Assembly: GCF_040144835.1 (NCBI RefSeq) | Contig: NZ_CP151632.1 | Location: 2,480,001 to 2,544,000, forward strand | DNA length: 64,000 nt | From: Microbacterium sp. LWS13-1.2 | Lineage (GTDB): Bacteria > Actinomycetota > Actinomycetes > Actinomycetales > Microbacteriaceae | Direction of reading: 5' to 3' | Part shown: piece by piece, positions 1-64,000 of the stretch | How the letters are laid out: the number at the start of each line of letters is the position of its first letter | Numbering within the stretch: position 1 is the stretch's first letter | Notes under the pieces: generated by a model | Seen by the model: only the letters and a program-made list of their open reading frames with translations | What the model was told of the DNA's origin: nothing | Database searches by the model: none | Program-made: the position numbers and the translations under genes

Positions 1-677
1 GGTTCGTTGACCCCGACGATGCCGGGCGTCCGGCCGCCGGTCGAGTAGCCCGGGTGGGCGACGACGCTCGCCACGGGAACGCCCGCTGCGCGCAGGCGCC
101 GGTCGGCCTCGAAGCCCAGCGCGGCCGTGGCGACCTTCGACTGGACGTACGCGCGCCACGCGGTGTAGCCGTCGGCCAGCTGCGGGTCGACCGGGTCGTA
201 GGGCGTGAGCGACGTCGACATGCTGCCGAGCCACACCATCCGGCCCGAGGCGTCCGCCAGCGCGGTCAGCAGCTCGCCGGCGAGCGCGTAGTGGCCGAGG
301 GCATTCGTCGCGAACACGACCTCGTTGCCGTCGATCGTGGTCTCGCGGGTCTTCGGGGGGTGGACGATGCCAGCGTTCAGCAGGACGCCGTCCAGGCCGC
401 CCTTGCCGCGCACGCTCGCGGCCGCCGAGCGCACCGATGCGAGGTTGCTGGTGTCGAGGATGAGCGGCTCGGTCGCATCGGTCGCGGCATCCGGAACCCG
501 TCGGCGGATCGCCGCGCGCGCGGCCGACAGCCGGTTCGGATGGCGCGCCGACATGAGCACCTGTGCGCCCGCGCGCACCAGCTGCTCCGACGCGAAGTAG
601 CCGAGGCCGGCGTTGGATCCGGTCACGAGGTACACGCGTCCGGAGAGGTCGGGAAGGCTCCGGGGGTCCCACGTCAC
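1..677 (-). CDS. SDR family oxidoreductase, partial (C-terminus off the left edge)
   Basis: Short-chain dehydrogenase/reductase that would use NAD(P)H on an alcohol or ketone; the substrate is unknown. Translation from the GTG at 677 shows the cofactor motif TGSNAGLG near residue 17, the NAG motif in VLLNAGIVHPP, a serine in WLGSMST and the catalytic YVQSK (YxxxK). Together these make a complete Rossmann active-site set. The start GTG-ACG-TGG is chosen because the next upstream in-frame start lies directly after a stop codon and adds only unconserved residues. It is divergent from the HAD gene at 718 with only about 40 bp between them. The C-terminal part lies outside the window, so full length and substrate loop cannot be judged. 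Confidence 0.85.
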   Translation of the reverse strand, partial: MTWDPRSLPDLSGRVYLVTGSNAGLGYFASEQLVRAGAQVLMSARHPNRLSAARAAIRRRVPDAATDATEPLILDTSNLASVRSAAASVRGKGGLDGVLLNAGIVHPPKTRETTIDGNEVVFATNALGHYALAGELLTALADASGRMVWLGSMSTSLTPYDPVDPQLADGYTAWRAYVQSKVATAALGFEADRRLRAAGVPVASVVAHPGYSTGGRTPGIVGVNE

Positions 678-717
678 GGCTTCGACCCTACGCCCGCGCG
701 CCACTTAGTCTGGACGC

Positions 718-1527
718 ATGCGCACGCGGTCCGACATCGAATGCTGGCTCACCGACATGGACGGCGTGCTGGTGCATGAGAACACCCCCGTTCCCGGGGC
801 CTCCGCACTGCTGCAGCAGTGGCGCGACCAGGGCGTGCCCTTCCTCGTGCTGACCAACAACTCCATCTTCACGCCGCGGGATCTGTCGGCGCGGCTGCGC
901 GCTTCGGGGCTCATCGTTCCGGAGGAATCGATCTGGACCTCCGCGCTCGCGACCGCCGACTTCCTGCGCTCGCAGATGCCCGGCGGCACGGCGTTCGTCA
1001 TCGGCGAGGCCGGCCTCACAACAGCCCTTCACGAGGCCGGCTTCATCATGACCGAGACGAACCCCGACTACGTCGTCGTCGGCGAGACCCGCAACTACTC
1101 CTTCGAGGCGATCACCAAGGCGATCCGCTTCCTCGGCGCCGGCGCCCGCTTCATCGCGACCAATCCCGACGCGACCGGCCCGTCCACCGAGGGCGTGCTG
1201 CCCGCGACCGGCGCCATCTCGGCCCTCATCACGAAGGCGACCGGCATGGAGCCGTACGTCGTCGGCAAGCCGAACCCCATGATGTTCCGCTCCGCGCTCA
1301 ACCGCATCGGCGCGCACTCCGAGAACACCGGCATGATCGGCGACCGCATGGACACCGACGTCGTCGCCGGCATCGAGGCGGGCCTGCACACCGTGCTGGT
1401 GCTCACCGGAATCAGCGACGCGGCCGAGATCGCGCGCTACCCGTTCCGCCCCGACGAGGTGCTCGACTCGGTCGCCGACCTCCTCGACCTCGAGCCCGTC
1501 GAGTCCGAGGACCCCGAGCTGCTGTAG
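718..1527 (+). CDS. HAD-IIA family hydrolase (NagD-like phosphatase)
   Basis: A 269-residue cytosolic phosphatase of the HAD superfamily, subclass IIA. Motif I is DMDGVLVHEN near the N-terminus (nucleophile Asp13, acid/base Asp15), motif II is the LTNNS segment, and the C-terminal GKPNPMMF and MIGDRMDTDV segments supply the lysine and the metal-binding aspartates of motifs III/IV. The length matches NagD/PGP-like enzymes, which dephosphorylate small sugar or nucleotide phosphates; the substrate cannot be read from sequence. The ATG at 718 precedes the conserved core by 12 residues, as usual. It stands alone and is followed by an 80-bp repeat element. Confidence 0.9.
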   Translation: MRTRSDIECWLTDMDGVLVHENTPVPGASALLQQWRDQGVPFLVLTNNSIFTPRDLSARLRASGLIVPEESIWTSALATADFLRSQMPGGTAFVIGEAGLTTALHEAGFIMTETNPDYVVVGETRNYSFEAITKAIRFLGAGARFIATNPDATGPSTEGVLPATGAISALITKATGMEPYVVGKPNPMMFRSALNRIGAHSENTGMIGDRMDTDVVAGIEAGLHTVLVLTGISDAAEIARYPFRPDEVLDSVADLLDLEPVESEDPELL

Positions 1528-1608
1528 GCCCCGAGCGGCGGCAGCCCCAACTTCTGCTCTGACGCGCCGGCCGCGGCATCCGTCGGTCGCAGTTGAGGTG
1601 CCGCGCGT

Positions 1609-1688
1609 CCTCAGATGAGGAAACATGCCGAAATGCGGAGCGAACGGCCTGTTGAGCGCCTCATCTCGGCTCACGTCCTCAGTTGAGG
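1609..1688 (-). repeat. 80-bp inverted-repeat element, family A copy 1 (reverse orientation)
   Basis: This 80-bp intergenic unit begins with CCTCAGATGAGG and ends with CCTCAGTTGAGG, two near-palindromic 12-mers. Its reverse complement aligns with the copies at 45758, 45920 and 47149: the GAGCCGAG-N-TGAGG block follows the first box, and a CGCATTTCGGC block precedes the last box. An extra half-box AGTTGAGG lies at 1591-1598. It sits between the tail-to-tail HAD and aldo/keto reductase genes, so it could also act as a terminator or RNA-stability hairpin. I see no target-site duplication. Confidence 0.8.
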
Positions 1689-1709
1689 AGCGGATGCCGC
1701 AGCCCTCCT

Positions 1710-2840
1710 CTACGCCAGCTCGAGACCCGCGCGCAGTTCCGCGTCCAGCACGAGGTCCGCCCCGTCCAGGCGCGTGCGCACCTCGGGGTCGAGCACCAGG
1801 TCTGCCGCGGCGAGCGCCTCTTCGAGCTGGGCGACGCTCGAGATGCCGACCACCGGGATCACCGGCACCGGCCCCCCGAGCAGCCACGCGAGCGCGACCT
1901 GGTTGGGGGGCGCGCCGATCTCGGCGGCGACGTCGTGCAGCACGCGCACACGCTCACGGTTCGACGCGTGGCGCATCGGCGCCCACAGCGGCTTGTCGTC
2001 GCGCGTGAACGCCCCCTGGTGCAGCGGCGAGTATGCGGTGACGGTGAGCGGCGGGCGGCTGTCGACGCCCGCGGCGGCGCCTGCGCCTGCCCCTGCCCCG
2101 GCGCCTGCGCCTGCGCCTGCCCCGGCGCCTGCCCCTGCCCCGGCGCCTGCGCCTGCGCCTGCGCCTGCGGCCAGCGAATCGACGTAGTCCAGAAGCTCGA
2201 CCGACACGTCGTTCGTGCGCCCGGCTGCCGGGCTCGGGTAGACGTAGCTGTAGCCCTGCTGCACTACACCGTACGGGTCGACGCCCTGGCGCAGCGCCTC
2301 CTCGCGCGCTTCGACGAGACGCCAGAGCGCGACGTTCGAGATGCCCGCGATGCCGACGAGTCCCTCGCGCTGCAGCTGCCCGAAGGCGGCGACGGTCTCT
2401 GCGATCGGCGTCTCGCGGTCGTCGACGTGCCCGTACAGCACGTCGAGGTGGTCGATGCCGAGGTGCTGCAGGCTGAGGCGCGCCTCGCGCGCGACGACCT
2501 CGGCCGAGAGTCCCTGGAAGTTCGTCGGCTCGACGGTCTGCAGCGGCAGTGCGGGGTCCTTCTTCGCAGCACCGAGCTTGGTGGCCAGGCGCACGTCGCC
2601 GAGGCCGCCGCGGCGGCGGATCCACTCCCCGAGCACGTCCTCGCTGTCGCGGCCGTGGCCGCCGACCCAGACGCTGTAATTGTTCGCGGTGTCGACGAAG
2701 GTGCCGCCCGCGTCGGCGAACCGGTCGAGGATGGCGAGGGATGTCGCGGTGTCGGTGCGTGTGCCGAAGAACATGGTGCCGAGGCACAGGGTCGAGACCT
2801 CGAAAGAAGTCGACCCGTTGGAGATGGTGCGGTACTGCAT
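1710..2840 (-). CDS. Aldo/keto reductase with an Ala-Gly repeat insertion
   Basis: NADPH-dependent aldo/keto reductase, 376 residues. The TIM-barrel motifs are present: TLCLGTMFFGT, then FVDTANNYSVWVGG with the Asp and Tyr of the active site, LATKLG with the Lys, and HLDVLYGHVDD in the position of the catalytic His. The C-terminal VIPVVGISSVAQLEEALAA matches the NADP-binding end. The start at 2840 is fixed by AGGAAAGGG just upstream. Around residues 225-260, before the TAYSPL strand, an alternating Ala-Gly stretch is encoded by a six-base repeat that family members normally lack. It is divergent from the MocR regulator at 2916 and probably controlled by it. Confidence 0.88.
   Translation of the reverse strand: MQYRTISNGSTSFEVSTLCLGTMFFGTRTDTATSLAILDRFADAGGTFVDTANNYSVWVGGHGRDSEDVLGEWIRRRGGLGDVRLATKLGAAKKDPALPLQTVEPTNFQGLSAEVVAREARLSLQHLGIDHLDVLYGHVDDRETPIAETVAAFGQLQREGLVGIAGISNVALWRLVEAREEALRQGVDPYGVVQQGYSYVYPSPAAGRTNDVSVELLDYVDSLAAGAGAGAGAGAGAGAGAGAGAGAGAGAGAGAAAGVDSRPPLTVTAYSPLHQGAFTRDDKPLWAPMRHASNRERVRVLHDVAAEIGAPPNQVALAWLLGGPVPVIPVVGISSVAQLEEALAAADLVLDPEVRTRLDGADLVLDAELRAGLELA
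2076..2172 (-). repeat. Hexanucleotide repeat encoding about 16 Ala-Gly dipeptides
   Basis: Roughly 97 bp of degenerate GCGCCT/GCCCCG units lie inside the aldo/keto reductase and read in frame as Ala-Gly repeats on the minus strand. The unit is a multiple of three, so copy-number change would keep the frame and lengthen or shorten a surface loop. Confidence 0.85.
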
Positions 2841-2870
2841 GGCGTTCCCTTTCCTGAGTTGGTGGGGGTG

Positions 2871-2901
2871 CTCCCATCGTGAGACCTGAGCGGTCTGGGA
2901 G
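2871..2901. promoter_or_regulatory. Inverted repeats in the divergent promoter region (candidate MocR operator)
   Basis: AGACC-TGAGC-GGTCT (2882-2896) is a perfect 5-bp inverted repeat. It is flanked by CTCCCA (2871-2876) and TGGGAG (2896-2901). It lies in the 75-bp gap between the divergent aldo/keto reductase and MocR genes, about 15 bp before the MocR start, so both genes could be controlled from it. This is an inference from position and symmetry only. Confidence 0.45.
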
Positions 2902-2915
2902 TACGATCCGATTCC

Positions 2916-4355
2916 ATGGCAGAAGTCCAGACCAATCCGGTCGCGTGGGAGACCCTGCTCGATCTCTCGGCCTACGACGGTCCCCGCCACGTCCGGCTCG
3001 AGCTGGCGGTGCGGGATGCCGTGGCCACCGGCAGGCTGCCCGCCGGCGCGGCGCTTCCCCCCAGCCGGCTGCTCGCGGCATCTCTGGGCGTCTCGCGGTG
3101 GGTGGTGACCGAGGTGTACGGGCGTCTCACCGCCGAGGGCATCCTCGACGCCCGCACCGGTTCGGGCACCAGAGTCGCGACGCGCATCAGCGTCGCGGCG
3201 ACACGTCGCGAGCCCCCGCCCGTCGCGCCGCAGCGGCGGCCGCGCTTCGACCTCGCGCCGGGCGTTCCCGACCTGCGGCACGCGCCGCGCGCGCTGTGGT
3301 TGCGCGCCCTGAGCGAGGCGCTGGCCGACACTCCCGACGCCGAGCTGTTCCGGCTCGACGGCGACGTCCCGTCTGCCCGCGGCGCGCTCGCCGCATACCT
3401 GTCGCGCGCGCGCTTCGCGAGGGCGGATGCCGACGCCGTCGTCGTCACGCACGGCGCCGCCGACGGCATGCGGCGACTGGCCCGCGCGCTCCGCGGGCTG
3501 GGACACCGCGCCCTCCTCGTCGAGGATCCGTCATGGCAGCGCATGCGGCAGGTCGCTGCGGCCGAGGGCCTCGGCTCCGTGCCCGTCCGCGTCGACGAGC
3601 ACGGCGTCGACGTCGACGCGCTGCTGGCGGCATCCGTCCGCACCGGCGCGCGCGCCGCGCTCGTGACGCCGGCGCACCAGTTCCCCGTCGGCGTGCCGCT
3701 GTCGGCCGAGCGGCGCGAGGGTCTGATCGCGTGGGCGCGAGAGCGCGACGGGGTCGTCATCGAGGACGACTACGACGCGGAGTTCCGCTACGACCGCCGG
3801 CCGATCGGCGCACTGCAGGCCATGGCCCCCGACCGGGTGGTGCTCGCCGGCAGCCTCAGCAAGACGGCGACCCCGGCGCTCGGCATCGGATGGCTGGTGC
3901 TGCCGCCGTGGCTGCGCGATGACGTGCGCGACGCCGGAGCGGCCACGCCCTCGACGATCGACCAGCTCGCGCTCACCCGCTTCCTCGCAGCGGGCAGCCT
4001 CGATCGACACCTGCGCGGCGCCCGTGCGCGCTACCGGCGCCGGCGCGAGGCGCTGCTCGCGGCGCTCGCGCACCGCCTGCCCGAATGCCGAGTGTCGGGC
4101 ATCGCGGCCGGGCTGCACCTCGTGCTCGATCTGCCTCCCGGCGTGCGCGCAGCCGACGTGGTCCGCGCCGGAGCCGCGTACGACGTCGCACTCACCGATA
4201 TCCGCCGCTACCGCGTCTCGCCCGACGTGCCCGCACCGGAGCGACTCGTGCTCGGCTACGGCGACCTCGCCGACCCGCTCGTCGACGAGGCCGTGAGCCT
4301 TCTCGCCGCCGCCGTCCGCGATCTCGCCGCCCGCGGCGTCGGCGCCTCTCGATAG
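2916..4355 (+). CDS. MocR/PdxR-family transcriptional regulator
   Basis: A 479-residue chimera of a GntR-type winged helix and a fold-type I aminotransferase. The N-terminal 75 residues carry the wHTH (LPPSRLLAASLGVSRWVVTEVYGRLTAEGIL). The rest is the aminotransferase-like domain, with the DDYDAEFRYDRRP block and the PLP lysine in SLSKTATPALGIGW (about Lys316). MocR proteins bind PLP or an amino-compound adduct and usually regulate a divergent gene. Here that is the aldo/keto reductase, with an inverted repeat between them. Pyridoxal reductases are aldo/keto reductases, so a role in vitamin B6 metabolism is possible but is an inference. Confidence 0.92.
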   Translation: MAEVQTNPVAWETLLDLSAYDGPRHVRLELAVRDAVATGRLPAGAALPPSRLLAASLGVSRWVVTEVYGRLTAEGILDARTGSGTRVATRISVAATRREPPPVAPQRRPRFDLAPGVPDLRHAPRALWLRALSEALADTPDAELFRLDGDVPSARGALAAYLSRARFARADADAVVVTHGAADGMRRLARALRGLGHRALLVEDPSWQRMRQVAAAEGLGSVPVRVDEHGVDVDALLAASVRTGARAALVTPAHQFPVGVPLSAERREGLIAWARERDGVVIEDDYDAEFRYDRRPIGALQAMAPDRVVLAGSLSKTATPALGIGWLVLPPWLRDDVRDAGAATPSTIDQLALTRFLAAGSLDRHLRGARARYRRRREALLAALAHRLPECRVSGIAAGLHLVLDLPPGVRAADVVRAGAAYDVALTDIRRYRVSPDVPAPERLVLGYGDLADPLVDEAVSLLAAAVRDLAARGVGASR

Positions 4356-4364
4356 GGTCGCCGC

Positions 4365-4937
4365 ATGGGTGCGCTCGACGACGGCGAGATGGTGGAGGCA
4401 GCGGATGCCGCGGCGTGGCGTGCGTGGCTGGACGCGAACCATCGCACGTCCAAGGGTGCGTGGCTGGTGCGGGCACGGCCGGGTTCGGACCTCGAGTTCG
4501 TCGCCTACGAGGACGCGATCCAGCAGGCGCTGTGCTTCGGCTGGATCGACGGCCCCGTGCGCTCGTTCGATGAGCGCCGCGGCGGGTTGTGGTTCGCCCC
4601 GCGACGCCCCTCGAGCGGCTGGGCGGCGACCAACAAGGCGCGGGTCGCGCAGCTCGAGGCCGACGGCCTGCTCATGGAAGCCGGCATCCGTGCCATCGAA
4701 CTCGCCCAGCAGAACGGATCGTGGACCGTGCTCGACAACGCCGAGGCGCTGCGCGAGCCCGACGACCTCGCCGCGGCCCTCGACGCGGTCCCGACCGCGC
4801 GCAGCGCATGGGACGCCTTCCCGCCCTCGACCCGCAAGATCGGCATCGCGAGCGTCGACGCGGCCCGCCGGGCCGAGACGCGCGCCGCGCGCATCGCGAA
4901 GGTCGTCGCGGATGCCGCTGAGGGGAGGCGCCCGTGA
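4365..4937 (+). CDS. YdeI/OmpD-associated family protein
   Basis: A 190-residue soluble protein of the YdeI family, marked by the N-terminal block AWLDANHRTSKGAWLV, then YEDAIQQALCFGWIDG and the basic RRPSSGWAATNKARV segment, and ending in a TRKIGIASV-type helix. E. coli YdeI is linked to polymyxin and stress resistance, but the molecular role of the family is unclear. It starts 9 bp after the MocR gene and its stop overlaps the next start, so the three genes from 2916 probably form one transcript. Confidence 0.82.
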   Translation: MGALDDGEMVEAADAAAWRAWLDANHRTSKGAWLVRARPGSDLEFVAYEDAIQQALCFGWIDGPVRSFDERRGGLWFAPRRPSSGWAATNKARVAQLEADGLLMEAGIRAIELAQQNGSWTVLDNAEALREPDDLAAALDAVPTARSAWDAFPPSTRKIGIASVDAARRAETRAARIAKVVADAAEGRRP

Positions 4938-5047
4938 TCTCGTCCGCCGAGCAGACGCTGCTGCTCTCGATCTCCGCGCTCATCGCGCTGACCGCGCTGG
5001 TCGTCGTGGTCTGGCAGCTGTGGCGCGGGCGCGGACGAGGCGACTGA
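4934..5047 (+). CDS. Small single-pass membrane protein (37 aa)
   Basis: A GTG at 4934 overlaps the stop of the YdeI-like gene as GTGA, the classic translational-coupling arrangement. It encodes 37 residues: a short polar start (MISSAEQ), one hydrophobic helix of about 20 residues and a basic tail WRGRGRGD. The inside-positive tail suggests a cytosolic C-terminus. No function is recognised. It ends 8 bp before the stop of the convergent sigma factor gene. Confidence 0.65.
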   Translation: MISSAEQTLLLSISALIALTALVVVVWQLWRGRGRGD

Positions 5048-5055
5048 TCAGGCGA

Positions 5056-5943
5056 TCAGCGCCCGACCTCCGCCTCCACATCGAGCCACCCGAGCTTGTC
5101 GGGGTTCGCGATCGAGTAGATCCGCGTGATGCGCCCGCCCTCGACGGTCAGGCTGACGACGCCGGCGAGCTGACCGTCGAGCTCCACCCGGATCCCCGGC
5201 TGGCCGTTGACCCAGGTCGCCGACGCGACGAGCGTGCCCTCGAGCTTCGACATGCCGCCGATGAGGTAGCGCGCGAGGCGCTCCGCGCCGACGACCGGAC
5301 GCCGCGCGGCACCCCGCACCTTGCCGCCGCCGTCGGCGACCGACACGACTTCGGGCGCGAGCACGTCCATCAGCCCCTGCAGGTCGCCCGTGTTGAGCGC
5401 CGCGACGAGCCGCTCTACCGCCTCCTCGTGCTCCGCGGGCACCACGCGCACACGCGGTCGCCGGGCGGCGACATGGTCCTTCGCCCGGTGCGCGATCTGC
5501 CGCACGGCCGCAGGCGTCTTGCCCACGGCATCCGCGATCTCGTCGTACGGCACGTCGAACACCTCGCGCAGGACGAACACGGCGCGCTCGGCGGGGCCGA
5601 GCGTCTCGAGCACGGTGAGCATCGCGATCGAGAGGTTCTCGGCGAGCTCGACGTCTTCCGCCACGTCAGGGCTCGTGAGCAGCGGTTCGGGGAGCCACTC
5701 GCCCACGTAGTCCTCTCGGCGCCGCGACACCGTGCGCAGGTGGTTGAGCGCCTGGCGCGTCACGATGCGCACGAGGTAGGCGCGCGGCTCCTGCACGTTC
5801 GCGTGGTCCACCGCGGCCCAGCGCAGCCACGACTCCTGCAGCACGTCCTCGGCGTCGGCGGCCGAGCCGAGCATCTCGTACGCCACCGTGAAGAGCAGGT
5901 TGCGATGCTCCACGAACGGATCGTCGAGGTGGGCGGTGCTCAT
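5056..5943 (-). CDS. ECF41-family RNA polymerase sigma factor (SigJ-like)
   Basis: A 295-residue extracytoplasmic-function sigma factor. Region 2 spans about residues 10-75 (FTVAYEMLGSAADAEDVLQESWLRW) and region 4 about 110-160 (LGPAERAVFVLREVFDVPYDEIA). A C-terminal SnoaL-like domain of about 110 residues follows. The family signatures WLPEP in the linker, DGGGK in the extension and NPDKL near the end are all present and define ECF41. In that family the fused domain replaces an anti-sigma factor and tunes activity. The partner carboxymuconolactone-decarboxylase-family gene lies 10 bp upstream on the same strand, preceded by an ECF41-type promoter, so this gene is likely autoregulated through read-through. 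Confidence 0.93.
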   Translation of the reverse strand: MSTAHLDDPFVEHRNLLFTVAYEMLGSAADAEDVLQESWLRWAAVDHANVQEPRAYLVRIVTRQALNHLRTVSRRREDYVGEWLPEPLLTSPDVAEDVELAENLSIAMLTVLETLGPAERAVFVLREVFDVPYDEIADAVGKTPAAVRQIAHRAKDHVAARRPRVRVVPAEHEEAVERLVAALNTGDLQGLMDVLAPEVVSVADGGGKVRGAARRPVVGAERLARYLIGGMSKLEGTLVASATWVNGQPGIRVELDGQLAGVVSLTVEGGRITRIYSIANPDKLGWLDVEAEVGR

Positions 5944-5953
5944 GACGGCGAGC

Positions 5954-6544
5954 CTACGCGCGGGCCGCGACGGCCGGTCGCTGGGCCAGGGGCGGCAGAC
6001 CGCAGGAGTCCGCGAACTGCTCGGAGCGGATGCCGAGCGCCACGTTCATGCGGGCCGACATGTTCATGAACGCGACGCGTGCCGCGAGCTCGATGAGTCC
6101 CGCCTCTCCGAGCTGGGCGAGCAGCGCGTCGGACAGCTCGTCGGTCACCGCCGGCGGCGTCTGGCTCGCAGCCTCGGCGTACTCCATGACCTGACGCTCG
6201 AGCGGCGTGAAGACCGCAGATTCGCGCCAGCGCGGGACCTCGCGGACCTTGGCGGCGTCGACGCCGCGGTTGTGCGACGCGAAGTAGTTGAAGTCGAGGC
6301 AGAAGCTGCAGCCGATGGTCGCCGCTGCCGCCATTGCGGCGTACGTCGCCAGGTCCGGGTCGAGCTCGTGCCAGTGCTCGACCTTCTGCCCGATGCCCAT
6401 CGCGTCCTTCATCACGGCCTTGTGGTGCCACAGCACGCCGACCGAGTCGGGCACACGGCCGATCATCTTCCGGGCGGCCGCCTTGACCAGGGCGCCGTAG
6501 ACGCCGTTGACCTCGGTCGCGGGGATGCGGGTCGTCGCAGTCAT
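5954..6544 (-). CDS. Carboxymuconolactone decarboxylase family (AhpD-like) protein, ECF41 partner
   Basis: A 196-residue all-helical AhpD-like protein with the redox motif CSFC in TIGCSFCLDFNYF (about residue 86) and a downstream His in YFASHNRG. Such proteins act as peroxidase partners or decarboxylases; the substrate is not known here. The start at 6544 has a strong GGAGGAAGAC ribosome binding site. It is the standard neighbour and target of ECF41 sigma factors, and the sigma gene follows directly. The upstream region carries the ECF41 promoter signature. Confidence 0.88.
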   Translation of the reverse strand: MTATTRIPATEVNGVYGALVKAAARKMIGRVPDSVGVLWHHKAVMKDAMGIGQKVEHWHELDPDLATYAAMAAAATIGCSFCLDFNYFASHNRGVDAAKVREVPRWRESAVFTPLERQVMEYAEAASQTPPAVTDELSDALLAQLGEAGLIELAARVAFMNMSARMNVALGIRSEQFADSCGLPPLAQRPAVAARA

Positions 6545-6584
6545 GTCTTCCTCCGTGTCGTGGGAACGAGTCCTTCGACATGGA

Positions 6585-6611
6585 GACACCGGCCGGCGCC
6601 GCCCTGTGACA
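6585..6611 (-). promoter_or_regulatory. ECF41-type promoter for the AhpD-like gene and sigma factor
   Basis: Reading the minus strand, TGTCACA (6611-6605) is followed by exactly 16 bp and then TGTC (6588-6585). The published ECF41 consensus is TGTCACA-N16-CGTC, so this site matches at 10 of 11 positions. It ends about 40 bp before the ATG of the AhpD-like gene and lies after the pyrE stop codon, so it separates the two transcripts. Confidence 0.75.
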
Positions 6612-6627
6612 TCCCGGCCAAAAAGAA

Positions 6628-7206
6628 CTACTGGGGTTCGAGCCCGAGGTCGTCGAGGTCGATCGCCGCCAGCCACTGCAGGCCCTCGGCCTCGACGGCG
6701 GCCTGGGCCCCGGTCTTGCGGTCGACGATGACGGCGACGGCCACGGGCTCCGCTCCCTCGCGGCGCAGCGCCTCGACGGCCTTGAGCGCGGACTGACCCG
6801 TGGTCGAGGTGTCTTCGAGCACGACGACACGCTTGCCCGCGACATCCGCCCCCTCCACCTGGCGCCCGCGGCCGTGGTCCTTGGGCTCCTTGCGCACGAC
6901 GAACGCGTCGAGCGGCTTGTGGGTGCGGGCGGACTCGTGCATCACGGCGTTCGCGATGGGGTCGGCGCCGAGCGTGAGCCCGCCGACCGCGACGATGCCG
7001 TCGACGTCGCGGATGAGGTCGAGCATGATGCGTCCGATGGACGGCGCCGCCCGGTGGTCGAGGGTGAGCTTGCGCATGTCGACGTAGTACGTCGCCTTCT
7101 TGCCGCTCGAGAGCGTGAAGTCCCCGTGGAACACCGCCTCGTCCTGGATGAGGGCGATCAGGTACTGGCGATCGGCTTCGAGCGCGGGCGTGGAGGCGAC
7201 GGTCAT
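6628..7206 (-). CDS. pyrE: Orotate phosphoribosyltransferase
   Basis: Converts orotate and PRPP to OMP, the penultimate step of pyrimidine synthesis. At 192 residues it has the normal length. Visible motifs are the substrate loop FTLSSGKKATYYVDMRKLTLD, the flexible-loop segment VVRKEPKDHGRGRQVEG and the PRPP-binding site VVVLEDTSTTGQSAL. The ATG at 7206 is 26 residues before the conserved LSSGKK block. It stands apart from other pyr genes and is the last gene before the ECF41 promoter on this strand. Confidence 0.95.
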   Translation of the reverse strand: MTVASTPALEADRQYLIALIQDEAVFHGDFTLSSGKKATYYVDMRKLTLDHRAAPSIGRIMLDLIRDVDGIVAVGGLTLGADPIANAVMHESARTHKPLDAFVVRKEPKDHGRGRQVEGADVAGKRVVVLEDTSTTGQSALKAVEALRREGAEPVAVAVIVDRKTGAQAAVEAEGLQWLAAIDLDDLGLEPQ

Positions 7207-7236
7207 GACAGTGAGTCTACGGATGCCGCGGGCCAG

Positions 7237-8073
7237 TCACCCGGGCAGAGCCCGGCCCGTGAGCGCGGCGGCGCCCCGCGCTTCGGCGGCCGGCAGGACG
7301 GCGTCGCGCCGCGCGTCGGGCCCGGTCGCGCCGGGAGGGAGGAGCGCTGCGACCGCCCGTGTCACCGCCGGGTCATCGGCGCCGGCGGCCAGCGCGGCGG
7401 TACGGCCGAGCGCCAGGTTCGCAGCTGCCGCCGTGCCGGCGTCGGCCGAGGCCGCGAGGCGCTCCAGCGACGGCGCGGCGGCGCCGATCACCCCGGCGCC
7501 GAGGAGGCTCTGCAGCACGTCGCGGTTCGCGAGGCCGGCCGCGGCGTCGGCGTCGGCGTCGGAGGGGGCGGTGCGCACGAGTTCCACCGGCTGCGCTTGG
7601 ACCGTCTCACCGGGGCGCGCGGCGAACCGCGCGGTCACCACGTACCGGCCGAGGACAGGGAACAGCGGTGCGCTGCCCGAGGCGAGCAGCGGCACCGATG
7701 CGACGAGGCGCTCACCTGCCGCGAGCTCGACCGAGCGCGGCGCGGAGTCGACCGGCCACGGCCATGTCGCTCGCAGCGGCGGCCGGCCCGGCGCGGCGAC
7801 GTCGATCTCGAGGTCGCCCTCGACGAGGTTCAGCCGCGCGCTGACCGTCACGGCCGCGCGCGCGACCAGCTCCACGTCCGCGAACGCGATGCGATCGAGC
7901 GGAACGGTCCACGCGCCCGCTGCACTCGCCCGCCCGTCGCTGTCCGGCGCGGTCCCAGGAGCGTCTTCGCGAGCCGCCCCGAGCGCGTCGCCGGAAGCCG
8001 CCCCGCGCACGGGCTCGGTCGCAGCCGGCCGGAGCCGCAACTCCAGCCCGCTGCCGTCTGCGAGAGGTGTCAC
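7237..8073 (-). CDS. Uncharacterised Ala-rich protein downstream of the metzincin-like gene
   Basis: A 278-residue protein I do not recognise. The first half (about residues 50-150) looks beta-rich, with WTVPLDRIAFADVELVARAAV and LGRYVVTARFAARPGE, as in immunoglobulin-like or CARDB-type folds. The second half is Ala-rich and helical (LANRDVLQSLLGAGVIGAAAPSL and similar), resembling HEAT-like repeats. The GTG at 8073 is chosen over a longer in-frame start at 8154 because AAGGA sits 7 bp before it and because the longer form would run through a repeat element. There is no signal peptide or membrane segment. Its place directly after the protease-like gene suggests a shared function. Confidence 0.6.
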   Translation of the reverse strand: MTPLADGSGLELRLRPAATEPVRGAASGDALGAAREDAPGTAPDSDGRASAAGAWTVPLDRIAFADVELVARAAVTVSARLNLVEGDLEIDVAAPGRPPLRATWPWPVDSAPRSVELAAGERLVASVPLLASGSAPLFPVLGRYVVTARFAARPGETVQAQPVELVRTAPSDADADAAAGLANRDVLQSLLGAGVIGAAAPSLERLAASADAGTAAAANLALGRTAALAAGADDPAVTRAVAALLPPGATGPDARRDAVLPAAEARGAAALTGRALPG

Positions 8074-8116
8074 GGCTCGATCCTTCCCCTGGGAGGGCTC
8101 CGTGTCACCCTCCACA

Positions 8117-8178
8117 GGAGAAACCGCACTCCACAGGACGCTGAACCGTTCCAACCTCCTGCGGAAGGCGATTTCTCC
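8117..8178. repeat. Inverted-repeat element, family D copy 1
   Basis: A 62-bp unit bounded by GGAGAAACCGC (8117-8127) and GCGATTTCTCC (8168-8178). Inside it CCACAGGA and CCTCCTG form a nested repeat. About 50 bp align with the element at 58229-58295 (shared AACCGCA..TCCACAGGA and AAC.TCCTG..AAGGC blocks). It fills the 129-bp gap between the metzincin-like gene and its downstream companion. Confidence 0.6.
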
Positions 8179-8202
8179 GGTCGAACCGCCGCGACCGCCC
8201 GC

Positions 8203-10482
8203 TCAGCGGCCGGTCGGCTCCACGAAATCCGCCGCGATCCGCTCGGCCTCGGCGATGCCCTTGCCTGCCGCCGAGCGCGCGCCGCCCTTCGTGCGCGCCT
8301 TCAGCGCGGCGATGGTGTCGGCGACGACCGGCGCCTCCTTCTCCGTCGGGCTCGCGACCGTCACCGCGAGCGCGGCGACACGCTCGGCCGACCGGCCCTG
8401 CAGCGCCAGCTCGAGGAAGTGCGCCGCGTCGTCCGGGGCTGCCTCGCGCACGTCGCGCGTCCGGAAGTCCGAGAACGACCGCGCCAGCGCGTTCGCGAGC
8501 ACCAGGGCACCCGCCGCGCCGGTGTCGGTGTCGCTGTGCTGCTCAGCCAGATCGGTCAGGACCGCGCGGGCCGCGGCATCCGTCGCGAAATCGCCCAGCG
8601 CGATCGCACGACCGACACCGGGCGTCAGCGTCTTTGCGCTGATGTCGACCTCCGCGTCGGAGCCGGGCCCCCGCACGTCGACCGTCACCGACGCGGAGCG
8701 CACCGTAATCATCGCATCGACCTCGAGCTGGGCCGCGACCGTGTGGCGTCCCGGCTCGGTGAAGGTCACTCCCTGGTTGGTGAAGAACACCTGCACGTGG
8801 TTGCGGACCGACTCCCCCGGCTGCAGAACGGTCATCGGCCGCGGGCCGCAGCCGATGGCCACGTCGACCAGATGCTGCAGCGAGTGGTCGGGCGGCGTGT
8901 GGAGGAAGACGAGGTCGCCCTCCGACAGGTTGATGAGCGTCGTCACGGTGCGCGCCTGGTCCGACACGTTCGTCAGCACAACCTCGGCGGTGACGTACTC
9001 GCCGACGAACGCCTGCGCCGGCATGGCGACGGTCAGCTCGAGACCGTCATCGCCCTGGTCGCCCCACAGGCCCGCGGCGTCCACCGGCGCGGGCAGCCCT
9101 GCCGACAGGTCGCCGTGGCCCCAGCCGAAGTTCTTCCAGCCGGGTCGCACCTGCGGGTCGGGCGAATGGATCAGCGAGGTGCGGTCGTGGTCCGAGAACA
9201 GGAACGAGGCGTTGCCGGGGTACGGGTTCGCCGCGGTGGCGAAGCCCATGACGTCGCCGGTCTGGTTCATGATCTCGGTGCCGATGCCCGGGTTGTGGAC
9301 GTCGTGCTTCGGGTGCCACAGGTTGAATGCGTGCCCGGCCTCGTGGACCAGGGTGCGCAGGAACGCCGCGGGCACCTCGTCGAGCGGTCGACCGCGTGCG
9401 GCTGCCGCGATGAACGAGTCGTTGCCGAGCCGCACGTCGGCGAATCCGGCGGCCCCCTCGCGTGGGACCGTGTCGTCGTCGAACATGATCCCGAACAGCC
9501 CGCCCTGCGCCGACCCGACGAAGAGCCACAGCCGCCAGCCGTCGCCCGGCACCGCCTGGCGATGGCCCGTCATGAGCGTGGCCAGCTCGGCGTTGGTGAG
9601 CTCCGCATCCTCCGGCACGGTGATCTGGTCGGTGACGACGGTGACGTCCCATCCGGCCGATGCGTACACGGAGCGCACCGACGCCGCCGCACCCGATCCG
9701 ATCGTGGCGGATGCCGGGAACACGCGGTTGACCATGGCATCGACCTCGATGCGGCATCCGCGATACATCGGCGAGGTCTTGCTCGCCGTGACGTTGGTGA
9801 TCGTCCCGCCGATCGAGAGCGTGCCCGTCATACGCTGCGACGAGCCCAGAAGGGCGCTGGTCGCGGTCACGACGAGCGGACGCCGGCAGCGCAGGGTGAG
9901 CGTGCCGGTGTCGGTCGACACGAACTCCTGCGTCGTGCGGTTCCACAGGTGCCGCACGATCTGCACGGTGAGCGTGCCGTCGACGTACGTCGAGCCGTTG
10001 GAGCGGAAGTACCAGGTGTACTGCGATGCCGGGAACGCCGGGTACCAGCGCAGGCTGAACGCCGTGAGCTCCGACAGCACCGGCGCGTCGTCCTCCCCCG
10101 GATCGCGCTCGCCGGAGTCGGCGCCGGCGTCCCCGCCGAACGGCTGCGGCCGGGGTTCGGGCAGCGGGAACGGGAGCGGGCGCTCCACCTCCGTGAGCAC
10201 GGGAGGGAAGACGCGGCGGGAGTACATGTCGCCCGAGACGCGCAGCGACGACGCGCCGACCTCGATGCGCATCGCACCGCGCACCTCGGGGCCGAACACG
10301 GTGCGCCGCTCGAGCTCGAGCAGCCACGATCCGTCGAGCGTGCCGATGGGGCACGCGCGGGTGAGCATCTCGGGACGGATGACGGGACCGGGGACGATGA
10401 GCTCCCCGTCGGCGTCGAATTGCAGGGGCGCGGAGTCGTGGGCGGCTGGCGCCGCGTGGCCGCAGCCGCAGTCGTGGTCCAT
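8203..10482 (-). CDS. Metzincin-like zinc metallopeptidase, no signal peptide
   Basis: A 759-residue protein with an extended zinc motif HEAGHAFNLWH (His380, Glu381, His384, His390), of the form HExxHxx(G/N)xxH, followed by a Met-turn candidate EIMNQTG at Met405. That combination is diagnostic of metzincins. The N-terminus MDHDCGCGH is Cys/His-rich and has no signal peptide or transmembrane helix. About residues 30-300 look beta-rich, and a CARDB-like beta domain (VGEYVTAEVVLTNVSDQARTV) follows the protease around residue 500. The C-terminus is Ala-rich. Substrate and location are unknown. An unusual export route, or intracellular action, would be needed. The start at 10482 lacks a clear ribosome binding site. 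Confidence 0.78.
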   Translation of the reverse strand: MDHDCGCGHAAPAAHDSAPLQFDADGELIVPGPVIRPEMLTRACPIGTLDGSWLLELERRTVFGPEVRGAMRIEVGASSLRVSGDMYSRRVFPPVLTEVERPLPFPLPEPRPQPFGGDAGADSGERDPGEDDAPVLSELTAFSLRWYPAFPASQYTWYFRSNGSTYVDGTLTVQIVRHLWNRTTQEFVSTDTGTLTLRCRRPLVVTATSALLGSSQRMTGTLSIGGTITNVTASKTSPMYRGCRIEVDAMVNRVFPASATIGSGAAASVRSVYASAGWDVTVVTDQITVPEDAELTNAELATLMTGHRQAVPGDGWRLWLFVGSAQGGLFGIMFDDDTVPREGAAGFADVRLGNDSFIAAAARGRPLDEVPAAFLRTLVHEAGHAFNLWHPKHDVHNPGIGTEIMNQTGDVMGFATAANPYPGNASFLFSDHDRTSLIHSPDPQVRPGWKNFGWGHGDLSAGLPAPVDAAGLWGDQGDDGLELTVAMPAQAFVGEYVTAEVVLTNVSDQARTVTTLINLSEGDLVFLHTPPDHSLQHLVDVAIGCGPRPMTVLQPGESVRNHVQVFFTNQGVTFTEPGRHTVAAQLEVDAMITVRSASVTVDVRGPGSDAEVDISAKTLTPGVGRAIALGDFATDAAARAVLTDLAEQHSDTDTGAAGALVLANALARSFSDFRTRDVREAAPDDAAHFLELALQGRSAERVAALAVTVASPTEKEAPVVADTIAALKARTKGGARSAAGKGIAEAERIAADFVEPTGR

Positions 10483-10617
10483 GGTGGGTCTCGCTTTCCC
10501 GACCGCGGACGCGGCCGCTGACAAGAAGGAGACTCCTCCGAGAACTGCTGATACGCCAGAGGGTCGGCATCCGATCCCGTCCTTCTGACGTCGGCCGCCC
10601 CGCCTAGGCTTGATTCC

Positions 10618-11457
10618 ATGCGCCTGGCCACCTGGAACGTGAACTCCATCCGCGCGCGGGTCGACCGCATCGTCGACTTCGCGGTGCGCGAGCACATCGA
10701 TGTGCTGGCGATGCAGGAGATCAAGTGCAAGACCGAGCAGTTCCCGTTCGACCGCTTCGAGGAGGCGGGCTTCCACGTCGAGGCGTACGGCTTCTCACAG
10801 TGGAACGGCGTGGCGATCGCGAGCCGCGAGCCGCTCACGAACGTGCGCACCGCGTTCCCCGGCATGCCGGGCTTCGAGAAGGGGCACACCGGCCCCGACG
10901 CGCCGCAGGAGGCGCGCGCGATCGGCGCCACCGTCGGCGGTGTCGAGGTGTGGAGCCTGTACGTGCCGAACGGCCGCTCGCTCGGCGACCCCCACTACTT
11001 CTACAAGCTCGACTGGCTGTCGGCGCTGAGCCAGTACACCTCGGACTCCCTCGCGGCGAACCCCGATCTCGCCCTCGCGCTGGTCGGCGACTTCAACATC
11101 GCGCCGACGGATGCCGACAACGGCGACCCTGCGGTCGTCCCGGGCTTCTCGACCCACGTGTCGCCGCCCGAGCGGGAGGCGTTCGCCGCGCTCGAGGCCG
11201 TCGGCCTGCAGGATGTCGTGCGCCCGCTGATCCCCACCGGCTACACCTACTGGGACTACAAGCGCTTGAAGTTCCCCCGCAACGAGGGCATGCGCATCGA
11301 CTTCGTCCTCGGCTCCCACGCGGTGGCCGAGGCCGTCACCGGCGCGACGATCCACCGCGACGAGCGCAAGGGCGAGCTCCCGAGCGACCACGTGCCCGTC
11401 GTCGTCGACCTCGATCTCGAGAGCCCCGACGATGACGACCGGCCGATGATCTTCTGA
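10618..11457 (+). CDS. xthA: Exodeoxyribonuclease III (AP endonuclease, EEP fold)
   Basis: A 279-residue base-excision repair enzyme that cuts DNA at abasic sites and trims 3' ends. The exonuclease-endonuclease-phosphatase motifs are present: TWNVNSIRARVDRI, LAMQEIKCK with the metal-binding Glu, VWSLYVPNGR with the catalytic region, LVGDFNIAPTDAD with Asp and Asn, RIDFVLGS and the final PSDHVPVVVDL with the catalytic Asp-His. The length is typical. It is divergent from the metzincin-like gene and faces a small membrane-protein operon, from which a hairpin separates it. Confidence 0.95.
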   Translation: MRLATWNVNSIRARVDRIVDFAVREHIDVLAMQEIKCKTEQFPFDRFEEAGFHVEAYGFSQWNGVAIASREPLTNVRTAFPGMPGFEKGHTGPDAPQEARAIGATVGGVEVWSLYVPNGRSLGDPHYFYKLDWLSALSQYTSDSLAANPDLALALVGDFNIAPTDADNGDPAVVPGFSTHVSPPEREAFAALEAVGLQDVVRPLIPTGYTYWDYKRLKFPRNEGMRIDFVLGSHAVAEAVTGATIHRDERKGELPSDHVPVVVDLDLESPDDDDRPMIF

Positions 11458-11471
11458 CCCCGGCCCGCCGC

Positions 11472-11490
11472 CGCCCGCGCAGCGCGGGCG
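11472..11490. terminator. Bidirectional hairpin between convergent genes
   Basis: CGCCCGCG (11472-11479), a three-base loop CAG, then CGCGGGCG (11483-11490) form a perfect 8-bp stem between the xthA stop and the stop of the small gene on the other strand. It has no U-tract, which is common in actinobacteria. Confidence 0.6.
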
Positions 11491-11619
11491 TCAGTCCATC
11501 GGGTCGGGCGTGCAGCCGGGCGGCTCGGAGTTGCCGCTGATCGCGAAGTCGCTGCACGTCAGGAAGTGCTCCTGGTTGAGGCCGAGCACGAACGAGGTGA
11601 CGGCGACGCCGAGCACCAC
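11491..11619 (-). CDS. Small membrane-anchored protein with two cysteines, start uncertain
   Basis: The frame is open from directly after a TGA (11646-11644) to a stop at 11491. It reads RTKWLIAVVVLGVAVTSFVL, then a polar tail with LTCSDF and PPGCTPDPMD, that is, one transmembrane helix and an extracytoplasmic tail with two Cys. No ATG/GTG/TTG precedes the hydrophobic segment in frame. The first GTG is at 11619 inside the helix and would give only 42 residues. A GTG at 11647 overlaps the upstream stop but is in a different frame. Either a rare start such as CTG is used or a base is wrong near 11645. Confidence 0.45.
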   Translation of the reverse strand: MVLGVAVTSFVLGLNQEHFLTCSDFAISGNSEPPGCTPDPMD

Positions 11620-11643
11620 GACGGCGATCAGCCACTTCGTGCG

Positions 11644-12054
11644 TCACCGCGTCTCGGTCGCGAAGTCGGGCCAGACGACGCGCACCAGCACCCACAGGGT
11701 GAACGGGATGCCGAGCAGCACCGCCGCGATCGCGGCGAGGTCGACGACGGCCAGCGCGAGGTCGGTGGTGTCGTCGGCGACCACGAAGTTGAGGACGAGC
11801 CACACCGACGGCAGGAGGAGGACGAAGGCGCGCGCGAGCCTGCCGCCGACAGGGCGGCGCTCCACCAGCACGAACACGAAGGCCGCCGTGGAGGCGGCCC
11901 AGAGCGCGAGGATGTCGTCGAAGAACACCTCGTCCCACGCGCCGAGAGTGAAGGCCGGCCACCACGCGATCGCGACCATCCCCACCATCGCCACGCCCAC
12001 CGGCACGTCGCGGCGGCGGCGATGCTCGTCGGCGGGTGGGGCGGACGCGGTCAC
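11644..12054 (-). CDS. Multi-pass membrane protein of unknown function
   Basis: 136 residues from the GTG at 12054 (or 152 from an ATG at 12102). Four hydrophobic helices are visible: VGVAMVGMVAIAWWPAF, ILALWAASTAAFVFVLV, AFVLLLPSVWLVLNFVV and LAAIAAVLLGIPFTLWVLV. The protein ends in FATETR. The later start is preferred because MTASAPPADEHRRRR gives a normal basic cytosolic lead before helix 1. No family is recognised. The following small Cys-containing membrane protein is probably cotranscribed. Confidence 0.65.
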   Translation of the reverse strand: MTASAPPADEHRRRRDVPVGVAMVGMVAIAWWPAFTLGAWDEVFFDDILALWAASTAAFVFVLVERRPVGGRLARAFVLLLPSVWLVLNFVVADDTTDLALAVVDLAAIAAVLLGIPFTLWVLVRVVWPDFATETR

Positions 12055-12123
12055 AGCGGCACGGTATCGCGCCGAGGAGAGGCATCCGTCGCTCCACGCC
12101 ATACAACGCCCGGACAGTTCTCC

Positions 12124-12864
12124 CTACGAGACCGCGACCCGCTCATCCTCCAGGCTCTGCGCCACCGGCGCCGCGGGGATCGAGAACGTCTGTGCGAACC
12201 GCGCGAGCAGAGTCGCGTCGCCGCTCACCACGGCGAGCACCTCCTGGTCGATCGCGGCCGCCGGGGTCAGTTCGCCCGAGATGAGGCGACGGATGCCGGG
12301 ACCCGCCGCGAAGACGATGTCGGGGTCGTCCGCGACCGACGCCTGCGTTCCGAGCCGCGGATCGACGGGCCGGCCGGCGGGCTGCAGCTGCGCGATCTTG
12401 AGCCCCGACGGATCGACGTGCACACGCAGGACGACGTCGGCCACGTGCACCTCGTAGTCCGCGGGCGGCAGCGTGGCTGCGGCATCCGACCGGAATGCGG
12501 TGCGCAGCGCCATCGTGAGCGAGTCCGCGGTGACGATGTCGTCCGGAGCCGGATCGCCCATCTGCTGGAATCCCCACCGGCCCAGCGCGAGCACGATCGG
12601 CTCGAGCTCGCGGCCGTAGGGGGTCAGCTCATACACCAGGCCGCAGTGCAGGAGGGGCACCCGGCGCACGACGCCGCCCTCCTGCAGCTCCTTGAGCCGC
12701 GTGGAGAGGATGTTGGTGGGGATCTTGGGCAGCCCCTGCTTGAGGTCGGTGTATCGCCGAGGGCCGACGAGCAGATCACGGACGATGAGCAGCGCCCACC
12801 GCTCCCCGATCAGCTCGACGGCCGTGGTGACCCCGCAGTACTGCCCGTAGCTGCGGGAAGCCAC
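12124..12864 (-). CDS. HxlR-family transcriptional regulator with SCP2-like C-terminal domain
   Basis: 246 residues. The N-terminal 105 residues are a HxlR winged helix: YCGVTTAVELIGERWALLIVRDLL with the characteristic Cys, then RRYTDLKQGLPKIPTNILSTRLKEL and the wing HCGLVYELTPYGREL. The C-terminal half resembles the SCP2 sterol-carrier-like domain found fused to some HxlR proteins, which could bind a hydrophobic ligand. The GTG start follows the stop of the VOC gene with no gap (TAAGTG), so they form an operon. The Cys near residue 10 is the usual redox or electrophile sensor position in this family. Confidence 0.87.
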   Translation of the reverse strand: MASRSYGQYCGVTTAVELIGERWALLIVRDLLVGPRRYTDLKQGLPKIPTNILSTRLKELQEGGVVRRVPLLHCGLVYELTPYGRELEPIVLALGRWGFQQMGDPAPDDIVTADSLTMALRTAFRSDAAATLPPADYEVHVADVVLRVHVDPSGLKIAQLQPAGRPVDPRLGTQASVADDPDIVFAAGPGIRRLISGELTPAAAIDQEVLAVVSGDATLLARFAQTFSIPAAPVAQSLEDERVAVS

Positions 12865-13302
12865 TTACGCCTGCGCCTGCTCCGCCATGTAGGCGTCGGG
12901 CCCCTTGGCGGCGGCCTCGGGATCCATGTACATGAACTGGATGCCGTTGCCGTCGGGATCGATGAGGTCGCGGCCGTACATGAACCCGTAGTCCTGCGGT
13001 TCGCCGGGCGCGGTCCCGCCGTGTGCGACGCCCGCCTCGACGATCCTGTCGACGTCTTCGCGCGAGTCGCGACTGATCGACAGGAGTACCTGGGCGTGCG
13101 TGCGCGGGTCGGCGAACTCCTTGTCGGTGAACGTCGAGAAGTACTCCTTGGTGAGCACCATGAAGAGGATGTCGTCGCTCCACACCACGCACGCGGCGTT
13201 GTCGTCGGTGAAGAGCGGGTTCAGCTCGCACCCCAGGGCGGTGTAGAACGCCTTCGAGCGGTCGAGGTCGTTCGTGGGGATGTTGACGAAGATGTGCGTC
13301 AT
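12865..13302 (-). CDS. VOC family (glyoxalase/bleomycin-resistance-like) protein
   Basis: A 145-residue VOC protein with paired beta-alpha-beta-beta-beta modules. The N-terminal IFVNIPTNDLDRSKAFYTALG and the C-terminal MYGRDLIDPDGNGIQFMYMDP blocks are typical of the PhnB/YdcG-like branch, which is often lacking several metal ligands. Its substrate is unknown. The start at 13302 has GAAGGAG upstream. It is the first gene of a two-gene operon with the HxlR regulator, and a palindrome overlapping its likely -35 box suggests repression by that regulator. Confidence 0.88.
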   Translation of the reverse strand: MTHIFVNIPTNDLDRSKAFYTALGCELNPLFTDDNAACVVWSDDILFMVLTKEYFSTFTDKEFADPRTHAQVLLSISRDSREDVDRIVEAGVAHGGTAPGEPQDYGFMYGRDLIDPDGNGIQFMYMDPEAAAKGPDAYMAEQAQA

Positions 13303-13382
13303 TGCCTTGCTCCTTCTGGATTCCAACTGCTGCGGTCCGTGAGCTTCTCGGTTGGTGAGCTTCTCGAATATGGTTGCAAAAA

Positions 13383-13399
13383 ACAAGCCTGCTTGTCAA
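13383..13399 (-). promoter_or_regulatory. Candidate HxlR operator overlapping a -35 box
   Basis: ACAAGC-CT-GCTTGT (13383-13396) is a perfect palindrome apart from its two central bases. It overlaps TTGACA on the minus strand (13399-13394). It lies in an unusually AT-rich stretch 80 bp upstream of the VOC gene. No good -10 box at 17 bp spacing is seen. Confidence 0.5.
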
Positions 13400-13494
13400 T
13401 AGCAAGTAACCCACTTCGCGTCGCGGGGCCGGCAGTATCCTGACTCCGCCTTTCGGGGGATGCCGGAACCGCGAGTCCGCCTTAGCGTGGAGGG

Positions 13495-14790
13495 ATGTCC
13501 GACCACACCGCCGCGCACCCGGCCCCGCGCCCACGGCCGACGCGTGCCGAGCTGCGCAACGACGTCTGGCTGGCCGCCGGCCTGTTCGTCTCAGCCGTCC
13601 TGAGCTCGGCGCTCGGCTCGGTGGCGGGCGTGTACGGCGCCGATGCTGCCGAGGGGATGCAGTGGGCGCTGCTGTACAGCCTCGGGCTCACCGCCCCGCT
13701 CGCCGTGCGGCGCCGCTTCCCCGAGCTCGTCGTCGTCGCCATCTCGGTGGTGTTCTTCGTCGGGGTGACGGTGCGCATCCCCGATCTCTACGTCTCGAAC
13801 ATCGCGATGTTCATCGCGATGTACACCGTCGGCGCCTGGGTCGACGACCGGCGCCGCGCCCTGTGGGTGCGCGTCGGCGTCATCGTCGCGATGTTCGTGT
13901 GGCTGATCGTCACCATGTTCCAGTCGGCGATCGATCCGTCCGACGACGCGCTCTCGCAGGCCGGGGTGTTCTCGCCGTTCGCGGCGATGTTGCTGCTCCA
14001 GCTGCTGGTCAACGCCGGGTTCTTCGGCGGGGCCTATTACATGGGCGACCGGGCGTACGCCGCCGCGATGTCGCGCGCGGCGCTCGAGCAGCGTACCCGG
14101 GAGCTCGAGCGCGAACGCGAGGTGACCGCCGCCCAGGCCGTCGCCCTCGACCGCGTCCGCATCGCCCGCGAGCTGCATGACGTCGTCGCGCACCATGTCT
14201 CGGCGATGGGCGTGCAGGCCGGTGCCGCCCGGGCGGTGCTGGAGCGGGATCCGGATGCCGCGCGAAGGGCGCTCCACGGCATCGAGGACTCCGCCCGCTC
14301 GGCGATCGCCGACCTGCGCCAGCTGCTCGAGACCCTGCGCACCTCCGGCGCCGATGCCGAGGGCGGCTCGACCGTGCACCTGTCGGCGCTCGCCGACCTC
14401 GTCGCGCACGCCAACGACAACGGGCTGCCGACGACGCTGACGGTCGTCGGCGACCGGGTCGACCTGCCCGACCTCGTGCAGGTGAACATGTACCGCGTCG
14501 CGCAGGAGGCGCTCACCAACGCGCGCCGGCACGGCGGACCGGATGCCGCAGCCGACGTCCGCCTGCGCTACAGCGGCGACGCCGTCGAGCTGGAGGTCGT
14601 CAACACAGGGCGTGCCGTCGCAGCGCCGATGCGACCCGGACTGGGCCTCGTGGGGATGCGGGAACGCGCCGCGGCGTCGGGCGGCGTGCTCGAGACCGGC
14701 CCGCGGGGCCGCGGCGGATTCCTCGTGCGGCTGCGGGTGCCGCTGGCCGCACCGGCGCTGTCCCGCGCGTCGGCGGGGGTGGGCGCATGA
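13495..14790 (+). CDS. Two-component sensor histidine kinase (NarL-type partner)
   Basis: 431 residues. The first 180 form five or so transmembrane helices (DVWLAAGLFVSAVLSSALG, LVVVAISVVFFVGVTV, VGVIVAMFVWLIVTMF, FAAMLLLQLLVNAGFFGG). They are followed by a coiled linker and a HisKA_3 dimerisation domain with the phosphorylated His228 in IARELHDVVAHHVSAMG. The HATPase domain shows QEALTNARRHG and GLGLVGMRERAAASGG. The stimulus is unknown. The stop overlaps the response regulator start (ATGA), so kinase and regulator are made together. Confidence 0.93.
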   Translation: MSDHTAAHPAPRPRPTRAELRNDVWLAAGLFVSAVLSSALGSVAGVYGADAAEGMQWALLYSLGLTAPLAVRRRFPELVVVAISVVFFVGVTVRIPDLYVSNIAMFIAMYTVGAWVDDRRRALWVRVGVIVAMFVWLIVTMFQSAIDPSDDALSQAGVFSPFAAMLLLQLLVNAGFFGGAYYMGDRAYAAAMSRAALEQRTRELEREREVTAAQAVALDRVRIARELHDVVAHHVSAMGVQAGAARAVLERDPDAARRALHGIEDSARSAIADLRQLLETLRTSGADAEGGSTVHLSALADLVAHANDNGLPTTLTVVGDRVDLPDLVQVNMYRVAQEALTNARRHGGPDAAADVRLRYSGDAVELEVVNTGRAVAAPMRPGLGLVGMRERAAASGGVLETGPRGRGGFLVRLRVPLAAPALSRASAGVGA

Positions 14791-15551
14791 CGGCGGCGAT
14801 CCGCGTGCTGCTGGTCGACGACCACGCCGTGATGCGGGCGGGCTTCCGCATGATCCTCGAGTCGGCGGGCGACATCTCCGTCGTGGGCGAGGCCTCGACC
14901 GGCGTCGAGGCGGTGGCTGCGGCATCCGCTCTCCGCCCCGATGTGATCTGCATGGATGTGCAGATGCCCGACATGGACGGCGTGGAGGCCACCCGCCGGA
15001 TCGCGCGCGACCCGTCCGTCGAGGCGGCCGTCGTCGTCGTGACCACGTTCGACCGCGACGACTACCTGTTCGACGCGCTCGCGGCGGGCGCCAGCGGGTT
15101 CCTGCTGAAGAACGCCGGGCCCGAGGAGCTCATCGCCGCGGTGCGCGTGGCTGCCGCCGGCGACGCGCTGCTCGCCCCGGAGGTGACGCGACGCGTGATC
15201 GCCCGCTTCGCGCCGCCGGCGGCTGCTTCCGCTGTCGCAAACGGTGGGCCGCGCGCACAGATCGTGATAGGCGAGCAGTCCTGGGCCGGGCCGACCGACC
15301 GCTCCGCTGTCGCAAACGGCGGCCCGCGGGAACACATCGTGACAGGCGAGCATGCGGGGGCGGAGCTCACCGAGCGCGAGGGCGAGGTGCTGCGGCTCGT
15401 CGCGCAGGCGATGAGCAACGCCGAGATCGCGCAGCGGCTGTACATCGGCGAGGCCACGGTCAAGACGCATGTGTCGAACGTGCTGCAGAAGCTCGGCGCC
15501 CGCGACCGCGTCGCCGCCGTCGTCTACGCCCACCGCCACGGCCTCGTATAG
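14787..15551 (+). CDS. LuxR/NarL-family response regulator with a duplicated linker
   Basis: 254 residues: receiver domain 1-125 with acidic pocket DD11-12, phosphorylated Asp57 (VICMDVQMPDMDG), a conserved Thr in VVVTTFDRDD and Lys in FLLKNAGPEEL. A LuxR HTH occupies about 195-254 (ELTEREGEVLRLVAQAMSNAEIAQRL). The linker is about 45 residues longer than usual because of two copies of a 25-residue unit starting SAVANGG. The second copy diverges at its end. It is the output partner of the overlapping kinase gene; the target promoters are unknown. Confidence 0.93.
   Translation: MTAAIRVLLVDDHAVMRAGFRMILESAGDISVVGEASTGVEAVAAASALRPDVICMDVQMPDMDGVEATRRIARDPSVEAAVVVVTTFDRDDYLFDALAAGASGFLLKNAGPEELIAAVRVAAAGDALLAPEVTRRVIARFAPPAAASAVANGGPRAQIVIGEQSWAGPTDRSAVANGGPREHIVTGEHAGAELTEREGEVLRLVAQAMSNAEIAQRLYIGEATVKTHVSNVLQKLGARDRVAAVVYAHRHGLV
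15228..15352 (+). repeat. 75-bp tandem in-frame duplication in the response-regulator linker
   Basis: Copies start at 15228 and 15303, exactly 75 bp (25 codons) apart. About 50 bp are strongly alike (CGCTGTCGCAAACGG, then ATCGTGATAGGCG or ATCGTGACAGGCG). The unit itself has rough inverted-repeat ends (CGCTGTCGC and GTGACAGGCG), so it looks like a small intergenic-type element that landed in a gene and was duplicated. Confidence 0.8.
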
Positions 15552-15555
15552 ACAC

Positions 15556-15600
15556 GGATGCCCCGGCCCGGCCCGCGAAGGGCACTGGGTCGGGGCATCC
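15556..15600. terminator. Bidirectional terminator hairpin
   Basis: GGATGCCCCGGCCC (15556-15569) pairs with GGGTCGGGGCATCC (15587-15600) around a 17-base loop, between the convergent response regulator and FMN reductase genes. The stem uses the GGATGCC motif seen in other terminators of this window. Confidence 0.7.
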
Positions 15601-15644
15601 GATCTGCTGGAACGATGCCGGCGCGAACGCCGACGGGGGGGGAA

Positions 15645-16214
15645 TCAGGCCGCGACGGGAACGGCGGCGTAGCGGTCCACGAGGGCGCCGAACGCCTCGA
15701 GGTAGCCGACGAGGAACTCGGCGGTCTGGTCATTGGTGACCTCGCCGGTCTCGGTGAACAGGCCGGGCGTGGTCTGCACGTAGCCCTCGGGCTGGCCGAG
15801 CGTCGGTGCGTTGTAGTGGCTGAGGACGGCCTTCAGGTGCTGCTGCGCGGCCGCTGTGGCGATGCCGCCGCCGGAGGTGCCGATGACGGCGGTGGGCTTG
15901 CCGTTGAACGAGTCCTGGCCCCACGGACGCGCAGCCCAGTCGAGAGCGTTCTTCAGCACCCCCGGGATCGAGCGGCTGTACTCGGGGGTGACGATGATGA
16001 CGCCGTCGACGTCCTCGACGGCGCGCTTGAAGTCGCGCGCGACCTGCGGGAAGTCCGCGTCGAAGTCGGGCGAGTAGAACGGGAGGTCCTTGATCGGGAT
16101 CTCGACGAGCGTCGTGCCCTCGGGGGCGAGACGCTCGAGGGCCTTCGCGAGGCGGCGGTTGATGGAGGTCGACGAGATGCTGCCGACGATGTAGCCGATG
16201 GTCCGCTCGGACAT
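15645..16214 (-). CDS. NADPH-dependent FMN reductase family protein
   Basis: A 189-residue flavodoxin-like oxidoreductase that uses FMN and NAD(P)H to reduce quinones, azo compounds or flavins. Typical blocks are IGYIVGSISSTSINRRLAKAL (FMN phosphate loop), IIVTPEYSRSIPGVLKNALDW (family signature) and AVIGTSGGGIATAAAQQHL. The start at 16214 follows AAGGAG. It is a single gene. The 271-bp gap to the ABC operon holds C- and G-rich inverted stretches near 16336-16380 and presumably the divergent promoters; I see no further gene there. Confidence 0.92.
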   Translation of the reverse strand: MSERTIGYIVGSISSTSINRRLAKALERLAPEGTTLVEIPIKDLPFYSPDFDADFPQVARDFKRAVEDVDGVIIVTPEYSRSIPGVLKNALDWAARPWGQDSFNGKPTAVIGTSGGGIATAAAQQHLKAVLSHYNAPTLGQPEGYVQTTPGLFTETGEVTNDQTAEFLVGYLEAFGALVDRYAAVPVAA

Positions 16215-16485
16215 TGTTGTTCTCCTTGAAAGACAGAGGCGTCCCCGGTGGGGGGCCACCGTGGACGTTCCAATTCCATGCAAGCACATGAACCTGTGCA
16301 TCTATTCCCCCGCATGCAACATGACATCCCACACGTCTCCCCCGTGGAGGGGACGGGAATGATCCACCCCCGGGGGGAGGACGCCGCCGCAGGCGGTGCG
16401 TAGCGTCGGTGTCGTAGGGCTCGACCACCGGGGTACGAGGCCGACACCTGTGGCCGTTCGGTCGCGGGGGGCGAGAGGAGACAGG

Positions 16486-17370
16486 ATGCTGCAGCTTCGC
16501 GGTATCGGCAAGAGCTACGGGGGGCGCCGCGTGCTCGACGACGTGTCGTTCGACGTGCGGCCGGGCCGGCTCACCGGGTTCGTCGGCGGAAACGGCGCCG
16601 GCAAGACCACGACCATGCGGATCGTGCTGGGTGTGCTCGCCGGAGACGCCGGCACCGTCACGCTGGACGGCACCGAGGTGACGGCGGCGGACCGCCGCCG
16701 GTTCGGGTACATGCCCGAGGAGCGCGGGCTGTACCCGAAGATGAAGGTGCTGGAGCACATCGTGTACCTCGCGCGCCTGCACGGGTTCGCCAAGGCGGAT
16801 GCCGAGGCCCGCGCCCGCGCGCTGCTCGAGCAGCTGGGACTCGGCGAGCGCCTGAACGACAACGTCGAGACCCTCTCGCTCGGCAACCAGCAGCGTGCGC
16901 AGATCGCCGCGGCGCTCGTGCACGACCCGCAGGTGCTCATCCTCGACGAGCCGTTCTCGGGCCTCGACCCGCTCGCGGTCGACGTCGTGGCGGGTGTGCT
17001 GCAGGAGCGCGCAGCGGCCGGTGCCGCCGTGCTGTTCTCGTCGCACCAGCTCGACGTGGTCGAGCGCCTGTGCGACGACCTCGTCATCATCGCCGGCGGC
17101 ACCATCCGCGCGGCCGGCGGCCGGGATGCACTGCGCGCCCAGCACTCGACGCGCCGCTTCGAGCTCGTCTCGGCCGGCGACGCCGGGTGGCTGCGGACCG
17201 AGCCCGGAGTCGATGTCCTCGACTTCGACGGCGGCTACGCGGTGTTCGACGCGGACAGCGACGAGACCGCACAGCGGGTGCTGCGCCGGGCCCTCGCACA
17301 AGGGGATGTCGCGAGCTTCGCGCCGCAGCATCCGTCCCTCGCCCAGATCTTCCGGGAGGTCATCCAGTGA
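16486..17370 (+). CDS. ABC transporter ATP-binding protein (NatA-like)
   Basis: 294 residues. Walker A is GNGAGKTT (about 35-42), the signature is LSLGNQQRAQIA (a Q-rich variant of LSGGQ, typical of NatA/CcmA-type exporters), Walker B is VLILDEPFSGLD and the switch His is in SSHQLDVVERL. A C-terminal extension of about 80 residues is usual in this branch. The start at 16486 has GAGGAG 6 bp upstream; the 30 residues before it in the same frame are not conserved. It powers the permease encoded by the next, overlapping gene. Confidence 0.92.
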   Translation: MLQLRGIGKSYGGRRVLDDVSFDVRPGRLTGFVGGNGAGKTTTMRIVLGVLAGDAGTVTLDGTEVTAADRRRFGYMPEERGLYPKMKVLEHIVYLARLHGFAKADAEARARALLEQLGLGERLNDNVETLSLGNQQRAQIAAALVHDPQVLILDEPFSGLDPLAVDVVAGVLQERAAAGAAVLFSSHQLDVVERLCDDLVIIAGGTIRAAGGRDALRAQHSTRRFELVSAGDAGWLRTEPGVDVLDFDGGYAVFDADSDETAQRVLRRALAQGDVASFAPQHPSLAQIFREVIQ

Positions 17371-18476
17371 GCACCACCAACACCCGCCAGGCCCATGCGG
17401 TGCTGGGCAGCGGCCAGGCCATCTGGCTCGTCGCCGAGCGCGAGATCGGCTCGAAGCTGCGCAGCAAGGCGTTCGTCATCTCGACCGCGATCCTGTTCGT
17501 CGGTGCGCTCGCCCTCGTGATCTGGGGCGGGCTCCAGGCGGCGAACGCGACCGGCACGCCCGTCGCGGTCACCGCCGATGCCCAGCAGTACGTCGTGAAC
17601 GCAGAAGGCCTCGACGTCACCGAGGTCGCCGACAGATCCGCCGCCGAGGCGCTCGTCGAGGACGGCACGGTCGACGCGGCCGTGGTGGCCGACACGTCGT
17701 CGCCCCTCGGCTTCGCCGTGGTCGCGGACTCGTCCCCGCCGACACAGCTGCTGCTGCAGCTCGCGCAGCTGCCGCCGGTCGAGCTGCTGAACCCTGAGGA
17801 TGTCAACGCCGCGCTCGGCTACATCGCCGCCGTCGGCTTCGGCATCGTGTTCCTGCTCGCCGCGTCGCTGTTCGGCAGCACGATCGCGCAGAGCGTCGTC
17901 GAGGAGAAGCAGACCCGCGTGGTGGAGCTGCTGATCTCGGCCATCCCGGTGCGCTCGCTCCTGGCGGGCAAGGTGATCGGCAACACCGTCCTCGCCATGG
18001 GCCAGATCCTCATCCTGGCCGCGATCGCGGTGATCGGCCTCACCGTCACCGATCAGACGGAGCTGCTGCAGGGCCTCGGTGCGCCGATCGCCTGGTTCGC
18101 GATCTTCTTCCTGTTCGGTTTCATCCTGCTCGCGTCGCTGTTCGCCGCCGCAGCCTCGATGGTGTCGCGGCAGGAGGACATCGGCGCGACCACCGGACCG
18201 CTGACGATGCTCATCATGGCGCCGTACTTCCTGGTGATCTTCTTCAACGACAACCCGGTGGTGCTCGCGGTGATGTCCTACGTGCCGTTCTCGGCCCCGG
18301 TCGGCATGCCGATGCGGATCTTCCTCGGCGACGCCCAGTGGTGGGAGCCGCTCGTCTCGATCGCGATCCTCATCGCGACCTGCATCGCCGCGATCTTCGT
18401 CGCCGCGCGGATCTACGAGAACTCGCTGCTGCGCATGGGCGGCCGGGTGAAGCTCTCGGAGGCCCTCGCCGGCTGA
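17367..18476 (+). CDS. ABC transporter permease (NatB/ABC-2 type)
   Basis: 369 residues starting at a GTG that overlaps the previous stop (GTGA). One N-terminal helix (FVISTAILFVGALALVIWG), an extracytoplasmic domain of about 110 residues, then five further helices including FGIVFLLAASLFGSTIAQSV and the EEKQTRVVELLISAIPVRSLLAGK motif characteristic of NatB. Such NatAB systems export Na+ or hydrophobic compounds or peptides; the substrate is not identifiable. It is followed by a strong terminator. Confidence 0.92.
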   Translation: MSTTNTRQAHAVLGSGQAIWLVAEREIGSKLRSKAFVISTAILFVGALALVIWGGLQAANATGTPVAVTADAQQYVVNAEGLDVTEVADRSAAEALVEDGTVDAAVVADTSSPLGFAVVADSSPPTQLLLQLAQLPPVELLNPEDVNAALGYIAAVGFGIVFLLAASLFGSTIAQSVVEEKQTRVVELLISAIPVRSLLAGKVIGNTVLAMGQILILAAIAVIGLTVTDQTELLQGLGAPIAWFAIFFLFGFILLASLFAAAASMVSRQEDIGATTGPLTMLIMAPYFLVIFFNDNPVVLAVMSYVPFSAPVGMPMRIFLGDAQWWEPLVSIAILIATCIAAIFVAARIYENSLLRMGGRVKLSEALAG

Positions 18477-18501
18477 GCGGCGCGATGGCGGGCACGCGGA
18501 T

Positions 18502-18535
18502 GCCTCGATCCGGCGCTTCGGCGCCGGATCGAGGC
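18502..18535. terminator. Strong hairpin terminator with TTCG tetraloop
   Basis: A perfect 15-bp stem (GCCTCGATCCGGCGC and its complement) closes on the stable loop TTCG. It lies between the NatB-like gene and the convergent VOC gene and can serve both strands. Confidence 0.85.
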
Positions 18536-18554
18536 CTCCGTCCGTCCGGCGCGG

Positions 18555-18965
18555 TCAGCCGCCCATCATCTCCGGCGCCATCTCGCCCACTGCGATGACG
18601 TTGCCCGCAGGGTCGCGGAACCACGCGATGTCGGGCCCTCCCTCGAAGCCCCGCGAGATCCCCTTCTCATCTGTGCCGTAGTCGGGGTCGCTGTAGATCT
18701 TCGTGGTCACCCCACGGGCGTTGAGGTCGTCGACGGCGGTGTCGACATCGTCCACGCTGAAGTTCAGGATCGTGAACACGGCCGGCTCGTGATCCTCCTT
18801 GGGATAGACGAAGACGTGGCCGCCGCCGGGGAGCGCGATGGTGAACCCACCGCCCATCTCCTCGTACACGGTCACGTCGAGCCCCAGGGTGTCGCGGTAG
18901 AACGCCACGGCCTCGCCGATGTCGGGTACGGCGAAGCTCGAGAACGGACGATCGGTTGTGAACAT
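18555..18965 (-). CDS. VOC family protein
   Basis: A 136-residue VOC-fold protein with FAVPDIGEAVAFYRDTLGLDV at the N-terminus and IAWFRDPAGNVIAVGEM at the C-terminus, as in small glyoxalase-like proteins acting on unknown substrates. Candidate metal ligands (His in GGHVFVYP, the terminal Glu) are present. GGGAGG precedes the ATG at 18965. Its promoter region abuts the remains of the zwf pseudogene, so part of its upstream regulation may have been reshaped by that decay. Confidence 0.88.
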   Translation of the reverse strand: MFTTDRPFSSFAVPDIGEAVAFYRDTLGLDVTVYEEMGGGFTIALPGGGHVFVYPKEDHEPAVFTILNFSVDDVDTAVDDLNARGVTTKIYSDPDYGTDEKGISRGFEGGPDIAWFRDPAGNVIAVGEMAPEMMGG

Positions 18966-18984
18966 GACAGCCTCCCAGTGTGTG

Positions 18985-19903
18985 TCCCCACGACCACGAT
19001 CCTCCTGCCGGTCCGGCCTGTCGAGGGGTTCGCCGTCGGCATCGCGGACGGGATCGCACAAGCCCCTCCCGGCCGGCATGGACGACTGAGACGACGCACG
19101 CTGGCGCGACACCGTGCGGGAGGCGTTCGCCGCGGGCGGCTTCGCAGAGGCGTTTCGGGCGGGTACTATGACCGGGCCGGCGCTCTCGTCGACATGATCC
19201 AGAGCCACCTGCTGCAGGTCATGGCGGTGCTGGCGATGCGCCGCCCGCCACGTTGCACGAGCGGGACTTCCGCGATGCCACCGCAGCGGTGCTGCGCGCG
19301 ACGCACGTGTGGCAGGACGATCCGGCGGTCGCGTCGCGGCGCGCGCGGTACACCGCGCGCGCGGTCGGCGACCGCCGGCTGCCGTCGTACGTGGACGAGC
19401 CGGATGTCGACCCCTCACGCGGTACCGAGACGCTCGCGGAGCTCACCTGCGAGGTGCGCAACGAGCGATGGCAGGGCGTGCCGTTCACCCTGCGCTCGGG
19501 CAAGGCGCTCGCCGGCAAGGACGGCGAGGTGGCCGTGACCTTCCGGCCCGTCAACCACGTTCCGGACGGCCTCACGGGCGCCGCACCCGGCTCGGTGCTC
19601 CGCTTCTCGCTCGGACCCGACCGCATGGACCTCGAGCTCAACGTCAACGGCGGCGACGACCCCCTGGAGCTCGAGCGCGCGATCCTGGAGGCCGACCTCG
19701 GCGCGGGGGCTCTCAAGGCGTACGGCGAGGTGCTGTCGGGCATCCTCGACGCCGACGCGACGCTTGCCGTGCGCGGGGACGCCGCCGAGCAGTCGTGGCG
19801 CATCGTCGACCCGGTGCTCGCGGCCTGGCGTGCGGGCGAGGTGCCGCTCGACGAGTACCCGGCCGGCTCGCTCGGACCCGATCACTGGCAGAACCTGCCC
19901 TGA
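18985..19903 (+). pseudogene. Glucose-6-phosphate dehydrogenase remnant (zwf-like), deleted and frameshifted
   Basis: The C-terminal half is well preserved from 19253 to 19903: LHERDFRDATAAVLRATHVW, LAELTCEVRNERWQGVPFTLRSGKAL, and an end resembling the YPAGSLGPD-W of G6PD. Before it, YYDRAGALVDMIQSHLLQ (about 19160-19215) is in another frame, joined by an indel near 19245. Further upstream, DDARWRDTVREAFAAGG (19090-19140) matches a region normally near residue 50, with TGA where a Trp codon would be expected (19087). The stretch TTTILL near 18990 resembles G6PD N-termini. About 150 residues, including the NADP-binding and catalytic core, are missing near 19145-19160. It cannot make an active enzyme. 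Confidence 0.82.
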
Positions 19904-20041
19904 GCCACGCCCGGGCCGGCACAGCAGCGCCTGCGCCCGGCACCTCCCGGCCGTCGCGTCGGCAGCGCGGCGGCAGGCCCATCCCGACCAGGCCGGGCGC
20001 AGCGTGGCCGGCGCCCCGGACGTCCCCGCGGCGCTCAGCGC

Positions 20042-20509
20042 TCAGCGCTCCACGAGGATCCCGTCGGCATCCGCCCACACGTGCCTGCCCGGAACGAAGG
20101 CGACACCCGCGATCGCCAGCGGAACGTCGACCTCGCCGATCCCGGCCTTCGCGCTCTTGCGGGGGTTCGATCCCAGCGCCTTGACGCCGATGGGCAGCTC
20201 GCCGATGGCCACGCGGTCGCGGATCGCGCCGAACACGATGAGCCCGGCCCAGCCGTTCTCGACCGCGGACGCCGCGATGAGATCGCCGACGAGCGCGGAC
20301 TCCAGCGACCCTCCGCCGTCGATCACGAGCACCGCGCCTGCGCCCGGGGTCGCGAGCAGCTCCTTCACGAGCGCGTTGTCCCGGTGGCACCGCACCGTTC
20401 GCACGGGGCCGTCGAACGCCACGCGCCCGCCGAAATCGTGCAGTTGCAGCGCGAGCGAGTCCAGCTCGTCGCCGCGCTCGTCGTACAGGTCAGCCGTGGC
20501 GGTGGTCAT
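20042..20509 (-). CDS. RraA family protein
   Basis: 155 residues of the RraA/HMG-aldolase fold. Motifs include ATADLYDERGDEL, the TVRCHRDNALVKELL segment, GAVLVIDGGGSLESALVGDLIAASA and GLIVFGAIRDRVAIGELPIGVKALGSNP. The GxxxD-RD geometry (GAIRD) is the divalent-metal aldolase signature of 4-hydroxy-4-methyl-2-oxoglutarate aldolases. Many are annotated as RNase E inhibitor RraA, but in actinobacteria either role is unproved. It stands alone; an inverted-repeat element lies just upstream of its start. Confidence 0.88.
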   Translation of the reverse strand: MTTATADLYDERGDELDSLALQLHDFGGRVAFDGPVRTVRCHRDNALVKELLATPGAGAVLVIDGGGSLESALVGDLIAASAVENGWAGLIVFGAIRDRVAIGELPIGVKALGSNPRKSAKAGIGEVDVPLAIAGVAFVPGRHVWADADGILVER

Positions 20510-20550
20510 CCCCTCAGGCTAAGCGCCGGTCACGCCCCCACACACGTTCC

Positions 20551-20638
20551 CAACTCAGGAAGAATCGCGGGACTTTCGCCGAGCACATGCAGGATTCCGG
20601 GGTCCGACGAGAAACCCTCCGCCGGATCTCCTGAGTTG
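20551..20638. repeat. 88-bp inverted-repeat element, family B
   Basis: The ends are a perfect 10-bp inverted repeat, CAACTCAGGA (20551-20560) and TCCTGAGTTG (20629-20638). The 68 bp inside contain no open frame and a weaker inner repeat (GAATC and GATTC). It lies in the 195-bp gap between the RraA and ArsR genes, both on the minus strand, right after the ArsR side and before RraA. Confidence 0.65.
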
Positions 20639-20704
20639 CGCACGCGAACGAGCGTGAGCGGGCGCGCGTGGGCGGGCGCGCGTGGGCGGGCGTCGGGGCG
20701 CACG

Positions 20705-21241
20705 TCAGTGGGCCGCGGGCGGGTTCTCGTCGGGGTGCAGCGTGCTGAAGAACGAGTACGTGTCGCCGTCGGGGTCGGGGCCGCGCTCCTTGAACTCGTT
20801 GACGAGCTCGTAGAGACGGTGCTGGAACTCAGTACGGTGCGCGGGCGTGAGCTTGAGGCCGAGCCACGTGGTGTCGAGGTCGTCGGGATCGACACCCTCG
20901 ATCTGCTGCAGGAACGTCTCGATGAGCACGGGGGAACCGCCGGGCATCGACGTCCGCCACGACAGTCCCGTCGCGCGGTACGGCACCTCGCGCGCTCCCT
21001 GCGCACCGGAGCGCTCGGGCTCGGCAGCGAGGTAGCCCGTCTGCACGAGCGTGCGCACGTGGTGCAGCATCGTGCCCGGATTCATCCCGAGCATCTCGGC
21101 CAGCTCCTTGTTGGTGCGCGACTCGAACGCGCACAGCCGCAGCACGCGCAGCCGCAGCGGCGAGCTCAGCGCGCGCATCCGCGCCTCCGCCTCGGGATCC
21201 CCGCGGCGCAGCTCGACCCGGCCTTCCCCTTCGTCCCCCAC
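20705..21241 (-). CDS. ArsR-like helix-turn-helix regulator of the MFS exporter
   Basis: 178 residues. An ArsR-type winged helix covers about 15-90 (EARMRALSSPLRLRVLRLCAFESRTNKELAEMLGMNPGTMLHHVRTLVQTGYL). The C-terminal half (WRTSMPGGSPVLIETFLQQIEGV and the TEFQHRLYELVNEFKER helix) may bind a ligand. The GTG at 21241 is preferred to the ATG at 21307 because the longer form would run across the operators. It is divergent from the MFS gene. Two copies of GATTG-N8-CAATC between them are the likely binding sites. Confidence 0.87.
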   Translation of the reverse strand: MGDEGEGRVELRRGDPEAEARMRALSSPLRLRVLRLCAFESRTNKELAEMLGMNPGTMLHHVRTLVQTGYLAAEPERSGAQGAREVPYRATGLSWRTSMPGGSPVLIETFLQQIEGVDPDDLDTTWLGLKLTPAHRTEFQHRLYELVNEFKERGPDPDGDTYSFFSTLHPDENPPAAH

Positions 21242-21260
21242 ATGGCCAGCGTACGCCACC

Positions 21261-21309
21261 GATTGACAGACCTCAATCAGTGACGCAGACTGATTGACAT
21301 GTCCCAATC
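21261..21309. promoter_or_regulatory. Paired operators and leaderless promoter for the MFS gene
   Basis: Two identical-plan sites, GATTG-N8-CAATC, lie at 21261-21278 and 21292-21309, 31 bp apart (three helical turns). TTGACA (21263-21268) followed after 17 bp by CAGACT (21286-21291) would place the transcript start at or next to the ATG at 21299, and no ribosome binding site is present, so the message is probably leaderless. Site 1 covers the -35 box and site 2 covers the start codon. Confidence 0.68.
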
Positions 21310-22801
21310 AGACGAGCTGCGCGCGGTCGCCACCCCCGAGGAGCTCGCCGCTGAGACGCTCGCCGAAGCGCGTGCCGAGGCCTCGACCCTCACCTCGCGA
21401 GCCGGTGCCGATGAAGCCGTGGAGGCGGATCAGGATGCCGCAGCCGCCGCCGCGACGCGCACCCCCGCCGCCGCCACCACGCCCGCCCCGGCGGCCGGCA
21501 AGGGCTCGCTGTGGCGCGACCGCAACTTCCTGACCCTCTGGAGCGGGCAGGCGCTCAGCCAGTTCGGCGCGCAGATCACCGAGCTGGCGATCCCCGTGCT
21601 GGCCGTCCTCATGCTCGATGCGACAGAGTGGGAGGTCGGCGTCCTCAACGCCGCGCAGGTCGCCGCCTTCCTGGTGGTCGGACTCCCCGCCGGCGCCTGG
21701 ATCGACCGCATGCGCAAGCGCCACGTCATGATCGTCGCGGACGGGGTGAGGGCCGTCGCCCTCGGCACGCTGCCCGTGCTCGCCCTGGTCGGCGCGCTCG
21801 AGATCTGGCACATGATCGTCGTCGCTCTGATCCTGGGCGTCGCGACGGTGTTCTTCGATGTGTCGAACCAGAGCATCATCCCCTCGCTGGTGCGCACGGA
21901 TCAGATCGCCGAGGCCAACGGCAAGCTGCAGTCGACCGAGCAGCTGGCCGGCCTCGCCGGTCCCGCGGTCGGCGGATGGCTGGTCGGCGTGCTCGCCGCT
22001 CCGCTGGCGATCTTCCTCACCGTCGGCACCTACCTCGCCTCGTTCGTGGCGCTGCTGTTCACCCGCGACCACGAGCGGCTGCGCTCCCCCGACGACCACA
22101 AGCCGCTCGTGCACGAGATCGCCGAGGGCCTGCGGTGGGTGTTCGGCAATCCGCTGCTGCGCCGCATCGTCGGCACCACCGGCGTCGCGAACTTCTTCGG
22201 CACGATGGCCACCACCCTGCTGCCGATCTTCGCGCTGCGCGAGCTCGGCCTCACGCCGCAGATGGTCGGCATCGTCTTCTCGCTGTCGGCGGTCGGTGGG
22301 CTCCTCGGGGCGATCGCGACGCCGCGCATCGTGAAACGGCTCGGCGAGGCGCGGGCGATCCCGATCAGTGCGATCGCCTTCTCCCTCGCCCCGTTCTTCC
22401 TGCCCGCGATCTCGCTCGTCCCGGCACTGGCGTTCCCCCTGCTGGTCGTGCAGTTCTTCGTGATGAGCTTCACGATCCTGCTGTACAACATCACGCAGGT
22501 CACCTTCCGCCAGCGCATCACGCCACCGCGGCTCCTCGGCCGCATGAACGCCTCGATCCGATTCGTGGTGTGGGGCGTCATGCCCATCGGCGCCCTCCTC
22601 GCCGGTGCGCTCGGCACCTGGATCGGCACCGTGCCCACGCTCTGGATCGCCGCGAGTGGCGAGCTGCTGGCCTGCCTCTTCGTCGTCATCGGTCCCTTCT
22701 GGGGCATGCGCGAGCTGCCCGACGCCCACGAGGAGCACGGGACCGGCGGGACCGGCGCTGCCGCTTCCGAGGACGGCGGGGGCGCCGAGCCCGGGCGCTG
22801 A
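21299..22801 (+). CDS. MFS transporter (drug-efflux type) with N-terminal extension
   Basis: 500 residues: an unusual soluble lead of about 65 residues rich in Ala/Pro/Glu, then twelve transmembrane helices. The core begins LWRDRNFLTLWSGQALSQFGAQITELAIPVLAV, which is typical of the MFS_3/enterobactin-exporter group. The loop 2-3 motif appears as AGAWIDRMRKRHVMI. A Gly/Glu-rich cytosolic tail follows. The substrate is unknown; lipophilic antibiotics are the usual guess. Control by the divergent ArsR-like protein is likely. A GGATGCC hairpin terminates it. Confidence 0.92.
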   Translation: MSQSDELRAVATPEELAAETLAEARAEASTLTSRAGADEAVEADQDAAAAAATRTPAAATTPAPAAGKGSLWRDRNFLTLWSGQALSQFGAQITELAIPVLAVLMLDATEWEVGVLNAAQVAAFLVVGLPAGAWIDRMRKRHVMIVADGVRAVALGTLPVLALVGALEIWHMIVVALILGVATVFFDVSNQSIIPSLVRTDQIAEANGKLQSTEQLAGLAGPAVGGWLVGVLAAPLAIFLTVGTYLASFVALLFTRDHERLRSPDDHKPLVHEIAEGLRWVFGNPLLRRIVGTTGVANFFGTMATTLLPIFALRELGLTPQMVGIVFSLSAVGGLLGAIATPRIVKRLGEARAIPISAIAFSLAPFFLPAISLVPALAFPLLVVQFFVMSFTILLYNITQVTFRQRITPPRLLGRMNASIRFVVWGVMPIGALLAGALGTWIGTVPTLWIAASGELLACLFVVIGPFWGMRELPDAHEEHGTGGTGAAASEDGGGAEPGR

Positions 22802-22817
22802 GCGGGCGAAGATCGCC

Positions 22818-22858
22818 GGATGCCCCGGCCCGCCGTGCAGGGTCGGGTCGGGGCCTCC
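22818..22858 (+). terminator. Terminator hairpin after the MFS gene
   Basis: GGATGCCCCGGCCC (22818-22831) pairs with GGGTCGGGGCCTCC (22845-22858), one mismatch, 13-base loop. It shares the stem motif of the 15556 terminator. Confidence 0.65.
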
Positions 22859-22973
22859 GCGCTCCGCGCGCGACGTCGCCGTGCCACACGGCCGGCACCC
22901 CCGCCCGGTACCTCACGGCCCGGATTACGGCAAGACGGTGCTGACGGGTGCCCGGTCGTGCTTAGGTTGCTCC

Positions 22974-24131
22974 ATGACGGCGCGCATCGTCTCGATCGGC
23001 ACGGCGGTCCCTGCGACCCGGATCCGGCAGGACGATGTCCGTGCGCTGTTCGCGGGGCAGGACGGTGTCGATCGCCTCACCCGGCGGCGTATCCAGGCGG
23101 TGTTCGACGCCTCGGCCATCGAACAGCGTCACACCGTCCTGACCGACCTGGCCACACCGCCCGGTCCACGGGCGGCGGGGGTTCCCGCCTTCGTCGACGC
23201 GGAGGGGCGACTGCTCTCCCCGACGACCGGCACGCGCAACGACCTCTACATCGCCACCGCTCCCGCGCTCTCGGCAGAGGCGGCTCGCGAGGCCCTGCGC
23301 GACGGGCGCATCGAGCCGTCGGCCGTCACCCACGTCGTCACCGTGTCCTGCACGGGTCTGTTCGCGCCAGGACCGGACTATCGCCTCGTCCGCGACCTCG
23401 GCCTGAGTCCCACCGTCGAGCGCTGCCACCTCGGATTCATCGGGTGCGCGGCCGCGCTTCCGGCGCTGCGGGTCGCGACGGCGCTCGCCGCGACGCGGCC
23501 GGACGCCGTGGTGCTGGTGGTCTGCACCGAACTCTGCTCGCTGCACGTGCGCGCGTCTGCCGATCCGCAGCAGATCGTCGCGGCATCCGTCTTCGCCGAC
23601 GGCGCCGCAGCAGCGATCGTGACGGCGGACCCGGCCGTCGGCCGCGCCGGCGGGCTCGACCTCGAACGCTTCGGCAGCGCGCTCACCGACGAGGGCGAGA
23701 CCGACATGGTGTGGACGATCGGCGACAACGGCTTCGAGATGGTGCTGTCGGCCGAGGTGCCGCGGATCATCGGCCGTGAGATCCAGGGCGCGGTGGCGCG
23801 ATTCCTGGGCGACAACGGCGAGCCGGCCGTGTGGGCGGTGCATCCGGGCGGACGCAGCGTGCTCGATCGCGTCGAGACCGGGCTGGGGCTCGGCCCCGAC
23901 GCGCTGGCCGCCTCCCGCGGCGTGCTGCGCGACTTCGGCAACATGTCGAGCGCGACGATCCTCTTCATCCTCGCGGCGCTGCTGCGCGACGACGCCGTGA
24001 GCGACGGCGCCCGTGTCGCCGGGCTGGCCTTCGGTCCCGGGCTCACTGTCGAATCGGCGCTCATGACGAAGCGGCGGGTGGCCGAAGCGGTGGACGACGA
24101 CATCGCCCTCACCTTGGCGGCATCCGCGTGA
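22974..24131 (+). CDS. Type III polyketide synthase (chalcone/alkylresorcinol synthase family)
   Basis: A 385-residue thiolase-fold enzyme that condenses a starter acyl-CoA with malonyl-CoA units and cyclises the product. The catalytic triad is Cys158 (GFIGCAAALPAL), His290 (AVHPGGRSVLD) and Asn323 (FGNMSSATILF). The C-terminal AFGPGLTVESALM loop is typical. The usual GG after the Cys region is AA here. It is the first gene of a PKS-methyltransferase-monooxygenase operon facing a UbiA prenyltransferase, an arrangement that fits an alkylated, methylated and possibly prenylated resorcinol or hydroquinone. Chain length and starter cannot be told. Confidence 0.93.
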   Translation: MTARIVSIGTAVPATRIRQDDVRALFAGQDGVDRLTRRRIQAVFDASAIEQRHTVLTDLATPPGPRAAGVPAFVDAEGRLLSPTTGTRNDLYIATAPALSAEAAREALRDGRIEPSAVTHVVTVSCTGLFAPGPDYRLVRDLGLSPTVERCHLGFIGCAAALPALRVATALAATRPDAVVLVVCTELCSLHVRASADPQQIVAASVFADGAAAAIVTADPAVGRAGGLDLERFGSALTDEGETDMVWTIGDNGFEMVLSAEVPRIIGREIQGAVARFLGDNGEPAVWAVHPGGRSVLDRVETGLGLGPDALAASRGVLRDFGNMSSATILFILAALLRDDAVSDGARVAGLAFGPGLTVESALMTKRRVAEAVDDDIALTLAASA

Positions 24132-24225
24132 TGCCGGCGGTGGCCGCCCTCGCTGTCGGCGAGCGTGACGTCCGCGCATCGTGCCGCCCGTCACCCGCGC
24201 CCCACATGCTCGCGGGCGGGCCCGC

Positions 24226-24930
24226 GTGACCCTCGCCGTCCGCGACGAGCGCCTGGCCGAGCTCATGGACGACCCGGCGTGCGACCCCGACCGACTGCGC
24301 GCCACGCTGCGGCGGTTCGGCACGATCAACCGCCTCGTCTCGGGGTGGGGCACGGTCTACCGGCGCGAGCTCGCTCCGCACCTGGCGGCGCTGGGGCGTC
24401 CCGCACGCGTGCTCGACATCGGCTCGGGCGGCGGCGACCTCGTCATGCGGCTGGCTGCGGCCGCCAAGCGCGACGGCATCGAGGTCGAGTGGACCGGCAT
24501 CGACCCCGACCCCCGCTCGCACGAGGTGGCGCTCGAGCGCGACGGCATCGACGGCGTGAGCTTCCGGTGCACGGATGCCGCCACCCTGGTCGCCGAGGGC
24601 GACACCTTCGACGCCGTGCTGTCGAATCACGTGCTGCACCATCTCGGCGCCGATCTGCCGGTCTTCGTCGCCCAGTCGCAGGCGCTGTCGCACGGACTGG
24701 TCCTGCACAGCGACATCGCGCGCTCGCGGCTCGCCTACGCCCTGTACGCGATCGGCATCACGCCGTTCGCGCCCGGCACGTTCCTGCGGACCGACGGGCT
24801 TCGCTCGATCCGGCGCAGCTACACGCCGGCCGAGCTGGCCGCCGTGCTCGACGAGGCGAGGCTCGGAACGTGGACTGTGCAGACACCGGCGCCGTTCCGC
24901 GTGCTCGCGACGGGTCGCGGTCGTGGCTGA
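24226..24930 (+). CDS. Class I SAM-dependent methyltransferase of the type III PKS operon
   Basis: 234 residues. SAM-binding motif I is VLDIGSGGGDLVMRLA, the acidic residue follows in EWTGIDPDPRS, and LSNHVLHHLG is the post-III motif seen in ubiquinone and phenol methyltransferases. The start is ambiguous: GTG at 24226 (MTLAVRDERLAELM) or GTG at 24181. I prefer the shorter because the extra residues are Pro/Arg-rich. It probably methylates an oxygen or carbon of the PKS product. It overlaps the monooxygenase gene by 8 bp. Confidence 0.87.
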   Translation: MTLAVRDERLAELMDDPACDPDRLRATLRRFGTINRLVSGWGTVYRRELAPHLAALGRPARVLDIGSGGGDLVMRLAAAAKRDGIEVEWTGIDPDPRSHEVALERDGIDGVSFRCTDAATLVAEGDTFDAVLSNHVLHHLGADLPVFVAQSQALSHGLVLHSDIARSRLAYALYAIGITPFAPGTFLRTDGLRSIRRSYTPAELAAVLDEARLGTWTVQTPAPFRVLATGRGRG

Positions 24931-26062
24931 CGTCACGATCGTCGGAGCAGGCCCCGTGGGCACGCTGCTGGCGACCGAACTCGCGCGCCGCGACGTCGAC
25001 GTGAGGATGCTGGAGCGCCGGGCGGCGCTCGGCGACGGCACCCGGGCCATCGGCATCCACTCCCCCGTCCTCGCCGCCCTCGAGCCGTCGGGACTCACGG
25101 ACCGGCTGCTCGCCGACGCCGTGCGCGTGCGGCGGGGCGAGGCGCGCAGTCGCGGACGCGTGCTCGGCACTGTGCGCTTCGACGCGCTGGCCGCGCGGTT
25201 CCCCTTCGTGGCGACGCTTCCGCAGTCGACCACGGAGTCCGTGCTCGGTGCCGGCGCCCCCGAGCCGCTGCGGGGCGCCCGCGTCATCGCGGTGATCCCG
25301 CGTGCGAACGGCGTCGTGGTACGGGCGACGCACCTCGGCCGCATCATCGAGTTCGAGAGCCGCATCGTGGTGGTCGCGGGCGGCGCGGGCGGCCGCGACC
25401 TCGTCTACCGGCCCGGCCGCCTGGGCGTGCGGGAGTACCGGGACCGCTATCTGATGACGGATGCCGCCACCGCCGGCCGTTCCGACGACGACGTCGCGCT
25501 GGTGCACCTCGACCCCGACGGGGTGCTCGAGTCCTTCCCGCTGCCCGGCGGCCGGCGCCGGTTCGTGGCCTGGGATGCCGCCGGCGGCGATGACGCGCCT
25601 GACGCCCGCGCCGGACGGCTGCGCGAGGCGCTCGCCCGCCGCGGCGAGCAGGCGGCAGCGAACGCCGTGGAGACGGCGACGTCGTTCGGGGTCCGCCGGG
25701 TCGTCGCGCCGCAGCTGCGCAACGGACGGGTGTTCGCGATCGGCGACACGGCGCACGAGGTCAGCCCGATCGGCGGTCAGGGCATGAACCTGGGCCTGCT
25801 CGACGCCGTGACCCTGGCCCCGCTCCTCGCATCGTGGATGCGCACGGGCGCCCCGCCCGACGCCGAGCTGCGCAGATGGGAGGAGCGCCGGCTGCGGTCG
25901 GCTCGGGCCGCGGCGGCAATGGCGACCGTGAACACCGCCCTCGGCCGCGCGCTGCCGCACACCGACCTGCTGCGCCGCACGGCCGTGCGCGCGATGCTCG
26001 CCGGTCCGTCCGGTCGCCTGTTCGCCCGGGCGTACGCGATGGACTTCGACGCCGACGCCTGA
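24923..26062 (+). CDS. FAD-dependent monooxygenase of the type III PKS operon
   Basis: A 379-residue group A flavoprotein. The FAD dinucleotide-binding motif is VTIVGAGPVGTLLATELARR at the N-terminus, and the second FAD motif is FAIGDTAHEVSPIGGQGMNLGLLDA at about 275-300. A substrate domain lies between. Aromatic-ring hydroxylases of this family insert oxygen into phenols, so hydroxylation of an alkylresorcinol to a hydroquinone fits the context. The GTG start overlaps the methyltransferase. It ends 40 bp before an inverted-repeat element that faces the UbiA gene. Confidence 0.88.
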   Translation: MADVTIVGAGPVGTLLATELARRDVDVRMLERRAALGDGTRAIGIHSPVLAALEPSGLTDRLLADAVRVRRGEARSRGRVLGTVRFDALAARFPFVATLPQSTTESVLGAGAPEPLRGARVIAVIPRANGVVVRATHLGRIIEFESRIVVVAGGAGGRDLVYRPGRLGVREYRDRYLMTDAATAGRSDDDVALVHLDPDGVLESFPLPGGRRRFVAWDAAGGDDAPDARAGRLREALARRGEQAAANAVETATSFGVRRVVAPQLRNGRVFAIGDTAHEVSPIGGQGMNLGLLDAVTLAPLLASWMRTGAPPDAELRRWEERRLRSARAAAAMATVNTALGRALPHTDLLRRTAVRAMLAGPSGRLFARAYAMDFDADA

Positions 26063-26102
26063 CCGGCGTTGGGCCCCTCGCCGCAGCATCCGTCCCTTCC
26101 TG

Positions 26103-26191
26103 CCCTTCCTTGGGTTTGGGGCGCATGCCGTGCGCTTGGGGCGCACCGCACGCGCCCCGAACGGACCGGCTGCGCCCCAAACCTCGAAGGG
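26103..26191. repeat. 89-bp inverted-repeat element, family C
   Basis: The outer ends CCCTTC and GAAGGG enclose a perfect 13-bp inverted repeat GGTTTGGGGCGCA (26113-26125) and TGCGCCCCAAACC (26171-26183). Two more copies of the TTGGGGCGC core, one direct and one inverted, lie inside (about 26136-26160). It occupies the gap between the convergent monooxygenase and UbiA genes and probably also terminates both. Confidence 0.7.
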
Positions 26192-26199
26192 ACCGCACG

Positions 26200-27057
26200 T
26201 CAGCCGGCGAGCGCACTGCCCGAGGCGACGAGCTGGACGGCGAGGAGGAGCGCCGCGAGCATCACCAGGCGGAACAGGGTGCGGGTCGGCGGCCGCGCGA
26301 TCGCTCGCCACGCGGTGACGACCGCGACGGCGACGACCGCCACGAAGAACACCCAGGACACAGCGGACACAGCAGCGAGGTCGCCGCCGGCCGCGCCGAG
26401 AAGCACGGCGATCGCACCCCCGACCACTGCGAGCGCCGCAACCACCGCCGACGCCCGGGGGCCGAGCCGATGCGGCAGCCCGCGCACGCCGGTGCGGGCG
26501 TCGTCGTCGAGGTCGGGCAGCACGTTGGTGAGGTGCACCGCGGCGCCGAGCGCCGCGCCGGCGATCCACGCCCAGCCGGCCGCGAAAGCGGGGTCGGCGG
26601 CAGACAGGGTCGCGAGCGACGGGAAGATCCCGAAGCTCACCAGGAAGGGGACGATGGACCAGGGCGTCGACTTGAGGCCGGCGTTGTACGCCCAGGCGGA
26701 CCCGAGTGCGAGGGCGTGCGTGGCGAGCATGCGCCAGCCGAGCGGCACCGAGAGCATCAGCGCCAGCGCGAGCAGGCCGATGGCCGCCGCCCACGCGCTG
26801 CCGACGGCGACGTCGCCCCGCGCGACGGGCTTGTCGGTGCGGCCGACCTCTCGGTCGCGGGTCGCGTCGAACGCGTCGTTCGAGATGCCCACCGACAGTT
26901 GGCCGGCGAACACCGCGACGGTCAGGAGCGCGATGCGCCAGAGTTCGAGCCCGGTCGCGATCCCGAGCGCGAGCGCGAGCGCCGTCACGACGAGCGTCGG
27001 CCCGGGATGCGAGGAGCCCCACAGGGCACGGACGGTGCGCACGCTCGATGCTCTCAC
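26200..27057 (-). CDS. UbiA family prenyltransferase
   Basis: A 285-residue integral membrane enzyme with about nine helices that transfers a prenyl group to an aromatic acceptor. Both Asp motifs are present: SNDAFDATRDREVGRTDKP (NDxxDxxxD, about residues 55-70) and LPDLDDDARTGVRGLP (second motif, about 185). The start is GTG at 27057 or 27042. It faces the PKS operon across a repeat element and follows clpB by 32 bp on the same strand. The cytosolic loop motifs fit the UbiA/MenA/DPPR-synthase group. Action on the PKS product is an inference from position. Confidence 0.88.
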   Translation of the reverse strand: MRASSVRTVRALWGSSHPGPTLVVTALALALGIATGLELWRIALLTVAVFAGQLSVGISNDAFDATRDREVGRTDKPVARGDVAVGSAWAAAIGLLALALMLSVPLGWRMLATHALALGSAWAYNAGLKSTPWSIVPFLVSFGIFPSLATLSAADPAFAAGWAWIAGAALGAAVHLTNVLPDLDDDARTGVRGLPHRLGPRASAVVAALAVVGGAIAVLLGAAGGDLAAVSAVSWVFFVAVVAVAVVTAWRAIARPPTRTLFRLVMLAALLLAVQLVASGSALAG

Positions 27058-27089
27058 GGCCCGGTCCCCGACCTCAGTCGTCGAGCAGC

Positions 27090-29297
<2,208 letters not shown>

Positions 29298-29325
29298 GTC
29301 TCTCCTGAAATCCTTGATCGCGAAA

Positions 29326-29346
29326 GTTGAGTCGCGTAGGCTCAAG
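29326..29346 (-). promoter_or_regulatory. HAIR (HspR) operator upstream of clpB
   Basis: On the minus strand the sequence is CTTGAGC, seven bases, ACTCAAC. The HAIR consensus bound by the heat-shock repressor HspR is CTTGAGT-N7-ACTCAAG, so 12 of 14 positions match. It lies about 30 bp before the clpB ATG, where a repressor would block transcription. Confidence 0.85.
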
Positions 29347-29381
29347 TTTACCAGCGTTGCGGCGTGCGGATCAATGTCCCC

Positions 29382-31046
29382 TCAGTCCTGGATCTCCGCC
29401 AGCGCGTCGGCATAGGCGCGGCGCAGCCCTTCGCCGACCCACTCGGAGCCGCGGTAGACGTTGTCCTCCCCGATGTCGGCGGTGAGTCCTCCGGCCGCCA
29501 GGTGCGCGATGACCCGCTCCTCGCTCGCGACCACTTTCAGTGTCGAGTCGGCGTCGCGCAGCTGATGGGCGAAGCGGCGCAGCACCTCGACGTGCGACAG
29601 GCCGATCTCATCGGTGCCCCGCAGCCGCACGATCACCACCGCGCCGCTCGACTCGCGGCTGACATCGGGCAACTGGCGCTCGAACACCGGCGCGCTCGCG
29701 AAGAAGAGGCTCCCGTACGGCTGGAGCACCAGCACCTCCCCTGGCGGGACCACCGCCGGTGGATCTCCCTCGCGCATGCGCCCGTCGTCGGCGAGGTGCA
29801 CGGCGCGCACGCGCACGCTGTTGGACTGCTCCGCGACGTACAGGATGACGCCGAGTCCGACGCCGACCAGCACCGCGAACTGGAGCGGGATGATCAGGGT
29901 CAGCCCGAACGTGACGCCCATGATCGCCGTCGGCAGCGCGCCCGACTTCGCCACCGAGTAGATGCGACTCGGCTTGACCGCACGCCACCCCACCACCATC
30001 AGCAGCCCCGCCAGTGCCGGCATCGCGACGAACGACACCAGATCCGCGGCGACGAACACCACGACGGCCATCACGGCGCCCGCGATGAACAGCGACATAC
30101 GCGTCTTCGCGCCGGCCTGCACGATCAGCGACGATCCCGACATCGACCCACCGACCGGCATCCCCTGGAACAGGCCCGATACGACGTTGCCGAGCCCCTG
30201 TCCGAGGAAGTCGCGGTTGGCGTCGGCGCGCTTGCCGTCGGCGGTCGGGATGCCGGCGGACACGGCGGCCCCCTGGACGAGGCCGATGAAGGTCAGCGAC
30301 AGCGCCGGGATCAGCAGCGCCGGGACGTCGGCGATGCTCGGCAGCACCGGGGCCGGCAGCCCGCGCGGGACCTCGACGATGTCGCGCAGCAGCACCACCG
30401 TGCCGCTCACCCATGTGTTCAGCAGCACGGCGCACACCGAGCCGAGGATCACGGCGATGACCAGCCCCATGCTGCCGACCCGGGTGGGCAGGAGCACGAC
30501 GATCACGAGCACCGAGATCGCGCCGACGATGAGCGACGGGATGCTCCACTGCCCGATGTGCAGGAACACGTCGATCGTCTTGAGCAGCCGATTCGAGCCC
30601 TCTGCCTGATAGCCGGTGAAGTTCGAGAGCTGGCCGAGCACGATGTTCACGCCGATCGCCGTGACGAATCCGGTCATGACCGCGGTGGGCACGAAGCTGA
30701 TGAGGCGGCCGCCACGCAGGAGCCCGGCGATGACCATCACGATCCCGGTGAGGATCGCGAGCGTGAAGAGGCCTCGATCCGGGTCCGGGAGCGTGCCGAG
30801 CTCGGCATCGGAGACGACGAGCGCCATCGCACTGGTCGCCTGCACGGCCATGAACGCGCTGCTCGTGAGCGCCGCGGCGCCCACCATGCCGAAGAGGTAG
30901 CCGTACAGCCCGGCCAGCGGGTTCACGCCGGCGAGAAGCCCTGCCGCCAGGCCGTCGGGCACCGCCTCGATGCCGAGGATCACGCCCGCGACGGCGTCCT
31001 TGCGCAGGGTCTTGCGCGAGAACCAGGTGCGCGGATGGAAGGCCAC
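29382..31046 (-). CDS. SulP family anion transporter with STAS domain (first copy)
   Basis: A 554-residue transporter of the SLC26/SulP family. A membrane part of 10-14 helices spans about residues 15-400, with [29 protein letters not shown] and [28 protein letters not shown] carrying the conserved family segments. A C-terminal STAS domain of about 110 residues follows ([23 protein letters not shown]). The substrate may be sulfate, bicarbonate or another anion. No partner gene is adjacent; it is tail-to-head with clpB on the same strand but is separated from it by the HAIR site. Confidence 0.92.
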
Positions 31047-31208
31047 GGTCTCACGCTAACGAAGGAGGGACGCGTCGACCGCGAAAGAAAAACACTCAGG
31101 ATTCTCTCAGGTTCGCTAGTGTGTGCCCCAAGTGCTGCACAGCACCCCTGGGGTGCGGCTCGGGCCTCTCGACCGCACTGGTTTCTCGCCGAACGAAGGG
31201 ATCTTCAC

Positions 31209-31622
31209 ATGACCGACAACAACACCGCAGCCGCGAGCGGGTGGGCAGGGTGGGGCGTCTTCGCCGCCGTCGTCCTGATCGTCACCGGCGCCATCGACGC
31301 GTTCCACGGCCTTCAGGCTCTCATCGGCCCTGACACCGCTTACTTCGTCGGCGACGCCGGACTCTTCTCGGTCGACATCCAAGGCTGGGGATGGTGGCAC
31401 CTCATCGCCGGCGTGCTGCTGATCCTCGTGGGCATCGCCCTGCTGGGCGGCGCGAAGTGGGCGCGCATCACCGCGATCGTGCTGGTCGCGATCAACGCGA
31501 TCGGCCAGCTCTCGCTCATCGCCGCGCAGCCGTGGCTGTCGCTCGCGGTGCTCGCACTCGACGTGATCGTGATCTACGCGCTCACCGTCCACGGCCGCGA
31601 GATCGACGCACGCCGCGGGTAG
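31209..31622 (+). CDS. DUF7144 family membrane protein
   Basis: 137 residues with four transmembrane helices: GWGVFAAVVLIVTGAIDAFHGL, WGWWHLIAGVLLILVGIALL, ARITAIVLVAINAIGQLSLI and WLSLAVLALDVIVIYALTV. The DAFHGLQALI and WGWWHL signatures and the final ALTVHGRE mark the actinobacterial DUF7144 family, whose function is unknown. It is a single gene with its own 160-bp upstream region that faces the SulP gene promoter. Confidence 0.85.
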   Translation: MTDNNTAAASGWAGWGVFAAVVLIVTGAIDAFHGLQALIGPDTAYFVGDAGLFSVDIQGWGWWHLIAGVLLILVGIALLGGAKWARITAIVLVAINAIGQLSLIAAQPWLSLAVLALDVIVIYALTVHGREIDARRG

Positions 31623-31659
31623 TGGCGTGACCGAGCGGAGCCCGAGGGCACCGCGTACC

Positions 31660-32682
31660 TCACGCGACGGATTCGAGCACGGATGCCTCGGCCACCGCTT
31701 CGGCGGAGGCCGGGGCATCCGCCATGTGGTCGTCGTTGCACGCGAACCGCGAGCGATACGCGGTCGGCGTGGTGCCGAGCACGCGGGCGAAGTTCTGCCG
31801 CAGCACGGCCGCCGAGCCGAACCCGCTCTCGTAGGCGATGCGGTCGAGTCCCAGGTCCGTCTTCTCGAGAAGGCGCTGGGCGTGGATGATGCGCTGGCGG
31901 GCGAGCCACGCGGCCGGCGTCGCGCCGTGGTCGGCCTTGAAGCGGCGGGCGAACGTGCGCGGCGACATGTGCGCCTTCGCGGCGAGCTGGTCGACGGTGA
32001 GCTCGAGACGCAGGTTGTCGAGCATCCAATCGGTCACCGGCGCGAGCGAGAGGGAGGTGGTGGCCGGCAGCGGGTTGGCGATGAACTGCGCCTGTCCGCC
32101 GTCGCGCTGCGGCGGCACCACCATGCGACGGGCGATGATGTTCGTCAGCTCGGCGCCGAGCTCCTGGCGCAGCAGGTGCAGGCACGCGTCGAGGCCGGCT
32201 GCCGTGCCGGCGCTCGTGATGATGCGGCCGTCCTGCACGTAGAGCACGTCGGGGTCCACGTCGATGGACGGGTACATCTCCTTCATCCTCTTCGCGTACA
32301 TCCAGTGGGTGGTGGCGCGGCGCCCGTCGAGCACCCCTGAGGCAGCGACTACGAACGACCCGCTGCAGACGCTGAGCACCCACGCGCCGCGGGCGACCGC
32401 CGCGCGGATCACGTCGAGCACGCGCTCGTCGACGCGGCCCCAGTACTGGTGTGGAACGGGCGACACGACGACGAGGTCCGCCTCGTAGGCGAACGACAGG
32501 TCCTCGTGGACGTTGATGGAGAAGCCCATCTTCGACTCCACGACCCCGGGATCGGGCGTGACGACGCGGAAGTCGAAGCTCGGGATGCCGTCGTCCGAGC
32601 GATCGAGGCCGAAGGCCTCGCAGGCGACCCCGAACTCGAACGGCGCGAAGCCGTCCGTGACGATGCAGGCGACCGTGTGCAT
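31660..32682 (-). CDS. GlxA-family AraC-type transcriptional regulator (DJ-1/PfpI domain)
   Basis: 340 residues: an N-terminal DJ-1/PfpI amidotransferase-like sensor (CIVTDGFAPFEFGVACEAFGLD, nucleophile-elbow-like WVLSVCSGSFVVAASG) and a C-terminal pair of AraC helix-turn-helices (LTVDQLAAKAHMSPRTFARRFKADHG and LGLDRIAYESGFGSAAVLRQNFAR). Ligands of this group are often amino-acid- or nucleotide-like. GGAGG precedes the ATG at 32682, ruling out the longer frame. The last codons overlap a GGATGCC hairpin (31681-31720). A palindrome just upstream is a likely autoregulatory site. Confidence 0.92.
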   Translation of the reverse strand: MHTVACIVTDGFAPFEFGVACEAFGLDRSDDGIPSFDFRVVTPDPGVVESKMGFSINVHEDLSFAYEADLVVVSPVPHQYWGRVDERVLDVIRAAVARGAWVLSVCSGSFVVAASGVLDGRRATTHWMYAKRMKEMYPSIDVDPDVLYVQDGRIITSAGTAAGLDACLHLLRQELGAELTNIIARRMVVPPQRDGGQAQFIANPLPATTSLSLAPVTDWMLDNLRLELTVDQLAAKAHMSPRTFARRFKADHGATPAAWLARQRIIHAQRLLEKTDLGLDRIAYESGFGSAAVLRQNFARVLGTTPTAYRSRFACNDDHMADAPASAEAVAEASVLESVA

Positions 32683-32694
32683 GCGAACCTCCGT

Positions 32695-32740
32695 GTGGCA
32701 GTTTTCCTGCGATGCATGGCTATTCTGCCACTCGTGGCAG
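32695..32740. promoter_or_regulatory. GTGGCAG operator cluster upstream of the GlxA-type regulator
   Basis: CTGCCAC-TC-GTGGCAG (32725-32740) is a perfect 16-bp palindrome with a 2-bp centre. A further half site GTGGCAG lies at 32695-32701, 33 bp from the right palindrome half. The cluster lies between the regulator and a divergent small gene and fits autoregulation by the AraC-type protein. Confidence 0.6.
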
Positions 32741-32767
32741 TTCTTCCGCAAGCGTAGCGTTTCTGCC

Positions 32768-32884
32768 ATGTTCATGGTGATTCTTCTCGCAGCACTGTCC
32801 GCGGTGGCGCTCTCCTCGACGATCGCCGCCCTTCGCACCGACGGCTACCGTCGGATTCCCACCGACCGCACCCGCCTCCCCTGA
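32768..32884 (+). CDS. Small membrane protein (38 aa), divergent from the GlxA-type regulator
   Basis: 38 residues: one hydrophobic helix (MFMVILLAALSAVALSSTI) and a basic tail ending DGYRRIPTDRTRLP. The RxDGYRRxPT tail is a pattern I associate with many short actinobacterial proteins of unknown function. It starts 28 bp after the GTGGCAG palindrome, so it may be controlled by the regulator. It ends 7 bp before the stop of the convergent glycosyltransferase. Confidence 0.6.
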   Translation: MFMVILLAALSAVALSSTIAALRTDGYRRIPTDRTRLP

Positions 32885-32891
32885 GCCTGGC

Positions 32892-34295
32892 TCAGGCGGT
32901 GATGCGCTCGTAGACCTCGACCATCGCGGCGGTCCGCGACGACTGACGGAACCGCTCGCGGACCGACGGATCGGGCCGACGCGCCGTTCCAGCGGAGATA
33001 TCGGATGCCGTCTCCCGCAGCGCGTCGGCGAGCGCGGCGACCGACGGGTCCGCCGTGACACCGTCGCCGACCGCCCAGAATCCCGCGCCGAGCTCGGCCG
33101 CCAGGTCGGGGTCGCTCACCACGGCCGGGGTTCCGAGCGACGCGGCCTCGAAGATCGTCATGCCCTGGGTCTCGAAGCCGATCGAGGTCTGCACCACGGC
33201 GTCGGCGTCGGCGATGCGGCGGAGCGTCTGGGCGTACGGCATCCGTCCCGCGAAATCCACCGTCGCGCGCGGGCGCAGCTTCTCGACCAGACGGCGCGCC
33301 GCCCGCTGCTGCCCGCCGCCGCCGATGACCTCGACCTCGGCTTCGACTCCCGACGCCGCGAGCGCCTCGAGGAACGGCAGCAGGCGCTTCTCGGGGCTCA
33401 TGCGGCCGAGCCAGACGAACCGCGGCGGTCCGGGTGCGCGCTCCGCAGGCGCGCCCGCCGAACCCGTCGAGCCCGTCGAGCCCGCCGAGCCCGCCGAGCC
33501 CATCGAGCCCATCGAGCCCATCGAGCCCATCGAGCCCATCGAGGCGAGCACCTCATCGAGCACGTCGTCGTCGATGCCGTTCCAGATCACGTCGACCTGC
33601 GCGGAAGCACCCGGCCCGGTGTCGAGGTGCGGGAGTATCCCACGCCGGCCCTGCGGCACCGCGCCGTGCGCCTCGAGCCGTCTCGCGAAGTGCGACGACG
33701 GCGCCGTGACCGCGTCCGAGCGGCCGGCGAACCGGCGCAGGTACGCCCAGCCGTCCCGACCGACCGGCTTCGCCTCGGCCACGATGCCGAGGGCCCGGCG
33801 CTGCCACGCGTTCAGCACCCGCAGCACCAGCTTCGGCAGCGGCGCGGTCGCCTCGATTCCGACGTCGACGCGGTTGTGCATGGTGTGCACCACCGGGAAG
33901 CCGTGGCGCGCTGCGAACCGATGGCCGATGAACGCGCCCCAGAAGTCAGCCTGCACGTGGACGACATCGACCGGAGGGCGCCCGGTCTCGCGGATGAGCC
34001 GCCGGAGTGCGGCATCCAGCCATCGATCGGTGCGGCGTCCCGGCCACGTCATCGAGTACTCGCGGTCCAGCGTGATCGGGATCGACGGCAGATCCAGGTA
34101 GGACGGATCGGCGCTTCGTGTCGCCGGCTCGCTCAGCAGTCGTGCGCCCGCCCGGGCCCGGGGGCCGTGCATCGCCGGCGCCACGACCGTGACCGTGTGC
34201 CCGGCCTTCTCGAGGAAGCGCCGCTGCAGCCGCATCGAGACCTGGGCTCCGCCGAGGGACTCGACGTGCTGGTCGCCGAACATCACGACGTGCAC
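32892..34295 (-). CDS. GT4 family glycosyltransferase with a tripeptide-repeat linker
   Basis: A 467-residue GT-B fold glycosyltransferase. The N-terminal acceptor domain begins VVMFGDQHVESLGGAQVSMRL, and the C-terminal donor domain carries RFVWLGRMSPEKRLLPFLEAL and the EX7E-type motif FETQGMTIFEAASLG, which bind the nucleotide-sugar. The two domains are joined by about 27 residues of Met/Ala/Thr-Gly-Ser tripeptides encoded by a 9-bp repeat. It follows a second GT4 gene by 5 bp, so both probably act in one glycolipid or cell-wall glycan pathway. Confidence 0.9.
   Translation of the reverse strand: MHVVMFGDQHVESLGGAQVSMRLQRRFLEKAGHTVTVVAPAMHGPRARAGARLLSEPATRSADPSYLDLPSIPITLDREYSMTWPGRRTDRWLDAALRRLIRETGRPPVDVVHVQADFWGAFIGHRFAARHGFPVVHTMHNRVDVGIEATAPLPKLVLRVLNAWQRRALGIVAEAKPVGRDGWAYLRRFAGRSDAVTAPSSHFARRLEAHGAVPQGRRGILPHLDTGPGASAQVDVIWNGIDDDVLDEVLASMGSMGSMGSMGSMGSAGSAGSTGSTGSAGAPAERAPGPPRFVWLGRMSPEKRLLPFLEALAASGVEAEVEVIGGGGQQRAARRLVEKLRPRATVDFAGRMPYAQTLRRIADADAVVQTSIGFETQGMTIFEAASLGTPAVVSDPDLAAELGAGFWAVGDGVTADPSVAALADALRETASDISAGTARRPDPSVRERFRQSSRTAAMVEVYERITA
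33463..33543 (-). repeat. Nine tandem 9-bp repeats inside the glycosyltransferase
   Basis: The unit is CCC(A/G)(T/C)CGAG-like: two CCCGTCGAG, two CCCGCCGAG and five CCCATCGAG copies in a row. On the coding (minus) strand they read TGS, AGS and MGS tripeptides. The five identical copies at one end suggest recent slippage. Confidence 0.9.
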
Positions 34296-34300
34296 GACGG

Positions 34301-35512
34301 CTACTCGGGCAGCGGTTCGTCGCGGTACAGCGCCTCGAACGTGTCGAGCGTGCGGCGCATGTCATGCACCTTGACGCCCTCGAGCGATGCGCGCTGCATG
34401 CGCTCGCGCTCCTCGGGCGTCTGGGTCAGCACCGTCGTCAGCTTGCCGGCCAGATCGTCGACGTCGCCCGGTCGGAACAGGTAGCCGTTCTCGCCGTCGT
34501 GTACGAGGTGCGGCAGCGCCACGGCGTCGGCGGCGACGATCGGCAGACCCGACGCCATCGCCTCCATCGTCGCGATCGACTGCAGCTCGGCGATCGAGGC
34601 GATCACGAAGAGGCTCGCATTCGTCAGGAACGACCGCAGCTCGTCGTCGGTGGTGTGGCCGTGGAAGTGCACGCGGTCGGTGAGACCGAGATCCGAGCTG
34701 AGCTGCTCGAGGTTGCGGCGCTGGTCGCCGCTGCCGACGATGTCGAAGCGGACGTCGAGGGCAGGGTCGAGCTGCGCGATCGCACGCAGCACGACGTCGA
34801 TCTGCTTCTCGGTCGTGAGGCGCCCCACGAACACCAGGCGGTGCGCGTCGCGCGGGGAGAGGTCGGCGGTGTAGTTCGACGCCTCGATGCCGCAGCTGAC
34901 CGGGATGACGCCCTGGATGTCGATCGTGCGCTCGAGGAACTCGGCGGCCTTGCGTGTGGGGGTCGTGACGGCGCGGGTCATCTTGAACGTGCGCTCGGCA
35001 TCCTGCCAGGCGAGCTTGACGGCGTACCGCGTCCACGAGGCGGGGAGCACGGTGAAGTCGAGTACGTTCTCGGCCATGACGTGATTGGTCGCGATGACCG
35101 GGATCCCGCGCTTGCGAGCTTCGCGCGTGAGACCGCGCCCGATCACGATGTGCGACTGGCTGTGCACCACGTCGGGCTTCACCTTGTCGAGCACCCGGCG
35201 GGCGTAGTACTTCGAGCGGAACGGCATGACGAACGTGAGCCAGTCGTGCGGGTACCAGCGCCACGACGGCAGACGGTGCATGGTCATCGGCTGCCCCTCG
35301 ATGACCTCGATGGACGTCCCGTGGTCGCGGTGCGTCTTGCTGGGGGCCATCACGTGCACCTCGTGACCACGGGCCACGAGGCCGGCGGCGAGCCGCTCGG
35401 CGAAACGCGCGGCGCCGTTCACGTGGGGCAGGAACGTGTCGGCGCCGATGACGATCTTCAACGGGTGAGGGGTCGCGGCGGGGGTGTCTTCGGGCGTCGC
35501 AGGATCGGTCAC
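34301..35512 (-). CDS. GT4 family glycosyltransferase (MgtA/PimB-like)
   Basis: 403 residues, GT-B fold. The N-terminal block IVIGADTFLPHVNGAARFAERLAAGL with its GA-rich loop and the HSQSHIVIGRG segment resemble diacylglycerol- and phosphatidylinositol-linked mannosyl/glucosyltransferases of actinobacteria. Donor-site motifs are LVFVGRLTTEKQID and the EX7E region ELQSIATMEAMASGLPIV. The GTG at 35512 gives a short polar lead. It is the first gene of a two-gene unit with the next GT4. A role in glycolipid or lipoglycan assembly at the inner face of the membrane is inferred. Confidence 0.88.
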   Translation of the reverse strand: MTDPATPEDTPAATPHPLKIVIGADTFLPHVNGAARFAERLAAGLVARGHEVHVMAPSKTHRDHGTSIEVIEGQPMTMHRLPSWRWYPHDWLTFVMPFRSKYYARRVLDKVKPDVVHSQSHIVIGRGLTREARKRGIPVIATNHVMAENVLDFTVLPASWTRYAVKLAWQDAERTFKMTRAVTTPTRKAAEFLERTIDIQGVIPVSCGIEASNYTADLSPRDAHRLVFVGRLTTEKQIDVVLRAIAQLDPALDVRFDIVGSGDQRRNLEQLSSDLGLTDRVHFHGHTTDDELRSFLTNASLFVIASIAELQSIATMEAMASGLPIVAADAVALPHLVHDGENGYLFRPGDVDDLAGKLTTVLTQTPEERERMQRASLEGVKVHDMRRTLDTFEALYRDEPLPE

Positions 35513-35637
35513 GGGGTTGGGGCCTGTCTGTGCGGCGGGCGGGCGGCGGGGGGCGGGTCGCCGCGCGGATCCACTGTACCCGAGGCTTCCCGGAGGCTCT
35601 CCAGGAACGCGCCGGACCCGGCACGTACCCTGGTCGC

Positions 35638-36255
35638 ATGCCCCGTTTGCAGGCCGATGCCGATCCCAACCTCTGGGTTCCCGTGACCGAGTCGCTCGGC
35701 TTCCGCGGGCGCCGTCACCGCAAGGCGGCGATACGGATGCTGCTCGGCCAGGCCGGCAGCGCGATGGGCGCTTCGACGGGCTCAGCGACCGCGGGTCCCC
35801 GCCCGGGCAGCGGCGTCGCGGCCTGGGCGATGAGCCAGGCGGCACCCTTCCTGATGCGCAAGGCCGCCGGCCGCGTGCTCGTCTGGGTCTGGAAGGCCGA
35901 CGCCGAGCTCGTCGTCGTGATGGCGCAGGTGCAGCAGGCGACGAACGACCTGCGCGCCGCGCGGGCGATGATGCCGATGGAGTACGACGACACCGAGTCG
36001 TTCCGCAACCCGTACCTCGGCGTCGGCGAGAAGCTCGAGCTGTCGCTGCCGCCCGACCCGCGCACCCCGCCCTTCGCGACGTATACGTGGGACACGGGCA
36101 CGCACTTCGTGACGGTGACGGCGGTGTGCTCCGACCGCGAGCGCTTCGGCACCGTGATCGGCAGCGTCGACGACCTCGCTCGCACGCTGCGCATCGTCGA
36201 CGACCTGTCGGTCGGCGAGTCGCCCGAGGTGCTGCGCATCAAACCGAAGAGCTGA
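35638..36255 (+). CDS. Uncharacterised protein with a possible in-frame repeat insertion
   Basis: 205 residues, not recognised. It starts MPRLQADADPNLWVPVTESLGFRGRRHRKAAIRMLLGQ, has an Ala-rich hydrophobic segment around residues 60-90 and a beta-rich end (ATYTWDTGTHFVTVTAVCSDRERFGTVIGSVDDL). Residues 44-58 (ASTGSATAGPRPGSG) are low in complexity and encoded by a stretch containing GCTTCGACGGGCTCAGCGAC, a word that looks like the repeats often found between Microbacterium genes. It lies divergent from the GT4 pair and 13 bp before the LLM oxidoreductase gene, so it may be its operon partner. Confidence 0.65.
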   Translation: MPRLQADADPNLWVPVTESLGFRGRRHRKAAIRMLLGQAGSAMGASTGSATAGPRPGSGVAAWAMSQAAPFLMRKAAGRVLVWVWKADAELVVVMAQVQQATNDLRAARAMMPMEYDDTESFRNPYLGVGEKLELSLPPDPRTPPFATYTWDTGTHFVTVTAVCSDRERFGTVIGSVDDLARTLRIVDDLSVGESPEVLRIKPKS

Positions 36256-36268
36256 CGCGGGCTCCGAC

Positions 36269-37105
36269 ATGACCGAGCCCCGGCATCCCGCCGCCCATCG
36301 CCCGCTGCGGATCGGCGTGCAGCTGGCGCCGCAGCACGCCTCGTATGCCGCGTACCGCGACGCGGTGCTGCGCGCGGAGGATCTCGGCGTCGATGCGATC
36401 TTCAACTGGGATCACTTCTTCCCGCTCACCGAGCCGATGGATGCCGAGCACTTCGAAGCGTGGACGGTGCTGGCTGCGATGGCCGAGCAGACGGAGCGCG
36501 TCGAGTTCGGTCCCCTCGTCAACTGCAGCTCCTACCGAAACCCCGACCTGCAGGCCGACATGGCACGCACGGTCGACCACATCAGTGCCCACGGGACCGG
36601 CACCGGCCGGCTCATCTTCGGCACCGGATCGGGCTGGGCGCAGCCCGACTACGACGAGTACGGCTACGAGTTCGGCACGGTCGGCTCACGCCTGGACGCC
36701 CTCGCCGACGACCTGCCGCGTATCCGCTCACGCTGGGAGCGGCTCAACCCCGCACCCACCCGGCGGATCCCGATCCTCATCGGCGGTCAGGGCGAGCGCA
36801 AGACGCTGCGGATGGTCGCGCAGCATGCCGACATCTGGCACACGTTCACGCGGCTCGACGACATGCCGCGCAAGATCGGGGTGCTCCACCAGTGGTGCGC
36901 GCAGGAGGGCCGCGATCCCGCCGAGATCGAGCTGTCGACCGGCTACACCATCCGCGGCTTCGGCCCGCTCCTCGAGACGGATGCCGCACCCCGCCTGTAC
37001 GAGCTGGGCTTCCGCCTCATCATCCCGGCGATCGACGGCCCGGACTACGACCTCTCGCCGCTCGCGCCCCTGCTGGAGTGGCGCGACCGGATCAACGGCG
37101 CCTGA
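36269..37105 (+). CDS. LLM-class F420-dependent oxidoreductase
   Basis: A 278-residue luciferase-like TIM-barrel flavoprotein. LRIGVQLAPQHASYAAYRDAVLRAEDLGVDAIF begins the fold, WDHFFPLT and FGPLVNCSSYRNP follow, then LIFGTGSGWAQPDYDEYGYEFG and PILIGGQGERKTLRMVAQHAD, the usual F420-binding segments. Substrates of this class vary widely and cannot be read here. It follows the unknown protein at 35638 by 13 bp and is probably cotranscribed. Confidence 0.9.
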   Translation: MTEPRHPAAHRPLRIGVQLAPQHASYAAYRDAVLRAEDLGVDAIFNWDHFFPLTEPMDAEHFEAWTVLAAMAEQTERVEFGPLVNCSSYRNPDLQADMARTVDHISAHGTGTGRLIFGTGSGWAQPDYDEYGYEFGTVGSRLDALADDLPRIRSRWERLNPAPTRRIPILIGGQGERKTLRMVAQHADIWHTFTRLDDMPRKIGVLHQWCAQEGRDPAEIELSTGYTIRGFGPLLETDAAPRLYELGFRLIIPAIDGPDYDLSPLAPLLEWRDRINGA

Positions 37106-37168
37106 GCGCGGCGGGCCGGTACGGTAGCCACGTCCGCCGTCGCTCGAGACCATCAGGAGGCCACGCCC

Positions 37169-37840
37169 ATGGGCGCCGTCATCGGAGACATCCTCACGCT
37201 CGCCCTCGGTGTCGCGATCAGCCCGATCCCGATCATCGCGGCCATCCTGATGCTGCTGTCCCCGAAGGCGCGGGTGACCGGCACCGGATTCCTGCTCGGA
37301 TGGGTGCTCGGGATCGTGGTCGCGGTGACCGTCTTCACCCTGCTGTCGTCGGTGCTCCCCGAGGGGGACGAGGACGCATCGCAGCCGATCAAGGGCGTCA
37401 TCCAGCTCGTCCTCGGCGTCCTGCTGCTGCTCCTCGCACTGCGGCAGTGGCGCGGCCGGCCGAAGGCCGGAGCGGAGCCGGCGCTGCCGAAGTGGATGCA
37501 GGCGATCGACACGATCACCTTCCCCAAGGCCCTGGGCCTCGGATTCCTGCTGTCGGCGGTCAACCCGAAAAACCTGCTCCTCGCAGCGAGCGCGGGCGTG
37601 ACCATCGGGGCCGCCGGCCTCGACGCCGGCTCGATCGTGGTCGTGATCGCGGTCTTCACCGTGATCGCGGCATCCACCGTCCTCGTGCCCGTCGTCGGCT
37701 ATCTCATCGCCGCCGAGAAGCTGCGGGGCCCGCTCGACGCGCTGCGCGGCTGGCTCGCGAAGGAGAACGCGGTCATCATGGCCGTGCTGCTGCTGGTCAT
37801 CGGCGTCGCGATCATCGGCAAGGGCGTCGGCAGTTTCTGA
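37169..37840 (+). CDS. GAP family membrane protein (Sap-like)
   Basis: 223 residues with six transmembrane helices. The opening GDILTLALGVAISPIPIIAAILMLLSPKAR with its conserved Pro pair, then LGWVLGIVVAVTVFTLL and GFLLSAVNPKNLLLAASAG, identify the GAP/Sap family. The M. tuberculosis and M. smegmatis relatives help move glycolipids (sulfolipid, glycopeptidolipid) across the membrane. The two glycosyltransferases nearby make a glycolipid-transport role attractive but unproved. Confidence 0.87.
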   Translation: MGAVIGDILTLALGVAISPIPIIAAILMLLSPKARVTGTGFLLGWVLGIVVAVTVFTLLSSVLPEGDEDASQPIKGVIQLVLGVLLLLLALRQWRGRPKAGAEPALPKWMQAIDTITFPKALGLGFLLSAVNPKNLLLAASAGVTIGAAGLDAGSIVVVIAVFTVIAASTVLVPVVGYLIAAEKLRGPLDALRGWLAKENAVIMAVLLLVIGVAIIGKGVGSF

Positions 37841-37902
37841 TCCGCGGCGACCGCGCCTCTGACCCGAGACCGGGCCGCTCCCGCCCGGGCTACGGTGGAT
37901 CC

Positions 37903-38817
37903 GTGACTTCGCCGACCCACGACCAGGTGCTCCTCGACGGCGGCGTCTTCCGCATGGGGTCGGACGAGTTCTACCCCGACGAGCAGCCGGTGCACGATCG
38001 TGCGGTCGCGGCCTTCCGGATCGACCGGTACGCGGTCACCAACGCCCAGTACGCCGCCTTCGTCGACGACACCGGCTACGTCACCGTCGCCGAGCGCGAG
38101 CTCGACCCCGCGAACTTCCCGGGCGCCGATGTCACCTCGCTCTCGCCCGGGGCGATGGTGTTCACCCCGACGCCCGGGCCTGTCGATCTGCGCGACTGGC
38201 GCAACTGGTGGCGGTGGGAGGCCGGCGCCTGCTGGCGTCGGCCGTTCGGACCCGAGTCGTCCGTCGACGACAGGCTGCGGCATCCGGTCGTCCACATCGC
38301 CTTCGAAGACGCCGCGGCCTACGCCGAGTGGGCGGGGCTGCGTCTGCCGACCGAGGCCGAGCACGAGTACGCCGCCCGCGGCGGGCTCGACGGCCGCCGC
38401 TTCGCGTGGGGCGACGAGCCCTACCCCGAGGGCGTGGCGCAGGCGAACTCGTGGCTCGGGCGCTTCCCGTACGACAACCAGGGCGTGGGCGACGCCGCGC
38501 CGGTCGGCTCGTACCCGCCGAACGGCTACGGGCTCTACGACATGACCGGCAACGTGTGGGAGTGGACCACCGACTACTACACCCCGCGGCACCTGCGCCT
38601 GTCGGACAAGCCCGTCGACGCGGGCAAGCGCGCGAACCTGCTCGCCGCGGCGAGCGCCCAGGAGGGTTTCCCGTCCATCCCGCGGCGTGTGCTCAAGGGC
38701 GGATCGCACCTGTGCTCGCCGGAGTACTGCCTGCGCTTCCGGCCCGCCGCGCGCTCGCCCCAGGCGGAGGACACCGGCATGTCGCACATCGGGTTCCGCT
38801 GCGCCAGCGACGCCTGA
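37903..38817 (+). CDS. Formylglycine-generating enzyme (sulfatase maturation)
   Basis: A 304-residue FGE-sulfatase fold protein that uses copper and oxygen to oxidise the key Cys of sulfatases to formylglycine. Both active-site cysteines are present as Cys271 and Cys276 in GGSHLCSPEYCLRFRPAARS, the exact spacing of human FGE Cys336/Cys341. Other blocks are RMGSDEFYPDEQPVH, YAVTNAQYAAFVDDTGY and MTGNVWEWTTDYY. A GTG start at 37903 is used. A Cys-type sulfatase lies 1.2 kb downstream on the same strand and is the obvious substrate. Confidence 0.94.
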   Translation: MTSPTHDQVLLDGGVFRMGSDEFYPDEQPVHDRAVAAFRIDRYAVTNAQYAAFVDDTGYVTVAERELDPANFPGADVTSLSPGAMVFTPTPGPVDLRDWRNWWRWEAGACWRRPFGPESSVDDRLRHPVVHIAFEDAAAYAEWAGLRLPTEAEHEYAARGGLDGRRFAWGDEPYPEGVAQANSWLGRFPYDNQGVGDAAPVGSYPPNGYGLYDMTGNVWEWTTDYYTPRHLRLSDKPVDAGKRANLLAAASAQEGFPSIPRRVLKGGSHLCSPEYCLRFRPAARSPQAEDTGMSHIGFRCASDA

Positions 38818-38870
38818 CTCTGCGCTACGAGGTCCTCGTCGCGGGGAGTCGGATCGTCGGCGATCGAGGA

Positions 38871-38982
38871 TCACGGTCGTTGAGCGAGCGAGGAACGACC
38901 GGGACTCACGGTCGTTGAGCGAGCGAGGAACGACCGGGACTCACGGTCGTTGAGCGAGCGAGGAACGAGCGAGACGAAACGC
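38871..38982. repeat. Three tandem copies of a 35-bp intergenic repeat
   Basis: Copies start at 38871, 38906 and 38941, each beginning TCACGGTCGTTGAGCGAGCG. The third changes into GAGCGAGACGAAACG near its end. The array fills the gap between the convergent FGE and HAD genes. The core CGTTGAGCGAGCGA resembles a repeat I know as common between genes in Microbacteriaceae. Confidence 0.88.
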
Positions 38983-38983
38983 G

Positions 38984-39916
38984 TTACGCGCTGGGGAACA
39001 CCTGCGACCAGTCGTCGCGCACGCTGACGACCGTGAACCCATGGGCGGATGCGGCCTCCAGCGCCTGCTCCGCGCCCTTGTCGTACGGCGCATCGCCGCG
39101 GCCGGTGTCGTCGTCGTGGTGGATCAGCACGCTCAGACTGCGGGGACTGCCCTGTGCGAACCGCAGCATCGGGATGTCGCCGTTCGAGTTGCCCGCGGCG
39201 AGGATCGGTCGCCGGCCGACGCGCATCCAGATGCGGACCGGCTTCTCGGGGCCGTCGTCGAAGAACGCGAGCTTCGGCGTGTACCGGACCACATTGTCGT
39301 CCCCGTCGTACTCGAGGCCCATCCCGGTGCCGACCACGCGCTCCGCCGGGATGCCGTAGTAGTCCTGTGTCATCGGGCGCATGAAGTCGCGGTCGCCGCC
39401 CGACACGATGTAGACGCCGAAGCCGTTCGCCTCGAGGAACCGGATGAGCTCCACCATCGGCTGGTAGACGGTGTGGGCGTACGAGCTGCCGAGCGAGAGG
39501 TGGCGCGCATCGCGATAGAAGGCGGCGACGGAGGCCTCGTGGTCCTCGACGCTGGCACCGGCACTCGACTCCGCGACGGCGGCGATGAGGGCGCCCAGGT
39601 CGGAGTCGTCGCCGCTGTAGTGCTTGTCGATGGCCGCCCCGAGCCAGGCCAGATCGCCCGACACGGCGGCACGATAGGGCTGCCGGTCGGCGAGTGCCGG
39701 ATCGGCGGCGGCCGCCGCCTTCCACTGCTCCAGCAGGTAGTGGAGCTGTGTCGGCATGGGCTTCTCGGTCCAGAGCGTCCCGTCGTTGTCGAACACCGCG
39801 ACGCGGGCATCCGCGGGAACGAAGTCGGGGCCGCCTTCGGCGGTGACGGCGGCGACGAAGTCGAGGATCGCGGCGCGGCTCGCCGTATCGCGCCAGGACG
39901 GCAGCTGGTCGGTCAT
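38984..39916 (-). CDS. HAD family phosphatase
   Basis: A 310-residue HAD hydrolase. Motif I is VAVFDNDGTLWTEK (Asp nucleophile and Asp acid/base), motif II is VYIVSGGDRDFM with the Ser, the lysine segment is YTPKLAFFDDGPEKP, and motif IV is LAAGNSNGDIPML. This set matches HAD-IB-like phosphatases of the phosphoserine-phosphatase type with a large helical cap (about residues 60-180). The start at 39916 gives a 39-residue lead before motif I. It sits between FGE and sulfatase on the other strand; a link to sulfate-ester metabolism is not shown. Confidence 0.88.
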   Translation of the reverse strand: MTDQLPSWRDTASRAAILDFVAAVTAEGGPDFVPADARVAVFDNDGTLWTEKPMPTQLHYLLEQWKAAAAADPALADRQPYRAAVSGDLAWLGAAIDKHYSGDDSDLGALIAAVAESSAGASVEDHEASVAAFYRDARHLSLGSSYAHTVYQPMVELIRFLEANGFGVYIVSGGDRDFMRPMTQDYYGIPAERVVGTGMGLEYDGDDNVVRYTPKLAFFDDGPEKPVRIWMRVGRRPILAAGNSNGDIPMLRFAQGSPRSLSVLIHHDDDTGRGDAPYDKGAEQALEAASAHGFTVVSVRDDWSQVFPSA

Positions 39917-40007
39917 GCACGCGACTCTAGCGACGTTCTCAGGGGACGCCATGCCGGCGCCCGTGTCGCCCTTCCTCACTCGGCGGAGGGCGCATAGTGT
40001 CGCTGGT

Positions 40008-40030
40008 AAGGGCCCCCGGGAGGCCCTTTT
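40008..40030 (+). terminator. Terminator-like hairpin in the sulfatase leader
   Basis: AAGGGCC (40008-40014), a seven-base loop, GGCCCTT (40022-40028), then TT. This is one of the few hairpins here followed by T residues. It ends 26 bp before the sulfatase GTG, so it could attenuate transcription into the sulfatase or be the terminator of an upstream leader RNA. Confidence 0.5.
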
Positions 40031-40055
40031 CGATGCGAGAACGAAGGAGACCCCT

Positions 40056-42392
40056 GTGCCCCGTGACTTCCAGGGAAAGATCGAGCTCGATGTCAGGGAC
40101 TCCACGGCCGACTGGCCGGCGTTCCTGTCCGAGAAGGCGCCGCAGGGCGCTCCGAACGTCCTCGTGGTGCTCTACGACGACACCGGAACCGCCGCCTGGT
40201 CGCCCTACGGCGGCCGGATCAACATGCCGACCATGGAACGGCTCGCCGACAACGGCCTCACGTACTCGCAGTGGCACACCACGGCGCTGTGCTCCCCGAC
40301 GCGCTCGACCTTCCTGACGGGCCGGAACCACCACCAGAACGGCTTCGCGACGATCTCGGAGTCGTCCACCGGCTTCCCGGGCTACAACTCGCACATCCCG
40401 CCGACGAACGCGACGATGGCGAATGTGCTGCGGGATGCCGGCTGGGCCACGTTCTGGGTCGGCAAGAACCACAACGTGCCCATCGACGAGTGGACCGCGG
40501 GCGCTTCCAAGAAGAACTGGCCCCTCGCGCAGGGCTACGACCGCTTCTACGGCTTCATCGGCGGCGAGACCAACAACTGGTTCCCCTCGCTCGCCGAGGA
40601 CAACCACTACATCGACCAGCCGTACCTGCCGGAGGACGGCTACCACCTGTCGAAGGACCTCGCCGACCAGGCGCTGAAGATGATCCGCGACGTGAAGCAG
40701 ACCGAGCCCGACAAGCCCTGGTACCTGTGGTTCTGCCCTGGGGCCAACCACGCACCGCACCACGCGCCGCAGGAGTACATCGACAAGTACAAGGGCAAGT
40801 TCGACGACGGCTACGAGGCCTACCGCGAGTGGGTGCTGCCGCGCATGATCGAGCGCGGCATCCTGCCCGAGGGCACCGACCTCACCCAGATGAACCCGAT
40901 GCCCGACGGCACGTTCACCCAGACCGACCTCGTGCGGCCGTGGGCCGAGTTGAACGACGAGGAGAAGGCGATGTTCTGCCGCATGGCCGAGGTCTTCGCC
41001 GGGTTCTCGGAGTACACCGACGCCCAGGTCGGACGGATCGTCGACTACCTCGAGGAGTCCGGCCAGCTCGACAACACGCTCATCCTCTACTGCGCCGACA
41101 ACGGCGCCTCGGGCGAGGGCAGCCCCAACGGCTCGGTCAACGAGGGCAAGGTCTTCGGCGGCTATCCCGACTCGCTGGAGGACAACCTGCGTCTGGTCGA
41201 CAAGCTCGGCAGCCCCGACACCTACAACCACTACCCCACCGGCTGGGCGATGGCGTTCTCGACCCCGTATCGGATGTTCAAGCGGTATTCGTATCAGGGC
41301 GGCGTCTGCGATCCGCTGGTCATCCACTGGCCGGCGGGAATCGCCGCCAAGGGCGAGGTGCGCTCGCAGTACCACCACTGCACCGACATCGTCCCGACGA
41401 TCCTCGAGGTCTGCGGCGTGGAGATGCCGGCCGAGTACAACGGCGTCGCGCAGACGCCGCTGCCCGGCGTCTCGATGCGCTACTCGTTCGACGCCGACGG
41501 GCCGACCAACAAGAAGACCCAGTACTACGAGATGCTCGGCAGCCGCGGCATCTGGCACGAGGGCTGGAAAGCCGTGGCCGAGCACGGGCCGATGGCCGGT
41601 ATGGCGAGGTTCGAGGACGACGTGTGGCAGCTGTTCCACACCGACGTCGACCGCGCGGAGGCGCACGACCTCGCCGCCGAGCATCCCGAGAAGCTGGAAG
41701 AGCTCAAGGCGCTGTGGCTCGAGGAGGCGAAAGCCAACGACGTGCTGCCGCTGAACGACCTGCAGATCATCGGCAACGCGAAGGACTTCGAGACGTTCGT
41801 CGGCATGGAGTTCCATCAGCCGGCGCCCCCGAGCGGGCAGTTCGTCTACTACCCGGGGACCTCCGAGGTGCCGGAGCGCTCCGCGGCCAACGTCCACAAC
41901 GTGTCGTACAAGATCGCGGCGGCCGTCGACCTCACCCCGGACACCGAGGGCGTGATCTTCGCGCACGGTTCCCGGTTCGGCGGGCACGCTCTGTTCGTCA
42001 AGGACGGCACCATCACGTACGCGTACAACTTCCTCGGCATTCCGCCCGAGGACCGCATCCAGGCGCCCGTCCCCACCGCGGGCAAGCACGTCATCGGGGT
42101 CGAGTTCACGAAGGAGCGCATGGGCGAGTACCGCGAGGGCATCGGGCCGCTCAAGCTGTACATCGACGACCAGCTCGTCGCCGAGCAGGAGATCCGGACG
42201 GTCCTGGGTCACTTCTCGCTGTGCGGTGAGGGCCTCACGATCGGTCGGGACAGCGCCGACCCGGTGTCGTCGCTGTACGGCTACGGGTTCGACTTCACCG
42301 GCGGCGAGATCGAGAAGGTCGTCTTCGACATCGCCGACGACGCGTACATCGACCTCGAGGCGCATCTGGCCGCCGCGATGTCGCGGGACTGA
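40056..42392 (+). CDS. Arylsulfatase (type I, Cys-type)
   Basis: A 778-residue alkaline-phosphatase-fold enzyme that hydrolyses sulfate esters. The modification motif CSPTRSTFLTGR (Cys79) fits the C/S-x-P-x-R rule, so Cys79 would be converted to formylglycine by the nearby FGE. Metal ligands are seen in YDDTG (Asp41, Asp42) and CADNGASGEG (Asp, Asn). The C-terminal 200 residues form an extra beta domain (VSYKIAAAVDLTPDTEGVIFAHG), as in the long AtsA/AtsD enzymes of Pseudomonas and mycobacteria. There is no signal peptide, so it acts in the cytosol. GAAGGAG precedes the GTG start. Confidence 0.95.
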   Translation: MPRDFQGKIELDVRDSTADWPAFLSEKAPQGAPNVLVVLYDDTGTAAWSPYGGRINMPTMERLADNGLTYSQWHTTALCSPTRSTFLTGRNHHQNGFATISESSTGFPGYNSHIPPTNATMANVLRDAGWATFWVGKNHNVPIDEWTAGASKKNWPLAQGYDRFYGFIGGETNNWFPSLAEDNHYIDQPYLPEDGYHLSKDLADQALKMIRDVKQTEPDKPWYLWFCPGANHAPHHAPQEYIDKYKGKFDDGYEAYREWVLPRMIERGILPEGTDLTQMNPMPDGTFTQTDLVRPWAELNDEEKAMFCRMAEVFAGFSEYTDAQVGRIVDYLEESGQLDNTLILYCADNGASGEGSPNGSVNEGKVFGGYPDSLEDNLRLVDKLGSPDTYNHYPTGWAMAFSTPYRMFKRYSYQGGVCDPLVIHWPAGIAAKGEVRSQYHHCTDIVPTILEVCGVEMPAEYNGVAQTPLPGVSMRYSFDADGPTNKKTQYYEMLGSRGIWHEGWKAVAEHGPMAGMARFEDDVWQLFHTDVDRAEAHDLAAEHPEKLEELKALWLEEAKANDVLPLNDLQIIGNAKDFETFVGMEFHQPAPPSGQFVYYPGTSEVPERSAANVHNVSYKIAAAVDLTPDTEGVIFAHGSRFGGHALFVKDGTITYAYNFLGIPPEDRIQAPVPTAGKHVIGVEFTKERMGEYREGIGPLKLYIDDQLVAEQEIRTVLGHFSLCGEGLTIGRDSADPVSSLYGYGFDFTGGEIEKVVFDIADDAYIDLEAHLAAAMSRD

Positions 42393-42400
42393 ATCACGAC

Positions 42401-42440
42401 GAACGGGACGGATGCCTCGGCCGAGGCATCCGTCCCGTTC
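42401..42440. terminator. Perfect 40-bp palindrome, bidirectional terminator
   Basis: Two 20-bp arms (42401-42420 and 42421-42440) are exact reverse complements with no spacer, containing GGATGCCTCGG and CCGAGGCATCC, and are followed by TT. It lies between the convergent sulfatase and SulP genes. Confidence 0.88.
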
Positions 42441-42456
42441 TTCGTTCCCGGGTGCT

Positions 42457-44091
42457 TCAGGCGGCTGCCGCCGTCAGCCCTTCCTCGACGGTGTCGTGTG
42501 CGCGCCCCGCATCGCGAAGGCCGGCGTACCAGGAGTCCTTGCCAGCGACGCTCGCCGCCGAGTCGGGGAGCGCCGCGAGGTGGAGCACGACATCCCGGCC
42601 GGCGAGCTCCCGGTCGAGGTCGGCGAGCATGTCGAGGACCGTCATCGTCACGACGTCCTGACGCTCGAGGTCGAGCACGACCGCAGTCGCCTGCTCGTCG
42701 GTCGCGAGCCGGATGATCGCCTGCTCGTTCTCGAGCGCGTTGGCGGTGTACAGGGCCCGCAGGAGGTGCACCGCGATGGCGTCGCCCCGCCGCTCGTCCA
42801 CCTCGAGCTTCGGGATATTGAGCTCGCGGAGCACCAGCACGAGCGTCACGACGACCCCGACACCCACGGCGGCGAGCAGACCGGCCGACAGCCCGATGAG
42901 GGCGACGACGACGGCGATCCAGAAGTCGGTCGGGCTGATCCGCGCCCAGCGGACGAGCTCCGGGATGTCGATGAGACCGATCACCGCAACGAACACCATG
43001 GCGGCCAGCGTCGCCTGGGGCAGCAGACTCAGCACAGGGCCGAGGAACAGCGCGACCAGCACCGCCAGCGCCACCGTGACGAGAGTCGACACCTGCGTCT
43101 TGGCGCCGGCGCTCTGGTTGACGGCGCTCTGCGAGAACCCGCCGGCCGCCGGCATCGTGGAGAAGAACGCGCCGGCGACGTTGGCGGCGCCGGTCGCCAT
43201 GAGCTCCTGGTTGCTGTCGATCTGGGGCTCGGTGGTACGACGGATGCCGCGGGCCACGGCCGCCGACTCGAGGAAGGCCATCACGGCGATCGCGAGCGCC
43301 CCCGGCACCAGTGCCGGCAGCGTCGACAGCTCCGGGAGGCCTGGGAGGGGCAGGCCGGAGGGAACCGGCGCGATGAGGTCGACGCCCGCCTCCTCGAGCC
43401 CGGCGAAGGCGACGAGAAGGATGCCGGCCCCGACGACGATCAGCGCACCCGGCACCTTCGGCGCGAACCGCGCGAGCAGGAGGAGTGTCGCGATCGACCC
43501 GGCCGACAGCGCGATGGTCGGCCAGTTCACGCTGCCGAACGCCTGTCCGACGGCAGCGAGCGAGCGGAGGAACCCGTGGCCGGAGAAATCGTAGGTCTCG
43601 CCCAGCAGCTTCGGCAGCTGGCCGACGGCGACGGTCGCGCCGACGCCGATCTTCATGCCGAGCAGGGTCGCGCCGCTGATGTTCTCGACGAGCGAGCCGA
43701 GTGTGAGGAGGCGTGCGAGCAGGAGGATCGCCCCGACCAGGAGAGTCAGCATCATCAGCGCCCCGACGGCGTCGTGCGGATCGTCCGCCGCGGCCGCGAC
43801 CCCTGCCGACACGAGGGTGGTGGCCGTGAGAGTCGCGATCGTCGAGGTGGTCGACACGCTCATCGCGCGACTGCCACCGAGGAGTGCGTAGACGAGCATC
43901 GGCACGATGCAGGTGTAGAGGCCGATCTCGACGGGGAGGTTCGCGATCGTCGCGTAGGCCATCGCCTGGGGAACGACGACGGCGCCCGCCGAGAGGCCAC
44001 CGACGGTGTCGGGCACGAGCCACTCGCGGCGGTAGCTCGCCAGGGTCGGCAGCACCCGGCGCGGACGCGGGGCGGGCGCGGTCGTCGTCAT
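42457..44091 (-). CDS. SulP family inorganic anion transporter (second copy)
   Basis: 544 residues. The SulP membrane domain begins TVGGLSAGAVVVPQAMAYATIANLPVEIGLYTCIVP, the signature where the first copy at 29382 diverges. FFSTMPAAGGFSQSAVNQSAGAKTQVS is the conserved family segment. A STAS domain covers the last 110 residues (TAVVLDLERQDVVTMTVLDML). This copy keeps the canonical VPQAMAYA motif of sulfate permeases. Its place next to the sulfatase suggests sulfate transport, as uptake or as export of released sulfate. Confidence 0.92.
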   Translation of the reverse strand: MTTTAPAPRPRRVLPTLASYRREWLVPDTVGGLSAGAVVVPQAMAYATIANLPVEIGLYTCIVPMLVYALLGGSRAMSVSTTSTIATLTATTLVSAGVAAAADDPHDAVGALMMLTLLVGAILLLARLLTLGSLVENISGATLLGMKIGVGATVAVGQLPKLLGETYDFSGHGFLRSLAAVGQAFGSVNWPTIALSAGSIATLLLLARFAPKVPGALIVVGAGILLVAFAGLEEAGVDLIAPVPSGLPLPGLPELSTLPALVPGALAIAVMAFLESAAVARGIRRTTEPQIDSNQELMATGAANVAGAFFSTMPAAGGFSQSAVNQSAGAKTQVSTLVTVALAVLVALFLGPVLSLLPQATLAAMVFVAVIGLIDIPELVRWARISPTDFWIAVVVALIGLSAGLLAAVGVGVVVTLVLVLRELNIPKLEVDERRGDAIAVHLLRALYTANALENEQAIIRLATDEQATAVVLDLERQDVVTMTVLDMLADLDRELAGRDVVLHLAALPDSAASVAGKDSWYAGLRDAGRAHDTVEEGLTAAAA

Positions 44092-44184
44092 GAGCCGAAT
44101 CTACCCAGCGACCGGGGCCGGCCGACGCCCCGGCGCGGTGTCCCGTTGCTGTGTCCGGCGTCGGAAGGGTGCCACACTACGGAC

Positions 44185-45684
44185 GTGGACTCCACCTTCC
44201 TCGCCAATCTGTCCTGGTCCCTCGCCGTCCTCGTGCATGCCGCGATCGTCATCACCGCGCTCATCGTGATCCCCCGCGGCCGCAAACCCACGGCGGCGAT
44301 GGCCTGGATCCTGCTGATCGTGATCCTGCCCGGGATCGGCGTGGTGCTGTACCTCGTGATCGGCAGCGTGCGCCTGCCGGCGAAGCGGCGTGCCGAGCAG
44401 GCGCGGATCGACGGGATCATCCGCGACAGGGTGGACGCGAACGGGCTGCAGCAGATCGAGGCCGACTGGCCGCGGTGGTTCCAGCGCGTCGTGCAGCAGA
44501 ACGAGACCCTCACCGCCCTGCCCGCGTCAGGGGGCAACGACGCCTCGCTCTTCGGCGACTACCAGGCCTCGATCGACGCGATGGCGGCCGAGATCGACAC
44601 GGCGGAGACCTTCGTGCACGTCGAGTTCTTCATCGTCGCGTGGGACGACACGACGCGCGGCTTCTTCGCCGCCATGGAACGCGCGGTGGCGCGGGGCGTC
44701 ACCGTGCGCCTGCTCGCCGACTACGTGTCGACCCGCAGGCTCGGCAACTGCAAGGCGACGCTGGCGGAACTGGACCGCATCGGCGTGAAGTGGGCGTGGA
44801 TGCTGCCGGTGATGCCGTTCCAGGGCAAATACCAGCGCCCCGACCTGCGCAACCACCGCAAGATCGTGGTCGTCGACGGGCGTGTGGCGTTCATGGGATC
44901 ACAGAACCTGATCTCGCGCGACTACGACTCCGAGAAGAACATCAAGCGCGGGCTGAAGTGGCAGGAGCTCATGACCCGCCTGACCGGCCCGGTGGTCTCC
45001 TCGGTCAACGCCGTGTTCCTTTCGGACTGGCTCATCGAGACGGGCGAGGATCTGTCGGCGACCGAGCATCTCTCCCCCGCCGCCATCGAGGCGGCGCGCG
45101 GCGCCGGTGGCGAGCCGGCGACCGCCGGCGACGGCCTGCTGTGCCAGGTCGTGCCGAGCGGGCCGGGATACGACACCGAGAACAACCTGCGCCTCTTCCT
45201 GTCGCTCATCTACGGCGCGACCGAGAAGGTCATCCTGACGAGCCCGTACTTCGTGCCCGACGAGGCGATGGTCTATGCCATCACGACGGCCTGCCAGCGC
45301 GGCATCGAAGTGCAGCTGTTCGTCTCCGAGATCGGCGACCAGTTCATGGTGTGGCACGCGCAGCGGTCGTACTACACCGCCCTCCTCGAAGCCGGTGTGC
45401 GGATCTTCCTCTACCCGGCACCGTTCATCCTGCACTCGAAGCACTTCTCGATCGACGACGACATCGCCGTGATCGGCTCGAGCAACATGGACATCCGCTC
45501 GTTCAGCCTCAACAGCGAGGTCTCGCTGCTGGTGCGCGGCGAGTCGTTCGTCGCCGGCATGCGCGAGGTCGAGCAGGGCTACCGCGACGCCGGGCGGGAG
45601 CTCACGCTGGAGGAGTGGCGGCGCGAGCCCGCGAAGGCCACGTTCCTCGACGGCCTGATGCGCCTCACCTCCGCGCTCAACTGA
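44185..45684 (+). CDS. cls: Cardiolipin synthase
   Basis: A 499-residue phospholipase-D-superfamily enzyme joining two phosphatidylglycerol molecules into cardiolipin at the membrane. Two N-terminal helices (LAVLVHAAIVITALIVIP, AWILLIVILPGIGVVLYLVIG) belong to the PLDc_N domain. Two HKD motifs follow: HRKIVVVDGRVAFMGS and HSKHFSIDDDIAVIGSSN. QNETLTALPASGGN and SPYFVPDEAMVYAI are also typical. The GTG at 44185 is chosen because the hydrophobic N-terminus follows at once. It is divergent from the SulP gene and has its own terminator. Confidence 0.94.
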   Translation: MDSTFLANLSWSLAVLVHAAIVITALIVIPRGRKPTAAMAWILLIVILPGIGVVLYLVIGSVRLPAKRRAEQARIDGIIRDRVDANGLQQIEADWPRWFQRVVQQNETLTALPASGGNDASLFGDYQASIDAMAAEIDTAETFVHVEFFIVAWDDTTRGFFAAMERAVARGVTVRLLADYVSTRRLGNCKATLAELDRIGVKWAWMLPVMPFQGKYQRPDLRNHRKIVVVDGRVAFMGSQNLISRDYDSEKNIKRGLKWQELMTRLTGPVVSSVNAVFLSDWLIETGEDLSATEHLSPAAIEAARGAGGEPATAGDGLLCQVVPSGPGYDTENNLRLFLSLIYGATEKVILTSPYFVPDEAMVYAITTACQRGIEVQLFVSEIGDQFMVWHAQRSYYTALLEAGVRIFLYPAPFILHSKHFSIDDDIAVIGSSNMDIRSFSLNSEVSLLVRGESFVAGMREVEQGYRDAGRELTLEEWRREPAKATFLDGLMRLTSALN

Positions 45685-45722
45685 CCCGCCGCTCCCGCTC
45701 AGGCCGCGGCGTGCCGAGAATC

Positions 45723-45749
45723 ACGGATGCCGTGGGCCGCGGCATCCGT
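45723..45749 (+). terminator. Terminator hairpin after cls
   Basis: ACGGATGCCG (45723-45732) and CGGCATCCGT (45740-45749) with a seven-base loop, 38 bp after the cls stop codon. Confidence 0.75.
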
Positions 45750-45757
45750 CCAGGACC

Positions 45758-45837
45758 CCTCATTTGAGGAACTGAGCCGAGTTGAGGAGCAGAATGCGGG
45801 TGTCGGCCCGCATTCCGGCGCTGATCCTCAGTCGAGG
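45758..45837 (+). repeat. 80-bp inverted-repeat element, family A copy 2
   Basis: It begins CCTCATTTGAGG and ends CCTCAGTCGAGG, 80 bp in all. The 56 bp between the end boxes differ from copy 3 at one position. An inner hairpin AATGCGGG-N6-CCCGCATT is present. It starts 8 bp after the cls terminator. The 82 bp between copies 2 and 3, and the 185 bp from copy 3 to the next gene, hold no open frame that I would trust. Confidence 0.88.
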
Positions 45838-45919
45838 CACGCTGGCGACAAGCGGCGGCGTCGAGCTCGAGCGCGATCCATCCGGTCGCGCGCGGGCGGT
45901 CCACGCCGTGGGCTGTGCC

Positions 45920-45999
45920 CCTCATTTGAGGAACTGAGCCGAGTTGAGGAACAGAATGCGGGTGTCGGCCCGCATTCCGGCGCTGATCCTCAACTGAGG
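45920..45999 (+). repeat. 80-bp inverted-repeat element, family A copy 3
   Basis: It begins CCTCATTTGAGG and ends CCTCAACTGAGG. It lies in direct orientation 162 bp after copy 2, and is almost identical to it, so one probably arose from the other recently. It ends 185 bp before the start of the AbiEi/DUF559 gene. Confidence 0.88.
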
Positions 46000-46184
46000 A
46001 CCCAAGTGGTGATGCCGTCGGACGGGACCGAGAGCAGCGCCTCATTCCGGCGATCCATGCTGCGGCGAGAGGGATGCCATGGCCAGCGCCAACGCCTCCT
46101 CCACAGTCGCTGCCCGACACGGTCTGTCACCAGAACCGGCCTGGAGCACCGCCTGCGATCCTGCTCGCGCGCGAGGCTCGAATC

Positions 46185-47051
46185 GTGCAGACGACCATCG
46201 ACCCGGCATGGCTGACCACGCTGCGAGAACATGACGGCATCGCTCGCCAGTCCCTGCTTCTCGGCCGGCAGACGAGCAAACGCGAACTCAAGGATGCCGT
46301 CGCGAGCGGTGCGCTCGTGCGCATCCGACGATCCTGGCTCGCTCTGCCCGATGCCGACCCACTCCTGGTCGCCGCCGCCCGCGCAGGGGTTGCACTCAGC
46401 TGCGTCACGCGTGCGGAGCGGCTCGGGCTGTGGGTCCATGGAGACTTCACGAAGCCTCACGTTGCGGCGCCGCCGTGCTCGGGTGGGGTTCGAATCGAAC
46501 AGGACGACGCGGACAATCCGAAGGCGACGGTGCATTGGTTCACACCGGTCGTGCCACGGCCACCGCACACCCTCGAGGACGGCATCGAGAACACGCTCAT
46601 CTCGATCGCATTGTGCCGGCCTTTCGAATACGCACTCGCCACGTGGGAGTCGGCGTTCCGCACCGGCCTCGCCGATCGGGAGGTGATAGGGCGGCTGAAG
46701 CTGCCGCGGATCGCGCGCGACCTGCTCAGCGAATCCACTCCGTTCGCCGACTCCGGGCTCGAAACGATCGTGCCGCGCCGACTTCGTTGGCTGCGAGTGC
46801 GGATCGTGCCGCAGGCATGGCTGCACGGCCATCGCGTCGACTTCCTTCTCGGACAGCGGCTCGTGCTTCAGATCGACGGCGGCCACCATGTGGGCGCGCA
46901 GCGTGATTCAGACAACCGTCACGACGCCGAGCTCATCCTCCGTGGCTATCACGTCATCAGGGTTGGCTATCGCCAGGTCATGGACGACTGGCCCGGCGTG
47001 CAGCAGCTGGTGATGAACGCGGTCGCGCAGGGTCTGCACCTCGCTCGCTGA
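46185..47051 (+). CDS. AbiEi-like wHTH plus DUF559 (Vsr-like nuclease fold) protein
   Basis: 288 residues. The N-terminal 95 residues resemble the AbiEi antitoxin winged helix (LTTLREHDGIARQSLLLGR, VASGALVRIRRSWLALPDADPLLVAAARAG). The C-terminal third is DUF559, a Vsr-like PD-(D/E)XK nuclease fold: HRVDFLLGQRLVLQIDGGHH, RHDAELILRGYHVIRVGYRQVMDDW. The Glu usually before the DG is Gln here, as I recall in many actinobacterial members, so activity is uncertain. The GTG at 46185 gives the normal family length. No AbiEii toxin gene is adjacent. Three 80-bp family A elements bracket it closely, two upstream and one downstream. Confidence 0.82.
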   Translation: MQTTIDPAWLTTLREHDGIARQSLLLGRQTSKRELKDAVASGALVRIRRSWLALPDADPLLVAAARAGVALSCVTRAERLGLWVHGDFTKPHVAAPPCSGGVRIEQDDADNPKATVHWFTPVVPRPPHTLEDGIENTLISIALCRPFEYALATWESAFRTGLADREVIGRLKLPRIARDLLSESTPFADSGLETIVPRRLRWLRVRIVPQAWLHGHRVDFLLGQRLVLQIDGGHHVGAQRDSDNRHDAELILRGYHVIRVGYRQVMDDWPGVQQLVMNAVAQGLHLAR

Positions 47052-47077
47052 GCGCCACAGAGCTCGAGCCGGGCCGC

Positions 47078-47104
47078 CGCCCGCCGCCGCCGCCGCCGCC
47101 GCCG
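47078..47104. repeat. (GCC)n trinucleotide tract
   Basis: About nine GCC units with one interruption lie just after the AbiEi/DUF559 stop codon and 45 bp before element A4. A simple slippage-prone repeat; no gene runs through it on the coding strand. Confidence 0.85.
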
Positions 47105-47148
47105 GAGGAACATACGCGGCTTCGCCCGCAGAAGTCGGTTCTCGCGGT

Positions 47149-47228
47149 CCTCAATTGAGGATCCGAGCCGAGGTGAGGAATGAACAACGCCACAGCACCC
47201 TCATTTCGGCGCACATCCTCAGTTGAGG
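47149..47228 (+). repeat. 80-bp inverted-repeat element, family A copy 4
   Basis: It begins CCTCAATTGAGG and ends CCTCAGTTGAGG, again exactly 80 bp. The GAGCCGAG-N-TGAGGA and CATTTCGGCGC blocks match copies 1-3, while the middle has drifted. It lies 98 bp after the AbiEi/DUF559 gene, in the same orientation as copies 2 and 3. Confidence 0.85.
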
Positions 47229-47250
47229 AACCGGAGATACCCCGAAGGGC

Positions 47251-47277
47251 ACGGATGCCGCGGGCCGCGGCATCCGT
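47251..47277. terminator. Terminator hairpin (GGATGCCGCGG stem)
   Basis: ACGGATGCCGCGG (47251-47263), one base, CCGCGGCATCCGT (47265-47277): a perfect 13-bp inverted repeat 13 bp beyond the stop of the minus-strand AI-2E family gene. Confidence 0.78.
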
Positions 47278-47290
47278 CCCCTGCGGCGGG

Positions 47291-48418
47291 TCAGACCTTG
47301 AGGTTCTGGCGGGGGACGACGACCTCGCGGATGATCAGCAGGATCGATGCCATGACGGGCAGCGCCACCAGCACGCCGACGACGCCCGCCAGCGCCCCGC
47401 CGGCCAGGGCGCCGATCAGCACCAGGGCGGCGGGGATCGCGATCGCCTTGTTCATGACGCGGGGGCTGATGACGTACGACTCGAGCTGGATGTAGATCAG
47501 GTACGCGATGAAGAAGATGATGGCCTGGGTGGGGCTCGAGAACAGAGCGATGATCGAGGCGAAGATCCAGAAGATCACCGAGCCGAAGAGCGGGATGAGG
47601 GTGATCACGAACGCGATCACCGCCATCAGCGCCGGAAAGGGCAGCCCGATCACCACATGCAGGATGAAGACGGCCGCGGCGTTGAGTGACGAGAGGGTCA
47701 CCGAGCCGATCAGCGCGCTGCCCACGGAGCCGGTGATGCGCTCCGTGAGGTCCGCCAGGCGGACGCGGCTGTGCGCCGGTGCCAGGTCGTAGAGCGCGCG
47801 CTTGGCCGCGGAGAGCGACGCGAGGAAGTAGAGGGTCAGGGCGATCACGATGAAGCTCGCCGAGATCCCCGCCACGAAGCCGACACCGACGGCCAGCACT
47901 CCCCCGCCGAGCATCGCGATGGTCGACGGGGCTGAGATCCAGTCGGCGAGCTGGCCCAGACCCGTGAGCATCGCGGTCTGTGCGTCGGGAGTGAGCTGCG
48001 CGAACCAGTCAGACTGCGGGATGTTCTCGACGCCCTCGGGGATGGCCGCGACCAGCTGCACGATCTGCGCGATGACGGGCGGGAGCACGAAGACGAAGAA
48101 CGCGACCGCCACGAGGGCGAATCCGCAGAACACGATGGCGATGCCCGCGCCGCGCTTGACCTTGTGCCGCTCGAGCATCCGCACGATCGGGTCGAGCCCG
48201 AGTGCGAGGAACATCGCCAGCACGATGTAGACGAGGATCGTCGAGATCGAGCCGATCGCCGACCCGAGCACGAGTGCCGCCAGCACGCCGATCGTCACGA
48301 GGAAACCCGTTGCGAGCGGATGATCGAGCGCCGCCATCACGTTGGAGAAGCGCCGGGGGCGCTCTGCGACGACCGCAGGCACCACGTCGGCATCGGAGCC
48401 CTCAGGTTCATCGGTCAT
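47291..48418 (-). CDS. AI-2E family transporter (first copy)
   Basis: A 375-residue membrane protein of the AI-2E/PerM (YdiK-like) family with about eight helices. A first pair (LATGFLVTIGVLAALVLGSAIGSI, LVYIVLAMFLALGLDPIVRMLERHKVKRG) is followed by the large loop and by VIGLPFPALMAVIAFVITLIPLFGSVIFWI, the family signature, and YIQLESYVISPRVM. Members range from autoinducer-2 exporters to Na+/H+ antiporters, so the substrate is open. It is divergent from the SHOCT-DUF6325-SHOCT operon. Confidence 0.9.
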   Translation of the reverse strand: MTDEPEGSDADVVPAVVAERPRRFSNVMAALDHPLATGFLVTIGVLAALVLGSAIGSISTILVYIVLAMFLALGLDPIVRMLERHKVKRGAGIAIVFCGFALVAVAFFVFVLPPVIAQIVQLVAAIPEGVENIPQSDWFAQLTPDAQTAMLTGLGQLADWISAPSTIAMLGGGVLAVGVGFVAGISASFIVIALTLYFLASLSAAKRALYDLAPAHSRVRLADLTERITGSVGSALIGSVTLSSLNAAAVFILHVVIGLPFPALMAVIAFVITLIPLFGSVIFWIFASIIALFSSPTQAIIFFIAYLIYIQLESYVISPRVMNKAIAIPAALVLIGALAGGALAGVVGVLVALPVMASILLIIREVVVPRQNLKV

Positions 48419-48574
48419 GGGGCCATGATGCCGCTAAGCGGTCAGGAAAGCTTCGAAAATCGGTCATCCCGGTCCGGCGTGTTTGGCGGTAGTCTCCGAC
48501 CAGGGCAGCCGCGAGGGACGCGGCGGCCACAACTGCACAGCGACGGGTCGACCCCGTCGAGAAAGCTGGTATCC

Positions 48575-48961
48575 ATGGGCGGCTTCTGGGACTTCATCGC
48601 CTGGATGTTCTGGATCTTCGTGTTCGTCGCGTACCTGATGGTGATCTTCTCGATCATCGGCGACCTCTTCCGCGACGACAAGCTGAACGGCTGGCTCAAG
48701 GCCGTCTGGATCCTCTTCCTGATCTTCGTGCCCTTCCTCACCGCGCTGGTCTACCTGATCGCGCGGGGCAACGGCATGCAGAAGCGCTCGATCGCGCAGG
48801 CACAGGAGCTGCGCTCCGCTCAGGACGCGTACATCCGGCAGACCGCGGGCTCGGGGGCGAGCGCCGCCGACGACATCGCCAAGGCGAAGTCGCTTCTCGA
48901 CTCCGGCGCGATCACCCAGGCCGAGTTCGACAGCCTCAAGGCCAAGGCGCTGGCTGTCTAG
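48575..48961 (+). CDS. SHOCT-domain membrane protein (first gene of a three-gene operon)
   Basis: 128 residues. Two transmembrane helices (FIAWMFWIFVFVAYLMVIFSIIGDLF and LKAVWILFLIFVPFLTALVYLIA) form a PLDc_N-like hairpin. A linker and a C-terminal SHOCT motif follow (DDIAKAKSLLDSGAITQAEFDSLKAKAL). SHOCT motifs are thought to mediate oligomerisation. The start at 48575 puts the first helix at the N-terminus. The next two genes follow at 24 and 11 bp, and the third also ends in SHOCT, so the first and third products may bind each other. Confidence 0.85.
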   Translation: MGGFWDFIAWMFWIFVFVAYLMVIFSIIGDLFRDDKLNGWLKAVWILFLIFVPFLTALVYLIARGNGMQKRSIAQAQELRSAQDAYIRQTAGSGASAADDIAKAKSLLDSGAITQAEFDSLKAKALAV

Positions 48962-48985
48962 CCGGCACCCGAGACAGGAGAAGAC

Positions 48986-49402
48986 ATGACGACTTTCGAT
49001 TACGGCCCCATCGAGTTCTACGCGATCGCGTTCGAAGGCGACCGCCCCGGCCCGGCGGTGCTCCAGGCGATCGACGACCTCGTCGCCTCCGGCACGGTCA
49101 ACGTGCTCGACCTCGTCTTCGCCCGGCGTTCGCCGGAAGGAGAGCTCGAGGTCCTCGAACTCTCCGACACGATCGACGACGGCGCACCGTCGCTCGACCT
49201 CGCGGGGCTCGCGGGGCAGGACGACATCCTGTTCCTCGCGGAGAGCCTCGAGCCCGGTTCGTCCGCAGCCATCCTCGTGATCGAGCTGCTGTGGGCGAAG
49301 GCGTTCGCATCGGCGCTCTACGACGCCGGCGGCGCCGTCATCGCGCGCGAGGGCATCCCGGCACCGATCGTCAACGCGTTCCTCGCCGAGAACGCCGACT
49401 GA
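48986..49402 (+). CDS. DUF6325 family protein
   Basis: 138 residues. The start FDYGPIEFYAIAFEGDRPGPAVLQAIDDLVASGTVNVLDLVF and the end LFLAESLEPGSSAAILVIELLWAKAFASALYDAGGAVIAREGIPAPIVNAF match the actinobacterial DUF6325 family, which resembles the DUF1269 stress-linked membrane proteins but without helices spanning the membrane. Function unknown. AGACAGGAGAAG precedes the ATG. It lies in the middle of the SHOCT operon. Confidence 0.85.
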   Translation: MTTFDYGPIEFYAIAFEGDRPGPAVLQAIDDLVASGTVNVLDLVFARRSPEGELEVLELSDTIDDGAPSLDLAGLAGQDDILFLAESLEPGSSAAILVIELLWAKAFASALYDAGGAVIAREGIPAPIVNAFLAENAD

Positions 49403-49413
49403 AGGAGGAAGAC

Positions 49414-49767
49414 ATGCCACTGAGAAGAATGGGCCGTCCCGGTCTGATCGGCATGGCCGCCCGTACCGCTGTCGTCGCCGGCACGGCGACGGCCGTCTCG
49501 GGCAGCGTGCAGCGCCACCAGCAGGAGAAGGCCGCCGGCGCCCAGGAGCAGCAGGCGTACGAGGCCCAGCAGCAGCAGGCCGCGATGGATGCCGCCGCCG
49601 CCCAGGCTGTCGCCAACGCGCAGGCGGCGCAGGCGGCTCCGGCCGCACCCGCCGCTCCGGCGGCCGACGACATGATGGCCAAGATCACGCAGCTCGCGCA
49701 GCTGCACGCACAGGGCATCCTCTCCGACGAGGAGTTCGCCGCAGCGAAGGCGAAGCTGCTGTCCTGA
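49414..49767 (+). CDS. SHOCT-domain protein with a Gln/Ala-rich middle
   Basis: 117 residues: a short hydrophobic N-terminal stretch (LIGMAARTAVVAGTATAVSGSV), a Gln- and Ala-rich helical region (about 35-80, with QQQQ runs and AAPAAPAAP) and a C-terminal SHOCT motif (MMAKITQLAQLHAQGILSDEEFAAAKAKLLS). AAGGAGGAA precedes the ATG. The family is common next to DUF6325 in actinobacteria, but the role is unknown. A strong terminator follows. Confidence 0.85.
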   Translation: MPLRRMGRPGLIGMAARTAVVAGTATAVSGSVQRHQQEKAAGAQEQQAYEAQQQQAAMDAAAAQAVANAQAAQAAPAAPAAPAADDMMAKITQLAQLHAQGILSDEEFAAAKAKLLS

Positions 49768-49781
49768 GCATCGCTTCGAAC

Positions 49782-49817
49782 GAAGAAGGCCGCGTCCATC
49801 CGGACGCGGCCTTCTTC
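49782..49817. terminator. Strong bidirectional terminator
   Basis: GAAGAAGGCCGCGTCC (49782-49797), loop ATCC, then the exact complement (49802-49817). The A/T-rich outer pairs supply U-runs for both strands. It separates the SHOCT operon from the convergent potassium channel gene. Confidence 0.93.
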
Positions 49818-49840
49818 GTGTCAGCTGCGGTCGCGGGCGA

Positions 49841-50692
49841 TCATCCGCCGGGGCGTTCGTCTCCGCCGTCGCCGAGCGATCCGTGGTCATCGCCGTGGTG
49901 CGCGCCCTCGCCGGCCGCACCGCCCGCGCCCGCACCGCCCGCACCGCCTGCGCCCGCACCGCTCGCACCGCCTCCGCCGGCGGAGCTCTGCGCCGTGAGA
50001 GCGTCGATCTTCTCCATCAGCGCCCGCACCTGCGCACGCGTCGCTGGCTCCTGGTCGTCGTGTGCGCGCGACGCGCGCTCGAGCACCCACGAGGCCAGGG
50101 TCGCGGTGATCACGCCGGCCAGCGCCACCCCGCCGAGCATGAGCGCCACGGCGACCCAGCGGCCGGCATCCGTCATCGGCACGTAGTCGCCGTAGCCCGT
50201 CGTCGTGACGGTCACACACGCCCACCACACCGCGATAGGGAAGGTCGTGATGTTCGCGTCGGGAGCGTGACGCTCTGCTTCGAGCACCGCGAGCGACGCG
50301 AGGTAGATCAGGATGACGGAGGCCCCGGCGCCGTAGACGAGGATCTGCGTGCGCAGCACACCGCCCGCGGTCGTCTTCATCCCCGGCAGCCGGGTCATGA
50401 AGCGCAGGAGGCGAACGAGGCGCAGGACGGGGATCAGCGCGAACGTCAGCGCAGACAGGTGATGGCGGAACCACCATCGCCGATTCTTCGCGAGCGCCAG
50501 GCGCACGAGGTAGTCCGCGATGAACATGGCCCAGGTGACCAGGATCACTGTCGACGCGACCGCCCGGCCAGGACCGTGCAGATCCGCGATCACGCGCCAC
50601 GAGTACGCGACGAGGTACGCGAGTGAGGCGATCATCAGCGGCACCTCGGTGCGCTTGTGCCAGGCGGTCTCCTCCACATGCGAATTGTGCAC
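49841..50692 (-). CDS. Voltage-gated potassium channel protein
   Basis: About 283 residues (start GTG 50692 or 50677, neither with a clear ribosome binding site). Helices S1-S4 include WAMFIADYLVRLALA and the Arg-rich S4-like LIPVLRLVRLLRFMTRLPG. The pore holds the selectivity filter TVTTTGYGDYVP. S6 follows as WVAVALMLGGVALAGVITATLASWVLERA, then a coiled-coil (VRALMEKIDALTAQ) and a Gly/Ala-rich, His-rich tail. It is divergent from the ClC-type channel gene with about 100 bp between, so the two may balance K+ and Cl- conductance. Confidence 0.9.
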   Translation of the reverse strand: MHNSHVEETAWHKRTEVPLMIASLAYLVAYSWRVIADLHGPGRAVASTVILVTWAMFIADYLVRLALAKNRRWWFRHHLSALTFALIPVLRLVRLLRFMTRLPGMKTTAGGVLRTQILVYGAGASVILIYLASLAVLEAERHAPDANITTFPIAVWWACVTVTTTGYGDYVPMTDAGRWVAVALMLGGVALAGVITATLASWVLERASRAHDDQEPATRAQVRALMEKIDALTAQSSAGGGGASGAGAGGAGGAGAGGAAGEGAHHGDDHGSLGDGGDERPGG

Positions 50693-50791
50693 CGGATGTC
50701 GCCACCCGGCGCATCGGCGCGCCCGCCGCCGCGCAGGATCGCCTCGCGCGCCAGTCGCCCCACTCGCCCCGCGACCGCTATCGTGTGCCCC

Positions 50792-52135
50792 ATGCCCGGC
50801 CCCACCGCCGCCTCGCCCGCACCGGCCGCGCCGCCGGGTCCGCAGCTGACCGTCCGACGCCTGGTGCTGCTGTCGATCCCCGCTCTCCTGATCGGCGTGC
50901 TGTCGGCGCTGTCGCTCTGGCTGCTGGAGCAGATCGCCGATCGGCTCGACGACGTGCTGTGGACGAACACGCCTCAGGCGCTGGGCATCGCCCCCGACGC
51001 ACCGTGGTGGATCTTCACGGTGCTGACGGCGACCGGCATCGCGGTCGGCCTCGTCGTGTGGCTCGTTCCCGGCCATGCCGGCCCCGACTCCGCCACCACC
51101 GAACTCGCCGCGAAGCCGCTGCAGCTGTGGGTGCTGCCCGGCCTCGTCGTCGTCGTGATCCTCAGCCTCGCGGGCGGGGTGAGCCTCGGCCCCGAGAACC
51201 CGATCATCGCCGTCAACGTCTCGCTCGCGATCGCGCTCGTCGCGCGCATCGCCAAGGCGGTGCCGCCCGAGCTCACCGGCGCGCTCGCGATCTCGGCGAC
51301 GATCGGCGCGCTCTTCGGCACCCCCGTCGCCGCAGCGCTCGTGTTCACCGGCATGGTCGGAGAGTTCAAGATGGGCGGGTCGCTCTGGGACAAGCTGTTC
51401 CTCCCGCTCGTCGCGGCCGGAGCCGGGTCCGTGACGACCTTCCTCCTCGGCGGCGGATTCGGCACGGCGACTCCCCTCGCCCCCTACGGGACGCCGCAGG
51501 CCTTCGATCTGCTCCTCGGCGCGATCGTCGCGTGCGCCGCCGCCGCTTTCGGGCTCGTGGGCATCTACCTCTTCCCGCTCGTGCATCGCGCGTTCCACGC
51601 GCTGCGGCATCCGATGCTCTACATCACGCTCGGCGGGGTGGTGCTGGGGCTGCTGGGGATGATCGGCGGACCGATCACGCTGTTCAAGGGCCTCGAGCAG
51701 AGCGGCGAGCTCCTCGCCGACCCCGATGCGTATCCGCCCGGTCAGCTGGCGGTGATCCTGCTCGTCAAGATGGCGGCGCTCGTGGTCGCGGCGTCCGCGG
51801 GTTTCCGCGGCGGCCGCATCTTCCCGGCCGTGTTCCTCGGGGTGGCGGCCGGCATGCTGGGCGGCGCGCTGCTGCCGGGCCTGTCGCTGTCGCTCGCCGT
51901 GGCGTGCGGAGTGCTCGGCCTCGTGCTGGCGATCGCCCGCGACGGCTGGGTGGCGCTGTTCGTGGCCGTCGCGATGGTCGGCGACATCACGGTGCTGCCG
52001 ATGCTGTGCATCATCGTGCTGCCCACCTGGCTCGTCGTCACCTGGGCGCGCGAGATGCTCATCACCCCCGCCGACCTCGCGCGCGAGCGCCCGGAGGCCC
52101 CGCTCCCCTGGACCGGAGCCCGCTCAGCCGGCTGA
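50792..52135 (+). CDS. ClC-type ion channel/transporter (YfeO-like)
   Basis: A 447-residue ClC-fold membrane protein with 10-12 helices. The gating segment reads SLGPENPIIAVN in place of the canonical GxEGP, keeping the key Glu but with Asn in place of Gly, as in E. coli YfeO. GFRGGRIFPAVFLG corresponds to the GxFxP motif. The ATG at 50792 is taken over the longer upstream frame, which is Pro/Arg-rich and unconserved. Chloride or fluoride transport is possible. Its last 12 bp overlap the convergent DUF998 gene. Confidence 0.88.
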   Translation: MPGPTAASPAPAAPPGPQLTVRRLVLLSIPALLIGVLSALSLWLLEQIADRLDDVLWTNTPQALGIAPDAPWWIFTVLTATGIAVGLVVWLVPGHAGPDSATTELAAKPLQLWVLPGLVVVVILSLAGGVSLGPENPIIAVNVSLAIALVARIAKAVPPELTGALAISATIGALFGTPVAAALVFTGMVGEFKMGGSLWDKLFLPLVAAGAGSVTTFLLGGGFGTATPLAPYGTPQAFDLLLGAIVACAAAAFGLVGIYLFPLVHRAFHALRHPMLYITLGGVVLGLLGMIGGPITLFKGLEQSGELLADPDAYPPGQLAVILLVKMAALVVAASAGFRGGRIFPAVFLGVAAGMLGGALLPGLSLSLAVACGVLGLVLAIARDGWVALFVAVAMVGDITVLPMLCIIVLPTWLVVTWAREMLITPADLARERPEAPLPWTGARSAG

Positions 52136-53224
52136 CGGCTCGCGGCTCGCGTCCTGCGCCAGGGCGGCCGCATTGCGGATGAACAGCACGATCCAGGTGA
52201 AGACCAGGATGCCGGCGACGAGCTCGACGGCCGTCAGCGTGTAGTAGCCGATGAAGAAGAACACCGCGAGCAGCAGCGTGACGGCGAGGAAGAGCCAGCC
52301 GAGTGCGACGAAGGCCCGCGGCATCGACGGGATCCACCGCGGCAGCGCGATGACGAGCACGCCGAACGCGACCACCATGCCCGATGCGACGCTGGTGTGG
52401 AGCGCGAAGAACCGGTCCACGGGGAACAAGCCGACCATGCCCAGGAACACGCCGACCACGATGAGCGAGACACGCACGCGGGCGATGCCGTGGGGGTTGG
52501 TGGTGGGGATGCCGCGCGTGGAGTACCGCGCGAGCGTGGTCACGAGGAAGCCCGCGACGATGATCGTGATGTTGAACGCGAACGCCGACACGTTGGACGA
52601 CATGCCGAGAGCGCTGAGGTTGTCCTTCCACCAGTTGGGGTCGCTGGCGGTGAGCATGCTGGCGAGCACGCCGAAGACGAGGAACACCGCGAGGACGACC
52701 GCGAGCAGCTGCAGATCCATGTGGGTTGCGGAGTAGAACGCGAGATACGCCGTCATCGCCGAGGTGGCGCCGGCGAGGATGAGCACGGGCAGCGCGAACA
52801 CCTCGGCACCGATGAACGCGTCTTCGAGGATCACGGCCAGCAGCGTCCAGCCGAGCAGGGCGATGACGGCGTGGGCGAAGGCCAGTGCCGCGACGTCGAG
52901 ATAGTCGAGGGGCTTCAGGCGCCGGTGCGCGCCCTGCCGGTGGGCGAGGATCCGGCCGCCGATCACCGCGAGGAACGCCACGGCGCCCGACGCGATCGCC
53001 GCGAACTGCCCCACCGAGCCCGCGCCCGAGATCGGCGCCGCCTGGAAGCCGAACGCGACCATCGCCACGAGCGCCACGACGACGAACGAGACCGCGCCGA
53101 CGCCGAGGGCGAGGGACTCGAGCGAGCGCTCGCTGACCCGGTCGAAGACGCGGGGCCGGTGCGGCCGCGACGGATCCGCCGGCTGCCCGTCGGGTGAGGG
53201 CAGATCGAGCGAGGTCTGAGTCAT
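52124..53224 (-). CDS. DUF998 domain membrane protein
   Basis: 366 residues with about ten transmembrane helices. The core SDPNWWKDNLSALGMSSNVSAFAFNITIIVAGFLVTTLARY and VGVFLGMVGLFPVDRFFALHTSVASGMVVAFGVLVIALP mark DUF998, an uncharacterised family. It is followed upstream on the same strand by an AI-2E family gene (45 bp gap), a likely operon. Its stop codon lies inside the 3' end of the ClC gene, so the two transcripts overlap tail to tail. Confidence 0.85.
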   Translation of the reverse strand: MTQTSLDLPSPDGQPADPSRPHRPRVFDRVSERSLESLALGVGAVSFVVVALVAMVAFGFQAAPISGAGSVGQFAAIASGAVAFLAVIGGRILAHRQGAHRRLKPLDYLDVAALAFAHAVIALLGWTLLAVILEDAFIGAEVFALPVLILAGATSAMTAYLAFYSATHMDLQLLAVVLAVFLVFGVLASMLTASDPNWWKDNLSALGMSSNVSAFAFNITIIVAGFLVTTLARYSTRGIPTTNPHGIARVRVSLIVVGVFLGMVGLFPVDRFFALHTSVASGMVVAFGVLVIALPRWIPSMPRAFVALGWLFLAVTLLLAVFFFIGYYTLTAVELVAGILVFTWIVLFIRNAAALAQDASREPSAG

Positions 53225-53269
53225 GACTGCCTCCGTGAGGATGTGATGCGGACGGTGTGGAGCGGTCGA

Positions 53270-54364
53270 TCAGGGATGCATCAGCGGATCGCGCGCCGCC
53301 GAGGCCGGCGTAGCGGTGCGGTCGCCCGACAGCCACCGCAGCCACAGCGACCCCGGATCTCCCTCGAGCACGAGCGCCCGGACGAAGAGCGTGAGGGGGA
53401 TGGACAGGATCGCGCCGAGCGGGCCGATCACGAATGTCCAGAAGATGACCGAGAAGAAGCTCAGCGTCAGGCTGAGGTCGACCGCGTCGCTGACGAACTT
53501 CGGCTGCACCAGCACCTGCAGCACGACGTTGACGACAGAGTAGATCGCGATCACGGCGAGCAGCATCGGCCATCCGCCGACCACGAAGGCCAGCACGGCG
53601 GGCGGGATCAGGCCGAGCACGAAGCCGATGTTCGGGACGAAGTTGGTCACGAAGGCGAGCACGGCCCACACGATCGGCGCCGGCACGCCGAGCGCCCAGA
53701 GCGCCAGGCCGTCGATGATCGCCACGACGGCGCCGAACGATGCGTTCACGACGTAATAGCGACGGATGCCGGTGTTCAGGCGTCGGATCCGGGCCAGCGC
53801 GGGGCGGCGACCGGTGCCGAACACGCGCTCGGCATCGCGATACCGCGCCGCGTCGGCCGCCATGAAGATGATGTAGGACACGACGAAGAAGAGGGCGGTC
53901 GCGATGCCGATCACCGTGCCGCCGACGCTGGAGACGAGCCGGACGATCGCGGAGGGATCCAGGACGGATGCCGCGGCATCCGTCGCCTCTCCGTCGAGTC
54001 CGACGGACTGCAGCCATGACACGAACCCGTCGGCGCTGCTGCGCAGCTGGTCCACGTAGTCGGCGACCAGCCGGGCGAATTGCACGCCGGCGACCCACAG
54101 CAGCAGTCCCATCACCACGAGCACGAGGTAGGCGACGAGGATGACGGCGGTGGTGCCGGTCCATCGCGGCCAGCCGCGGCGCTCGAGCGGCCGGCGGACA
54201 GGTTCGCAGATGACGACGAGCACGACCGCGAGCGCGAGCGGTCCGATGAGGCTGCGGGCGAAGTACACGCCCGCGAGGATCACGACCGTCGTCGCGAGGA
54301 CGATGAGCACGCGCAGCCCCGGCGAGAGAGCGGGAGGCGGAGGGGCGGGCGCGGGGCGGGTCAC
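53270..54364 (-). CDS. AI-2E family transporter (second copy)
   Basis: 364 residues from a GTG at 54364. Eight helices with VLIVLATTVVILAGVYFARSLIGPLALAVVLVVICEPVRRPLERRGWPRW at the start and the family signature VPAPIVWAVLAFVTNFVPNIGFVLGLIPPAVLAF and LVQPKFVSDAVDLSLTLSFFSVIFW later. It keeps the canonical motifs more clearly than the copy at 47291. It probably heads a two-gene transcript with the DUF998 protein. Substrate unknown. Confidence 0.91.
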   Translation of the reverse strand: MTRPAPAPPPPALSPGLRVLIVLATTVVILAGVYFARSLIGPLALAVVLVVICEPVRRPLERRGWPRWTGTTAVILVAYLVLVVMGLLLWVAGVQFARLVADYVDQLRSSADGFVSWLQSVGLDGEATDAAASVLDPSAIVRLVSSVGGTVIGIATALFFVVSYIIFMAADAARYRDAERVFGTGRRPALARIRRLNTGIRRYYVVNASFGAVVAIIDGLALWALGVPAPIVWAVLAFVTNFVPNIGFVLGLIPPAVLAFVVGGWPMLLAVIAIYSVVNVVLQVLVQPKFVSDAVDLSLTLSFFSVIFWTFVIGPLGAILSIPLTLFVRALVLEGDPGSLWLRWLSGDRTATPASAARDPLMHP

Positions 54365-54418
54365 GCGGTCAGGGTATCGCCACTTACGAGCGGTGCACCG
54401 CAGTGCCACACTGGGCGC

Positions 54419-55816
54419 ATGTCAACCACCGCCGAGTCGCCGATCGGGCGCACATGGGCTCCTCTGCCGTCCTATGCCGACCACGTGGCGGAGGGTCGGA
54501 CCGCACGTGAGCAGAACCCTCGCGAGGCGCTCGCCGAGCTGCCCACGAACGATCGCGATCCGATGGGCATCCTGGACGCCCAGGACGCGGACCGCGTCCC
54601 TGAGCTCGTTCCCCTGCGCACCGAGCGCATGGCGGCCAGCGCCTTCGCGTTCTACCGGGGAACCGCCGCCCTCATGGCCGCCGACCTCGCCCGCTCGCCG
54701 AGCAGCGGCGTGAGCGTCGGGTCGTGCGGCGACGCGCACGTCTCCAACTTCGGGCTGTACGCGTCACCGCAGCGGACCCTCGTCTTCGACCTCAACGACT
54801 TCGACGAGTCCGCGTGGGCGCCGTGGGAGTGGGACGTCAAGCGACTGGTCACCAGCATCGTCATCGCCGGGCAGTCGACCGGGCGCTCCGACTCGGTGGT
54901 CCGCGAGGCGTCGCTCGATGCGGTGCGCGTCTACGCGCGCTCGATCGGCGCGGGCGCCAAGCGCAGTCCCCTCAAGCGCTACTACGACCGCTTCGACGCC
55001 CTGGCCGCCGAGCGAGCCGTCGACGACGAGACGCGCGCCGCCATCGACTCCGCGATCAAGGAGGCCGAGAAGCGCACCGGCGCGCGGGCGGCGAAGAAGA
55101 TGACGCAGCTCGACGCCGACGGGCGGATCGTCTTCGTCGAGGCGCCGCCGACGATGACCCACATCGACGCCGAGTCCGAGGAGCGCGTCCTCCGCGTCTT
55201 CGACCAGTACGTGCAGACGGCGAACATCGACATCCGAGCGCTCCTGCAGAAGTACCGTCTGTCGGACATCGCCCTGCGTGTGGTGGGAGTGGGCAGCGTC
55301 GGGACGAGGTGCTTCGTGATCGCCATGCAGGACGGCGACGACGGCGTCCTGCTGCTGCAGGGCAAGGAGGCGGGCAGGAGCGTGCTCATCGAGCACGGCA
55401 AGGCCGAGCAGCCGGAAGGCGTCTCGCGGTTCATCGACCAGTTCGGCGACGGCGGGCGCGTGGTCGGGATGCAGCGCATCCTCCAGGCGGTGTCGGACCC
55501 GTTCCTCGGTTATGTGGGCCGCACGACGTACGGGGCCCAGCGCGACTTCTACGTCCGCCAGTTCCGCGACAAGAAGGGCGGGTTCGACATGGACGCGCTC
55601 GATGACAAGGGGTTCCTCTGGTACGCCGACGCCTGCGCGGCGACGCTCGCCCGCGCACACGGCCAGTCCCCTGCCTCCGCCGCCGTGGCGGGGTATGCCG
55701 GAGGGGGTCGCGTCGCGGGCGAGGCGATCCTCGAATGGGCCTACGCCTACGCCGATCTCTCGCGCGCGGACTGGAAGCTGTTCCGGACGCACCGCGGCGT
55801 GGAGGCGGCCGCCTGA
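54419..55816 (+). CDS. DUF2252 family protein
   Basis: 465 residues. Key blocks are FYRGTAALMAADLA, SVGSCGDAHVSNFGLYASPQRTLVFDLNDFDE, WEWDVKRLVTSIVIAG and later DAYVQTANIDI-type helices. GDAHxxNFG and DxNDFD look like the catalytic and metal-binding loops of kinase-like (APH/HipA-like) folds, so an ATP-dependent role is plausible, but no reaction is known for DUF2252. It is divergent from the AI-2E gene (54 bp). A 20-bp direct duplication sits at its stop codon. Confidence 0.88.
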   Translation: MSTTAESPIGRTWAPLPSYADHVAEGRTAREQNPREALAELPTNDRDPMGILDAQDADRVPELVPLRTERMAASAFAFYRGTAALMAADLARSPSSGVSVGSCGDAHVSNFGLYASPQRTLVFDLNDFDESAWAPWEWDVKRLVTSIVIAGQSTGRSDSVVREASLDAVRVYARSIGAGAKRSPLKRYYDRFDALAAERAVDDETRAAIDSAIKEAEKRTGARAAKKMTQLDADGRIVFVEAPPTMTHIDAESEERVLRVFDQYVQTANIDIRALLQKYRLSDIALRVVGVGSVGTRCFVIAMQDGDDGVLLLQGKEAGRSVLIEHGKAEQPEGVSRFIDQFGDGGRVVGMQRILQAVSDPFLGYVGRTTYGAQRDFYVRQFRDKKGGFDMDALDDKGFLWYADACAATLARAHGQSPASAAVAGYAGGGRVAGEAILEWAYAYADLSRADWKLFRTHRGVEAAA

Positions 55817-55857
55817 GCAGGCCTCACGGCGCCTGAGCAGGCCTCACGGCGCCTGAG
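55811..55857. repeat. Direct 20-bp duplication across two convergent stop codons
   Basis: GCCTGAGCAGGCCTCACGGC occurs at 55811-55830 and 55831-55850, followed by GCCTGAG. The first copy contains the DUF2252 stop codon, the second contains the TetR stop codon on the other strand. Confidence 0.93.
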
Positions 55858-56458
55858 TGCCTTCGATCCGCATGCGGAGGGAGGCGACGAGCATGTCGAG
55901 GCCGATCTCGAAGGCGGCGTCGCTGCGATCGGAGACCCCGGCCGCGCCCGCGATCAGCCGGCCGAGCGTCGCGGTGGGCACGTCCGGCCGCCAGATCTCG
56001 TCGGGCGACGCGAGGTCCATGCCGAACCCGATCGCATACGCATCGACGATGGCGACGATCGCGAGCACCTCGTCGTCGGCGACCCCTGCGGCGACGAGCG
56101 CCGTCGCGAGGCGGTCGTAGCCGGCGATCACATCGGGGTCGGTGATCGTCTTGCCGACGATGAGCGGCACGATGAGCGGATGCTCGGCATACAGGCGCCG
56201 GAGCGCCCGCACGGTGCCGATGACCACGGCATCCCACTCCCCCGTGATGGCCGCGGACAGATAGCGGCGCGACAGGCGACCGCGCATGAGCTCGACGATC
56301 GCGTCCCTGCCGTCCACGTGGTTGTAGAGCGATGACGGCGTCACGCCCAGCCGGCGTGCGAGGGCGTTCACGCCGAACGGCTCGCCCGAGTCGGCGAGGT
56401 CGATGGCGGCGTCGGCGATCAGCTCCACCGACAGCAGGTTCACTCTGGGTCTCGGCAT
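55844..56458 (-). CDS. TetR family transcriptional regulator
   Basis: 204 residues. The HTH (LIADAAIDLADSGEPFGVNALARRLGVTPSSLYNHVDGRDAIVELM) is typical, and the C-terminal helices form a TetR_C-like ligand domain. The start at 56458 is fixed by GGAGG 5 bp upstream; the longer frame would read into the operator. It is divergent from the frameshifted amidohydrolase gene. A palindrome of 17 bp lies between them and is likely bound by this protein, giving control of both. Confidence 0.9.
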   Translation of the reverse strand: MPRPRVNLLSVELIADAAIDLADSGEPFGVNALARRLGVTPSSLYNHVDGRDAIVELMRGRLSRRYLSAAITGEWDAVVIGTVRALRRLYAEHPLIVPLIVGKTITDPDVIAGYDRLATALVAAGVADDEVLAIVAIVDAYAIGFGMDLASPDEIWRPDVPTATLGRLIAGAAGVSDRSDAAFEIGLDMLVASLRMRIEGTQAP

Positions 56459-56479
56459 CCGTCCTCCATGAGGCATAAT

Positions 56480-56496
56480 AACGAACGGTATTCGTT
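56480..56496. promoter_or_regulatory. Candidate TetR operator
   Basis: AACGAA-CGGTA-TTCGTT (56480-56496), a perfect 6-bp inverted repeat with five-base centre, in an AT-rich spot of the 80-bp gap between the TetR gene and the divergent amidohydrolase. Confidence 0.72.
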
Positions 56497-56538
56497 TAGC
56501 GGACCGCGACGCGGTTCCGGGCACAGGGAGGTTCCCGC

Positions 56539-58164
56539 ATGACCGCGACCGTCTACACCGGAGGGCGCATCTTCACCGCCGGCGCGCAGCCCTGGGCCGA
56601 CGCCCTCGTCGTCGACGGCGACTCCGTGGTGTTCGCCGGCGATGCGGCGCGCGCGACGGCAGCAGCGGGACCGGATGCCGCCACCGTCGATCTGGGCGGC
56701 CGCCTGCTGGTCCCCGGCTTCACCGATGCGCACACCCACCTCGTCATGATGGGCGAGGCTCTCGGCCGGGTCGGGCTCACCGACGCGCGCACGCTGGGCG
56801 AGATCCAGGAGCGCCTTCGCGCCGCGCGCGAGGCCCGGCCCGACGCGGTGCGCGTGCTCGGACGCGGCTGGCTCTTCGACTCCGTGCCCGGCGGCATCCC
56901 CACCGCCGCCATGATCGACGCGGCGGTCGACGACGTGCCGGTGTACCTCGACGCCAACGACTACCACTCGTGCTGGGTCAACACGGCCGCCCTCGCGGAG
57001 CTGGGCATCACCGCGACACCCCCGATCCGCTCGGCGGCCGCATCGGGCGGGATGCCGGCGGCGAGCCCGACGGCATGCTCTACGAGACGGCGGCACAGGC
57101 GCACGCGTGGGCGTTCCTCGCCGAGCAGACCGACGACGGCGACCGCGACGCCGCCGTCGAGCGCACGCTCGCCGCGTATGCGGCGACCGGCGTGACCGGG
57201 GCGGTCGACATGGCGTTCGACGAGCTCGGCCTCGCCGCGTTCCAGCGCGCCGCCGAGCGGCGCGGCGGACGACTGCCGCTCCGGGTCGCCGCGCACTGGT
57301 TCATCGAGAACACCGGTGACGAGGCCGCGAACCTGGCGCAGGTCGCCCGGGCGGCCGGGCGAGTCGGAGACGGTGCGATCACCGTGGCTGCGGGTGGTCG
57401 GCATCAAGCTCGTGGTCGACGGCGTCATCGATGCCTGCACCGCCGCGATGCGGCATCCGTATTCCAACGGCTCCAACGCCGAGCCGATCTGGCCGCTCGC
57501 CGACGTGAAGCCCGTCGTCGCCGCAGCCGACGCCGCAGGACTGCAGGTGGCGCTGCACGCGATCGGCGACCTCGCGAGCGACATCGCCCTCGACGCGCTC
57601 GAGCACGCGGCGGAGGTCAACGAACCCCGGGCCCGCCGGCACCGCATCGAGCACCTCGAGTACGCCGCGCCCGGCACCGCCGAGCGGATGGCGCGGCTCG
57701 GCGTGACCGCGTCGATGCAGCCCGTGCATGCCGACCCCGCGATCTTCGACAACTGGGCCGCGATGCTCGGCGACGAACGCGTCGACCGCGCCTTCGCGTG
57801 GCCCGAGTACGTCGAGGCCGGCGCGCTGCTCGCATTCTCGACCGACGCGCCGACCGCTCCCCACGAGGCGCTGCCCAACATGTACATCGCGGCCACCCGC
57901 AAGTCGGCGCTCGACGGGTCGTTCGCGCCGCGGCATCCGCAGTACGCACTGCCCCTCGAGCAGGCCCTCGCCCACGCGACGAGGGATGCCGCGGCCTCCG
58001 TCGGCGACGGCGGGACGCGCGGGCGGCTCGAGGCGGGCCTCGCCGCCGACTTCGCGATCGTCGACGTCGACCCGTTCGCGGCGGGGCCGGAGTCGCTGCT
58101 CACGGCCCGCGTCGTGCGCACCGTCGTCGCGGGCGAGACGGTCTACGACGCCGACGCACTCTGA
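56539..58164 (+). pseudogene. YtcJ-like amidohydrolase with two compensating frameshifts
   Basis: Together the pieces make a normal-length metal-dependent hydrolase (about 540 residues). Part 1 (56539 to about 57025) has YTGGRIFTAGAQPWADALVV and the metal motif GFTDAHTHLVMMG. Part 2 (about 57026-57350, shifted by one base) has DPLGGRIGRDAGGEPDGML and MAFDELGLAAFQRAAE. Part 3 (about 57350-58164) returns to the first frame, with LRVVGIKLVVDGVIDACTA, VALHAIGDLASDIALDALEHA, HRIEHLEYA and FSTDAPTAPHEALPNMY. The first shift lies in a run of five Cs (57017-57021 area), the second near GGGCGGCCGGGCGAG. Either a damaged gene or two sequencing errors. Confidence 0.82.
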
Positions 58165-58228
58165 CGGCGGCTTCGGGCGCCGCGGATCACGCGCTCGGCG
58201 ACGCCGGCGGACTCCGACCGCCGCTTCG

Positions 58229-58295
58229 ACAGGTCAACCGCATTTCCACAGGAGATCCGGTTGCCGAACGTCCTGTACAAGCCCGGTTGACCTGT
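58229..58295. repeat. 67-bp inverted-repeat element, family D copy 2
   Basis: The ends are a perfect 12-bp inverted repeat ACAGGTCAACCG (58229-58240) and CGGTTGACCTGT (58284-58295). Inside, ACAGGA and TCCTGT form a second, nested inverted repeat. It aligns over about 50 bp with the element at 8117. It lies between the convergent amidohydrolase and YjbR genes. Confidence 0.75.
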
Positions 58296-58332
58296 TGCAG
58301 AGACCACGCGGAGCGCGGTCCGGATCCCGGGA

Positions 58333-58755
58333 TCAGGGGGCGGGAGACGCCGGCGGATGCTGGGCGAGCCACCCGTTCGCGACGCGCTTGGGCACCTTCA
58401 GCAGCCAGGCGTCGGTGACGACCTCGCGCAGCTGGGCCAGGTCGATGCCGTCGAGGCGTACGAGGACGGCGGGATACCCGTCGAAATGGGGGATGGTGAA
58501 GAACGCGTCGGGATAGGTCTCGAGCAGCGCCTGCTTCACCTGCTGCCCGTCGGTCCGCACGCCGACGACGTCGCCTGGCGGCCATTCGCGCCCGAGCGCC
58601 GCCAGCTGCTCGAGGTCGCGGCCGCTCGGCCCGCGCTGCCAGACGAACGCTCCGGCAGGGGTACGCCAGGAGGCCCCGCCGCGGTGACCGTCGACGCGCT
58701 CGACCACCTCGGGAAACCCGAGCGCGATGGCGCGCACGTCGTCGAGAGTCGCCAT
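58333..58755 (-). CDS. MmcQ/YjbR family DNA-binding-like protein
   Basis: 140 residues of the CyaY-like YjbR fold. ATLDDVRAIALGFPEVVERVDGHRGGASWR begins the family pattern, and FFTIPHFDGYPAVLVRLDGID and TDAWLLKVPKRVANGWLAQH complete it. The family is small and cytosolic. DNA binding has been proposed, but the role is unproved. Three ATG codons crowd the start (58767, 58764, 58755); the last matches the usual MATLDDV start. None has a convincing ribosome binding site. Confidence 0.87.
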   Translation of the reverse strand: MATLDDVRAIALGFPEVVERVDGHRGGASWRTPAGAFVWQRGPSGRDLEQLAALGREWPPGDVVGVRTDGQQVKQALLETYPDAFFTIPHFDGYPAVLVRLDGIDLAQLREVVTDAWLLKVPKRVANGWLAQHPPASPAP

Positions 58756-58856
58756 GAGCACCATCATGCGCCCGAAATCCACGCGACACGAAACGTTTCT
58801 GTCTCCGTCTCCCGCCGTGTGATGTACTGAAACAGCCGACCAGGGGAAGACACTTG

Positions 58857-61800
58857 ATGGGACGTACGGAGCGGCCGCGCCTGCGGCGCTGGATCGCAGG
58901 GGTCGCAGCGACCCTGCTCGCCACGACGGGTGCCGTCACCGCAGGCATCGCCCAGCCCGCGCCGGCACACGCGGCCTACCCCGAGACCGTCAATCCGTTC
59001 GCCATCGCGGGCGGCTTCACGGTGTACGCCCGGGAGGACGCACTCCTGCAGAACCAGGAGACCGAAGGGAGCATCGCCGTCGGTGGCACAGCGACCGTCG
59101 CACCGGCCGCCGCGAGCCAGTACGCGATCATCCACGTCTCCGCCGGCACCGGCGACTACGACCTGCCCAGGGTCGACGGCGACCCGACGCGCTTCCTCGT
59201 CGGCGAGTACAGCACGGCGAGCACCGGCATCCTGGCGATCACCAGCGCGGGCACCAGCGATCCGGCGCTGTGGGGCGACCTCAAGATGGTGGACCGGGAC
59301 GGCGGGTGGCAGGCGTTCGCCCGCGCTGACTGGCTGCGCCTGAACCAGAACCCGGCGAACCCGGATCAGACGCCGCTCATCGACTCGACCCATCAGCAGT
59401 ACCCGGAGGATGCCGCACCCCCGAGCGGTGCAGCGGGCAACAACAGCATCTTCACCGCGAACACCTCCGCCACGGCCGTTGCCGACTACGTCGAGGCCAA
59501 CCGCGATGCGTCGTGGGAGGAGGCGAGCAGCTGCCTCGACGACATCGCCGACCCCATCGCGGGCGTCGGCTATCCGGTCGCGGTGGCCGAGGACGCCGGC
59601 AGCCGCGTCGTGCTCGCGCCCCTGAGCGCCGATCAGCCGAACATCGTCGACTACGCCGACATCGCCGGCGCGGCGCTGATCCAGTTCTCCCCCGGCCCGA
59701 CACCGGGCGTCTCGAATCCCCTGGTGATCCGCGTTCCCGCCGGCACCACCGACGTGGTCGGTGCGCGCGCCGACCCTCAGGGCGCCTTCTCGCCGTACAT
59801 GCTGTGGGACCTCTCCCAGCTCACCGGAGATGTCACGGTGACGGCGGCCGAGGCGAGGATCGACGGCTCGATCTACGCCCCCGAAGCGTCGGTCACCGTC
59901 GACGCGGCGCCTCTGGACGGGCAGGTGATCGGCCGGAACGTGACGCTGCAGGGCGGCGAGACGCACTCCTTCCTCTTCTCGAGCGAGATCTCGTGCAGCG
60001 CCGACAGCGGCACCTTCGCCGTCCGCAAGGAGCTGTCGGGCATCGCACCCGACGATCTGCCCGCGGGCACCACGTTCACCGTGAACTACATCGCCGCGGA
60101 GCCGGATGGCACCGTCGCGACGGGGACGCTCGAGGTGCCGGCCGATGGCACTCCCGTCGTCGCCGACGGCCAGTTCCCGATCGGCACCGCCGTCGAGTTC
60201 GAGGAGATCGCGCCGGAGTCCGTGCCCGGATGGCTCTGGGGCGATCCGACGATCGACCCGAATCCGCTCACCATCGGCGCCGGCACGGCGCAGGTGGTGG
60301 TCACGAACACCGCGACCGCGCAGACGGGCACGTTCAGCATCGCGAAATCGATCGAGGACGTGTCAGGCGGTCAGCCGGGTGAGCCGTCCCAACCCACCGT
60401 CGCCGTGGCGTGGACCGCGACCTTCGGCGGCGAGCAGATCGGCTCAGGCACGCTGGATGTGCCGTTCGACGGCACTGTCGTCGACGTCGGTCAGGACTTC
60501 CCGGTCGGCACCGTCATCGTGCTCACCGAGGAGCTCGACGGCATCGAGCCTCCGGTCGGCTACGAGTGGGCGGGCGCGCACTGGACTCCCGGACGCACGT
60601 TCGTCATCGGCGAGACCGGCACAGTCGCCGTCGAACTGGTCAACGCCGTCACGCCCGCCGAGACCGAGCGCACCATCACCATCGTGAAATCGGCCGTCGG
60701 AGATGCCGCTGACCCCGCCTACGAGTTCGCCGTCAGCTACAACACCGACCCGCCGGGCACCCGCACGACGCGAGTGCTCCCCGTCGGCGATCCCGAGCTG
60801 CTCGACGATGTCGAGGCCGGTGCCGAGGCGCTGCAGCTGGCGGAGCTGATACCGACGGTGAACGGCACGCCCGTCGATCCGGACGACTGGTTCACGCCCG
60901 TCATCCGCGTCACGGTCGACGGTGTCGTGACCGAGTACCGTCCCGGGAACTTCGAGGGAGCCGGTCCGCTCGAGACCGCGATCGTCTCGATCCCGCTGCC
61001 GGAATCGGGCGACATCGCGATCGAGGTCGTGAACGCGCTGCGCGAGGGCACCTTCGACGTGGCGAAGGCGTTCACAGGCATTCCCCCCGAGAGCGTGCCC
61101 TCCGGCCTCGAGGTCACGGTGACCTGGACGGCGACACTGCCCACGGGCGCCGTCGAGACCGGCACCATGCGCGTCTCCGGCGACGGCACACCGGTGAGTC
61201 CGGTCGATGACCGCGGCGCGCCGCTCACCTTCCCCTTCGGCACGGTGGTGACCTTCGAGGAGCAGGCCGCACCGGCCGTCCGCGGCGTGACGTGGGGACC
61301 CGCGACGTTCGACCCCGACGAGCTCGTGATCGGCGCCGACGGCGAGCTCGTCGTGAGCACGACGCTCACCAACGACGCCACGCTGATCACCGGCACGTTC
61401 CAAGTGGTCAAGGACCTCGTCGGGATCGATCCGGACGAGCTGCTCGTCGACTCCTTCACTGTCGCCTACATCGCGCACATCCCCGGGCAGGACCCGGTGA
61501 CAGGCACCTTCTCGCTCCCCGCCGACGGCACGCCGGCCGGCCCCGTCGACGAGACGGGCGCGCCGCTCGAGTTCCCGATCGGCACCGCCGTGGACCTCGC
61601 CGAGACCGAGGTCGAGACATCCGCTCTGCCGCCTGGGTTCGAGTGGGGCGAGACGATCTGGAGCCCGTCGAGCCACGTCGTGGTCGAGTTCGACACGACC
61701 CCTGTGCTCGAGGTCACCAACACCGCGGTCGAGCTGACGCGCTGGGCAGTGACGAAGGTGGTGGACGGGGATGCCGCATCCGCCCTGCCTGCCGGGACGA

Positions 61801-62201
61801 CGTTCCCCGTCGACTGGTGGTGGGACGGCGTGGCCCAGCCGCGCGTGGAGCTCACCCCGAACGTCCCGGTGCATTCGCCGTACTTCCCGGTCGGAACCAT
61901 CCTCGAGGTGCAGGAGGGCGAGCTGCCCTCCGTGCCGGGCGTCGACTGGGGCGCTCCGGTGTGGACCGTCGACGGAGAGACTCTGACACCCGAGGCGAAC
62001 GGGCGAACGCTGCTGCCCATGTCGGTCGCCCGCGATACCGACGTGGCCGAGCTCACGCTGACGAACACGGCGGCGACCCGGCCGCTTCCGGCGACCGGTG
62101 GCGGCGCGATCTCGCCGCTGGTCCCGATCGGCTCGGTCGCGCTGATCGCCCTCGGGGCACTGCTCGCGACACGACGGACGCAGCGCGTGCGGCGCGGCTG
62201 A
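58857..62201 (+). CDS. Sortase-anchored surface protein: choice-of-anchor A domain and six DUF5979 repeats
   Basis: 1114 residues. A signal peptide with WIAGVAATLLATTGAVTAG and cleavage near APAHA. Then a choice-of-anchor A domain of about 340 residues (NPFAIAGGFTVYAREDALLQNQETEGSIAVGG). Six DUF5979 beta-sandwich repeats follow, starting near nucleotides 60003, 60328, 60664, 61048, 61390 and 61735, each with a GTF-V-K lead and ending in NTA or NA. The end is LPATGGG, a hydrophobic helix and RRTQRVRR, a class sortase signal. It is exported and linked to peptidoglycan, probably as an adhesin. The ATG at 58857 follows GGGGAAG. Confidence 0.93.
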   Translation: MGRTERPRLRRWIAGVAATLLATTGAVTAGIAQPAPAHAAYPETVNPFAIAGGFTVYAREDALLQNQETEGSIAVGGTATVAPAAASQYAIIHVSAGTGDYDLPRVDGDPTRFLVGEYSTASTGILAITSAGTSDPALWGDLKMVDRDGGWQAFARADWLRLNQNPANPDQTPLIDSTHQQYPEDAAPPSGAAGNNSIFTANTSATAVADYVEANRDASWEEASSCLDDIADPIAGVGYPVAVAEDAGSRVVLAPLSADQPNIVDYADIAGAALIQFSPGPTPGVSNPLVIRVPAGTTDVVGARADPQGAFSPYMLWDLSQLTGDVTVTAAEARIDGSIYAPEASVTVDAAPLDGQVIGRNVTLQGGETHSFLFSSEISCSADSGTFAVRKELSGIAPDDLPAGTTFTVNYIAAEPDGTVATGTLEVPADGTPVVADGQFPIGTAVEFEEIAPESVPGWLWGDPTIDPNPLTIGAGTAQVVVTNTATAQTGTFSIAKSIEDVSGGQPGEPSQPTVAVAWTATFGGEQIGSGTLDVPFDGTVVDVGQDFPVGTVIVLTEELDGIEPPVGYEWAGAHWTPGRTFVIGETGTVAVELVNAVTPAETERTITIVKSAVGDAADPAYEFAVSYNTDPPGTRTTRVLPVGDPELLDDVEAGAEALQLAELIPTVNGTPVDPDDWFTPVIRVTVDGVVTEYRPGNFEGAGPLETAIVSIPLPESGDIAIEVVNALREGTFDVAKAFTGIPPESVPSGLEVTVTWTATLPTGAVETGTMRVSGDGTPVSPVDDRGAPLTFPFGTVVTFEEQAAPAVRGVTWGPATFDPDELVIGADGELVVSTTLTNDATLITGTFQVVKDLVGIDPDELLVDSFTVAYIAHIPGQDPVTGTFSLPADGTPAGPVDETGAPLEFPIGTAVDLAETEVETSALPPGFEWGETIWSPSSHVVVEFDTTPVLEVTNTAVELTRWAVTKVVDGDAASALPAGTTFPVDWWWDGVAQPRVELTPNVPVHSPYFPVGTILEVQEGELPSVPGVDWGAPVWTVDGETLTPEANGRTLLPMSVARDTDVAELTLTNTAATRPLPATGGGAISPLVPIGSVALIALGALLATRRTQRVRRG

Positions 62202-62220
62202 TGTCAGGCGCTCCACCGTC

Positions 62221-62256
62221 GCGAGGGCGGGGTCGGCCACGCGTGCCCGCCCTCGC
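62221..62256. terminator. Bidirectional terminator hairpin
   Basis: GCGAGGGCGGG (62221-62231) pairs exactly with CCCGCCCTCGC (62246-62256), 14-base loop, between the convergent surface-protein and membrane-protein genes. Confidence 0.8.
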
Positions 62257-62300
62257 CGCGGATCAGCGCGCATGCGCCGTTGCCCACGAACGCAGACCGC

Positions 62301-63173
62301 CTATTCGCTGGAGTGGAACACCCCGATGCGATCGCCGTCGCGGACGAACTGCAGTGCGCTGCCGTCGGGGAAGCGCGCACGCAGCTCTTCGGGGCTGTTG
62401 CTGTCGATCGCGAACTGCACGGTGGCGGGGAAGACGCCCACCCGACAGCCGGAGTAGATCGGTCCGTTCATCGACCAGGAGTTCGTGTCGGCGTCGTCGG
62501 CGGGCAGCTGGTCCGTCGCGACGATCGTGAAGCAGTCGGTTCCGTTTCCGGCGGAGCTGAAGCCGCCGGCGGCCTCGAAGAGAGTGAGTCCGTAGTACTC
62601 GTAGGCGGCCGAGCTCAGCCCGGCGCCGAACCAGCCCGCGGGCACGTCCACCAGCGTGTCGGGCTCGAGGGTGGCGATCTGCTCGGCACCGCTGGAGACC
62701 GAGACGGGAGCCATCGATGTGATCGCATAGGTGACTCCGGCTGCGACCGTGGCGGCCACAACCACCGACAGCACCCACAGCAGTCGCGTGCGCAGGCGCA
62801 GGCCGCCCTTCGGTGGCGCGGGATCGGCGCTGGTGGACGTCGAGTCCGCCTCTGCCACGAGGTGCTCGCCTGACGGCGACGCTCCGTGGCCTTCGACGTG
62901 TCGCGGCGGCGGCGTCGGCTGCGGCGCGGGAACCCGGGGGGACGCAGGCTCGGCCCGCGCCGCCGGTTCGGCTCTCGCCGCTGCCGACTCGTCCTCGGCC
63001 GGCGCGGCAGGCGTGTGGACCAGTGCGGGCGCGTCGGACGCCGCCCCCGGCCGCTGGCGAGCCTCGAGTTCGTGCAGTCGTCTCAGCGCGGCCGGGTCCT
63101 GGTCGATATCCGCCGAGGGACCGTACGCGCGGGCCCGGAGTGCGCGCAGCTCGTCGAGGGTGGCAGTGTCCAT
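62301..63173 (-). CDS. Uncharacterised single-pass membrane protein
   Basis: 290 residues. A cytosolic N-terminus begins MDTATLDELRALRARAYGPSADI (coiled, with Leu heptads) and runs through an Ala/Pro/Glu-rich linker to one transmembrane helix (LLWVLSVVVAATVAAGVTYAI, about residues 128-148). A folded extracytoplasmic domain of about 120 residues follows, with two Cys (GTDCFTIVA, YSGCRVGVFP) that may pair. Possible starts are 63173 and 63182. I know this layout as common in Microbacteriaceae, but no function is assigned. It faces the surface-protein gene. Confidence 0.72.
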   Translation of the reverse strand: MDTATLDELRALRARAYGPSADIDQDPAALRRLHELEARQRPGAASDAPALVHTPAAPAEDESAAARAEPAARAEPASPRVPAPQPTPPPRHVEGHGASPSGEHLVAEADSTSTSADPAPPKGGLRLRTRLLWVLSVVVAATVAAGVTYAITSMAPVSVSSGAEQIATLEPDTLVDVPAGWFGAGLSSAAYEYYGLTLFEAAGGFSSAGNGTDCFTIVATDQLPADDADTNSWSMNGPIYSGCRVGVFPATVQFAIDSNSPEELRARFPDGSALQFVRDGDRIGVFHSSE

Positions 63174-63254
63174 CCCTTGCATCGTGCCACCATCCGGCCG
63201 GCGCCTGTGAGGAGGAGCGGCGAACCTGGGGAGAGTGCAGAGAGGAGGGCAGCG

Positions 63255-63620
63255 TCAGTCGACGCGCTTCGGCCGGTACGTCCGGCCGAAGCTGCGCTCT
63301 GCGCCCTCGTAGATCTCGACCAGCTCCCAGTCATAGCGGCGCCCGCCGGGGACATCGAAGATGCGGGTGCCGTCGCCGAGGAACACCGGCGCGACGAAGA
63401 CCTGCAGCTCGTCGATGAGGTCGTGCTCGAGGGCCTGGCGGGCGATGTCTGCGCTGATGATCTGCACGTCCTTGTCGCCTGCTATCTCCTGCGCCCGGCG
63501 GATCGCCTCGACGACGGTGCAGTTCACCGCGACGATGGAGGCGTCGACCGCGATCTCGTGAGGACGATGCGTCAGGATGAACTCCGTTCCCGACCAGGCG
63601 CCGCCGTAGCTATCGACCAC
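63255..63620 (-). pseudogene. Dihydrofolate reductase-like (RibD C-terminal) gene, 5' end deleted
   Basis: The frame carries the C-terminal two thirds of a RibD-C/dihydrofolate-reductase-family protein: GGAWSGTEFILTHRPHE, EIAGDKDVQIISADIARQALEHDLIDELQVFVAPVFLGDGTRIFD and an end with WELVEIYEG. The N-terminal strand and NADPH-binding loop (about 75 residues) are missing. Upstream of about 63620 the frame runs into sequence that is the complement of an inositol monophosphatase gene. It lacks its own start, ribosome binding site and promoter and is almost certainly dead. Confidence 0.8.
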
Positions 63621-63623
63621 GCT

Positions 63624-63861
63624 GGCTCTCGCGTGGGTCGCCACCGGCCAGCAGGCCGGCTACATCACCGGGGGCGATCTGCGCGGCAGCGTCCACTGGA
63701 CGGCCGGGATCGCGCTGTGCCGTGCGGCGGGCGCGGTGGTCACCAACCTCGCCGGCGACGAGCTGCACACCGGCGACCACGGCCTGGTGGCTGCCGCAGA
63801 TGCCGAGACGCACGCCTTCCTGCTCGACCGACTTCACACCGCGGACGGCGAGGCGGCGTAG
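63624..63861 (+). pseudogene. Inositol monophosphatase family gene, 5' part deleted
   Basis: The plus-strand frame that ends in TAG at 63859 reads ALAWVATGQQAGYITGGDLR, then WTAGIALCRAAGAVVTNLAGDELHTGDHGLVAAA. This is the C-terminal third of an IMPase (SuhB/HisN-like), including the D-W-D region variant (here VHWTAG), its helix and the terminal strand. The first two thirds, with the metal-binding DPLDGT motif, are absent. The frame upstream of 63610 has a stop. It begins exactly where the divergent DHFR-like remnant ends. Confidence 0.8.
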
Positions 63862-63865
63862 CGCG

Positions 63866-64000
63866 TCAGTCGCCTGCGGACTGCTCGCGGTCCTCGGCGG
63901 CCGGCGCGATCGGCGTGCGGGGTCGCCACACGACGACCTCCGTCGCCCGCCGTGCGCGAGTGCCGTGCCGCAGCGTCACGACGTTGCCGGTCGAGCCGGC
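63866..64000 (-). CDS. C-terminal end of an unidentified protein (runs off the right edge)
   Basis: Forty-four codons and a stop are visible on the minus strand: GSTGNVVTLRHGTRARRATEV, then VWRPRTPIAP and an acidic end AEDREQSAGD. No family is recognisable from so little. Codon use is normal for the window, so it is likely a real gene that begins to the right. Confidence 0.55.
   Translation of the reverse strand, partial: AGSTGNVVTLRHGTRARRATEVVVWRPRTPIAPAAEDREQSAGD

Follow-up and report, generated by a model that had tools for sequence, protein, structure and literature searches.

A DUF559 nuclease gene of Microbacterium flanked by short dyad elements: a possible REPtron-like partnership

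DUF559 nuclease genes of Microbacterium and of other genera are linked to short palindromic elements. Different genes have different elements, and these occur as dispersed, discrete units with sharp ends. We describe one such gene and its elements in a stretch of 64,000 nucleotides from Microbacterium sp. LWS13-1.2 (here called the window), which corresponds to positions 2480001-2544000 of a 4,326,447-base contig. Members of the genus Microbacterium are soil bacteria. We have hardly any doubt that the association of gene and element is real, and we lean towards reading it as a REPtron-like partnership of a nuclease gene with its own family of short dyad elements. That the encoded protein binds the element is probable in our judgment; for movement of the element by the protein we see roughly equal chances either way.

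The nuclease gene and its elements in the window

Three elements of exactly 80 bp bracket the DUF559 gene, two upstream and one downstream, and their length, positions and arrangement are as given in a preliminary description of this DNA (Table 1). All eight matches to CCTCANNTGAGG with at most one mismatch in the window are ends of the four 80-bp elements, which confirms the paired palindromic ends described earlier; 100 dinucleotide shuffles of the window gave a mean of 1.81 and a maximum of 5 matches. The outer palindromes have the form TCCTCANNTGAGGA with a start-to-start distance of 68-69 bp, and the inner arms approximate GCCGARATGMGG ... CCTCATCTCGGC. Relative to shuffles, z scores for folding as single-stranded DNA were -4.3 (element at 45758), -7.8 (45920) and -6.1 (47149), and -3.1 or -2.7 for the solo element at 1609-1688. 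Rfam gave no match at E<=0.1 between 45500 and 47400, and a known RNA family at the DUF559 locus was rejected on this ground.

Two details of the preliminary description need correction. The near-identical pair, said to differ at one inner base, is the pair at 45758 and 45920, and its differences comprise one inner position and three at the right end. A fourth copy does lie far off, as stated, but not recognizably reversed: it has 26-30 mismatches to the other window copies as read and 25-28 when reversed, and its covariance model score is higher on the plus strand. Since the element is a dyad, the orientation of the 80-bp copies means little.

Table 1. Coordinates of the nuclease gene and of the dyad elements in the window
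Feature	Position	Strand	Remarks
DUF559 (Vsr/EDxHD-like) nuclease gene with predicted AbiEi-like fold	46185..47051	+	288 aa
Dyad element copy 1, upstream of DUF559 gene	45758..45837	+	80 bp; covariance model match
Dyad element copy 2, upstream of DUF559 gene	45920..45999	+	80 bp; 4/80 positions unlike copy 1
Dyad element copy 3, downstream of DUF559 gene	47149..47228	+	80 bp
Dyad element, solo copy	1609..1688	.	80 bp; elements at matching place in G105 and G129
Sister-family element copy, inverted CAGGTCAACCGC half-sites	58230..58294	.	Cognate DUF559 gene at 1286180

The element at 58230-58294 belongs to a second, unrelated dyad family, and its cognate gene lies 1.25 Mb off. In intergenic-looking DNA at 38861-38975, a unit of about 35 bp (TCACGGTCGTTGAGCGAGCGAGGAACGACCGGGAC) is repeated three times head-to-tail.

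The reading frame of the nuclease gene could start at an ATG at 46074, which adds 37 residues, or at the GTG at 46185; aligned relatives start at or after 46185. According to the ORF list the gene stands alone between the elements, and the adjoining long ORFs continue other genes. Its assignment as an AbiEi/DUF559 protein was upheld for DUF559, which Pfam detects at 28.5 bits (cut-off 20.6). Pfam finds no AbiEi domain, and this half of the assignment is suggested by a weak PADLOC match (AbiEi, E 0.0012; a homing endonuclease also matched weakly, E 0.0053) together with the predicted fold, in which an AbiEi-like part is joined to a nuclease of I-Bth0305I/Vsr type. The catalytic domain is thus predicted to have the EDxHD homing endonuclease / Vsr fold. 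Among 41 aligned proteins D219, D231 and D243 are invariant and E193 nearly so. One search returned 1,895 relatives at E<=1e-10, a large protein family to which the association described here gives a context; where the 120 matches listed carry a name, it is a generic one (endonuclease domain, DUF559, very-short-patch-repair endonuclease, AbiEi family). The named close relatives come from Microbacterium, and a scan of the named genome contigs gave four loci with relatives of the gene. NCBIfam had no match for the four DUF559 proteins of the own genome.

Association of gene and elements within and beyond the genus

In its own genome of 4.33 Mb the window family is a set of dispersed, mostly intergenic palindromic repeats, as in a REPtron. 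There are 16 full copies at 11 places, including the three that bracket the DUF559 gene; 12 of the 16 overlap no called gene, three overlap one by 6-18 bp and one lies within a crude ORF call. With up to one mismatch allowed, a search for the outer palindrome gave 36 places, and the reversed control gave 5. Arrays with shared element ends exist, and three elements lie at 1071353. At one locus (L044, 5003-5096) four degenerate outer palindromes with a spacing of 27 bp run into a full element, and solo palindromes are also aligned at another (L042, 2963-3027).

Four DUF559 genes were found in this genome at E<=0.01. Each of the other three (at 291584, 1286180 and 3935276) has private dyad repeats in both flanks, which differ from gene to gene. 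Family counts cover the window gene and those at 1286180 and 291584. For the 1286180 gene a half-site pattern with at most three mismatches had 29 matches and its control none; we pair the 29 half-sites into some 15 elements, of which four lie no more than about 0.6 kb from the gene. For the 291584 gene a palindrome with at most two mismatches was found at 10 sites, three beside the gene, and again not in the control. The PF01797 (Y1 transposase) profile, with control matches in 5 of 14 genomes, matched nothing in the own genome, on which ground we rejected a Y1/RAYT transposase acting in trans. None of the conserved columns of the 16 aligned window-family copies holds a GTAG-type tetranucleotide.

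Relatives of the window protein were detected at E<=1e-30 in 125 of 149 genomes of the genus. A covariance model of the window element, built from 15 copies, matched 42 of the 149 at E<=1e-3. Nine genomes had a best model E below 1e-17, the next best genome reaching 3.3e-10, and a gene relative at >=68% identity was present in five genomes, all among these nine. Element counts from the model are lower bounds that saturate, because at most 30 candidates per genome were scored. At E<=0.01 the model matched 15 of the 30 best gene loci.

A model-free test compared the roughly 500 bp on the 5' side of each gene with as much on the 3' side, at a threshold score of 18. It was reached at 27 of the 30 best loci and, among 335 controls drawn from genes of the fetched regions, at 6; the only two controls scoring above 25 were other DUF559 genes of the own genome. 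In the extended set 70 of 91 loci reached the threshold, including 7 of the 10 most distant added loci, and the remaining 21 had no flank repeat at this score. The 91 loci are the 30 best, 60 added (flank pairs scored throughout, read by eye in part) and three own paralogues, less two loci truncated at a contig end, L197 (score 70) and L204 (14.5), which are still part of the set of 93 used for dyad symmetry. The best flank pair of L126 and of L130 is a terminator, and that score was kept in both counts; both loci nonetheless have elements on both sides, and these real copies were used in the Mantel test described below. Flank repeats had a median length of 76.5 bp. Of the 93 loci, 52% had dyad symmetry of at least 14 in the 5' flank and 63% in the 3' flank, compared with 10% of control flanks and 0.5% of shuffles. 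As in REPtrons, then, the cognate gene stands directly beside a cluster of its own repeats, at 70 of 91 loci and at all four genes of the own genome.

The association extends to other genera. In the class, 50 of 296 genomes had a match to the family profile; they belong to 24 of the 105 genera, the own genus among them. Among 20 non-Microbacterium loci with full flanks, 11 had a repeat pair scoring at least 18, as did 5 of 380 mismatched pairs; ten scored at least 20, a value attained by none of the mismatched pairs (maximum 19.5). The other nine loci had no flank repeat at threshold. Two loci with short flanks (L274, score 14.5; L277, score 11) were left out, and their inclusion gives 11 of 22. 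Repeats are thus enriched near DUF559 genes in the own genome, in the genus and in other genera, which is what the preliminary description had proposed to check.

In a Mantel test on 2,168 non-syntenic pairs, protein and element sequences were correlated to a small degree (rho 0.14), a value equalled or exceeded in 1 of 200 permutations. When the other domains were held, no single domain stood out as tracking the element, with values as high in 38 of 300 permutations for the N-terminal, 19 of 300 for the middle and 15 of 300 for the C-terminal domain. We rejected protein-element coevolution, since no domain stands out and most close gene pairs share their locus by descent. A supposed independent place of the window gene in G064 (L116) was also rejected, being the same place on a reversed contig. 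Another locus of that genome (L118, contig C9) matches the window both ways about a centre, in the manner of a fold-back assembly artefact.

Dispersal and copying of the elements

Two genomes other than the own one were searched for dispersed copies of a gene-flanking element. In G229, from another genus of the family, the gene-flanking element occurs at 15 distinct places at E<=0.01, and in G120 at 14 places; each of these element families is absent from five relatives, congeners in the case of G120. In the four G229 and four G120 copies that were read, similarity ends near the outer arms, except that the two gene-flanking copies of G120 are alike for about 20 bp more. The loop, which lies outside the dyad, is also common to the G229 copies read. 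With such sharp ends and a shared loop, the elements look duplicated as units rather than as sites that arose one by one. At G229:C1:1314371-1315506 two copies with about 1 kb between them stand beside none of the listed DUF559 genes, and this pair is perhaps a second or lost carrier locus.

For the window family, identities were compared among 77 elements of nine genomes, a set that is incomplete for every relative and omits the second element of the fold-back contig. Far copies in the same genome have a mean identity of 0.66-0.73 and at best 0.84 (averages over the eight genomes with at least four elements). Neighbouring copies reach 0.94-0.95. The earlier suggestion of recent copying therefore holds between neighbours only, and the far copies of this family are old. 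Many solo elements stand at matching places across species. One place is occupied by elements in G000, G049 and G100 and is free of them in G105; target-site duplications and clean empty sites could not be read, because intergenic DNA between species is too diverged.

It had also been proposed to test whether genomes lacking the gene lack recent copies, and this part goes against the link. Four of the nine element-rich genomes (G028, G100, G101 and G129) have no gene relative at >=68% identity, and two of them, G129 and G100, hold neighbours 94-95% alike; neighbours in the gene-bearing G105, G061 and G064 are at most 0.78, 0.71 and 0.71 alike. Near-identical neighbours are thus no commoner where the gene is present, which slightly lowers our overall confidence. 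At the place that corresponds to the gene, the neighbouring genes of G129 are separated by 9 bp, and G101 has neither gene nor full element. G100 has a different ORF of 330 aa there (L156, minus strand 308-1300), with flanks weakly alike (score 17); Pfam gave no match above cut-off for it, and it was rejected as DUF559-like. Far copies about 70% alike, fresh copies in tandem and the close gene missing from four of nine genomes all count against recent movement of the window family. The proposed REP/RAYT-like link accordingly stands as regards enrichment at DUF559 genes and is weakened by the four element-rich genomes without the close gene.

Likeness to known systems and possible mechanism

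REP elements are dispersed, mostly intergenic palindromes that cluster beside a cognate low-copy gene, with several private pairs per genome (PMC3116915, PMC8266576). The present system is alike in its dispersed palindromes, in their clusters at a low-copy gene and in having several private gene-element pairs per genome. It differs in the enzyme, a predicted AbiEi-like/Vsr-type nuclease where RAYT is a HuH Y1 transposase, in having about 7-16 copies instead of hundreds, in the larger, four-site dyad element, and, for the window family, in the lack of GTAG in conserved columns. We hold that the DUF559-element pair would work like a REPtron without being a member of that group, given its other enzyme, missing GTAG tag and few copies.

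Under the REPtron-like partnership that we favour, the encoded protein would combine an AbiEi-like winged-helix part with a homing-type nuclease of the Vsr/EDxHD kind. The element, of about 66-82 bp, may be viewed as an array with two-fold symmetry on which two or four protein molecules could fit. In its fullest form each half would comprise an outer site, a spacer and an inner site, and the loop would lie between the two inner sites. Paired inverted repeats are bound by AbiEi proteins (PMC7319586), and the target on which I-Bth0305I forms a dimer is nearly 60 bp long (PMC3943268); the present gene differs from I-Bth0305I and Vsr in being free-standing on the chromosome, in its other DNA-binding half and in its linked repeated elements. 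It is rather likely that the protein reads the repeated sites through its winged helix and that the upstream copy serves the gene's own control. The nuclease may then nick or cut DNA, either at the element or at a target, and in the course of repair or replication the element could be copied into intergenic DNA or local arrays could grow longer. The gene would in this way spread its sites in trans, much as REPs are thought to be spread by RAYTs. For this second part, nicking or cutting followed by copying, we would put the chances at about even.

Another reading, which we regard as unlikely, is that the AbiEi-like domain binds the elements as operators and the gene represses itself, the nuclease moving no copies and the dispersed ones being kept by selection for regulating other genes or for chromosome structure. 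AbiEi antitoxins autoregulate through inverted repeats in their promoters, four of them in the case of Rv2827c (PMC7319586), and the elements here remain where the close gene is gone. In 13 orthologous element groups the sites are 0.927 identical (1285/1386), a figure inflated by the fact that elements were found by their sites, against 0.598 for spacers (355/594) and 0.654 for loops (487/745); site identity is 0.917 where at least one genome lacks the gene and 0.95 where both have it. That the sites are kept while the spacers have changed so much speaks for constraint or homogenisation. An operator role accounts poorly for the copies found 3' of the gene as well, at a median of 37.5 bp past its end, for the G229 copies that look duplicated as units, and for families missing from the relatives of G229 and G120. 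The protein also differs from the type IV antitoxins AbiEi and Rv2827c in its predicted fusion to a nuclease and in repeats that are downstream as well and dispersed; in the ORF list of the window no AbiEii-like toxin gene was seen beside it.

The elements are short, discrete, dispersed and lineage-specific units with inverted ends, and as such might be MITEs, the non-autonomous ends of an unseen transposon with the nuclease gene as a frequent neighbour or cargo. We consider this improbable: the gene between the copies is of one family in the genus and beyond, each with a different element. No parent transposon was seen in a transposase profile search that covered PF01797. Spread by slippage or recombination, with genes adjoining by chance or inheritance, would suit the descent of most close gene pairs from a shared locus and the tandem origin of neighbouring copies even without the gene. 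It is very improbable given that only 6 of 335 control genes show the pattern, which recurs with different sequences at different loci in several bacterial families. A defence role, in which DNA without the elements is attacked by the protein as foreign and the elements label the cell's own, or in which the protein is a solitary anti-phage nuclease, would agree with the weak PADLOC matches and is likewise very improbable, as some 15 copies per genome clustered at the gene are ill-suited to a genome-wide mark.

Returning to the REPtron-like partnership, a broader proposal is that actinomycetes have REPtrons of their own without a HuH transposase, in which an AbiEi-like/homing-type nuclease would copy a four-site element in lineage-private pairs, several per genome; we advance it tentatively, at somewhat less than an even chance. 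The pattern suggests that a resident gene accompanied by its private population of elements, the way of life of REP/RAYT, evolved anew around an unrelated nuclease. The loci also provide a large set of natural protein-site pairs from which one could learn how DNA might be read by an AbiEi-like domain. Among open-licence papers, surveyed through titles, abstract openings and search terms, we found none that connects REP-like elements with DUF559 or with nucleases of this type. At 53 of the 70 loci with flank repeats the copies on the two sides of the gene are directly oriented, a skew that a model of movement should explain.
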